Positions 1-38,059 of a DNA stretch of 38,059 bases are shown one piece after another. The notes under the pieces were generated by a model. It was given only the letters and a program-made list of their open reading frames with translations. It had not been told where the DNA came from and ran no database searches. Position 1 is the first letter of the stretch. The number at the start of each line of letters is the position of its first letter. A program made the translations under genes and the position numbers. This DNA is from Nitrospirota bacterium (GTDB lineage: Bacteria > Nitrospirota > Nitrospiria > Nitrospirales > Nitrospiraceae), in NCBI GenBank assembly GCA_005887945.1, contig VBOL01000018.1, forward strand, positions 1 through 38,059, given 5' to 3'.

Positions 1-2
1 AC

Positions 3-2372
3 ATCCATCGCGTGGTGGAGGCCCTCAACATTCCCGCCGTCCGGCAAGCCGGCTACGAGGCGGACGATTTGATCGGCGCGTTCGCCCACCAGGCGGAACA
101 GGCCGGCTTCGACGTCGTCATCGTCACCGGCGATAAGGACATGTTCCAGCTCCTGACGCCCCACGTGCGCATCTACGATCCGGTGAAAGACAAGTGGTTC
201 GGCGAAGCGGAATGCCGCGAACGTTTCAGCGTGGAGCCGGCGCGCGTCGTGGAGATCATGGGGCTCATGGGCGATGCGACGGACAATATTCCCGGCGTGA
301 AGGGCATCGGTGAGAAGACGGCAATGAAGCTGATCGCCCAGTTCGGCACGATTGAAGAACTCTTGCGTCGCGTAGAGGAGGTCACGCCGCCTCGGATCAA
401 AGCCCTGTTGATCGAGCAGGCCGAGAACGCCCGCCTCAGCCGGCGGCTGGCGACCATCCAACTGGATAGTCCCGTGGTCTTCGATGCCGCGACCTATCAC
501 ATGAAGCCTCCCCATCAGGACCAGCTCATCGAGTTGTTGCGCGAGCTGGAGTTCACCACACTCCTCAAATCATTTCAGCCGGCGTTCAAACAAGCTGAGG
601 CGAATGCAGTTGAGACGGAGCTCGTTCAGGATGAACCGTCCGCACAGCAATTCGTGGAGGGATTGCCGAAGGGCGGCGCCCTCGGCCTGCAGTGTCTGCT
701 CTCCCCTGGGCCAGGTGTGCAGGCGGATGTGCAGGGGATGGCGCTGTCTACGGGAGACAAGGCCGCGTTCATACCACTCGACGTCCGAACCTACATGCGG
801 CCTATCACGGCGTTGCTGCACGAACCCACGAGAACCAAGGTTGTCCATGACCTGAAGGCGACCTTGTTGGTTTTTCACCGCATCGGACTGACCCTCGCGG
901 GCCCCTACCTGGATACCATGGTGGCGGACTATCTGCTCAATCCCAATCGCCGCGATCACCAGCTTGAGACCATCGCGCTGGAAGTGCTGGACCATCGGCT
1001 TGGGACCGGGCAGAAGGCCAACGCCGCACCGCATTCCATTTTCGATGAGGACCGCGGATCACGAGAAGAGGCAGCGGAGGCCGCGTCGGTGCTGGCTAAA
1101 CTCGCCCCGTCCATGACGGAAAGATTGTCGGAACAGGGAAGCCTCACGCTCTTCACCGAAGTTGAAATGCCGTTGGTGCCGGTGTTGGCCGAGATCGAAC
1201 GGAACGGATTCTTATTGGATGTCGAGGGCCTACGCGCGCTCAGTAAAGAATTGGAACGGGAACTCGACCGGATGATCAAGGCGATTGAGGGATTGGCCGG
1301 CGGCGAATTCAACATCAATTCGCCGAAGCAGCTCGCCACGGTGCTCTTCGAGAAGTTGGGACTCAAACCGATCAGGAAAACCAAGACCGGGTACTCGACC
1401 GATGAAGACACGCTGACGCAGCTCGCCACACAACACGAATTGCCCGCGCAGATTGTGAACTATCGGAGCCTCAGTAAACTCAAGTCCACCTATGTGGACG
1501 CACTACCAGAATTGGTGAATCCGGAGACCAAGCGGCTCCATACGTCGCTCAATCAGACCGTCGCGGCGACCGGACGGCTCTCCTCTACCGATCCGAATTT
1601 GCAAAATATTCCGGTGAAGGGCGAGTACGGATTACGAATCAGAGAAGCGTTTATCGCGCCGACAGGCCACATCTTGCTCTGCGCCGACTACAGCCAGATC
1701 GAACCGCGTATCCTCGCGCACTTGTCGCAAGATCCGCGCTTGCTCGCTGTGTTTGCGAAGGGCGAAGATATCCACATGGCGACGGCCATGGAGATTTTCA
1801 GTCTGCCCTCCGGTCAGATCACGCGAGACATGCGACGCGTGGCCAAAACGGTCGTCTTCGGAATTGTGTATGGGATCAGTCCGTTCGGTCTGGCCTCGAA
1901 TATCGGCGTGTCGCAGGCGGACGCGAAGAAGTACATCGAGACGTTCTTTGAAAGGTTTGCAGCAGTGCGCGCGTTGATGGACCGGAATATCGAGGAAGGA
2001 AAAACGAAGGGCTACACGACGACGATTCTCGGTCGGCGGCGTCCGATTCCCGAGCTGCAGAGCGGCGATCCCGTGCAGCGTGGCTTCGGCGAACGCATGG
2101 CCGTGAACAGCCCGATTCAGGGCTCAGCCGCAGACTTGATCAAAGTGGCGATGATCAACGTAAACAACGCCCTGCATCACGATATGCCACACACGAAAAT
2201 GATCCTGCAAGTCCACGACGAATTGATCTTCGAAGTGCCGGAGAAGGACTTGGAAGAGGCGAAGCAACTCGTGAAGACAGAGATGGAAGCGACGGGAAAG
2301 AAACTGGGATTGTCGGTGCCCTTAAAAGTCGATCTAGGGACAGGCCACAACTGGCGGGTTGCGCATCCGTAA
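3..2372 (+). CDS. polA: DNA polymerase I (5' end outside window)
   Basis: Reading frame open from window edge (IHRVVEALNIP...GYEADDLIGAFA); 5'-3' exonuclease motifs (VTGDKDMFQLL, GDATDNIPGVKGIGEKTA), family-A motif A (ADYSQIEPRILAHLS), finger helix (RRVAKTVVFGIVYG), motif C (LQVHDELIFEVP). Confidence 0.97.
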   Translation: MHRVVEALNIPAVRQAGYEADDLIGAFAHQAEQAGFDVVIVTGDKDMFQLLTPHVRIYDPVKDKWFGEAECRERFSVEPARVVEIMGLMGDATDNIPGVKGIGEKTAMKLIAQFGTIEELLRRVEEVTPPRIKALLIEQAENARLSRRLATIQLDSPVVFDAATYHMKPPHQDQLIELLRELEFTTLLKSFQPAFKQAEANAVETELVQDEPSAQQFVEGLPKGGALGLQCLLSPGPGVQADVQGMALSTGDKAAFIPLDVRTYMRPITALLHEPTRTKVVHDLKATLLVFHRIGLTLAGPYLDTMVADYLLNPNRRDHQLETIALEVLDHRLGTGQKANAAPHSIFDEDRGSREEAAEAASVLAKLAPSMTERLSEQGSLTLFTEVEMPLVPVLAEIERNGFLLDVEGLRALSKELERELDRMIKAIEGLAGGEFNINSPKQLATVLFEKLGLKPIRKTKTGYSTDEDTLTQLATQHELPAQIVNYRSLSKLKSTYVDALPELVNPETKRLHTSLNQTVAATGRLSSTDPNLQNIPVKGEYGLRIREAFIAPTGHILLCADYSQIEPRILAHLSQDPRLLAVFAKGEDIHMATAMEIFSLPSGQITRDMRRVAKTVVFGIVYGISPFGLASNIGVSQADAKKYIETFFERFAAVRALMDRNIEEGKTKGYTTTILGRRRPIPELQSGDPVQRGFGERMAVNSPIQGSAADLIKVAMINVNNALHHDMPHTKMILQVHDELIFEVPEKDLEEAKQLVKTEMEATGKKLGLSVPLKVDLGTGHNWRVAHP

Positions 2373-2394
2373 TAGAGAGCAAAGGAGGTGAGAG

Positions 2395-2652
2395 GTGCAG
2401 AACGTACGTCTTTCGATAGCGTGGTTGATAGCGGGCGTCAGTCTTTGTGCGTTGGGGTTCCTGCTTCTCATGGGGCAGCCGTTCACGGCGAAGGCTCAAG
2501 AGTCGAAACGGATTCAGTACAAAATCGTCGAGGTCCTTCCTGACGCCCAGAATATGCAAACCATGCTGAGCGAGTTTGGAGCGAGCGGGTGGGAGTTGGT
2601 GGCGGTCTCGATGGGGAATATGACGGAGCCGAGGCTGATCTTTAAGAAGTGA
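2395..2652 (+). CDS. small membrane-anchored/secreted protein, DUF4177-like
   Basis: GTG start after AAAGGAGGTGAGAGGT; N-terminal hydrophobic segment; C-terminal 'YKIVEVLPDAQNMQTMLSEFGASGWELVAV'. Confidence 0.65.
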   Translation: MQNVRLSIAWLIAGVSLCALGFLLLMGQPFTAKAQESKRIQYKIVEVLPDAQNMQTMLSEFGASGWELVAVSMGNMTEPRLIFKK

Positions 2653-2672
2653 GAGAGAGGGATGGAGGCTGA

Positions 2673-2740
2673 TGATCTTCTGTGCTCGCGCAACGCGCGG
2701 CCTGGGAAGGCCCTCGTTGGACGCGCGCAGTGGAAGATCA
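2673..2740. repeat. Intergenic palindromic element (TGATCTTC...GAAGATCA) with inner GGCCTGGGAAGGCC hairpin
   Basis: Imperfect inverted repeat TGATCTTCTGTGCTCGCGCAACG / CGTTGGACGCGCGCAGTGGAAGATCA; core GACGCGCGCAGT recurs about 90 bp downstream. Confidence 0.6.
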
Positions 2741-2960
2741 CTCAGCCCCCATCCCTGAAGAGATAGCGAGCGAGCTTGGAAGGATCATTCCTACGATAAA
2801 AGCATTGAGCGTTCGACGCGCGCAGTTGGGATCATCCCAGCCACCCCCAAGTGAAAAGGTAGGGGAGAAGCGCATCAAATTCTAGGTGTCACTGTAAGGA
2901 GTTCTGGGAGTGAGAAGGAATTGGCGAGGAGCACATCCGCATACACAGTGAGAGCATCAC

Positions 2961-3428
2961 ATGCAACACAGTGGTCTTTTCAATCTGCAGACACCTCGCG
3001 ATCTTCTGGCAAAGGCCGAGCGTGATTTTAAGCGGCTCCGGGAGAATCCTGCTAATGCAGATGCAGCGTTCGACTTCTTCGTTACAGTTCGCCACTTGCC
3101 AGATTGGCTATATCCCAGTCCTAGTGACAAACAGCAGTGTAAAGCACTCTTCAAAAATCATGTCGAGTTGCGCATTGCACGTCACATTGCAGACGGTGCA
3201 AAGCACTTTAAGGTCACGCAACCACAGCATACGCAAGTGGTAGGTACCTCGGCATTGTTATCGGTGCCTCAGTCTGGCGGGATGCCTCAACCAGGTCCAG
3301 CTCAGGTTAAAGACCTTATCATTGAACTGGACACGCGAGATCCCGATACCGCCAAGCTCGGCCAAAAAGTGTATGTCATGGAGCTTGCGGAGCGCATTCT
3401 CGCTGTTGCCAGAAAGATTGTCTCGTAG
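2961..3428 (+). CDS. hypothetical protein
   Basis: 155-aa ORF, longest in region, plausible composition; no recognised domain. Confidence 0.55.
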   Translation: MQHSGLFNLQTPRDLLAKAERDFKRLRENPANADAAFDFFVTVRHLPDWLYPSPSDKQQCKALFKNHVELRIARHIADGAKHFKVTQPQHTQVVGTSALLSVPQSGGMPQPGPAQVKDLIIELDTRDPDTAKLGQKVYVMELAERILAVARKIVS

Positions 3429-3533
3429 CAAGACTTCTGGAGAGATCACGCTTTCAAGGAAGGAATAAGAACGAATTGCATTACCAAGCTGCGAGATTGA
3501 CAGCATCGTGCTCCATGATAAAGGAGGCCTAAC

Positions 3534-3833
3534 ATGGCGAGAGAAGCAACATTGTTTGAGAGTGCAGACGGGAGCGTCTTGAAAGGCTATCGGCTTCTCC
3601 AGCGAGGCGGAGCGAACATTCCGCCGATGTGGATACAACGGGCTTCTCAGTCGAGATGTCGGCTTCACAAGGATGTTGCGCAGGCGCTTCGCCGAAAGAG
3701 CAAATCAGGGCAGAGCACCCTCAAGGAATGGGAAAAGCGTTACAATAAGGAATGTTTCTATTACGGGTTGCGCGTGCTCCTCGAATTGGCGAGAAAGGGT
3801 AAGACAAGATTGACGAAGGCCCCTCGCGCCTAG
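3534..3833 (+). CDS. hypothetical basic protein
   Basis: 99-aa ORF preceded by AAAGGAGG. Confidence 0.5.
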   Translation: MAREATLFESADGSVLKGYRLLQRGGANIPPMWIQRASQSRCRLHKDVAQALRRKSKSGQSTLKEWEKRYNKECFYYGLRVLLELARKGKTRLTKAPRA

Positions 3834-4008
3834 GTCTTGTAGAGTGCTTGGACGATTGCGTTGTATTAAAGAGCATCGCGCTCAGGCTGGCGTCGACGGC
3901 ATAGTCGATCTCGTTTCTACATCGCTGTTCGAGTTAACGCCACACATTCAGTGAATCCCCCCTCGTAATTCGCCGCTCCCATCTATAGACATTTTGCACC
4001 CGACCCCC

Positions 4009-4037
4009 TTGACAGCCCTTACCATGGTATGTAACAT
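4009..4037 (+). promoter_or_regulatory. sigma70-type promoter TTGACA-N17-TAACAT
   Basis: TTGACA at 4009-4014, TAACAT at 4032-4037, exact 17-bp spacer, directly upstream of the ATG at 4046. Confidence 0.7.
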
Positions 4038-4047
4038 TTTGTGACAT
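4029..4047. promoter_or_regulatory. candidate operator: inverted repeat ATGTAACA-TTT-TGTGACAT
   Basis: 8-3-8 inverted repeat with 7/8 arm matches, overlapping the -10 box and start codon of the XRE-S24 regulator. Confidence 0.5.
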
Positions 4048-4591
4048 GACGGCCAAACAGTTCAGGCAGGCGCGGGTTCGGTTGGGGTACACGCAGGCGA
4101 AGTTGGCGGAGGTGCTGCAACTGAGCCGGATGACGATCAGCCGCTATGAGGCCGGCAGGTGGGAGGTTCCTTTGTCGGTCGAGATGGCGCTGGACCAGTT
4201 GGGGTCGTCACAGATTCCTATGTTGGGGATGGTGGCGGCCGGGGCGCCGATCGAACCGATTACGCAAGCTGAATTGGTGGCGGTGCTGCCGCCGTTGTTG
4301 CGCAGGGGAGAGACCTTCGCGCTACGGGTGAAAGGCGAGTCGATGAAGGACGACGGCATTTTCCCCGGCGATTTGGTGGTGGTGCGGAAGCAGGGTACCG
4401 CGCGGAATGGGCAGACGGTGGTGGCCTTAGTCAACAATGAAGCTACGATCAAGAAGTACTACCGCAAGGACGGTCGGATTGAACTGCATCCGGCGAATGC
4501 AGCGATGAAGCCGATCATCGTGTCGTCACAGGACGAGTTTTGTATTCAGGGAATTGTCGCGGGGGTGATTCGCCACTTCAACGAATCGTGA
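4046..4591 (+). CDS. XRE-family HTH / S24 (LexA-like) peptidase-domain regulator
   Basis: N-terminal HTH (RLGYTQAKLAEVLQLSRMTISRYEAGRWEVP), C-terminal S24 fold (MLGMVAAGAP...FALRVKGESMKDDGIFPGDLVVVRK...VVALVNNEATIKKYYR). Confidence 0.9.
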   Translation: MTAKQFRQARVRLGYTQAKLAEVLQLSRMTISRYEAGRWEVPLSVEMALDQLGSSQIPMLGMVAAGAPIEPITQAELVAVLPPLLRRGETFALRVKGESMKDDGIFPGDLVVVRKQGTARNGQTVVALVNNEATIKKYYRKDGRIELHPANAAMKPIIVSSQDEFCIQGIVAGVIRHFNES

Positions 4592-4599
4592 GGTGTTCT

Positions 4600-5310
4600 A
4601 TGGCTCTGGTGCAGCAACAGGCGATTGAGTTTTTGTTTCGCACAGAAGATGGCGGCGCGGTCATCGATGCGCCTCGCCATCTGCTGGCGGCGTTACGGCA
4701 GAGTGCGGTGTCGACCGATCAGCCGAAGGGGTTGGTGCTATTGTCCGGACCGCCGTCGGTCTATCGACTGGGCCTCTGTGCCGCGGTCGATCGCGCGTTG
4801 GCCGGCGAACCGGTGCTGTATCTGGCCGGCGCCAATGTCTTCGACCCATTCTTGGTGGGGCGGCTGGCTCGGGCAAGTCGGGTGGCGTCAGCTCAGGTGC
4901 TGCAACAGATTCACGTCTCACGGGCCTTCACCTGTCATCAGATGGTCCGGTTGGTCACGGATTGTCTCCTGTCGGCGTTGCGCACCTATGATGCGCGATT
5001 CGTCATTCTCGCCGGTCCGCTCGACACGTTGTACGATCAGTCGGTGCCGGAGCCTGAAGCGATGCGCCTCTTTCGTACCATGACAGAGGCCCTGCAGGAC
5101 ATGGCCTACCAGGGTGTGCAGGTGCTGTGCGTGAGCCCGCTCGCGCCGCCTGAATCCGGCGGACGCAGCCGATTTATGGCGGCACTCCGTGCGCAGGCGC
5201 GCCGGGCGATCGATGTGTGCGAGGCCGAGGACGGACTGTGGCTCCATGAAGAGGGAGGGCCTGAGCCCAAACGCTGGATGATTCCGCGTCCGCTCTGGAA
5301 TCGGTTGTAA
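4600..5310 (+). CDS. RadA/RecA-like (ImuA-analogous) protein with degenerate Walker A
   Basis: P-loop position reads LLSGPPSVYRLGL instead of GPPGSGKT; Rad51/RadA-like 'VLQQIHVSRAFTCHQMVRLV', Walker-B-like strand 'ARFVILAGPLDTLYD'; 8 bp after the regulator stop. Confidence 0.65.
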   Translation: MALVQQQAIEFLFRTEDGGAVIDAPRHLLAALRQSAVSTDQPKGLVLLSGPPSVYRLGLCAAVDRALAGEPVLYLAGANVFDPFLVGRLARASRVASAQVLQQIHVSRAFTCHQMVRLVTDCLLSALRTYDARFVILAGPLDTLYDQSVPEPEAMRLFRTMTEALQDMAYQGVQVLCVSPLAPPESGGRSRFMAALRAQARRAIDVCEAEDGLWLHEEGGPEPKRWMIPRPLWNRL

Positions 5311-5312
5311 GC

Positions 5313-5603
5313 ATGGGGCGCACGCTTGCCACGTTCACGCAATTGGTCCAGCAGGAAATCGATTCGTGGAGCCGCTACCGGCGTGCATTGCGGCGTGAGG
5401 ATCAGCAGGCGCTCGATGTGTTGTTCGCCGCCGCCCGCCACCATGCGTCCGCCGGCGCCTATCTTGCGCGTGAGACACCGTTCGAAGTGATGCTGCTGTC
5501 CATGTTAATCGAACAACAGAAACACGTCGTCACGTTGCAACAGAAAGTGATGACTCTTGAAACCCGCATGCACCACGACTCGACTCAAGGGATGGCTTCT
5601 TGA
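5313..5603 (+). CDS. small helical protein in PolB cassette
   Basis: 96-aa ORF, starts 2 bp after upstream stop, overlaps PolB start; 'EIDSWSRYRRALRREDQQALDVLFAAARHHASA...LLSMLIEQQKHVVTLQQKV'. Confidence 0.75.
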   Translation: MGRTLATFTQLVQQEIDSWSRYRRALRREDQQALDVLFAAARHHASAGAYLARETPFEVMLLSMLIEQQKHVVTLQQKVMTLETRMHHDSTQGMAS

Positions 5604-7800
5604 TGTCTACCCGGCACAAGAGGGCATGGTCGTCTGGCTCGTCGGCGAGGACGGTCGCCGCATCAGAGCCATCGATCCCTTTGTGCCGACGTGCTATCTG
5701 GCGGCTCCGCCGTCCATCCGCGAGCACGTGTTCAGGTTACTCCGCCGTGCCTCCTGTCGTATCAGCACCAGAGAGGTAGAGCGATATGAACTTGGCGCGC
5801 CTTGTCCGATCTCGGTGCTGGAAGTTTCGGTTCACGCTCCCGCGCAGTTCTCGTCCCTCACGCAACATCTGATCCGCGCCTGTCCCGACGCGCAGTTCTT
5901 TCACGTGGATGTGTCCCTGCCGCAGCGCTACTTCTACGACCGGGAACTCTTCCCTCTGGTCCATTGCGAGGCTGACCTTACAGCCGAAGGCCGGATTCAG
6001 TCGATTCAGGCGCTGGAGTCGCCCTGGGACACGGACTATGGTTTCCCACCGCTCACGATCATGGAGCTGTCGCCGGACAGTCCGTCGCCCAACCCGAATC
6101 ATGGCGGGCATGGCTCGTTCGTGGTGCGGATGGATGGGGAGGAGCGTCTGTTGGAAGGCGATGATGCTGACGTAATCCAGCGCCTCAACCAGCTGCTCGT
6201 GCGACAGGACCCCGATATTCTATTAACGGACTGGGGCGATTCCTATCTTCTGCCGCGTCTCATGATCATGGCGGATCAGCTGCGCATGCCGCTCGAGCTC
6301 AATCGCGATCCCCATCGATCCATCGGCACCAGGAAACCCCGTTCGTATTTTTCATACGGCCGTATCCTGTCCCATGCTGGTGCCCGTATTCTGTCGGGAC
6401 GGTTGCATCTCGATCGGCACAATTCCTTTGCGCTGGCGGAAACGGGCCTGGCCGGTCTCATCGAGCAGGCCCGTATCGCGAAGGTCGATTTGCAGCAGAT
6501 GGCCCGCACGACGACAGGGACGGGGATCACCTCAATGCAGCTCGAAACGGCTTGTCGCGACGGTCTGTTGATTCCCTATCGGAAACAGGAGCCGGAAGCC
6601 TTCAAATCCGCGCGCGAGTTGCTGCAGACCGATCAGGGCGGATTGGTATTTGCGCCGATCGTCGGCTATCACGAGCAGGTCGGTGAGCTGGATTTCTCTT
6701 CTATGTATCCCTCCATCATGGTGCGCTTCAACATCTCGCCCGAAACGATCAATTGCCCGTGCTGCCGCGATGAGCCGGCCGCACGGGTGCCGGAGATCGG
6801 CCATCACACCTGCCGCCATCGCCAGGGATTGGTGCCTCGCACGCTGGCCCCGTTGCTCGACAAGCGCGTGCGGTACAAACGGCTCATGGCCGCGGCGACA
6901 CAGCCGGCGGCGAGGGCCGTGCTCGATCAACGGCAAACGGCGCTCAAGTGGCTGCTCGTCGTCTCGTTCGGTTATTTGGGGTACAAGAATGCCCGGTTCG
7001 GCCGGATCGAAGCACACGAATCCGTGACCGCCTACAGCCGTGATCTGCTGCTGCAGGCCAAGGAGGTTGCCGAGCGGCAGGGCTATCGCATGCTGCATGC
7101 GATTGTGGATTCGCTCTGGTTCGTCAAACCCGGCGCAGTCAGGGCAGACTACAACAGACTTGCGCAGGAGATCACCGAGCGGACGGGGCTCTCGATCGGC
7201 CTGGAAGGGCTCTATCACTGGATTGGGTTTCTTCCGTCACGGGTCAATCCGCTCATGCCGGTGCCGAATCAGTTCGTGGGCCTGTTTGACCATGGAGCCA
7301 TGAAAATCCGCGGCATCGAAATCCGTCGCAGCGATGCGCCGTTTCTCGTCAAACGGGCACAGGCGGAGGTGCTGCGCTGTCTGAGTCAGGCACGGATGCT
7401 GGCCGAGTTGCGTGAACAGATTCCTCAGGCATTGGAGATTGTCCGTATCTATCGGCGCTATCTCCACGATGGTCACGCCACCGTTGAGGAACTGGCCATT
7501 ACCAAATCCCTCTCGAAAGAGCCGCAGGCCTATCGCCATCAGACCTTGTCGATGATTGCGGCGCAGGAACTGCTCGCGCGCGGCGTGTCGCTCCAAGCCG
7601 GCGACACGATTCACTACATCATTACGGATGCCGACGCGGCTTATCTGCCAGACCGGGCGCGTGCGGTGGCCGGACTCGATGGGACCTGGAGCTACGATGT
7701 CTCGGCCTATGACAGCCTGCTTTTGAAGGCGGCCCTCGTGCTGTTGACGCCCTTGGGCGTGACGGCGACCTCGTTGAACGAATCTACTGCAGGATGCTAA
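5557..7800 (+). CDS. divergent family-B DNA polymerase (PolB2-like), TTG start
   Basis: Motif A 'LDFSSMYPSIM', motif-B region 'KWLLVVSFGYLGYKNARFG', motif C 'HAIVDSLWF', 'GLVPRTLAPLLDKRVRYK'; exonuclease motif positions degenerate. Confidence 0.88.
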   Translation: MKPACTTTRLKGWLLDVYPAQEGMVVWLVGEDGRRIRAIDPFVPTCYLAAPPSIREHVFRLLRRASCRISTREVERYELGAPCPISVLEVSVHAPAQFSSLTQHLIRACPDAQFFHVDVSLPQRYFYDRELFPLVHCEADLTAEGRIQSIQALESPWDTDYGFPPLTIMELSPDSPSPNPNHGGHGSFVVRMDGEERLLEGDDADVIQRLNQLLVRQDPDILLTDWGDSYLLPRLMIMADQLRMPLELNRDPHRSIGTRKPRSYFSYGRILSHAGARILSGRLHLDRHNSFALAETGLAGLIEQARIAKVDLQQMARTTTGTGITSMQLETACRDGLLIPYRKQEPEAFKSARELLQTDQGGLVFAPIVGYHEQVGELDFSSMYPSIMVRFNISPETINCPCCRDEPAARVPEIGHHTCRHRQGLVPRTLAPLLDKRVRYKRLMAAATQPAARAVLDQRQTALKWLLVVSFGYLGYKNARFGRIEAHESVTAYSRDLLLQAKEVAERQGYRMLHAIVDSLWFVKPGAVRADYNRLAQEITERTGLSIGLEGLYHWIGFLPSRVNPLMPVPNQFVGLFDHGAMKIRGIEIRRSDAPFLVKRAQAEVLRCLSQARMLAELREQIPQALEIVRIYRRYLHDGHATVEELAITKSLSKEPQAYRHQTLSMIAAQELLARGVSLQAGDTIHYIITDADAAYLPDRARAVAGLDGTWSYDVSAYDSLLLKAALVLLTPLGVTATSLNESTAGC

Positions 7801-7912
7801 AAAAGTCCGCCAGCATCGTTCTCGCATCGCTCAGAGACTCAACGTACCGAAGCGTACGCCTCGCCTCCTCGCTCGCTGCGGCCTTGCTGGACGGTCTTTT
7901 TGAGCATCCTGC
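7789..7912. repeat. TIR intergenic element, family 1 (copy A)
   Basis: GCAGGATGCTAAAAAAGTCCGCCAGCA ... TGCTGGACGGTCTTTTTGAGCATCCTGC; left arm contains the PolB stop codon. Confidence 0.8.
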
Positions 7913-8075
7913 GGGATATTCATCTGTTGCCCATAACCTATGGGCCATTGGGTCTCCTGCATGCCACAACATTTTCTCCCGCAGCCCGCTAGCAGGATGC
8001 GTTCAAACCTGTCCGCATAGTCGGTCCTTGCCTTCAGTTAACCCTCATCCAGAGCTAATTTGCGCGGGGTTAGCA

Positions 8076-8090
8076 TGGCACCCATCTTGC
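8076..8090 (+). promoter_or_regulatory. sigma54-type -24/-12 promoter candidate
   Basis: TGGCACCCATCTTGC: GG-N10-GC spacing, TGGCAC-N5-TTGC; upstream of ORF at 8147. Confidence 0.5.
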
Positions 8091-8146
8091 GGAAATATCA
8101 TGGCTTCCATGTGCAGGAAAGGGCGTTACATGAAAAGGGGGATACG

Positions 8147-8530
8147 ATGGCACCAGTGTTGGAACTCGATCGGCAGACAGCCTCGTTTGTGCGGCAACTC
8201 GAAGAACAGCGGAAGCTCGAAAAGACGCTTCTGGTCGAACGGGTCCGCGGAACGAAAGAAGGGCTGGAGTCGGTCTTCAGCGACATCAAGAGCCGTGTGG
8301 CGGTGCTGGAGAAGTTGAACGGGTCGGCGAAGTGCAGCTGTATTGCGCCGATCGGCTGGAGCAAACTGATCTTTACCGGAGCGGATAGTGTCTCGGCGCC
8401 GAATACCATCGGATTCGGCGATCGGGATGAAACCCTGTGCAAGCTCGATCAGATCAAATACCTTGAAGACACGCACTATATCCGGCTTGCTGCGAATCCC
8501 TACTCCGTGGAGCATGGTGCTGCCGAATAA
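8147..8530 (+). CDS. hypothetical protein, N-terminal coiled coil
   Basis: ORF with ATG at 8147 after AAAAGGGGG; 'MAPVLELDRQTASFVRQLEEQRKLEKTLLVERVRGTKEGL'. Confidence 0.6.
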   Translation: MAPVLELDRQTASFVRQLEEQRKLEKTLLVERVRGTKEGLESVFSDIKSRVAVLEKLNGSAKCSCIAPIGWSKLIFTGADSVSAPNTIGFGDRDETLCKLDQIKYLEDTHYIRLAANPYSVEHGAAE

Positions 8531-9014
8531 ATCGCTCCAGGCGCGCGTCGGGGCAAATCCTTCGCTCTGGGATACGCTCGGATATGTCCACGCGAGCTAC
8601 ACGACCCTGCTGCAGATTCTCCCCTCGTTGGAACCGACGACGGTGTCGATCACGTCGCGGGTGAACACCCTGTTTAATTGGGTCGAAACGAACGCTGTCG
8701 TAGACGAGTGGTACGCCCATGTGTCGGCTGCCGCACGACTGTGGGTGACCTATGATGGCGAGTTTCGTCAGGCGCCTTCCGCCAAGTTCGTGAATCTTCT
8801 CGCCTCGCCAAAACAGTTGTGGACGCATAGCGACATTGCATCACCTGCACCGAGCGCGGCCCTCACAATGCAAGTCTCCGCCTCAGCCGGCAGCGGCATG
8901 ACGATCAGCGTATACGAATCCATCGAACTCGTTGCCACCACGCCGAACGGCCATTCCTACCTTGACGGCATATTTTCCTGGGAACCTCTTGCGGTGCAGC
9001 TGCGCGAAGGGTAG
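8514..9014 (+). CDS. hypothetical protein
   Basis: ATG at 8514 overlaps upstream stop (frame change), probable translational coupling; 166 aa. Confidence 0.6.
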   Translation: MVLPNKSLQARVGANPSLWDTLGYVHASYTTLLQILPSLEPTTVSITSRVNTLFNWVETNAVVDEWYAHVSAAARLWVTYDGEFRQAPSAKFVNLLASPKQLWTHSDIASPAPSAALTMQVSASAGSGMTISVYESIELVATTPNGHSYLDGIFSWEPLAVQLREG

Positions 9015-9015
9015 C

Positions 9016-9234
9016 GGATGTTGAAAAGGGCTTCCAGCTGCGTTCTCGCGTCGCTCCCAAGAGCCGTGAAACGTGAGGCGTGAAACGTGAAACGAGGGTC
9101 AGCCTCGAAGCTGCGGCCTTGCTTGGGATAAAGCGCGGCCCTGGGCGAAGAGGCTGTCTTGGCAGACTCAGGGCGGGTGGGTGAAGTAGCCGCCAGGGCT
9201 GGGCGGGTGAGAAGTCTAGCCCTTTTGAACACCC
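9016..9234. repeat. TIR intergenic element, family 1 (copy B)
   Basis: GGATGTTGAAAAGGGCT ... AGCCCTTTTGAACACCC; interior carries GTGAAACGTGA-type phrases. Confidence 0.7.
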
Positions 9235-9264
9235 GTGGAGAGATTAGTGGCCGAGGATGGTCCA

Positions 9265-10497
9265 CTATGAATAGAGGGTGCGAGCGATTTCTGTCGTGTT
9301 GAACAGCATCGCGTTGAGACGAGTATAGGCCGCGTGCCCGTAGTAGTGGTCGCGCACATTGGTTGACCCGGTGGAATCTTTATAATCGGCAAGCAGGCAT
9401 CGGCCCTCACTCGGAAAGCGCACGGCGCGCCGCGCACATTCCAGCCAGCGTTCGAAGCCATCGTAGGGCTCGACCAGCTCCCACACCGCTTTGTTCGCGG
9501 CGTTGGCGGCTTCTGCCGTCGGCATGGCGTCGCTTCCTGCCACCGCTAATTCCTGCACATAGTCGCCACCCCACGCGATCGGCATTTCCATCGTGATCTG
9601 GGGCAACTCCATCTTCGAGAGCCAGGTCTTGCCGTCGGTTCGCATGTTTCTGTGGTTGACGATGTGCAGCAGTTTGCCCATTCCAGAGGGATCCCACCCG
9701 TAGCGTACCGGCATGCCAAACGTGACAACGTCCAGCGCCGCTCCATTGAGGAGGGTGCCATTCGACAGCAACGGAGTGACACGTTGGATCGTCGAGGTGA
9801 TGTCTGGTCGATTGACTTGCGAGGCAAAAGCCGACAACAAGTCGAGCAGTCGCGTCCGGCCACTGGTCGAGGCCATACATAAGAGGTTCGAGACGAGGGC
9901 GAGGACCAACCCTGCCTGCCCATGAGCCTGCACGAGGACCCGATCTCCTTGGCCCAGCTTGTGGGCCTCGCCCCAGTCGCGAAGACGTCCGAGCATCGAG
10001 ACGGCCGCCATGGCACGGCCCAGGTGATGGTGTTCACAGGACCAGAGCTCACGGACGCAATGGATCGGACGATCCAGGCCTCGGTTGAGCGACTGTCTCA
10101 TCAGTTCCAGGTAGGTGTTTGTGAAATTGCCGGCATCCCCGATCTGCTCATCGAGCAGCCTCTTGATGGCGTCATCATTCGCGAGCGGTGGCTTCAACCC
10201 GCCGGGCAGCTGTGAAATGCCATTGTTGCTTTCCCGCATCAGGGCCAATAAGGCATCGAGGCCCGCCACGCCGCGCGAGTAGCCACGTTTGAGCCCGCCT
10301 AGCTCATCCAACCGTTGCACCCCAAAGACGTCGCTCCCCATGATGGAGCCGTGCAGCAAGACGATCACGCGGACACTGGTTTGCGAGAGGCGCTTGCCGA
10401 GCGCAGCCATCGCGTCCTGTCCGGAGGACGACTCTATTAGGGCAGTCGGGGCGACCTCACGAACGGTGAGGCGATCCCCGGGATTCTTTCGTGACAT
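9265..10497 (-). CDS. hypothetical protein, possible alpha/beta-hydrolase-like
   Basis: 410-aa ORF; 'VRVIVLLHGSIMGSDVF' resembles strand/oxyanion region of alpha/beta hydrolases, 'GQGDRVLVQAHGQAGLVLALVSN' resembles a nucleophile-elbow region without a clear GxSxG. Confidence 0.6.
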   Translation of the reverse strand: MSRKNPGDRLTVREVAPTALIESSSGQDAMAALGKRLSQTSVRVIVLLHGSIMGSDVFGVQRLDELGGLKRGYSRGVAGLDALLALMRESNNGISQLPGGLKPPLANDDAIKRLLDEQIGDAGNFTNTYLELMRQSLNRGLDRPIHCVRELWSCEHHHLGRAMAAVSMLGRLRDWGEAHKLGQGDRVLVQAHGQAGLVLALVSNLLCMASTSGRTRLLDLLSAFASQVNRPDITSTIQRVTPLLSNGTLLNGAALDVVTFGMPVRYGWDPSGMGKLLHIVNHRNMRTDGKTWLSKMELPQITMEMPIAWGGDYVQELAVAGSDAMPTAEAANAANKAVWELVEPYDGFERWLECARRAVRFPSEGRCLLADYKDSTGSTNVRDHYYGHAAYTRLNAMLFNTTEIARTLYS

Positions 10498-10579
10498 CTC
10501 CGGAGGACGACTCTATTAGGGCAGTCGGGGCGACCTCACGAACGGTGAGGCGATCCCCGGGATTCTTTCGTGACATCTC
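10420..10579. repeat. Exact tandem duplication, period 79 bp, spanning the 5' end of the minus-strand gene
   Basis: ccggaggacgactctattagggcagtcggggcgacctcacgaacggtgaggcgatccccgggattctttcgtgacatct occurs twice back to back with no mismatches. Confidence 0.95.
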
Positions 10580-10660
10580 GTCGTGTTGAAAGCTGTTTTC
10601 GATCGGCATGGGGGAATTACATATCCGATGTTGGTGATGGACTGCAACGGAGGATTAGCC

Positions 10661-10864
10661 GGATGCTGAAAAAGTCACTTTTCTCACCCGCCCAACCCTG
10701 GCGCGCCGAGACGCGCCTTTCACCAAGCATCGTTCTCGTTTCGTTCTCAAGTACCGTGAAGGGTAAGATGTGAAGGGTAAGACGTAGGACTGCCGAGTGT
10801 TCTTGCTCCGAAACATTTCACGTTTAACGATTCACGGATCGCTGGTCGGCCTTTTTGAGCATCC
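10661..10864. repeat. TIR intergenic element, family 1 (copy C)
   Basis: GGATGCTGAAAAAGTC ... GGCCTTTTTGAGCATCC. Confidence 0.75.
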
Positions 10865-10950
10865 TCATGCTCCTCTGGTACCAGCACCATACTAGGATTC
10901 CAACGGTATATAAACCGAGCTTTTCTGCAGCCTGTCATAGGGAAAATTGT

Positions 10951-11517
10951 TTACCGAATGAACGCCGGGGTGGGCTCGAGGCGGTCGGGTGCTGGATTGG
11001 GCTGGATCTGGCTTTTCGGCATAACGGCGGTGGCGCTACAGGTTTTGTTTTTTTCGTCGATCTGGCGATCGACGATCTTCACGCCCTGAAGATACTCCTG
11101 GACGATTTCTTCCCTGGTGAGTTCGATGTCCTGTTCTGCCTCTCGGCCTGTCCGCTCGCGAGCTCGGTCGACCATATGTTCTTTCACCAGAATACGAATC
11201 TGTTTGGCCAGATCGGTACGGGCAGACAGTTCCGATACCCGTTGGCAGACGATCTGTCCTTTCGTCATGTCGCCCTGACCTTTGCCGACGAGGTACTGGT
11301 CCGGTGAATAGCTGTTGCGATCTTCAACCGTGTGGCGCAACCCGGCCGGCGCTTTCGAGGAGTCTTTTTGTCCTGTGTGCTGTTTGAGTTGATCAAAGGA
11401 TTGCTCCGCGTGGATACGAACATCGCCTGAATCCGCAGCAAGCGAATGCAGCGGCAGCAAGACTGAACAGCCCGCGGCGATCAACGCAACGATCAACTGA
11501 CTACGTCTGCTCCTCAC
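10951..11517 (-). CDS. secreted/periplasmic protein, possibly LPP20-like
   Basis: Signal peptide 'MRSRRSQLIVALIAAGCSVLLPLHSLAAD'; 'LSARTDLAKQIRILVKEHMVDRA...EYLQGVKIVDRQIDEKNKTCSATAVM'. Confidence 0.65.
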   Translation of the reverse strand: MRSRRSQLIVALIAAGCSVLLPLHSLAADSGDVRIHAEQSFDQLKQHTGQKDSSKAPAGLRHTVEDRNSYSPDQYLVGKGQGDMTKGQIVCQRVSELSARTDLAKQIRILVKEHMVDRARERTGREAEQDIELTREEIVQEYLQGVKIVDRQIDEKNKTCSATAVMPKSQIQPNPAPDRLEPTPAFIR

Positions 11518-11520
11518 GCG

Positions 11521-12846
11521 CTACCTCCCCCGTCCTCCGCCCCCACCACGCCCGCTCCCCCCTCCTCCGCCTCCTTGACCGGCCCCACCATGATGCCCTC
11601 CGCCACCAAACCCCCTCGGGGCGATCTGATAAGGCACGCGCGGGACGTGTTGCGGGAGCGGAGGATGGATCTGGTTAATCGTCGGAGGAAATTGTCTTGC
11701 CGCAGGCGGTACACCCGCCTCTGCCTGCGGAGGCTGTAAAAACTGCTGAAGTGCGCGAGCTGACCGTGAGCCGGGAATCGGAGTCTGTTGCGATACGGGT
11801 GGAGCAGCGTTTGGTGGCGGCAAGAAGGGATTCAGCTGACGGACATCGGTCAAGGTTCTCGATCCCGTCGAGGGCGGCACTTGATATATGACGCCGGGTT
11901 GATTGCCGATGTGCGGTGATGCTGTCGGTGTGTTGTGCGTGATTTCGTTCAACGTTCGCAGAACAGTCTGCGATCCCGGCGCCGGTGTGATCTGATGGCT
12001 AGGCATGGTCGGCTGCGTCGTTCCCGGTGCAGAGGGAACGGACGGTTGTGGCGGCGCCGGCGGCTGTCTTGTGGTAATCACTTGTTGTGCCACTTGGACA
12101 TGCGGGCTTGTGGGATATAAGCCTTGTGCGACGTTCAGAAGGGCTTGGATCTGGGCTGGCCCTACCCAGCGAGACGGATAGACGACCGGGGAGACGAACA
12201 CCCAATCCGTCCAGGCTTGCGAGACCATGGCATTCGATTGTACCCGATTCAAGATGTCCTGGCGTTGTTGGGCCGCCTGCTGAGTCTGCTCCGCAGTCGA
12301 GGCTTGTGCCAAGGCCTGATTCGCCGCATCGAGGTCCTGTTGTAGTTGGTCATTTTCCTGTTGCAGCGCGACGAGCTGATGCCGGGCATCCTCGTTCTCA
12401 CGCAAGGCCGCGATGGCCTGTCGCACTTCTTCCGTATCGATCTGGGCTACCAGATCTGTGCTGACAACGATGGTGTCCCCATCGAGCGTCGTGTTGGTCT
12501 CTTGCTCCAGGACAAGGACCAATCCGGCAGTATAGGTTCGAATTTCGTCTTTCGTCACATCTAGACCGTCCACGATTGTGATGCTTTCCAGGTAGACGGC
12601 GACCTGTTCCAAGGCATTTCGTTTGGCCGCTTCGGTGGCCAGGCGAATGGCGTCTTCTCTGGTGTCACGGTCTCCCATCCGGTGTTCACCCTGAGCGGTC
12701 ACGACTCGGATTTCTGCCAGGGTAACTGTGGGCCAAACAGACAGGATGACGAACAGTGCAAAGAGCCTCATGCTCGGCGATGGGATGCGCGGGAACACCA
12801 GTTGGGCGATGGTATGCGGAGGAGAGATCTGTGGCATCGCCCTCAC
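11521..12846 (-). CDS. secreted protein with LPP20/FlgT-like N-domain, Pro/Gln-rich middle and Gly/Arg-rich tail (start possibly at the later Met, ~12771)
   Basis: Signal peptide 'MRLFALFVILSVWPTVTLAEI'; 'DAIRLATEAAKRNALEQVAVYLESITIVDG'; C-term 'GFGGGGHHGGAGQGGGGGGSGRGGGGGRGR'; stop 3 bp from next gene start. Confidence 0.7.
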   Translation of the reverse strand: MRAMPQISPPHTIAQLVFPRIPSPSMRLFALFVILSVWPTVTLAEIRVVTAQGEHRMGDRDTREDAIRLATEAAKRNALEQVAVYLESITIVDGLDVTKDEIRTYTAGLVLVLEQETNTTLDGDTIVVSTDLVAQIDTEEVRQAIAALRENEDARHQLVALQQENDQLQQDLDAANQALAQASTAEQTQQAAQQRQDILNRVQSNAMVSQAWTDWVFVSPVVYPSRWVGPAQIQALLNVAQGLYPTSPHVQVAQQVITTRQPPAPPQPSVPSAPGTTQPTMPSHQITPAPGSQTVLRTLNEITHNTPTASPHIGNQPGVIYQVPPSTGSRTLTDVRQLNPFLPPPNAAPPVSQQTPIPGSRSARALQQFLQPPQAEAGVPPAARQFPPTINQIHPPLPQHVPRVPYQIAPRGFGGGGHHGGAGQGGGGGGSGRGGGGGRGR

Positions 12847-12963
12847 CTTCTGGATAGGACCGACGCGCCAAGGGCCGATTCGTTGGCTCCCACGAGGTTA
12901 CGGACAAGCATAACACTGCCATCGACCGTTGGCCAGGAGCCGCTCCGCCCGCGTGAACCCTAC

Positions 12964-13153
12964 CCCGCATTACTCATGAGCGCTTCTGCTGCAATCGCCG
13001 ACCCGCTGTTACGACGAGCCTTCGGCCGGCGGGCTCGCCCCTCGGACCCTCACCGTACTGCACGAGTACGCATCGGGTCCTCAGGGCTCCGCGCGCCGGT
13101 CTCACGACGCGGCTCAGCGATTTCGCGACGAACCGCGTCACGAATAATGCGGG
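12964..13153. repeat. TIR intergenic element, family 2
   Basis: CCCGCATTACTCATGAGCG ... CGCGTCACGAATAATGCGGG with further pairing AATCGCCGACCCGC / GCGGCTCAGCGATT. Confidence 0.75.
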
Positions 13154-13257
13154 TTATGGATCGTGCGGGCGAGGCCTTGCCTCGCTTGCCTTGGCAGAAA
13201 ACGCCATGATAGCGTAGAAGTCTAGTTGGAATGGAATGGAATAGAAAGATCTGAGCT

Positions 13258-14280
13258 GTGCACACGCCAATCAGCCTTGATCGCGGATGGTCGATTCGGA
13301 TACTGGCCGTATCCCTTTTCTTTCTTCATCTGGTCCTTCCGAGAGAAGCGGCGGCTGCCACTGAATTGGCGTCAGCTCCTGCCTCAATGGCTCCGACCGA
13401 ACACGTGATTCTCTTTGTCCTCGAAGGATTCGGCCAGGATTCCCTGAAAGGCGGCACGATGCCGACCCTCAGCCGGTTGGTCAAGGAAGGGGCTGTCACC
13501 TGGTCTGCCACGGCGGTGAAGCCTGCGTTACGGTTGCCGACGATGGCGTCATTGATCACGGGAATGCCGGTCGAGAAACATGGTATTACCTGGAACACCT
13601 TCGAATTCAGCCGCGGCTACCCACGCGCCCCGAGCGTGTTCGACTACCTTGATCTCAGCGGGGGGCGCGACAGCGCGATTTTCCTCATGGACGAGTCGCT
13701 CTATCAGTTGGCGAGACCCGAGCCCTACACGGATTACCAGATGTGCGGGCCGCTTAAGCCTGAGTGCAGCACGGATCGAATCGTGTCCTACATCCGTCAA
13801 TACTTCAAGAAAGCGACCAGCGGCCATGGTTACGGGCATGCCGTACTTTCATTGCCGCATTTTTTGGTCGTGCATCTTCCTGAGGCGGGTCGAGTGGGCG
13901 CGTCCCGAGGCTGGACCTCGAAAGAGTACCGTGACGCCCTTCGCACTGTGGATAAGGCCATACACTCCGTGTTGGACATCTATCAAGAGCAGGGGCTGAC
14001 TAAGCGGACAACCTTGTTCGTGACGTCGCTCAGTGCCGAAGGCAGGGATGCGAACCAGGAAGAGACTGACGCAGCCGTTTCGATGGTTCCATGGATTGCC
14101 TGGGGGGTGGGGATTAAACCTGGTCACACGATTCACCAGCCGGTCTCCATTTTGGATACCGGCGCAACAGTGATGCGGACGTTGGGATTACAGACACATA
14201 CCGAATGGGAGAGTCATGCCGTGGAAGAAATCTTTCAGGCTGCCTTTGCCGCGGCTCCACATGTACCCAGCCTGCAATAG
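13258..14280 (+). CDS. secreted alkaline-phosphatase-superfamily protein (type I phosphodiesterase/nucleotide pyrophosphatase-like)
   Basis: GTG start, signal-like N-term; 'HVILFVLEGFGQDSLKGGTMPTLSRLVKEGAVTWSATAVKPALRLPTMASLITGMPVEKHGI'. Confidence 0.8.
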   Translation: MHTPISLDRGWSIRILAVSLFFLHLVLPREAAAATELASAPASMAPTEHVILFVLEGFGQDSLKGGTMPTLSRLVKEGAVTWSATAVKPALRLPTMASLITGMPVEKHGITWNTFEFSRGYPRAPSVFDYLDLSGGRDSAIFLMDESLYQLARPEPYTDYQMCGPLKPECSTDRIVSYIRQYFKKATSGHGYGHAVLSLPHFLVVHLPEAGRVGASRGWTSKEYRDALRTVDKAIHSVLDIYQEQGLTKRTTLFVTSLSAEGRDANQEETDAAVSMVPWIAWGVGIKPGHTIHQPVSILDTGATVMRTLGLQTHTEWESHAVEEIFQAAFAAAPHVPSLQ

Positions 14281-14288
14281 GTCACGTG

Positions 14289-14723
14289 ATGCAGAATGTT
14301 AAAAGTTACATGATCCGTTGTCTGGTCGGAGGGTTGCTGGGCTCTGCTACGGTCATCCAGGCGGCTGCGGCCGGTCAGCCGGCTGCCTACACCCAGGAGC
14401 ATCCGATCACCATCGACGCTACCGCCATTAATCCTCAGTCCTGGTGGCAAGTGTCCGGCATCACCCCATCCATCTATGCCTCGGACCCCGAGTCCATGGA
14501 TGCCTACAAGACGACCGAGTCCCGTGCCCTCAAACTGAAGCCCGGCAAATATAAATTTGGGAGCTTCACGTTTGATTTTCCGTTCACGGTGAACTTAGAG
14601 GGGAAGTTGGAGTTTCCCCAGTCGCTCGACCAATGTGTAGAGGGACGAGGGACCCAGACCTTAACCATCCGCTGCAGCCGGACCTATCCGCATGGCGGCC
14701 AGCGCGATTACCAGTATCAGTAG
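14289..14723 (+). CDS. secreted hypothetical protein
   Basis: ATG 9 bp after previous stop; signal peptide 'MIRCLVGGLLGSATVIQAAAA'. Confidence 0.65.
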   Translation: MQNVKSYMIRCLVGGLLGSATVIQAAAAGQPAAYTQEHPITIDATAINPQSWWQVSGITPSIYASDPESMDAYKTTESRALKLKPGKYKFGSFTFDFPFTVNLEGKLEFPQSLDQCVEGRGTQTLTIRCSRTYPHGGQRDYQYQ

Positions 14724-14736
14724 AGGAGCGGTACCA

Positions 14737-16101
14737 ATGGCCCAGGCGCTTGATGATCTGTTAGAAGCACTCGAGGATGTCGACGACGCGACCCGCGAGG
14801 AGGCGTCCAAGGCACTCGCCGAACTCGCCGATCCCACCACGTTGGACGCGCTTGTCGGTGCCTGTGCGGACGAATATTGGACTGTGCGGGCCCATGCGGG
14901 CTGGGGCGTGGCCAGGATCGGCGGGGCTAAAGCGGTGGAAGCGCTCATCGTCCTGTTTAATGATTCCATCATGAATGTGCGGAACGATGCCGTGGCGGCC
15001 ATGGCCTCGATGGGAGCCGCAGTCGTTGATCGCCAGATCACCGCACTGAAGGATGAGCGGTGGCGTGTCCGGGAACATGCGGCGAAAACTTGTGGTGAAA
15101 TAAAGGATCGGAGCGCCGTGGCGGCCCTCATGCTCGTCTGTCGAGATCGTGATGGTGCCGTGAAAAGTGCGGCGGCAGAGGCACTGGGCAAGATCGGCGA
15201 TCCGAGGGCGATCCCAGTCCTGGTCAAGCTCTTCCGTGATCCTTCGAAAACGGTGCGAGAAACAGCCGGAACCGCACTTGTTTCTATCGGCCAGCCCTCC
15301 GTCGATCCGCTGATTGAGTGTCTGAAGGATAAAGATTTTGTGGTCCGGTGCCACGCTGCCCGCGCACTTGGTGGGATGACCACCGACTATCAAATCGGCC
15401 GAACTTGGGTGCGTGACGCAAAAGTTGTCGACGGCTTGATTGCCGCGCTGAAAGATCCGGATCGGGCCGTCCGCGAGGATGCCACGATCGCCCTGGGCCA
15501 GATTGGAGATCCACGGGCCATCGATGCCTTGATCGAGGCGATGAAAGATGGCGTGGTGAAGCGGCATGCCATAGCGTCGCTCGGCATGATCGGCGATCCT
15601 CGCGCCTTGCCTCCGGTGCTGGACGCGTTGAAGGGCAAGGGCATTCGACAGGATGGGACCCCGACCCCCGGCTGTATCGTCAGCGAAGACGCCTTTATCA
15701 AGGAAGCGGCGGCGACGGCGCTCGGCGAGTTCCGTGATCCGCGCGTCATTCCCGACTTGATCATGCTGTTGAAGGACGGCGTCCTACGCGAAAAGGCCGG
15801 TGCCGCCCTGGCCACCATCGGTGATACGGCGATCGAGCCTTTGATTGCCTTTCTCTATGACCCGAAAGCGTCCGAAGTCGTCGCAGAAGGGGAGCGGGTG
15901 CTCTCCTATGCGTCGGTCCGACTTACGGCGAAAGATGCCTTGCGACAATTGGCGCTTGAAACACTCGAAAAGTTGGGGTGGATGCCGGCGCCGGAAGACG
16001 TCACCGTCAATTCGAGTGTGGTCGACAATGCCAGGGTGGACATGCCTCTTGGCGACACAGGCCGATTTGGCCCTTCGGGAGATTTCGCCCAACGGGGCTA
16101 G
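14737..16101 (+). CDS. HEAT-repeat protein 1
   Basis: Repeated PBS-lyase-type HEAT modules ('VRETAGTALVSIGQPSVDPLIECLKDKD', 'VREDATIALGQIGDPRAIDALIEAMKD'). Confidence 0.92.
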   Translation: MAQALDDLLEALEDVDDATREEASKALAELADPTTLDALVGACADEYWTVRAHAGWGVARIGGAKAVEALIVLFNDSIMNVRNDAVAAMASMGAAVVDRQITALKDERWRVREHAAKTCGEIKDRSAVAALMLVCRDRDGAVKSAAAEALGKIGDPRAIPVLVKLFRDPSKTVRETAGTALVSIGQPSVDPLIECLKDKDFVVRCHAARALGGMTTDYQIGRTWVRDAKVVDGLIAALKDPDRAVREDATIALGQIGDPRAIDALIEAMKDGVVKRHAIASLGMIGDPRALPPVLDALKGKGIRQDGTPTPGCIVSEDAFIKEAAATALGEFRDPRVIPDLIMLLKDGVLREKAGAALATIGDTAIEPLIAFLYDPKASEVVAEGERVLSYASVRLTAKDALRQLALETLEKLGWMPAPEDVTVNSSVVDNARVDMPLGDTGRFGPSGDFAQRG

Positions 16102-16312
16102 CAGGCTGCGGAAAAACTATTTTGTCAGGCTAGAGCTTCGATGGTCTGTACATGTGGCACAACAGGAGAACACTCCTGCAGGATAGCTGAGCGAGACTGG
16201 CGGGATGGGCGAGACGAGGTAGAAATCCTATCTGTCCACGTCGGGCCTTTCTCGCATGTCTCGCGCTTCCAGCGCCACGGCCTGTGGCGCTGGCGGACTT
16301 TTTCAGCATCTA
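16099..16312. repeat. TIR intergenic element, family 1 (copy D, divergent) with internal perfect hairpin
   Basis: TAGCAGGCTGCGGAAAAACT ... GGACTTTTTCAGCATCTA; interior CCAGCGCCAC-GGCCT-GTGGCGCTGG. Confidence 0.65.
16269..16302 (+). terminator. probable rho-independent terminator inside copy D
   Basis: 10-bp perfect stem CCAGCGCCAC/GTGGCGCTGG at 16269-16293 followed by CGGACTTTTTC. Confidence 0.5.
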
Positions 16313-16331
16313 GTTGGGATTGAGGTTAGGC

Positions 16332-17414
16332 ATGGCTGACGCGGTAGCCGAACAGATTGCTGCGCTCAAAGACGAGGATTGGGCGATTCGCGAAGAGGCC
16401 GCCACCATGCTTGGCACGCTTCGAGATCCGAGGGCTGTGGCGCCGTTGGTCTCCGTGCTTCGTGACGGCGATCGCGCGGTTCGCGATGCGGCTATCGGCG
16501 CCCTCCTGGCCATCGGAGAGCCGGCTGTGACAACGCTGGGCGTCTGCCTTTCCGATCCGGTGCTCACGGTTCAGGAATTGGCCTCGTCTGTGTTGGCGAC
16601 CATTGCCGATGCGCGGGTGCTCGCGCCGCTCGTCAAGGCGCTCGCGAGCCCCGATTGGATTGTGCGGATGCATGCGGCCAAGGCGCTGGGTCGGATTCAA
16701 GATCCTGAAGCGGTGGCGCCGTTGGTGCCGCTGCTACAGGATAAGGTGAAAGCCGTACGTGAGGAGACGTCGACAGCCCTCGCGGCCATTGGGGAGGCGG
16801 CGTTGCCATCGCTGCTCGCTGCGCTGACCAATGCTGAATGGCTGGTACGGTTGCATGCGGTAGAAGCTTTAGGGAAAACAAGATCGCTGGAGGCTGTGGA
16901 CCCGCTCTTGTCGGTACTCTTCAACGATCGGGACAGGGCGGTTCGCGAGGATGCAGTCCGCGCACTCGGTCAGATTGGAGATGCGCGCGCCGTGGAGTGC
17001 CTCGTGACAGCAATGAAAGAGCCGGGGCTGCGGCCGCTGGCGGTAGAGGCACTGGGCCGGATCGGCGATCGTCGTGCGGTGCCGGTGCTGATCAACGTAC
17101 TTGAGGGAGTGGACCGACCGGAGGTCTCACGGCCGATCGATGGCTGTGGCGATCGTTGGGATGAAGAAATACTGACATTGGGGGCTGCCGTCAGAGCGTT
17201 GGGCGCGATCCGAGACGAGGCGGCCATACCTTCGCTCATGAAGGCGCTCCGCCACACGGTGGCGCGAGCGGAAGCCGCCGACGCTCTGACTCGATTCGGT
17301 TCCGCTGTGATCGCGCCATTGCTGGCCGTGCTGGCACGCGAGTCGGATGACAACATCCGTTACCATGTCAAAGACACGTTGGCCAAGGTCGGCTGGCGGT
17401 CGGGTCGCATCTAG
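16332..17414 (+). CDS. HEAT-repeat protein 2
   Basis: HEAT modules ('DEDWAIREEAATMLGTLRDPRAVAPLVSVLRDGD'). Confidence 0.92.
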   Translation: MADAVAEQIAALKDEDWAIREEAATMLGTLRDPRAVAPLVSVLRDGDRAVRDAAIGALLAIGEPAVTTLGVCLSDPVLTVQELASSVLATIADARVLAPLVKALASPDWIVRMHAAKALGRIQDPEAVAPLVPLLQDKVKAVREETSTALAAIGEAALPSLLAALTNAEWLVRLHAVEALGKTRSLEAVDPLLSVLFNDRDRAVREDAVRALGQIGDARAVECLVTAMKEPGLRPLAVEALGRIGDRRAVPVLINVLEGVDRPEVSRPIDGCGDRWDEEILTLGAAVRALGAIRDEAAIPSLMKALRHTVARAEAADALTRFGSAVIAPLLAVLARESDDNIRYHVKDTLAKVGWRSGRI

Positions 17415-17512
17415 TGATGCCAGTGCTCAATTTTGAATGTTAAATTTTGAATTTATAACTCAGCACACAGGACATAGGACTTAGCACTCATTGCGTGCCA
17501 GGTCGTAGCGCC

Positions 17513-18613
17513 ATGCCCAAAGAAACGATTGAAACGCTGGTTTCTGATCTCGTCCACGAAGAGGACTGGCGACGGATGCGGGCGACAGCAGCCTGCCTGT
17601 CAGGCGGGCCCCGCGCAGTCCAGGCGCTGGTGCAGGCGTTGGAGACTGGCTCGCCAGCGTTAAAAGCCGAGGCCGCGGCCATGCTGGCGCGCGTGAACGA
17701 TCCTCAGGCCGGCGTGCCGCTGGTCGGCTTACTCCGCGATGAGGATGAGGCTGTCCGCAAGGCCGGCGCGTCAGCCTTGGAACACATGGCGGGGGTGCTT
17801 GACGAGACGACTGCAGCGGCGCTGGCCTCGCTGCTCTATGCCTCGAAGGACGAAGGGATTCGCCTGACGGCCTCGCAGTTGTTGGGAGTCATTCCGAATG
17901 CGATCGCGCCACTCTGCGAGATGTTGACCCATCAGGACCCAGAGGCACAGATCATGGCCGCGAAAATGCTGGAACATCTGCTCGATCCCCGTTCAGCGGA
18001 CGCGTTCATCAATGCGATGGGGCAGCCAGCCGTTCGCGATATTGCCGTGCGGACGCTCAAGAAGTTGAGCGCGATTCGTGAACGCATCGACGAGGTTTTT
18101 GACGCGCTTCGCGCGATTGAGGAGTTGAGCGAACGGGAAGAGGCTCGCATGAGCACCGTGATTAATCTTTTAGCCATCGGGCGTCCGAGCGTGGAGATTT
18201 TGATCGAGTATCTGGAAGATGACGATTGGCTGGTCCGTGAAGCCGCCGCCGACTTGCTGGGGAAGATCGGCGATGTCCGCTCGGTCGAGCCCTTGATGCA
18301 GCGGCTGCGGGTCGATAAAGATACGGGCGTGAAGGAACTGGCGATGAAATCATTGGGTTTGATCGGCGATGCCAGGCCTGCCCAACTCTATATCGAGGCC
18401 ATTCCCATTCGGCCCCTGCGGGTCCATGCCATGGAAGCCTTGGCCAAAGTGAAAGATGTGGATGTGTTGCGGCCGTATAAGGAGCTGTTCGATCGGTTGA
18501 GGACGGACCGAGACGGCCTGGTCGCGTATAATTCCGGGTTGATCGCCGACAAACTGGAAGCGCTCGACGGGACGCCTGTCGGGAGTCAGGGAGGGCAGGA
18601 CGACGATGAGTGA
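17513..18613 (+). CDS. HEAT-repeat protein 3
   Basis: HEAT modules ('DDDWLVREAAADLLGKIGDVRSVEPLMQRLRVDKD'); divergent middle. Confidence 0.9.
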   Translation: MPKETIETLVSDLVHEEDWRRMRATAACLSGGPRAVQALVQALETGSPALKAEAAAMLARVNDPQAGVPLVGLLRDEDEAVRKAGASALEHMAGVLDETTAAALASLLYASKDEGIRLTASQLLGVIPNAIAPLCEMLTHQDPEAQIMAAKMLEHLLDPRSADAFINAMGQPAVRDIAVRTLKKLSAIRERIDEVFDALRAIEELSEREEARMSTVINLLAIGRPSVEILIEYLEDDDWLVREAAADLLGKIGDVRSVEPLMQRLRVDKDTGVKELAMKSLGLIGDARPAQLYIEAIPIRPLRVHAMEALAKVKDVDVLRPYKELFDRLRTDRDGLVAYNSGLIADKLEALDGTPVGSQGGQDDDE

Positions 18614-19370
18614 CGATGTGCGGACTGAACGGATCGAACAATTGATCGGGGCCCTTCGGGACGACAATGAAGCGCTCCGCGATCATGCGATTGCCAGTTT
18701 GAGTCAAGTGGGCGAGGACGCGGTGGGACCGCTGATCGGGCTCATGGCGGACGAAGATGTGCTGATTCGGGAAGCGGCGACCAGCGCCATCGTGCGGATC
18801 GGTCCATCCGTCGTCGATCCGTTGATCGAGGCGTTGGAGGACGATGAATGGGCGATTCGCGAGCAGGCGGCGTCGGGATTGGGGAAGCTGAAGGACCCTC
18901 GAGGAGTCGATCCCCTCGTGAAGGCGCTCAAGGACAAAGATGGCGCGGTGCGGACCGCCGCCGTGTGGGCGCTTGAGCGTGTCGGCGATGCGCGCGCGGT
19001 GCCTGGGTTGGTCGAGGCGCTGACCGATAATACGGTACGTGAGGACGTGGCGCGTGTGCTGAAAAAGATCGGCGATGCGCGAGCCGTGGACGCTTTGATC
19101 GACGGGCTGCTTGGCAATAATTGGATGGTACGGCGCCATGCGGCCGAAGCCTTGGGCAAGATCGGCGATGCCCGCGGAGTGGACCCGTTGATCGAATCGC
19201 TCAAGGATGAAGACTGGCTCGTGCGGCGGAATGCCGCCGAATCGCTCGCGCGGCTCGGGGCGAAGCAGGCCATCGCCCCCTTACTTCCGCTGCTTGAAGA
19301 TGAGCATACGATGGTGCAGGAAACGGTAGAGGGTGTGTTGGCGAGTCTCGGATGGAACGCGATGCCATAA
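18606..19370 (+). CDS. HEAT-repeat protein 4
   Basis: Regular HEAT modules; start overlaps the stop of protein 3 by 8 bp. Confidence 0.93.
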   Translation: MSDDVRTERIEQLIGALRDDNEALRDHAIASLSQVGEDAVGPLIGLMADEDVLIREAATSAIVRIGPSVVDPLIEALEDDEWAIREQAASGLGKLKDPRGVDPLVKALKDKDGAVRTAAVWALERVGDARAVPGLVEALTDNTVREDVARVLKKIGDARAVDALIDGLLGNNWMVRRHAAEALGKIGDARGVDPLIESLKDEDWLVRRNAAESLARLGAKQAIAPLLPLLEDEHTMVQETVEGVLASLGWNAMP

Positions 19371-19399
19371 TTTTTATTTCGACATAAAGGATATACATC

Positions 19400-20110
19400 A
19401 TGGCGGATGAAGCTCCTCCAAAGCTTATTCAGATCGGTCCGAAGGGCGGCGCGAAGAAGGACGGATTCAATCTCGTCACAGAACGAGTCGTCGCGATAAA
19501 CCCTGAGGCGAAACAGCTTGAAGTCGAACTGTTAGCCTACGACGGTAAGACGGTCGTGCTGGACGTTGATGACAAGGCGCTTGAAGAGCTGAAGCAGCTC
19601 AAGGTAGGGGACGGCGCCACCATCCGCGTCGTCGAAGAAGGCGGGCGACGGATCGCTAAAAGCTTTCGGATTCGTGCAAAGGATCCCAATGCGGCGCGAG
19701 CCGACGCGATGCTCTTGGATCTCAAGGATAGCCATTGGCTCAATCGAAAGTATGCGGCTGAAGTGCTGGGTGAGCTGAAAGAAGTTCGCGCCGTGCGGCC
19801 GTTGGTCGATGCGTTGGCGGATGAAGTCGGCGACGTCCGGCAGCGCGCCTATGATTCATTGATCAAGATCGGCGGGCCGGCGGTGTCATCACTCGTGCCT
19901 TTGCTGGTCTCGGAAGAAGATGAGATCAGACAATCCGTGACGGAAATCATCCGTAAAATCGGGAAGCCTGCCGTCGAGCCGTTGGCCACGGCGCTCGCCG
20001 AGGCCGACGACCGTCTGAAGACGCGGGTGATGAAGGTGTTGGACCGGATGGGCTACAAGCCGAAAGTCCATGATGAGGCCAAGGCCGTCGAGGCGCCGCG
20101 ACTCACGTAA
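19400..20110 (+). CDS. HEAT-repeat protein 5 with distinct N-terminal beta-rich domain
   Basis: N-term 'VVAINPEAKQLEVELLAYDGKTVVLDVDDKALEELKQLKVGDGATIRVVEEGGRRIAKSFRI', then HEAT modules. Confidence 0.9.
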   Translation: MADEAPPKLIQIGPKGGAKKDGFNLVTERVVAINPEAKQLEVELLAYDGKTVVLDVDDKALEELKQLKVGDGATIRVVEEGGRRIAKSFRIRAKDPNAARADAMLLDLKDSHWLNRKYAAEVLGELKEVRAVRPLVDALADEVGDVRQRAYDSLIKIGGPAVSSLVPLLVSEEDEIRQSVTEIIRKIGKPAVEPLATALAEADDRLKTRVMKVLDRMGYKPKVHDEAKAVEAPRLT

Positions 20111-20118
20111 TGCCGCTG

Positions 20119-21444
20119 TTACGTGGCCTGGGAGGGAGCTTTACTCGGTCTCCCGACCGAAATATGACGGAAGCCAAAGCCCGCGACCCGGTCGGGCTCA
20201 TAGACATTGCGCAAGTCGAAGAAGATGGGGTGGCGCAATGCGGTCTTTAGTCTGTCGAAATCAAGGGTCCGAAACTGGTTCCATTCGGTCATGAGAATTA
20301 ACGCGTCTGCTCCCTGTGCCGCCTCATAGGCGTCTTTGCAGGGAACAAGGCCCGAAACTGTCTGACAGGCTTCCTCGAGCGCAGCGGGATCGTAGGCGCG
20401 AACCGTGGCGCCCTGTTTCATGAGTTCCTGCGTGATGGTCAAGGCCGGCGCATCCCGTAGGTCGTTCGTATTGGGCTTGAAGGACAGGCCCAACATCGCG
20501 AACGTCTTTCCCTTGAGTCCCCCGACCGAACCCTTGATCTTTTCAACCATCCGGGCGCGTTGCTGTTCGTTGACGAGGGCTGCGGCGCTTGCGATCTGCA
20601 TGGGATAGCCGACTCGATCCCCCGTCTGCACGAGAGCGGCCAGATCTTTCGGGAAGCACGATCCACCGAACCCCGGTCCTGCATGGAGAAACTTCGACCC
20701 AATCCGGTTATCAAGCCCCATCCCTTTCGCGACCATCTGTACGTCGGCGCCCACCCGTTCGCAGACTGTCGCGATCTCGTTGATGAACGAAATTTTGGTG
20801 GCGAGGAAGGCGTTGGAGGCGTACTTGATCATCTCGGCAGTCGGGATGTCAGTCACGACGAACGGAGTTTCGATGAGGTACAGCGGACGATAGAGATCTT
20901 TAATGATCGCAATCGCCTGCTCGCTGTCTGCGCCGATGACGACCCGGTTCGGTCGCATGAAGTCTTCAATGGCGGACCCTTCGCGGAGAAACTCCGGGTT
21001 GGAGACAATATCAAACCGGAATTTGCCTGATTGATTGGCGTTGATCACTTCGCGCAACTTTTCCCCGGTTCCCACTGGGACGGTCGACTTGGTGACGATG
21101 ACTTTGTACCCGGTCATGGCCCTGGCAATGCCGCGGCCGACTTCTTCTACGTACGAGAGATCGGCTGATCCATCCGGTCGCGGTGGGGTTCCAACCGCGA
21201 TGAAGATAACGAGGGCTTTGTCAACGGCTTTGGCGATGTCGGCGGTAAAGCTGATCCGGTTCTCTCGAATTCCTTTGGCGACGAGCTCCGTGATCCCCGG
21301 CTCATAGAAAGGCACATCGCCCTTCTCAAGCCTAGCGATCCGTTTGGCATCGGTATCCATGCAGGTCACGTAGACACCAAACTCCGAAAAACAGGCTCCT
21401 GTTACCAATCCGACATAACCGGTTCCAATTACACTGATATGCAT
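20119..21444 (-). CDS. ugd: UDP-glucose/GDP-mannose dehydrogenase family (UDP-glucose 6-dehydrogenase)
   Basis: 'MHISVIGTGYVGLVTGACFSEFG', 'SNPEFLREGSAIEDFMRPNRVVIG', 'HAGPGFGGSCFPKDLAAL'. Confidence 0.95.
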   Translation of the reverse strand: MHISVIGTGYVGLVTGACFSEFGVYVTCMDTDAKRIARLEKGDVPFYEPGITELVAKGIRENRISFTADIAKAVDKALVIFIAVGTPPRPDGSADLSYVEEVGRGIARAMTGYKVIVTKSTVPVGTGEKLREVINANQSGKFRFDIVSNPEFLREGSAIEDFMRPNRVVIGADSEQAIAIIKDLYRPLYLIETPFVVTDIPTAEMIKYASNAFLATKISFINEIATVCERVGADVQMVAKGMGLDNRIGSKFLHAGPGFGGSCFPKDLAALVQTGDRVGYPMQIASAAALVNEQQRARMVEKIKGSVGGLKGKTFAMLGLSFKPNTNDLRDAPALTITQELMKQGATVRAYDPAALEEACQTVSGLVPCKDAYEAAQGADALILMTEWNQFRTLDFDRLKTALRHPIFFDLRNVYEPDRVAGFGFRHISVGRPSKAPSQAT

Positions 21445-21610
21445 GGGTTGCTGTCCTCCTGTAACAAGAACGAACTGGCCGAGTATAACAACGGTACCGG
21501 GGGCGAGCAACGAAGTTATGGAAAGTTGCTTTCGTTGGGGAGAGCTGCTCGTTGACAGGTGTACGAGGGCTGAGTACTATTTGATCCCTCCATCGGACGG
21601 ATCCTGTCGT

Positions 21611-22021
21611 ATGGCGATTCAGAGCGGAGCTCTTCAGCGACCTCTCGCCGTGATGATGTGCCGGACCTTGCGCACGATCAGTCCGGACGCGACGCTGTTG
21701 GAGGCGGCCCGGCTGATGCGTGACGCGAAGGTCGGCGCATTGCTGGTGCACGAGGCCGGCCACTACAGTGGCCTAGTCAGCGAATCGGACTTGGTTCGCA
21801 AGGGGATGGCCGAATCGCGTCCGGCACAAGAGACGTTGGTCCGTGCCGTTATGAGTAGCCCGCTATTGTCGATCGATAGTGCGAGCTCGGCTCACGAGGC
21901 GAGTGAGAAAATGGCGGAACATGGGATTCGGCATCTGGCGGTCTCCGATGAGGGGCAGATCGTCGGGATCATCTCCGTCCGCGATCTCTTACGCTACTTC
22001 AAAAACTGGGGCGGTCTGTGA
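21611..22021 (+). CDS. tandem CBS-domain protein
   Basis: 'VMMCRTLRTISPDATLLEAARLMRDAKVGALLVHE', 'VMSSPLLSIDSASSAHEASEKMAEHGIRHLAVSDEGQIVGIISVRDLL'. Confidence 0.9.
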   Translation: MAIQSGALQRPLAVMMCRTLRTISPDATLLEAARLMRDAKVGALLVHEAGHYSGLVSESDLVRKGMAESRPAQETLVRAVMSSPLLSIDSASSAHEASEKMAEHGIRHLAVSDEGQIVGIISVRDLLRYFKNWGGL

Positions 22022-22079
22022 TCGTGTGGGCTCGTGAGGCAGCGCCGGATCGTCTCCCTACCCTCTGTGATGTTTCCAC

Positions 22080-23651
22080 ATGAGTTTTGTGAACCGGCCG
22101 ACTCATACCCCTCGATGGTTTCTTCTGATAACGGCGCTGGCGACTGGTGCGGTAGTCATGGCGCTCGAAATTTTAGGAAGCCGGCTCTTGGCTCCCGTCT
22201 TCGGGAACTCACTGTTTGTCTGGGGCGCATTGATCGGAGTGATTCTTGCCGCCATGAGTAGCGGGTATGCCTTTGGCGGCTGGGTCTCCGACCGGTACCC
22301 CTGCCCGCAGGTGCTGGCCGGTCTACTGTTGTTCTCCGGAGCCTGGACGTTTCTTACCGCGTGGCTCGGCCAGCCGGTGCTCTTTAAAGTGGCGGCGGCG
22401 GTTGAGGACCCTCGGTGGGGGCCCTGTGTCGCGGCGGCGCTGCTCTTGGGCCCGCCGGCCTTTGGTCTGAGCGGCGTGCTGCCGGCCATGTTGCGATTGG
22501 CCGTGTCGGACCTTGAGTATTTCGGCCGGCATACCGGTCGGATGATCGCGCTCTCGACCATGGGAAGCTTGGCGGGAACGTGGGGGACGGCGTTTTTCTT
22601 TCTGTCCTGGATCGGCAGCCAGGCGCTTATTGCGTGGCTCGCCGCCATTCAAGCGGGGCTTGGTCTGTGGTGGTTGATCGGGGGGACGACCGTACGACCG
22701 TTGGTGATCGGAATGTTCTTCCTAGGCGTTGGAGGGTTGGGGGCCGGTGCCTGGTCCCCGATCCAGATGTTGAAAGCGCCGGTCTATCAGGAAGACAGCC
22801 CGTACCAACAAGTACGAATTCGCGATGACGATCTTTTTCGCTACCTTGTCTTGGACCGGACCTTCCACGCGGTCATGTGGAAGGCGGATCCTATCACCCT
22901 GTTTCTACCCTATAGTCAACTGATGGTCGCATCACTGGCTTTGGTGCCCGAACCGAAACGAGGCCTGATCCTAGGTCACGGAGGCGGATCGCTGGCGAAG
23001 TGGCTCGCCCATCGATGGCCTGAACTCGAGCTGGACGTGGTTGAGTTCGATCCCGCGGTCGTCCGCATGGCCGAAGAATATTTCTCCTATCAGCCGCCTC
23101 CCCAGCATCATGTGCACGTTCGGGATGCCCGGGCCTTTCTGAATTCCACAAAGCGGACGTACGACCTCATTTGGGTCGATGCGTTTGCCCGACACATGAT
23201 CCCGTTTCACCTGACCACGGTGGAGTTCTTCGAAGAGTTGCGCGCCCATCTTGTGCCGAAAGGTATCCTGGCGCTGAATTTGGCCTCGTCGGGCGAGGGC
23301 GGAGATCTGTTGCGGGCCAATGCGGTCGTGCAGACGATGAGACGGTCGTTTCCCAACGTCGAGTCCTTTGCGGTCAAGGGACCATGGAAGTCTGCTCAAG
23401 CGCGATCGGAAAATCTGATTTTTTTTGCCGGTGCACCACTCGAACAGCACACGCTTGCCACTTTTGTGGTTAATGTGAACCGATTGGTTGAGCAACAGCG
23501 CCTTCCATCCGAGGCCATTGCCTTGCTGGGTACCCATCGCACGCAACCCTGGGATGCAGGTGTCGTGTTAACTGACAACTATGCGCCGTATGATCTCTTG
23601 ATCGGGTCCACAGTCCAAGATATGCAGCCTGAGGCGGAGAGTGCACACTAA
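22080..23651 (+). CDS. fused MFS-type membrane domain / spermidine synthase-like methyltransferase-fold protein
   Basis: N-terminal TM helices 'ALEILGSRLLAPVFGNSLFVWGALIGVILAAMSSGY'; C-terminal 'LILGHGGGSLAKWLAHRWPELELDVVEFDPAVVRMAEEYF...HVRDARAFL'. Confidence 0.88.
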   Translation: MSFVNRPTHTPRWFLLITALATGAVVMALEILGSRLLAPVFGNSLFVWGALIGVILAAMSSGYAFGGWVSDRYPCPQVLAGLLLFSGAWTFLTAWLGQPVLFKVAAAVEDPRWGPCVAAALLLGPPAFGLSGVLPAMLRLAVSDLEYFGRHTGRMIALSTMGSLAGTWGTAFFFLSWIGSQALIAWLAAIQAGLGLWWLIGGTTVRPLVIGMFFLGVGGLGAGAWSPIQMLKAPVYQEDSPYQQVRIRDDDLFRYLVLDRTFHAVMWKADPITLFLPYSQLMVASLALVPEPKRGLILGHGGGSLAKWLAHRWPELELDVVEFDPAVVRMAEEYFSYQPPPQHHVHVRDARAFLNSTKRTYDLIWVDAFARHMIPFHLTTVEFFEELRAHLVPKGILALNLASSGEGGDLLRANAVVQTMRRSFPNVESFAVKGPWKSAQARSENLIFFAGAPLEQHTLATFVVNVNRLVEQQRLPSEAIALLGTHRTQPWDAGVVLTDNYAPYDLLIGSTVQDMQPEAESAH

Positions 23652-23915
23652 GTCATTGAAATAATTGTGACCAGCTTGTTGACGCGAGCGTGTGTGTTGA
23701 AAGTGGACCCCAGAAAAGAGTTAGATTAACGTTCTTGCTTCCGTTTTCGTCGCGGTGCTATCTATAAGGTTACCCTTGAATAGAATACATGCTGTTACGA
23801 CATGATGGCCAGACGCAGGGAAGTAGGAGCCTAGCACGGTCATGGCTAGGTGGGCTTGGCGGTAGTTATTTACCAACCTAATTACATCTCTTCTTCTTTC
23901 TTAAGGAGGTAAGTC

Positions 23916-24395
23916 ATGGGCAAGACGATGTTGGGGGCCTTCTTCGGTCTCGTGATGGTCGGGGCTGGGGCATCGGCAGCGTTTGCACTTCAGGCAGGCG
24001 GAGTCGAAATCGGGGATTTGGAGACTGGCTCCGTTGTGGGTCAGTCGTTCAAGGAGCTGGATGTCGATGCCCAGTTGTTCGCGATCGAGATTGGAAACTT
24101 AAAGACGTGGTATCCACCCGTCACGATCATCGATTTCAAAGTTCGGCCTGGTCGTCCTGTCCTGCTCAAGGTGACGAACAATGCCACTGCTGACCATGGT
24201 TTTGAGATGACCGACGCGACGAATGCTGGGGCTCCGACCGTGATGAAGGCCCAAGTTGTGTTGAAGCCTGGCGAAACCAAGTATATCGGGATTCCGACCA
24301 GCGACATGTTCTACGCCACTCAGGGGAATACGCTGACCTATCGCTGTCACCTGCATCCGGGGCATGTCGGCGGCAAAATTCTTATGCTCAAATAA
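23916..24395 (+). CDS. secreted cupredoxin-like copper protein
   Basis: Signal peptide; 'FKVRPGRPVLLKVTNNATADHGFEM', C-terminal Cu-ligand loop 'YRCHLHPGHVGGKILML'; strong SD AAGGAGG. Confidence 0.85.
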   Translation: MGKTMLGAFFGLVMVGAGASAAFALQAGGVEIGDLETGSVVGQSFKELDVDAQLFAIEIGNLKTWYPPVTIIDFKVRPGRPVLLKVTNNATADHGFEMTDATNAGAPTVMKAQVVLKPGETKYIGIPTSDMFYATQGNTLTYRCHLHPGHVGGKILMLK

Positions 24396-24417
24396 TAGTC
24401 CTTGGCAGATGTGAGTG

Positions 24418-24463
24418 ACCATCGCTCTCTCCGCGACACCCCGGAGCGGGCGGTGGTTTTTTT
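24418..24463 (+). terminator. rho-independent terminator
   Basis: ACCATCGCTCTCTC ... GAGCGGGCGGTGGT (with G-U pairs) followed by a T-run. Confidence 0.7.
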
Positions 24464-24501
24464 AAGCAATGGACAATGGATTGGGGGGCGAAGAACTGCG
24501 C

Positions 24502-24831
24502 TTATACCTCTTCTTCGGCTCCGCAGTCAGCTCCTGGCTCGAGCGGAATACGCTGGACTCCTCTGAGCTCTCCTGCCACGAGCAGCAGCAAGAAATGGCT
24601 CAAGGTGGGTTCCGTTGCACGCCGTTTGTTCATATTGGTGTGCACGTTCACAATCATTTCATTCCCCACGGAGTTTCGTTGATCCCCAATATAGTGACCG
24701 ACTGCGTTGGGGAACTGTCGAACGACAAATGTTTCCATGATGGTCCCCACGTTGCCGGTACTGGCCTGCGCTAGCATAGGCATTGTGAGGACTCCACAGA
24801 GCGCGCCCGTGATGATCCATTGATGCCGCAT
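24502..24831 (-). CDS. small secreted hypothetical protein
   Basis: Signal peptide 'MRHQWIITGALCGVLTMPMLAQAS'. Confidence 0.55.
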   Translation of the reverse strand: MRHQWIITGALCGVLTMPMLAQASTGNVGTIMETFVVRQFPNAVGHYIGDQRNSVGNEMIVNVHTNMNKRRATEPTLSHFLLLLVAGELRGVQRIPLEPGADCGAEEEV

Positions 24832-24987
24832 GTCTCACATCCATGGGGAAGGGCGAGAAAACACGGGTGGCTCCATCGAGAAAGTAGAGAGCCGGCTGGT
24901 CGTTCCACATGTCACAACTAACCCAATTCCTGACAGGGGGAGAAATCTAGGTAGGAAGGGCCGTTACGGAAGTGACGCTAGAGGCAA

Positions 24988-25023
24988 GAAGGCCCTGCTT
25001 CTCACGAGAAAAGCAGGGCCTTC
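24988..25023. terminator. hairpin, likely terminator of the minus-strand ferredoxin gene
   Basis: Perfect 13-bp stem GAAGGCCCTGCTT / AAGCAGGGCCTTC. Confidence 0.6.
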
Positions 25024-25044
25024 ATTGTTGAACATGAGCGATGA

Positions 25045-25392
25045 TTAATTGCGCACGCCGCTCCAGACTTTCGCCGGATCAATCGCCTTATCCGGATTGA
25101 GCGTCTTCGCCCTCTCGAGCAGGACTTCCATCGATTCCGGATACGCCGGGTCCGAAATGCAGCAATTATCGACCGGGCAGACGGCGGCGCACTGCGGTTC
25201 GTCGAAGTGTCCGACGCACTCGGTGCAGCGGTCGTGCGTAATCACATAAATACTATCCCCGACTCCTTGGCCATCGCCCACATGATTGCCCTTCGTTTCC
25301 GCGTCGCTGCGAGTTTCAAAAATCGCCTCGTTCGGACATTCGGGCAGGCAGGCTCCACAGGAGATACATTCATCGGTAATCAGCAACGCCAT
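25045..25392 (-). CDS. 2[4Fe-4S] ferredoxin
   Basis: 'MALLITDECISCGACLPECPNEAI', 'CTECVGHFDEPQCAAVCPVDNC'. Confidence 0.93.
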   Translation of the reverse strand: MALLITDECISCGACLPECPNEAIFETRSDAETKGNHVGDGQGVGDSIYVITHDRCTECVGHFDEPQCAAVCPVDNCCISDPAYPESMEVLLERAKTLNPDKAIDPAKVWSGVRN

Positions 25393-25598
25393 GACCCTCG
25401 CCTCCTTCTCACTACGATTGAGACACACACGGTTGACAAGTTCACCCCGTCACGACCATTATGCGTGCCGCGACGCGAACGCCATTCTAGTCTGCCGCTC
25501 TTTTCCAAGTCAACAGAACGGCACTTGCTCAGAAGGCCTAGATTCCCTGTATAGATGGGCCTTTGGGCCCAGGAAATCGTGACGAGTCGTGACAGGGA

Positions 25599-26099
25599 AT
25601 GTCTATGGCCACCTTACCGGTGGGCGATCGTGGACAGAAAAAGAAGCGCATCATCACGCTCGTCCTCATGGCGATTTTCTTGATGAGCGCTTCATTCTTT
25701 CTCATCGATCGAAAAGAGGAGACCATGATTATAGTCTCCTTTCCAAATGGCCGTGAGCTTGAGACGGAAGTGGCGGATACACCCGAGAAACTGCTCGTCG
25801 GTCTTGCCTTTCGATAGACGTTGCCAACGAATAGTGGATTGCTTTATATCTTCGAGTCGACCGGCCAGAACCACATCTGGACGAAGGGGTATCGGTTTCC
25901 GGTGGACATAATGTGGATTGATGAAAGCCATCATATTGTGGGGCTCAAGGAAAATGTCGCTCCCTGCCGGGAAGATGACTGCCCCAAGTATAGTTCCTCT
26001 CCCGAAGCGGTCCGCTACGCGATTCAAACAGAAGCGGGTTTCATCAAGCAGGAAGGGGTCACCATAGGGCTGGAATTGAAATATACACTTCGGATGTAA
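25599..26099 (+). pseudogene. DUF192 family protein interrupted by in-frame TAG
   Basis: '...ELETEVADTPEKLLVGLAFR*TLPTNSGLLYIFESTGQNHIWTKGYRFPVDIMWID...' both parts in the same frame; TAG at 25815-25817. Confidence 0.85.
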
Positions 26100-26150
26100 C
26101 GCGCGCGGGAGACTTGGTGAAAGAAGCATGAGGAGAGGAATCGGTACAGC

Positions 26151-26419
26151 ATGCTAGAGGGGTTTCAATCCGTCGCCCTGGTCGACGAGCTGCCGCCTGG
26201 GCAATCATAAGTCGTCATAGTGAACAATCGGGAGATTGCGCTCTTCAACATCGAGGGGACGTATTTTGCGATCCATAATCGTTGTCCCCATGAAGGCGGT
26301 CCTTTGTTTTCGACGTTCGAAACGGGCAAGGGACGGACGGCGGTGGATATTGTGTGGGGAGTTATGATGTGCAGGTGGAAGGAGCGGAGATTTTTGTCGG
26401 GCCTCGGCGAAAACCTTAG
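26151..26419 (+). pseudogene. Rieske [2Fe-2S] ferredoxin remnant (in-frame TAA plus internal deletion/frameshift)
   Basis: 'MLEGFQSVALVDELPPGQS*VVIVNNREIALFNIEGTYFAIHNRCPHEGGPL' then, in another frame, 'FDVRNGQGTDGGGYCVGSYDVQVEGAEIFVGPRRKP*'; second CxxH (CPWH) motif absent. Confidence 0.8.
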
Positions 26420-26455
26420 CATGATGAGGCGGAGAAGGAGTGGGTTGCCGCGTAA

Positions 26456-26818
26456 ATGACGATGAGTACGACATCTAGCCACGACCATGATGGTGCCACA
26501 CACTCGGATGGGGCCAAGGTCATTGAGACGACCCTTGAGCATCCCATTCAGATTCATCTCTGGGAAGACAGGACGCGAGGGGAGCTCTGGGTTCCGACCT
26601 ATGATCCTACGGGGCTCGAGTTGCTGGCCGACGACTACCTTCGCATCGCCGGGAATAATGCGGTCGATAATGGGCAGCGGACGTTCGAGTTTAAAGCGGT
26701 CAGGCCGGGAATCCACCGGGTGCTGTTTGAAAAACGCATGGGGTGGAAATTCACCGCCGAAGATCAGCGCGTCTTTGACGTGACGGCCTCTGATTCCTCG
26801 TCTCAGAGGAGTGCGTAA
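26456..26818 (+). CDS. small protein, possibly chagasin/I42 protease-inhibitor-like
   Basis: 120-aa ORF; 'GELWVPTYDPTGLELLADDYLRI...TFEFKAVRPGIHRVLFEKRMGWK' is weakly I42-like. Confidence 0.55.
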   Translation: MTMSTTSSHDHDGATHSDGAKVIETTLEHPIQIHLWEDRTRGELWVPTYDPTGLELLADDYLRIAGNNAVDNGQRTFEFKAVRPGIHRVLFEKRMGWKFTAEDQRVFDVTASDSSSQRSA

Positions 26819-26820
26819 TC

Positions 26821-27660
26821 GTGCCGAATGTGGCCTTCATCAATGGAGCGTTCGTGCCGCTGGGCGAGGCGAAAGTCTCGATCGAAGATCGAGGCTTTCA
26901 GTTTGGCGATGGCATCTACGAAGTGATCCGCACATACAAGGGGCGTCCGTTCGCACTCGAGGCCCATCTGGCTCGACTGGATCGTAGCGCCACGGCGCTT
27001 GACTTGACGCAACCCTATTCCCGCGCCGAGTGGACTCACCATGTCCTGGAAGGGATTAAGCGAGCCGCCTATTCTGAATCCAAAGTCTATATTCAGGTCA
27101 CCAGGGGTGTCGCTCCCCGTGATCACGCCTACTCAGATGAAGTGACGCCCACGGTCGTCATGACGGTTTGTGAGTTCCACCCGCTCGACAGGTCATTACA
27201 AGCGGCCGGTGTGGAAGCGATAACGACCGAGGATATTCGATGGGGGCGCTGTGACATCAAGAGCGTGAATCTTTTAGCCAACGTTCTTGCGCGCCAGAAG
27301 GTCAAACAGGCCAAGGTCTTCGAAACCATTTTGGTCAGAGCGGGATTGGTCACTGAAGGGGCAGTCAGCAACGTGATGGTGGTCCAGGGGGGAACGGTGG
27401 TGACGGCTCCCGAAGGGTCGCGCATTCTGTCCGGGGTCACGAGGACCGTCGTGTTGGATCTGGCTCTGAGCGAGGGCCTGCCGATTCAGGAACGCTTTGT
27501 CTCTCAGGAAGACCTATATGAGGCTGACGAAGTTTTTCTCACAGGGACCACGGTCGAGGTCTTGGCCGTCGTCCGTGTAGATGGGAAAGTCATTGGAGAG
27601 GGACGGCCTGGCCCGATCACCCAACGACTCGCCGCGGACTTCACGAGTCGGGTCGGCTAG
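26821..27660 (+). CDS. class IV aminotransferase (D-amino-acid/branched-chain type)
   Basis: 'FINGAFVPLGEAKVSIEDRGFQFGDGIYEVIRTYKGRPFALEAHLARL', 'KSVNLLANVLARQKVKQ', 'EGAVSNVMVV'. Confidence 0.92.
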   Translation: MPNVAFINGAFVPLGEAKVSIEDRGFQFGDGIYEVIRTYKGRPFALEAHLARLDRSATALDLTQPYSRAEWTHHVLEGIKRAAYSESKVYIQVTRGVAPRDHAYSDEVTPTVVMTVCEFHPLDRSLQAAGVEAITTEDIRWGRCDIKSVNLLANVLARQKVKQAKVFETILVRAGLVTEGAVSNVMVVQGGTVVTAPEGSRILSGVTRTVVLDLALSEGLPIQERFVSQEDLYEADEVFLTGTTVEVLAVVRVDGKVIGEGRPGPITQRLAADFTSRVG

Positions 27661-27706
27661 CCCCCTTGCTTTGGCATAGGTGGCGTGCTATGGTCGCTGG
27701 ACTGGA

Positions 27707-27729
27707 AGTGGGCTCAGGCCCACTTTTTT
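27707..27729 (+). terminator. rho-independent terminator upstream of rimP
   Basis: AGTGGGC-TCAG-GCCCACT followed by TTTTT. Confidence 0.8.
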
Positions 27730-27772
27730 GTTTGATCTCTTGAATGGGCCATCCAAAGATACGGGGCTAGGG

Positions 27773-28255
27773 GTGTCGGTGAAGGAGTCCCGACCAGTCG
27801 TCGATCGCATCAGCGAGGTGGTATTGCCCATCCTCTGGGCGTTGGGCTTAGAATTGGTCGACGTCGTGTGTGTGGGGCAAGGTGCGCGGTCAGTCGTTCG
27901 CGTGTATATCGATAAGCCAGGCGGTGTCACGGTAGAAGATTGCCGGCGTGCACACCTCGCGATCGGTCCAGCCTTAGATGTGGCTGATCCGTTCCCCCAT
28001 ACCTATACGCTGGAAGTCTCCTCGCCGGGTCTGGATCGGGCCTTCAAACGGATTCAGGATTATCGCCGGGCATTAGGGAAGCAAGTGAGCGTGAAGCTCA
28101 GGCAGCCAATCGATGGAGAGTGGCGTGTGGTCGGAGTGCTGACGGAAGTGAATGAACAGGGAGTCACGGTCGTGGTGAACGATCCGCGTTCTGAGCGGAC
28201 GGTCATCCTTGAGTTCGACTCGATCGCTGAAGCACGGCGCGTCGTGACGTTTTAG
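27773..28255 (+). CDS. rimP: ribosome maturation factor RimP
   Basis: 'LGLELVDVVCVGQGARSVVRVYIDKPGGVTVEDCRRAHLAIGPALDVAD...YTLEVSSPGLDRAFK'; upstream of nusA. Confidence 0.93.
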   Translation: MSVKESRPVVDRISEVVLPILWALGLELVDVVCVGQGARSVVRVYIDKPGGVTVEDCRRAHLAIGPALDVADPFPHTYTLEVSSPGLDRAFKRIQDYRRALGKQVSVKLRQPIDGEWRVVGVLTEVNEQGVTVVVNDPRSERTVILEFDSIAEARRVVTF

Positions 28256-28338
28256 GCGGTACCGGAGTCGATCACCGCGGTATGAGCACACCGTCCCATT
28301 GGAGTGTGGCTGCAGGGGCAGTCGCCGGAGAGTGAGCT

Positions 28339-29496
28339 ATGAATCGAGAATTGATTTCAGTCATCGATGAACTTGGTCGGCAAAAGGGCATCGAGAAGAG
28401 CCGAGTGATCGGGGCGATCGAAGCAGCCCTTCAAATGGCTGCCAAGAAACGTTTCGGGCAGGCCGAAAATATTCAAGTCGAGATCGACTCCAAGACCGGT
28501 GAGATCTCCGTCGTGTCGAAGAAGACCATCGTCGACGCGGTCACCAATCCAAAAACCGAAGTCTCTCTTCAGGAAGCTCGCCAGTTCGACAGCGAGGCAG
28601 AGGTCGGCGACGAGATCGGGTCGGTCATCGAGATGAGCGATTTGGGACGGATCGCCGCGCAAACCGCCAAGCAAGTAATCTTCCAGAAGGTCCGGGAGGC
28701 TGAATGGGAGGCGGTTCAAAAAGAATACTCCACGCGGCAAGGAGATCTGGTCAACGGCATCATTCTCGGGATGGAGCGCCGGAACTATCTGGTGGATCTG
28801 GGCAAGACGGAGGCGGTACTGCCTATTCAGGAGCAGATTCCGCGGGAAACCTATCGCTGTGGTGATCGGGTGAAGGCCATGCTCTTGGAAGTGCGCCGGA
28901 CTCCGAAGGATGTCCAGGTCATCTTGACGCGGAGTCATCCGCAGTTTGTGTCGAAACTCTTCGAGTTGGAAGTGCCTGAGGTGCTCGAAAAAATCGTTGA
29001 GATCAAGTCCATCGTGCGGGAGCCTGGTGATCGGACCAAGATCGCCGTGACGTCTCGCGAGAAGGCGGTCGATCCGGTCGGGGCCTGTGTGGGGATCAAG
29101 GGATCACGAGTTCAAGCGGTTGTCCGCGAACTGCGCGGAGAGAAAATCGACATCATTACCTGGACCTCCGATCCGCGCGTCTTCATCGCCGAGGCGTTGA
29201 ACCCCGCGAGCATTGAGAAGGTCGGCGTCGATGAGGAAAAGAAGTCGGCGTTGGTCGTCGTTGCAGATTCCCAGCTGTCGTTAGCGATCGGAAAGAATGG
29301 CCAGAACGTGCGGTTGGCGGCCCGTCTGACCGGCTGGAAGATCGATATCATCAGTGCGACGGAATACGAAAAGGAAAAAGCCGAACGGGATAAAGAAATC
29401 AAAGCGGCGCTGGCGGAGGAAACCGAAGCGTTGCATCAGCAAGAAGAAGCCCGAGAGCAGGAATTAAAAGCCCGGGCAGAGTCGGATGCTGGATAA
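28339..29496 (+). CDS. nusA: transcription termination/antitermination factor NusA
   Basis: S1 and KH domains; '[30 protein letters not shown]', '[24 protein letters not shown]'. Confidence 0.97.
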
Positions 29497-29528
29497 ACCG
29501 GATAAAGAGGAGTAGGTGTCAAATTCTC

Positions 29529-32102
29529 ATGCGCGTGTATGCATTGGCTAAGCAGCTCGGGATGGAAAACCGTGATCTCATCCCAGAATTGAAGCGGATG
29601 GGGATCACCGTCGCGTCGCACAGTAGCGTATTGGATGACGACGTGGTGCAGAAGGTCTTGGAGAAGCTCGGTCCGAAACTCAAGGCTCACGGGAAAGCAA
29701 CAGGCAGGGCGGCAGAGACCGATGCAGGTCGGGGTGATCGGGGTAAAGTCGGTATGGCGTCCGACCACGCAACGGGAGCCAAGGCCGGATCGGCCCAGGC
29801 AGCTCCGGCGGCGGAGGAGTCTTCCAAGTCCGACAAGCGCCGCATTCTGATCAAGCGCAAGAGAGCCGATGACGTTCCAGCGGAAGAGGCAGCGTCCCTG
29901 CCCACAGTTGAATCAGCAGGCAAACGCGGAACGCACATCGAAACCCTCGTGGTTAGCCCGCCGGCGGCGGTGCATCCGCACGCTGAGACTCCAGCCGTTG
30001 CGCATAGTGACCTGACGGTGACGCCCGACCAGCCGTATTCTATAGGAACCACAACCGCTCCGGCTCCCACGACTGCCGTCAAGCTTGCAGTCGTGCCAAG
30101 CAGCGATGTGACCACAGGAAAAAAGAAAACCCTCTCCCTAGAAGAGATGCAAGCCGAGGGTCTGAAAGAGAAGGCGAAGAAAGCTCGTAAGCCCGGCCGT
30201 ACGCGGGAAGAAGAAGAGCTTCGGCTTCGTGAGGATGCGGCTCGCTGGCAGGATCTTCGTGCCATTCCGGTGCAGCAGCGCCGTGACGACCGCAGCAAGC
30301 ATGTGCATCACAGCACGCCGGGGGAAGTGACTAAGCCACGGAGGAAGAGCTTCAAGCTTGCGCCCGGCATGACGGTGAAGGAGTTTGCCGAGCTGATCGG
30401 ACAGCGCCCGGCCGACATCATGCGCAAGCTGATGGATATGGGCCAGATGCTCACGTTCAATCAGACCATGAACATTGATGCAGCCGTGATCATTGCGGAG
30501 GAGAACGGGGTCAAGATCGATGTGTCGATGGAGAAGGCCGGAGAAGAGTTGCTGGATTCCGTCGTGCAGACGGAGGAGGAGGTCCAGCTTGAGCCGCGGC
30601 CAGCGGTCGTGACGATCATGGGCCATGTCGATCACGGCAAGACCTCGTTGCTTGATGCCATCAGGCAAACGAAGGTGGCGGAAGGCGAGGCCGGTGGGAT
30701 TACGCAGCATATCGGCGCCTACACGGTTGCGGTACGCGGGAAACAGGTGACGTTCCTGGACACGCCGGGCCACGAAGCCTTTACCGCCATGCGAGGTCGT
30801 GGCGCCAAAATTACCGATATCGTTATCCTGGTCGTGGCAGCAGACGATGGAGTAATGCCGCAAACGATCGAAGCGATTAATCATGCCAAAGCCGCGTCCG
30901 TTCCGATTATTGTGGCAATCAACAAGATCGACAAACCTGGCGCCAATCCTGATCGTGTGAAGAACGCCTTGTCCGAACATGGACTCATATCCGAGTCCTG
31001 GGGCGGTGACACGATCACGGTTGAGGTCTCGGCCAAAGAGAAGATCGGCCTGGACACCCTGCTGGAAATGATTCTCCTGCAATCCGAAGTGCTGGAGCTC
31101 AAGGCCGACCCGTATCGGTTGGCTAAGGGCGTTGTGGTGGAAGCCAAGCTGGAGCGAGGGCGTGGCCCGGTGGCGACGGTGCTGGTTCAGAGCGGGACGC
31201 TTCGCGTCGGTGACGTGTTTGTCGTCGGAATTGTTAGCGGGAAAGTTCGCGCGCTGATTACTCATACGGGAACAAAGGTGCAAGAGGCCGGTCCTTCTAT
31301 TCCGGTAGAAGTGGCTGGGCTCCCGGGTGTGCCGTCTGCCGGTGATGTATTTCAGGTCGTCAAAGACGAGCGGGTCGCGCGAGAGATTGCGGAAGATCGA
31401 GCTCGCAAGCAACGAACGGCTGATTTGTCTGGGTCAGCGAAGGTCACGCTTGACGACTTGTTTGCCAAGATTAAGGAAGGGTCGGTCAAGGAGCTGGCAC
31501 TGGTAATCAAGTCTGACGTCCAGGGGTCGGCTGAAGCACTGACCGCAGGCGTCGAAAAACTTGCGACCGCCTCGGTCAAGATGCGCGTCATTCACAGCGG
31601 CGTCGGTGGGATCACGGAATCCGACGTGTTGCTGGCTGCCGCGTCGGATGCCATTATTATCGGGTTCAATGTCAGGCCGGAGCCGAAGGCTTCCGCCCTG
31701 GCTGAACAGCAAGGCGTCGACGTCCGCCTGTACACCATTATTTACGACGCGATGGCCGAAATTAAGGCCGCGATGGAAGGGCTGCTCGAACCGACGCTCA
31801 AGGAGCGGACGTTGGGGCGGGCCGAGGTGCGACAGGTCTTTACGGTGTCCAAAGCCGGCGTCATTGCGGGGGCTTATGTGGTGGACGGTACGATCACCCG
31901 TGCGGCTGTCGGAGCACGAGTGATTCGCGACAACGTGGTGGTCTATGAAGGGAAGCTCGGGTCGTTGCGTCGCTTCAAAGATGACGTCCGTGAAGTGCAG
32001 CAGGGCTATGAATGCGGAATCAGCGTTGAGAATTTCAACGATATCAAGGCCGGGGACATCATCGAAGCCTATGCGGTCGACAAGATTGCCGCAAAGCTCT
32101 GA
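29529..32102 (+). CDS. infB: translation initiation factor IF-2
   Basis: '[38 protein letters not shown]', '[21 protein letters not shown]', 'NKIDKP'. Confidence 0.98.
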
Positions 32103-32118
32103 GGCGTGAGTCTGCCCT

Positions 32119-32406
32119 GTGAGTATCGTCGTCGGACTCTGTACGGTCGAGCTGTTCATCCCCGAGAGTCAGTCATTGAAGGACAAGCGGCAGGTGCTGT
32201 TGAGTCTCAAAGATCGATTGCGGGAGAAATTCAATCTCTCCGTAGCCGAGGTTGATGGACAGGATCTGTGGCAGAAGGCCGTATTGGGGCTTGCCTGCGT
32301 GGCCAACGAAGGGCGATACGTCAACCAAGTGTGTGACCAGGCGCTGAACCTGATTCGGAGTGTCCCCGCGGTGGAAATCGTCCAGTCCCGAATAGAACTA
32401 TTGTGA
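32119..32406 (+). CDS. DUF503 family protein (YlxP-like)
   Basis: 'SLKDKRQVLLSLKDRLREKFNLSVAEVDGQDLWQKAVLGLACVANE', between infB and rbfA. Confidence 0.88.
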   Translation: MSIVVGLCTVELFIPESQSLKDKRQVLLSLKDRLREKFNLSVAEVDGQDLWQKAVLGLACVANEGRYVNQVCDQALNLIRSVPAVEIVQSRIELL

Positions 32407-32433
32407 CGGCGACATACCCAGTTGGAGTACGCG

Positions 32434-32829
32434 GTGGCCAAAACGGGATATCATCGGGCCGATCGTGTGGCCGATCAAATCCGCATGGAAGTGGCAGATA
32501 TCCTCATGCGGAAGATCAAAGACCCGCGCGTGCAGTCCGTGACCGTGACCGACGTGAAATTGACCAGCGATCTGCGGATTGCGCGTGTGTTCGTGACGGC
32601 CATGGGCACGGAAGAAGAGGAGCGGAACGTCTTCGTCGGGTTGGCTCAAGCCAACGGGTTTGTGCGCGGTGAACTGGGTCGTCGGCTCTCGCTCCGGTAT
32701 CTGCCGGAGATCGTTTTTGCCAAGGATATCAGTGGGCCGAGAGGCGATCGTGTGTTGAAGTTATTGGACGATCTCCACGTCAATACGGAGGCCGATGGCT
32801 GGTCGTCCGAAGAGAAGACGAGTTCATAG
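32434..32829 (+). CDS. rbfA: ribosome-binding factor A
   Basis: 'RADRVADQIRMEVADILMRKIKDPRVQSVTVTDVKLTSDLRIARVFVTAMG'; start codon choice (32422 or 32434) uncertain. Confidence 0.94.
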   Translation: MAKTGYHRADRVADQIRMEVADILMRKIKDPRVQSVTVTDVKLTSDLRIARVFVTAMGTEEEERNVFVGLAQANGFVRGELGRRLSLRYLPEIVFAKDISGPRGDRVLKLLDDLHVNTEADGWSSEEKTSS

Positions 32830-32842
32830 CATCGGGGACTTG

Positions 32843-33733
32843 ATGATGGATCTCGCACAGAGTTGCGCCGTTGTCGACGGCGTGCTGACAATGAAGAAGG
32901 AATCTGGGTGGACCTCCCACGACGTCGTTGCGAAGATTCGGCATCTTCTCGGCGGAGTCAAGGTCGGTCATGCCGGGACTCTCGATCCTGCCGCAACAGG
33001 AGTATTGCCTGTGCTGATCGGGCGGGGAACCCGCATTGCTGAATATCTTGTTGCGTGGGATAAAGAATATCACGGGAAAGGTCAGGTAACACCAGAGGTG
33101 ATTCAGAAGGTGGTCGGTCGATTCCGCGGGCCGATTGTGCAAGTTCCTCCGATGTATTCGGCGGTGAAAGTCGGGGGTGTTCCTCTGTATAAGTCCGCTC
33201 GGGCGGGCAAAACGATTGCCCGGGACGCACGAGCGATCGTCATCCATACCCTTGAGGTGGAGGCGATTCAGGAACGGGATGTGACATTGCGCATCGTCTG
33301 TTCGAAGGGGACCTATGTGCGGACGCTCTGTGCCGACATTGGAGAAGCGTTGGGTGTCGGCGGCCACATGTTGGCGTTGGAGCGAAGGCGGGTGGGTCCC
33401 TTGACGATCGATAAAGCGCTGACGGTCGATGAGGTGGTCATCCGTCATGCCCTCGGTCGGTTGGGAGACGATCTGTTGTCGCTGGATTGTGCGTTGAACC
33501 AACTAGGAATTGTGGTGGTGGATGAACAGACCGCGGACCACGTGCGACACGGGGCTCCGGTGCCTGAGGCCAAGATCCTTCGTTGGGAGGGGGCGACCGA
33601 TGGCGAGTGCGGGTCACACACGCCGGTCCGTATCCACGATACCGACGGATGTCTGTTGGCGATCGGGAAGTGCACGGAGACTTCGGGTGGCGCACTCAAG
33701 GTTGAGAAAGTACTGATCGATCAGGACGTTTGA
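32843..33733 (+). CDS. truB: tRNA pseudouridine(55) synthase, apparently lacking the LGxxTDTxDxxG segment
   Basis: 'GWTSHDVVAKIRHLLGGVKVGHAGTLDPAATGVLPVLIGRGTRIAEYL', 'VPPMYSAVKVGGVPLYKSARAGK', 'CSKGTYVRTLCADIGEALG'. Confidence 0.92.
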   Translation: MMDLAQSCAVVDGVLTMKKESGWTSHDVVAKIRHLLGGVKVGHAGTLDPAATGVLPVLIGRGTRIAEYLVAWDKEYHGKGQVTPEVIQKVVGRFRGPIVQVPPMYSAVKVGGVPLYKSARAGKTIARDARAIVIHTLEVEAIQERDVTLRIVCSKGTYVRTLCADIGEALGVGGHMLALERRRVGPLTIDKALTVDEVVIRHALGRLGDDLLSLDCALNQLGIVVVDEQTADHVRHGAPVPEAKILRWEGATDGECGSHTPVRIHDTDGCLLAIGKCTETSGGALKVEKVLIDQDV

Positions 33734-33777
33734 TACTGCGTTGCGGATGAGGGAAAGGAACAGGAAGGAAGGAGCAC

Positions 33778-34047
33778 ATGGCATTACTCAAAGAAGCAAA
33801 GACCGAGTTGATCAAGCAGTACCGGCAGCATGAGACGGATTCCGGCTCGCCGGAAGTCCAGATCGCGGTGTTGACCAACCGGATCACGTATTTGACGGAG
33901 CATTTCAAGCTCCACAAGAAAGATCATCACTCGCGGCGTGGCCTGCTTCTCTTGGTCGGCCGTCGTCGGCGTTTGCTCGACTATCTTCATGGCGTTAGCG
34001 ACACACGCTATCGTGCGGTGATCGAGCGATTGGGCATCAGAAAGTAG
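33778..34047 (+). CDS. rpsO: 30S ribosomal protein S15
   Basis: '[50 protein letters not shown]'. Confidence 0.98.
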
Positions 34048-34191
34048 CATCCCGTCTCGCTGTCGGGCCAGGGGGCACAACAGCGGGCAGTAGTCAGTCA
34101 CACAGGTGAACACTGACAGAGGCTGGAGTGTCCCGCATCGCTCGAGACTCTTTCTGTGGGCATCTGTGGGGCGTAACCAGAGGAGACCCAG

Positions 34192-35034
34192 ATGGTACAC
34201 ACAGTTGAGATAGAGGTTGCTGGGCGCACCCTGCGACTCGAAACCGGTCGCGTGGCACGACAAGCAGACGGCTCGATTTGGGCCTCGTACGGCGATACCG
34301 TCGTGCTGGCGACGGTCGTCGCGTCACAGGTCGCCAAGGCGGGCATCGATTTTCTTCCCCTCACGGTCGATTATCAGGAAAAATCCTTCGCAGCCGGGAA
34401 GATTCCCGGCGGGTATTTTAAGCGGGAAGCGCGTCCATCGGAAAAGGCTGTGCTGACCAGTCGGCAGATCGATCGGGGGCTCCGTCCGCTCTTTCCTGAG
34501 GGCTATTACTTCGAAACCCAGGTCATCGCCTCAGTCCTCTCGGCCGATCAGACGGGCTCGTCCGACATCCTCGCCATTATCGCCTCCTCTGCTGCCCTCA
34601 CCATCTCGAATATTCCGTTCGACAATCCTATCGCAGGTGTGAGGATCGGTCGGCTGGACGGCAAGTTCATCGTCAACCCGGACCTTGAGACAGTGGCGAA
34701 GAGCGAGCTGCAACTCGTTGTGGCGGGGACGGCTGATGCGGTCATGATGGTCGAAGCAGGGGCGAATGAACTGTCCGAAGCCATCATGCTTGAGGCGATC
34801 GAACTCGCCCATGCCGAGATCAAGAAGATTGTGGCCAAGATTCGCGAGTTGCAAGCCGCCGCAGGCAAGCCCAAGCGGAAGGTGGCGAAGGAGCAGATCG
34901 ATTCTGCGCTCGCCGCTCAAGTGAAGGCTCTGGTGGCGCAAGGGATCCGCGAGGCCATCATGATTCCGAACAAAGCGGCCAGGCAGGAGCGGTTGGATGA
35001 AGTCAAGGACGGCGTACGGAAGTTCGGAACATGA
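34192..35034 (+). CDS. pnp: polyribonucleotide nucleotidyltransferase, N-terminal part (split gene)
   Basis: '[53 protein letters not shown]'; ends 'VRKFGT*' at an ATGA overlap. Confidence 0.95.
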
Positions 35035-36233
35035 TCCTGGAGAAAGGGTCGCGGGCGGATGGACGTGGCCCGGCTGATATTCGTCCGATCACTTGCGAAG
35101 TCAGCGCGCTGCCACGGACACACGGCTCCGCGATCTTCACCAGGGGCGAGACTCAAAGTTTGGCCGTGGTCACGTTGGGGACCACGGACGACGAGCAGCG
35201 AATCGATGCGTTGGAAGGGGAGTACATGAGGACATTCATGCTCCATTACAATTTTCCGCCGTTCAGCGTCGGCGAGGCGCGGCCGCTTCGCTCACCGGGA
35301 CGCCGGGAAGTCGGTCATGGTACATTGGCGGAACGGGCGTTGGCCCCGGTGGTTCCCAGTAAGGAGGCGTTTCCCTACACGCTCCGCATCGTGTCCGACA
35401 TCCTCGAATCCAACGGATCCTCTTCGATGGCGACTGTCTGTGGTGGGAGCCTTGCCATGATGGACGCCGGCGTGCCGATCAGAGAAGCCGTTGCCGGGAT
35501 CGCGATGGGATTGATCAAGGAAGGTGATCGGGTCATGATCCTCTCGGATATCCTCGGGCTGGAGGATCACTTGGGTGACATGGATTTTAAGGTCTGCGGC
35601 ACCAAGCAGGGCGTGACGGCGTTGCAGATGGATATCAAGATCGGCGGCATTACGTCGGCCTTGATGCAGAAGGCCTTGGAACAGGCCAAAGCCGGGCGCT
35701 TACATATTTTGAGTTGTATGGATGAGGCGCTCCAAGCGCCTAGAACCACCCTGTCGGCCTACGCGCCACGGATCTTCACGATGAAGGTGAAGCAGGACAA
35801 GATCCGTGAGATCATCGGTCCGGGCGGCAAAACGATCCGCGCCATTATTGCGGATTGCGGGGTCAAGATCAATGTCGACGACAGCGGAACTGTCACGATC
35901 GCGTCGGTTGACGGAGCCTCGGCCGAGAAGGCCAAAGAAATGATCAGTCGGATTACCGAAGAAGTCGAGATCGGGAAGATCTACATGGGTACGGTTCGGA
36001 AGATCATGGACTTCGGCGCGTTTGTCGAGGTCCTGCCGGGAACCGATGGATTGGTGCACATCTCGCAGCTGGCGCACCATCGAGTCCAAACGGTATCCGA
36101 CGAGGTGAAGGAAGGCGATCAAATCCTGGTGAAGGTCCTGGAAGTGGATCGGCAAGGAAAGATCCGCCTTAGCCGCAAGGAAGCCATGCCGCCTCCGACC
36201 GGGGCCGGTGTGCTTGATCCGTCCGCCAGGTAG
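35031..36233 (+). CDS. pnp: polyribonucleotide nucleotidyltransferase, C-terminal part with KH and S1 domains (split gene)
   Basis: '[42 protein letters not shown]', '[12 protein letters not shown]', '[28 protein letters not shown]'; +2 frame relative to the N-terminal ORF. Confidence 0.95.
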
Positions 36234-36238
36234 CTGTC

Positions 36239-37492
36239 TTGTATCGCAAGCTCGTCCTGGACAACGGGGTGCGGGTGGTGACCGAACGGATGCCGACGCT
36301 CAAGTCGGTCACCGTCGGCGTGTGGGTCAACACCGGGTCACGGGACGAGCAGTCTTCCCAGGCAGGATATTCCCACTTCATCGAACACATGCTCTTCAAA
36401 GGAACGCGCAGGCGTTCCTCCGCCGAAATTTCGCGCGAAATCGACGCGCTTGGCGGAGAGATGAATGCCTTCACCTCGCGGGAGACAACGACCTATTACG
36501 TGAAGGTGTTGGATCAGCAACTGCAGCGAGCGTTTGAACTCCTCTCCGATCTATTCCACCATTCCCGTTTCGAATCCAAAGACATCGAAAAAGAAAAACA
36601 GGTCGTCCTGGAAGAAATTCGCATGGTCCAGGACGATCCGGAAGATCTCGTGCAAGAGCTCCACATGGGCCAAGTGCTGAGGCGTCATCCGCTCGGTCGC
36701 TCTATTCTAGGCCGAGAGAAGACGATCAGAGGTCTGCGACGCCAGGACCTGCTGAATTATATAGAGACCTACTACGATCCGTGGCAGACCGTGGTTTCGA
36801 TTGCCGGAAACTTTGAGCAGACCAAGCTTGATCGGCTGGTCGCGCGGTATTTCGGCAAGGGCCGGGCGGCAAAGGCGGCCCACACCAACGGGCGTTGTCC
36901 TCCTGACGTGCATGGCGGTGTCTTGCTGAAGAAGAAACGGTTGGAACAGGTCCATCTCTGTCTCGGGCTCAAAGGCGTGCCCGCAGGACACCAGGATCGG
37001 TATGCGTTATATACGCTCAACAACGTGTTGGGCGGCAGTGTGAGTTCGCGATTATTCCAGGAAGTCCGAGAGAAGCGGGGTCTCGTCTATTCGATCTACT
37101 CCTTCTTATCCGGTTATTCGGATGGCGGCATGATCACGGTGTATGCGGCGACGAGGCCGAAAGAGGTGGATCGCGTCGTGGATCTTGTCTGTCGAGAGAT
37201 TCGGCAGATCGGCATCAAAGGCGTTGAACGGAAAGAGCTTGAGCGGGCAAAGACCCAGATGAAGGGCAGCTTGATGCTGAGCTTAGAGAGTTCCCACAGC
37301 CGCATGAGCAAATTGGCGAAGGATGAACTCACGCATGGCAGGCACATGTCACTGGAAGACATGCTGGCTCATATCGATCGTGTGAATGAGGAGCAGGTCA
37401 TCAATGTGGGCCGCCAATTTTTCAAGCTGGACTCCCTTGCGATCACCGGGCTCGGGCCTCTCGCCTCGCGCAGTCTGCGTGCCCATAGATAA
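36239..37492 (+). CDS. M16 family zinc metallopeptidase (pitrilysin/processing-peptidase type)
   Basis: HxxEH motif 'HFIEHMLFKGT', 'NAFTSRETTTYYVKVL', 'SSRLFQEVREKRGLVYSIYSF'. Confidence 0.95.
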   Translation: MYRKLVLDNGVRVVTERMPTLKSVTVGVWVNTGSRDEQSSQAGYSHFIEHMLFKGTRRRSSAEISREIDALGGEMNAFTSRETTTYYVKVLDQQLQRAFELLSDLFHHSRFESKDIEKEKQVVLEEIRMVQDDPEDLVQELHMGQVLRRHPLGRSILGREKTIRGLRRQDLLNYIETYYDPWQTVVSIAGNFEQTKLDRLVARYFGKGRAAKAAHTNGRCPPDVHGGVLLKKKRLEQVHLCLGLKGVPAGHQDRYALYTLNNVLGGSVSSRLFQEVREKRGLVYSIYSFLSGYSDGGMITVYAATRPKEVDRVVDLVCREIRQIGIKGVERKELERAKTQMKGSLMLSLESSHSRMSKLAKDELTHGRHMSLEDMLAHIDRVNEEQVINVGRQFFKLDSLAITGLGPLASRSLRAHR

Positions 37493-37665
37493 GAATTCTC
37501 TAATAGAAACTCGTCGGGGCTTCAAAAAAGTGGATAAAAAATCTCAACGTAGCTGTCTGTAAGGCATTGATTATTAAATGTATACTTCGTAATATTCGAA
37601 GCGATCAACAGGGCAAACAATTTCTTGACACAGTTTCATGATTTCAGTACCATACCCGAATATTT

Positions 37666-37680
37666 TGACAATGATTCTCA
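37666..37680. promoter_or_regulatory. candidate Fur-box-like 7-1-7 inverted repeat TGACAAT-G-ATTCTCA
   Basis: 13/15 match to the TGATAATnATTATCA core, in a long AT-rich intergenic region. Confidence 0.35.
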
Positions 37681-37838
37681 ATCGAAGGGACGCAGCACGA
37701 AGAAAAACAAAGAGATGTAGCTGAAAAACCAGCACTCGTGGCTACCTGATCTCTGAAACTGTTTCGTAGCTATTGGTGTCCTTAAACTAAGTAAGGATCG
37801 GTTATTGTGGTGTTATTTTTATGAAGGAGGGACTAGGT

Positions 37839-38059
37839 ATGCCAAAGGTCATACTTATCGCCGCCGTGGCAGTGTTTTCTGTGCTCGGCTTACTGACGGC
37901 CGAGTTCGCCGTTGCTGACCCTGCTGTGCCTGCTGCAGCTGGACCAACTGACAACATCGTCGGTGGAAAGCCCATGAAGGGTGAAATCACCAAGACTCTC
38001 AAGGGCCGGGTATGGTCACAGTGGGCCGACAATCCAGATGGAGAGTTGCTCTTCGGAAT
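37839..38059 (+). CDS. secreted protein, 3' end outside window
   Basis: SD AAGGAGG, then 'MPKVILIAAVAVFSVLGLLTAEFAVADPAVPAAAGPTDNIVGGKPMKGEITKTLKGRVWSQWADNPDGELLF', open to window edge. Confidence 0.7.
   Translation, partial: MPKVILIAAVAVFSVLGLLTAEFAVADPAVPAAAGPTDNIVGGKPMKGEITKTLKGRVWSQWADNPDGELLFG

Follow-up and report, generated by a model that had tools for sequence, protein, structure and literature searches.

PolB2 mutasomes and related mutagenesis cassettes

Bacterial PolB2 genes accompanied by lexA were described by Makarova 2014, who named a Leptospirillum locus (PMC4104785), and the Leptospirillum ferriphilum genes LFML04_0990-0993 are an example of a PolB2 operon that carries lexA (PMC4104785; PMC11791011). 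Timinskas 2025 modelled a PolB2:iRadA:PPB2(3) mutasome (a 1:3:1 complex) and reported that bacteria show solely the gene order iRadA-PPB2-PolB2, with lexA enriched nearby; PPB2 is recognized by its MGRT signature, part of a conserved arm that is predicted to link PolB2 with iRadA (PMC11791011). The Dpo2 polymerase of Sulfolobus is damage-inducible and required for targeted mutagenesis (PMC11791011). No experimentally tested bacterial PolB2 cassette was found in the literature searched. In Bacteroidetes, LexA proteins with a CI-type helix-turn-helix (HTH) have been proven to act as SOS repressors (PMC8565304).

Here these systems are compared with a four-gene locus in a window of 38,059 nucleotides (the whole stretch of DNA analyzed) from a Nitrospiraceae genome, using a survey set of 79 genomes of the same family. 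The core of the operon is of an already known kind, the PolB2 mutasome operon that often adjoins lexA (PMC4104785, PMC11791011), since the hallmarks of PolB2, iRadA and PPB2 all match. The unusual repressor, the DNA switch and the swap with another mutagenesis cassette appear to be new: neither the operator nor the exchange between PolB2 and ImuB cassettes is described in the openly accessible literature searched, where absence is no proof.

The four-gene operon

Four open reading frames lie on the + strand in the order XRE-S24 regulator, RadA-like protein, small helical protein and family B polymerase, separated by 8 bp, then 2 bp, and closing with a 47-bp overlap. The features are:

4009..4037, + strand: promoter, sigma-70-like, from a sequence scan (-35 TTGACA, 17-bp spacer, -10 TAACAT)
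4029..4047, no strand assigned: predicted operator ATGTAACATTTTGTGACAT, a near-perfect dyad with a 17-bp core TGTAAC-N5-GTGACA at 4030-4046
4046..4591, + strand: LexA-like repressor with a CI-type HTH (XRE) and an S24 peptidase domain, 181 aa (HTH_3 1.2e-08, Peptidase_S24 5.4e-30)
4600..5310, + strand: iRadA of the Rad51/RadA family, 236 aa, lacking the N-terminal domain and the Walker A motif
5313..5603, + strand: PPB2 (arCOG07300-like) small helical protein, 96 aa, starting MGRTLATFTQ
5557..7800, + strand: PolB2 DNA polymerase (bacterial G2 group), 747 aa, TTG start (DNA_pol_B E 8.9e-40)

The ORF coordinates and the promoter scan bear out the order, spacing and single promoter that an earlier note on this DNA had described. 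Relatives with 65–97% protein identity keep all four genes, their order and the 47-bp overlap, and dN/dS is ~0.07–0.25 for genes 1–3 (4046-4591, 4600-5310, 5313-5603); the four genes are therefore judged to be real. The nearest of them are MAGs that carry the name Nitrospira or Nitrospirae. About one site of the TTGACA-17-TAACAT type is expected by chance in the scanned region, and the promoter is kept in orthologues although the DNA farther upstream can no longer be aligned. Its -35 hexamer is invariant in 9/9 aligned upstream regions and is visible at nearly all additional XRE-LexA loci.

The repressor, judged by its domains, is a non-canonical LexA that joins a CI-type HTH to a LexA-like C-terminal domain. 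The TIGR00498 lexA match (E 1.1e-36) is confined to the C-terminal domain, residues 52-178, which has the S24 fold, the Ala-Gly bond, the Ser and the Lys expected of LexA. By comparison with E. coli LexA we take self-cleavage to fall at A65-G66 (VAAG), with Ser99 and Lys136. The winged helix LexA_DNA_bind (PF01726) found no match in this protein, where HTH_3/HTH_31 stands instead, with the recognition helix LSRMTISRYE; within the family, PF01726 matches the repressors of one PolB2 locus (L013) and of one locus with iRadA only (L090).

The product of the second gene is a Rad51/RadA homologue that lacks the N-terminal domain, and GPPSVYRL stands where its Walker A/P-loop would be. A single-sequence family search gave a weak RadA match (E 0.008–0.17), and a profile built from 15 homologues matched archaeal RadA in the PDB at E 1.4e-10 and also matched Rad51; the assignment is solid for the profile and weak for the single protein. 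This profile match bears out the similarity to the RecA fold suspected in the earlier note. The third product, which has no match in a Pfam search, begins with the N-terminal MGRT arm of PPB2, and homologues occur in PolB2 loci of several phyla. No clear beta-clamp motif was seen at the C-terminus of iRadA or PolB2.

The polymerase has the family B core with motif A (DFSSMYPSIM) and motif B (KWLLVVSFGYLGY) both intact. Its motif C reads IVDS, compared with DTDS in active family B polymerases, so that the first Asp is lost, as it is in 20/20 aligned PolB2 proteins. The exonuclease domain is present and its active site is gone, Exo I DxE and Exo II N..FD being absent from the alignment. Both the replaced motif C Asp and the decayed exonuclease are marks of bacterial PolB2 (G2). 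The earlier note had referred to a widespread group of 'inactivated' archaeal PolB2 proteins with a few bacterial homologs; PolB2 is, however, no inactive polymerase, given the active Dpo2 of S. islandicus (reviewed in PMC11791011). Activity of the polymerase in the window would follow from the Sulfolobus precedent, with the first motif C Asp missing as in nearly all PolB2.

Compared with the published PolB2 mutasome operon, the locus shares the genes, the bacterial order iRadA-PPB2-PolB2, a lexA gene in the operon, the motif losses and the MGRT start; it differs by the CI-type HTH of its repressor in place of the LexA winged helix. The operator, the covariation of helix and operator and the sharing of the switch with imuB find no mention in the published accounts consulted. 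The four-gene PolB2 module of the earlier note stands, with the correction that both the operon kind and its association with LexA had already been published (PMC4104785, PMC11791011).

A predicted start-codon operator and its recognition helix

The predicted operator overlaps the -10 hexamer and the start codon of the repressor gene, and its two halves differ by one mismatch. In the orthologues, the aligned upstream regions have diverged save for CTTGACAG and ATGTAACATTTTGTGACATGACGG, and the dyad at 4029..4047 is invariant or nearly so. Transcription is predicted to start at the start codon or right beside it, and the position of the dyad, across the -10 and up against the start codon, makes a leaderless or nearly leaderless mRNA probable; a repressor bound there would obstruct RNA polymerase directly. 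A search that was free of sequence assumptions other than a 6+6 dyad found a 17-bp dyad (TGTAAC-N5-GTTACA type) 16–19 bp 5' of the start codon in 75/75 readable XRE-LexA genes. Fifty of these dyads are perfect, and with one mismatch allowed the number rises to 66; in random windows, with any position in the window allowed, the proportions were 3% and 29%. A search for a broad SOS regulon using this box gave none: other sites with two mismatches number four in the genome, and a reversed-pattern control likewise gave four.

The half-site goes with a single residue of the recognition helix, the one following the conserved Arg. Across the 75 loci, Arg at this position is found with TGTGAC (9/9), Leu (KRLA) with TGTATC (6/6), and Val, Met or Gln with TGTAAC or a close variant (60/60). 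The Arg/TGTGAC state changes four times on a tree built from the C-terminal domain only. The covariation is perfect over the 75 loci and the pattern is strong, whereas the formal test is weaker: the tree-corrected sign test has three independent pairs on well-supported branches, all agreeing (p 0.25), a number of pairs at which significance is out of reach for any test.

The CI-type LexA of Bacteroidetes shares with this repressor the HTH_3 plus S24 architecture, an association with error-prone polymerase genes and short palindromes such as TTAC-N5-GTAA (PMC8565304). However, its regulons are broad (recA, umuDC and others; PMC8565304), whereas here the box is nearly confined to the regulator and a mutagenesis cassette.

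Apparent exchange between PolB2 and ImuB cassettes

PolB2 was found in 16 of the 79 genomes, in one of them (G071) as fragments only. Upstream DNA could be read at 13 PolB2 loci, and at every one of them the S24 repressor gene lies directly upstream with iRadA in between, a co-occurrence that agrees with the cassette proposed earlier. At 22 other loci the XRE-LexA gene is followed by an ImuB-like protein instead of the PolB2 cassette, and at two of these (L073 and L074) the sequence was followed on into an adjoining gene for a DnaE-type polymerase (dnaE2). The ImuB-like protein of L074 has lost the Y-family catalytic residues (CFGIPAF, VMDLTG). Additionally, eight imuB genes located away from lexA have a dyad 6–69 bp upstream.

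The repressor at the head of the cassette has itself varied. The PolB2-linked XRE-LexA proteins do not form one clade (four changes, at least three of them forced by well-supported branches); therefore, the cassette has met different repressors.

The earlier note had drawn a parallel with lexA-imuA-imuB-dnaE2 cassettes, and in sister genomes imuB cassettes are indeed headed by the same XRE-LexA family and the same operator type. Common to both arrangements are a repressor at the head and an inactive RecA-fold partner beside a mutagenic polymerase and, in this family, even the type of repressor and operator. However, the polymerase of the window belongs to family B and that of the imu cassettes to family C, and iRadA is RadA-like and not known to be kin to ImuA. 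The sister imuB cassettes in turn differ from the classical arrangement in that no ImuA lies between lexA and imuB. Both imuB and dnaE2 are absent from the operon of the window, which is thus not itself a lexA-imuAB-dnaE2 cassette, and the sole Y-family gene of its genome is a DinB with an intact active site, located elsewhere. As a rough check on whether PolB2 and ImuB exclude each other, the 15 genomes with substantial PolB2 were found to include two with ImuB (G057 and G072), in a raw count that takes no account of kinship. These gene neighborhoods suggest that one type of switch serves two alternative mutagenesis modules, PolB2 and ImuB-DnaE2.

iRadA was found in 22/79 genomes. In nine genomes, two of them single-contig assemblies, iRadA follows lexA and a search for PolB2 found none (G001, G033, G040, G045, G049, G053, G019, G031 and G044). 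Where computable, dN/dS is ~0.05–0.24, indicating that iRadA is under selection; its retention without PolB2 in the nine genomes points to some additional role of iRadA.

A probable LexA-type switch for a PolB2 mutasome

The cassette is very probably a PolB2 mutasome under LexA-type control, that is, an error-prone polymerase complex made upon DNA damage. In the undamaged cell, the XRE-S24 repressor bound to the dyad at 4029-4047 would cover the -10 and the start codon and silence the whole operon. Upon damage, RecA filaments would stimulate self-cleavage of the repressor (A65-G66; Ser99/Lys136) and the operon would be derepressed. iRadA, a PPB2 trimer and PolB2 might next form a complex like the one modelled for other operons of this kind, and the assembled polymerase, without proofreading, would extend past lesions and mismatched primer ends and could thereby be mutagenic. 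On this evidence the module appears to be locally autoregulated and RecA-dependent, and damage-inducible expression and polymerase activity would be expected of it. An S24-regulated module of translesion or mutasome type, as the earlier note proposed, finds support in the PolB2 hallmarks, the RadA profile, the PPB2 start, the gene order and the upstream repressor with its LexA-type cleavage bond and Ser/Lys pair, and further in the conserved dyad with its covarying helix and in the recurrence of this type of switch at imuB genes. Weighing against it are the lost first Asp of motif C, the mismatch between the operator halves, the lack of a clear beta-clamp motif, the occurrence of iRadA without PolB2 and the absence of an experimentally tested bacterial cassette from the literature searched. 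Contrary to the note's further claim, the module would not be fully self-contained, because its repressor would depend for cleavage on RecA of the host, the gene for which is present in the genome. E. coli Pol V (UmuD'2C-RecA) is likewise a translesion polymerase of several subunits that is under damage control and has a RecA-fold partner, but there an unrelated Y-family polymerase works with an active RecA, and the likeness is architectural only (PMC11791011).

Could the polymerase instead be catalytically dead, and the complex a damage-induced structural or regulatory factor at stalled forks? This older reading of PolB2, proposed by Makarova 2014 (PMC4104785), agrees with the loss of the first motif C Asp, of the exonuclease residues and of the P-loop of iRadA. 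It is nonetheless quite unlikely, because 20/20 aligned PolB2 proteins retain the Asp of motif A, motif B and the second Asp of motif C, and because S. islandicus Dpo2, with the same motif C loss, is an active extender (PMC11791011, PMC8764526). The CI-type HTH in place of the LexA winged helix and the patchy distribution of PolB2 might also suggest that the repressor is of phage type and a remnant of some mobile element, incidental in its position and no damage switch. We consider this exceedingly unlikely: S24 homologues of the regulator are present in 67/79 genomes, each readable XRE type has its own dyad and several of these types head mutagenesis cassettes, the 13 exact dyads in 31 genomes occur only before XRE-lexA (12) or imuB (1), and the flanking genes are syntenic among near relatives.

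It is also conceivable, though rather unlikely, that a separate master LexA runs a broad SOS regulon including both recA and this cassette, with the local XRE repressor merely fine-tuning the cassette. A second XRE-LexA gene of the same genome (G000:C310, its dyad at 32882-32900) could cross-bind a similar site. However, the assembly (93% complete) encodes just two S24 proteins in total, exactly two sites in the genome lie within one mismatch of ATGTAAC-N5-GTTACAT, one before each XRE-LexA gene, and the recA region fetched from this genome gave no operator match even at two mismatches or fewer. The locally switched PolB2 mutasome accounts best for the locus.

Significance

In Nitrospira-type bacteria, which are important in soils and wastewater, the locus ties the little-studied PolB2 mutasome of bacteria to a particular switch that can be tested, and the pairs of recognition helix and operator are a ready set for tests of repressor specificity. 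The natural swap of PolB2 and ImuB-DnaE2 behind one repressor family offers a direct route to asking whether unrelated mutasomes share a job. A wider proposal, to which we give about even chances, is that mutagenesis in Nitrospiraceae is organized as plug-in modules, in which a small LexA of CI type, whose start-codon operator co-evolves with it, would head interchangeable cassettes (the PolB2 mutasome, ImuB-DnaE2 or iRadA alone, which would work without PolB2). In place of a single SOS regulon, a genome could then carry two or more mutasomes, each under its own private switch.

iRadA Loci

An intact iRadA gene (encoding a Rad51/RadA-family protein without Walker A) is positioned behind XRE-LexA in six of the compared loci (L068, L070, L071, and L092 to L094), behind an S24 homologue in L089 and L091, and behind a winged-helix LexA in L090. 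Neither PPB2 nor PolB2 was found near iRadA in these nine loci, nor was PolB2 found anywhere in the genomes carrying them, and their iRadA is under purifying selection.

The iRadA of a Terriglobia locus (L012:3423-4202) ends in RQLRLF, which reads as a near-canonical beta-clamp binding motif; the window protein ends in RPLWNRL.

Predicted Operators

Five PolB2 or iRadA loci headed by a non-XRE LexA (L090, L091, L095, L010, and L022) seem to carry a start-codon dyad too. This putative dyad lies downstream of TTGACA, at the start codon, and differs in sequence from the XRE-LexA box, being of the GGTGTA-N6-TACACC type (ATGGTATTCATATGAATACCAT). An XRE-LexA-type box was also observed upstream of imuB in G023 (G023:C2:725308-725324), a genome of the same family that is 99% complete and in which no XRE-LexA gene was found.

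Neighboring Genes

A conserved two-gene pair lies 3' of the stand-alone XRE-LexA gene of locus L028, and of many other XRE-LexA genes (similar pairs occur, e.g., in L051, L053, L054, and L058); searches of Pfam and NCBIfam gave no significant family for either protein.

L028:3069-3320, minus strand, first of the pair: coiled-coil-like protein of ~82 aa
L028:2906-3088, minus strand, second of the pair: Cys-rich protein of ~60 aa (CxDCG...CxxC...CC)

Two ORFs downstream of the window cassette are syntenic with it in several near relatives.

Window 8060-8530: ORF, best Pfam E 0.17 (not significant)
Window 9265-10497: ORF, no Pfam match

Follow-up and report, generated by a model that had tools for sequence, protein, structure and literature searches.

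A bacterial PolB2 (group G2) DNA polymerase and its LexA-led cassette in a Nitrospirota genome

The window analysed here, a stretch of 38,059 nucleotides from a Nitrospirota bacterium, carries at 5557..7800 (+ strand) an open reading frame of 747 amino acids with a TTG start. Its product belongs to an already described family, PolB2 (Dpo2 in archaea, group G2 in bacteria), and is very probably the catalytic subunit of a mutasome for translesion synthesis of the bacterial PolB2 (G2) type, which would be repressed by LexA, expressed upon damage and able to extend DNA past lesions without proofreading. Both the polymerase family and the cassette type are already known from Leptospirillum and other bacteria.

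The assignment to PolB2 draws on profile matches, archaeal relatives, the predicted fold and phylogeny. The open reading frame matches Pfam DNA_pol_B (8.9e-40) and PRK05761, 'type B DNA-directed DNA polymerase' (2.9e-118, which is under that model's cut-off), and its closest solved structures are archaeal PolBs such as 5mdn (6.5e-53). In a maximum-likelihood tree, midpoint-rooted and accompanied by a program warning of long branches, the window protein groups with proteins of Nitrospirota and Chloroflexota; this bacterial clade lies next to the haloarchaeal PolB2s, and two Pol II-like enzymes of the phylum (G116 and G162) stand away from it. The eight haloarchaeal plasmid PolB2s share 29-33% identity with the window protein. 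Bacterial group G2 was described in 2020 as nested in archaeal B2 and as having a single aspartate in motif C (PMC7544198). A PADLOC match to a 'homing endonuclease' was rejected, as it covers C-terminal polymerase sequence only and reflects a shared PolB domain, not function.

An earlier note on this DNA had proposed that the polymerase has rewritten motifs B and C and has lost its exonuclease motifs while keeping key aspartates, and all motif strings that it quoted are present in the translation. Conservation was assessed across 32 aligned bacterial proteins, the window's included, and the eight haloarchaeal plasmid proteins, and the alignment with 5mdn served as the reference for canonical positions. 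Motif A (ELDFSSMYPSIM, with DFSSMYP; 6685..6720, +) does keep its catalytic aspartate: Asp379 falls on the motif A aspartate of 5mdn and is invariant in the bacterial (32/32) and haloarchaeal sets. The reading of motif C also stood, in that HAIVDSLW (7096..7119, +) aligns with YGDTDSLF, Ile516 taking the place of the first aspartate and Asp518 matching the second; His514, Val517 and Asp518 are present in every bacterial protein. Motif B (KWLLVVSFGYLG; 6946..6981, +), where the window's PolB2 reads KWLLVVSFGYLGY, proved to be rewritten in part: the asparagine (now Val468) and the tyrosine hydroxyl are gone, but Lys464 and Phe471-Gly472 still align with the canonical lysine and Tyr-Gly. Val468, Phe471 and Gly472 are invariant in the 32 bacterial proteins, as are Arg437, Lys441 and Trp465, and Lys464 is a lysine in 31 of them. 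The haloarchaeal proteins carry these signature residues too; any departure is confined to Val517 and is conservative.

Loss of the exonuclease motifs was borne out for Exo I and Exo II. The catalytic aspartate is absent from the Exo I region (LTIMELSP; 6052..6075, +), where a glutamate (E170) occupies that place in only 16 of the 32 proteins, and in the Exo II region (TDWGDSYLLP; 6226..6255, +) its position is taken by a leucine, the aspartate of 'GDS' not being the catalytic one. Exo III is uncertain, since D286 aligns with D336 of 5mdn at the Exo III position and is invariant. As a control, the same two Pol II-like polymerases (G116 and G162) retain YADTDS or YGDTDS together with NASYG. Because all 32 bacterial PolB2s carry the signature unchanged while these enzymes keep the canonical motifs, the alterations are not due to chance; judged from the alignments, the rewritten motifs are a PolB2 family signature and not private mutations. 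This removes a false lead, namely that the altered motifs might be evidence of a new polymerase type.

AlphaFold2 with the 32-sequence alignment predicted the structure of PolB2 with a pLDDT of 90.0 and a pTM of 0.88; a prediction based on four sequences (pLDDT 48) was set aside. Foldseek matched the model to 4k8x (E 1.4e-42), and VIA-align matched it to the 9N ternary complex 5omq with Z 27.0 over 653 aligned residues (rmsd 3.9 Å). The fold is predicted with high confidence, and the model matches replicative archaeal B-family polymerases end to end. The earlier note had named superposition on RB69 or an archaeal PolB as a check, and agreement is found at the level of overall fold and sequence alignment. 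In pairwise comparisons with five relatives, dN/dS was 0.14-0.18 for polB2, 0.18-0.26 for iRadA, 0.07-0.12 for PPB2 and 0.05-0.11 for lexA; polB2 is under purifying selection, with dN/dS about 0.15.

These data bear on the question of whether PolB2 is an enzyme at all. The family was first interpreted as inactivated (PMC4104785), and in line with this the protein could be a catalytically dead PolB acting solely as a structural or regulatory subunit; the first motif C aspartate, the asparagine and tyrosine of motif B and the exonuclease aspartates are all replaced. We consider this unlikely, as Asp379, Asp518, Arg437 and Lys441 show no variation and all but one of the 32 proteins have Lys464, and as Sulfolobus Dpo2 is a robust polymerase despite the same substitutions in motif C. 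Dpo2 of S. islandicus was described in 2022 as an active, robust and distributive extender polymerase with no detectable exonuclease (PMC8764526). The earlier proposal of a proofreading-deficient polymerase, as opposed to a dead remnant, is therefore supported by the two invariant aspartates, the full predicted fold, purifying selection and the Dpo2 precedent. By analogy with Dpo2, the window's PolB2 is probably active as a polymerase. A search of PMC4104785, PMC7544198, PMC8764526 and PMC11791011 for biochemical data on any bacterial PolB2 found none. With the Nitrospirota loci, PolB2 mutasomes from mesophilic bacteria become available; they may express more readily than Sulfolobus Dpo2, a protein that aggregated in E. 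coli (PMC8764526), and would suit experiments on whether one motif C aspartate suffices for catalysis.

PolB2 is encoded by the last gene of a cassette in the order lexA-iRadA-PPB2-polB2, all on the + strand. The first gene (4046..4591) encodes a LexA-like repressor of 181 amino acids with an XRE-type HTH (Pfam HTH_3, 1.2e-8) and an S24 autoprotease domain (Peptidase_S24, 5.4e-30); the NCBIfam lexA model matches it with 126 bits, above its cut-off, and covers the C-terminal part only. It is followed by iRadA (4600..5310; 236 amino acids), a RadA/Rad51-like protein assigned by profile, position and conservation. The iRadA family profile matches RadA structures (4.5e-11), and a search of the window's iRadA sequence for Walker A (GxxxxGK[ST]) found none. 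PPB2 (5313..5603; 96 amino acids, arCOG07300-like) begins MGRTLATF and is recognised by this MGRT N-terminus and by a match, at profile level, to PPB2s that adjoin polB2 in archaea and bacteria; its end overlaps the start of polB2 by 47 nt. No beta-clamp motif was recognised by eye at the C-termini of the window's iRadA and PolB2, and the published clamp-motif search was confined to regions near the C-termini (PMC11791011). The iRadA of another locus (L094) has the N-terminus MADPSSQSSLFE, which resembles a QxxLF-like sliding-clamp motif.

The gene order is widely shared. The polymerase occurs in 12 of the 61 nearest genomes, and all loci not cut by a contig end contain the four genes in the same order. 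At 18 more distant Nitrospirota polB2 loci, lexA is present in 15 and separate iRadA and PPB2 genes in 14; in two loci (L103 and L104) iRadA and PPB2 are fused, and one (L107) has none of lexA, iRadA and PPB2. Haloarchaeal loci have the order iRadA-PPB2-polB2, in most cases with a Cdc6 gene nearby, and one (L058) lacks the partners. Leptospirillum ferriphilum also belongs to Nitrospirota. Its genes LFML04_0990-0993 were described in 2014 as lexA, an inactivated radA, arCOG07300/PPB2 and an 'inactivated' polymerase (PMC4104785), that is, the same four genes as in the window. The window's LexA has an XRE-type HTH and its own putative operator.

Work from 2025 named PPB2 and iRadA, reported that lexA is enriched near bacterial polB2, and modelled the mutasome as a heteropentamer for 40 other complexes (PMC11791011). 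Candidate contact sites are present in the window's PolB2. The sequence F-K-S-A (residues 349-352; 6601..6612, +) is an FxxA-like candidate iRadA-binding motif, with Phe349 conserved in 32/32 proteins, and corresponds to the type of interaction predicted in PMC11791011. As expected from that Rad51-like contact model, it stands ahead of the family D(K/R) motif position (Asp359-Gln360; 6631..6636, +), where Asp359 is found in all 32 bacterial proteins and the second residue is Lys in 17, Gln in 13, including the window's, and Arg in two.

The analysis itself establishes membership of the family, conservation of the motifs, the predicted fold, the cassette, the selection acting on it and the conserved promoter/operator. 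From homologues and published models we infer polymerase activity, the absence of exonuclease activity, the formation of a complex and induction by damage, and propose the following sequence of events. In undamaged cells the LexA-like repressor would occupy an operator overlapping the promoter and the lexA start codon, and upon DNA damage it would cleave itself and permit expression of lexA-iRadA-PPB2-polB2. PolB2 would be held to iRadA, a RadA-like protein that lacks an ATPase site, via the FxxA-like motif, and to PPB2 via the MGRT arm of the latter. With Asp379 and Asp518 holding the metals, it would extend distorted or mismatched primer ends beyond lesions, and no proofreading would remove the inserted base.

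Like archaeal PolB2/Dpo2 (PMC8764526, PMC11791011), the window's polymerase has an HxxxD motif C with Ile for the first aspartate and the second retained, an exonuclease active site lost as judged on Exo I and Exo II, and an operon with iRadA and PPB2. In contrast to the archaeal proteins, it is bacterial and longer (Sulfolobus Dpo2 was described as the smallest PolB2), its cassette is led by LexA where the archaeal ones are associated with Orc1/Cdc6, and it has DQ in place of DK or DR. The E. coli Pol V mutasome (UmuC-UmuD'2-RecA) and ImuA-ImuB-DnaE2 are, as proposed here for the window's system, damage-response cassettes that unite a polymerase with a partner of the RecA fold and an accessory protein of small size. 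The window's polymerase, however, belongs to the B-family and not to the Y- or C-family, iRadA is Rad51/RadA-like, and PPB2 is small and helical, with a fold that has been called unrelated to that of UmuD'.

A Pol II-like SOS polymerase working as a single subunit, with no need of partners, would account for the B-family fold, the adjoining LexA and the match of the model to E. coli Pol II (Z 25.0), which is itself B-family and SOS-linked. At one locus (L100, in G227) lexA lies directly before polB2, and iRadA and PPB2 were not found within 10 kb. Pol II, however, works as a single subunit whose exonuclease is active and whose motif C is canonical, and neither YxDTDS nor the Exo I and Exo II aspartates are present in the window's PolB2. 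Since the protein also belongs to a clade distinct from the Pol II-like enzymes of the phylum, since partner genes adjoin polB2 at nearly all loci and since the FxxA-like and D(K/R/Q) motifs are retained, we regard a partner-free enzyme as very improbable and favour the PolB2 mutasome.

With respect to regulation of this mutasome, a sigma-70-type promoter precedes lexA (4009..4037, +; TTGACA at 4009-4014, a 17-bp spacer and TAACAT at 4032-4037) and is kept in 8/8 close relatives. The putative repressor operator, the 17-bp sequence TGTAACATTTTGTGACA (4030..4046, no strand assigned), overlaps the -10 element and reaches one base into the lexA start codon. It is the sole match in the window at up to one mismatch (0.02 expected) and the sole perfect match in the genome. 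The promoter and ATGTAACATTTTGTGAC(A) are conserved in 8/8 close loci and the DNA upstream diverges; one locus (L022) differs by one base in the promoter/operator stretch, and another (L017) has a GTG start. A search of the genome for a wider TGTAACATTTTGTGACA regulon returned two one-mismatch sites (L028 and L029), which we treat as chance because the reversed control gives about as many.

The window's LexA contains S24 but has HTH_3/XRE instead of the LexA_DNA_bind winged helix, whereas the LexAs of other Nitrospirota cassettes have LexA_DNA_bind and different palindromes near the lexA start. Because the XRE-type HTH differs from that of canonical LexA, control by the SOS signal is something that we infer for this repressor. 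A second S24 protein of the genome is also of the XRE type, and TGTAACCATCGGTTACA stands at the start of its gene, a site of the type also present in the G143 and G237 cassettes; TGTAACCATCGGTTACA sites beyond this repressor's own gene were likewise at chance level. One genome thus holds two XRE-type LexA paralogues with different putative autoregulatory palindromes, TGTAACATTTTGTGACA and TGTAACCATCGGTTACA (window 4030-4046; L033 near 6881; L092 and L093).

Occurrence of polB2 is patchy: in a sample of 395 genomes from the phylum, 60 match the polymerase, with some canonical PolBs counted in. Six of seven same-genus genomes without polB2 keep polA and the downstream genes that flank the window's cassette region. 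Homology among cassette-bearing genomes extends in most pairs from the promoter (window position 4004) to near the polB2 stop, and at one locus (L020, in G028), sited elsewhere than the window's polA neighbourhood, the cassette alone matches. This suggests that the cassette moves as a unit, being present or absent whole. The PolB2 mutasome of Nitrospira and its nearest relatives may be a self-contained moving damage-tolerance module whose own XRE-type LexA and operator travel along, apart from the second XRE-type LexA, a tentative reading to which we give slightly less than even weight. If it is true, mutagenic repair would be under control separate from that of any broader SOS response. Neither the repressor swap nor the unit-like presence and absence was found in the main texts of PMC4104785, PMC7544198, PMC8764526 and PMC11791011, and the swap provides a specific example, open to experiment, of a mutagenesis cassette that exchanges its regulator.

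In some relatives polB2 is broken or fragmentary, with an internal TAG in one copy (L023, in G005) and fragments in G160, G171 and G290, which indicates that the function is dispensable. That the window's gene is itself such a copy, a private and recent loss of function decaying in this genome, has next to no probability, as its open reading frame is intact, dN/dS is low against five relatives and the substitutions are family-wide, with the same motifs in archaea and bacteria largely refuting it. An interspersed palindromic element with arms GCAGGATGCTNAAAAAGNCCGNCCAGC lies at 7789-7912 of the window, with a second copy at 10658-10867, and its left arm holds the polB2 stop codon, so that the last PolB2 residues come from the element. 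The arms have 48 matches in the genome at up to two mismatches, compared with 0 for the reversed control.
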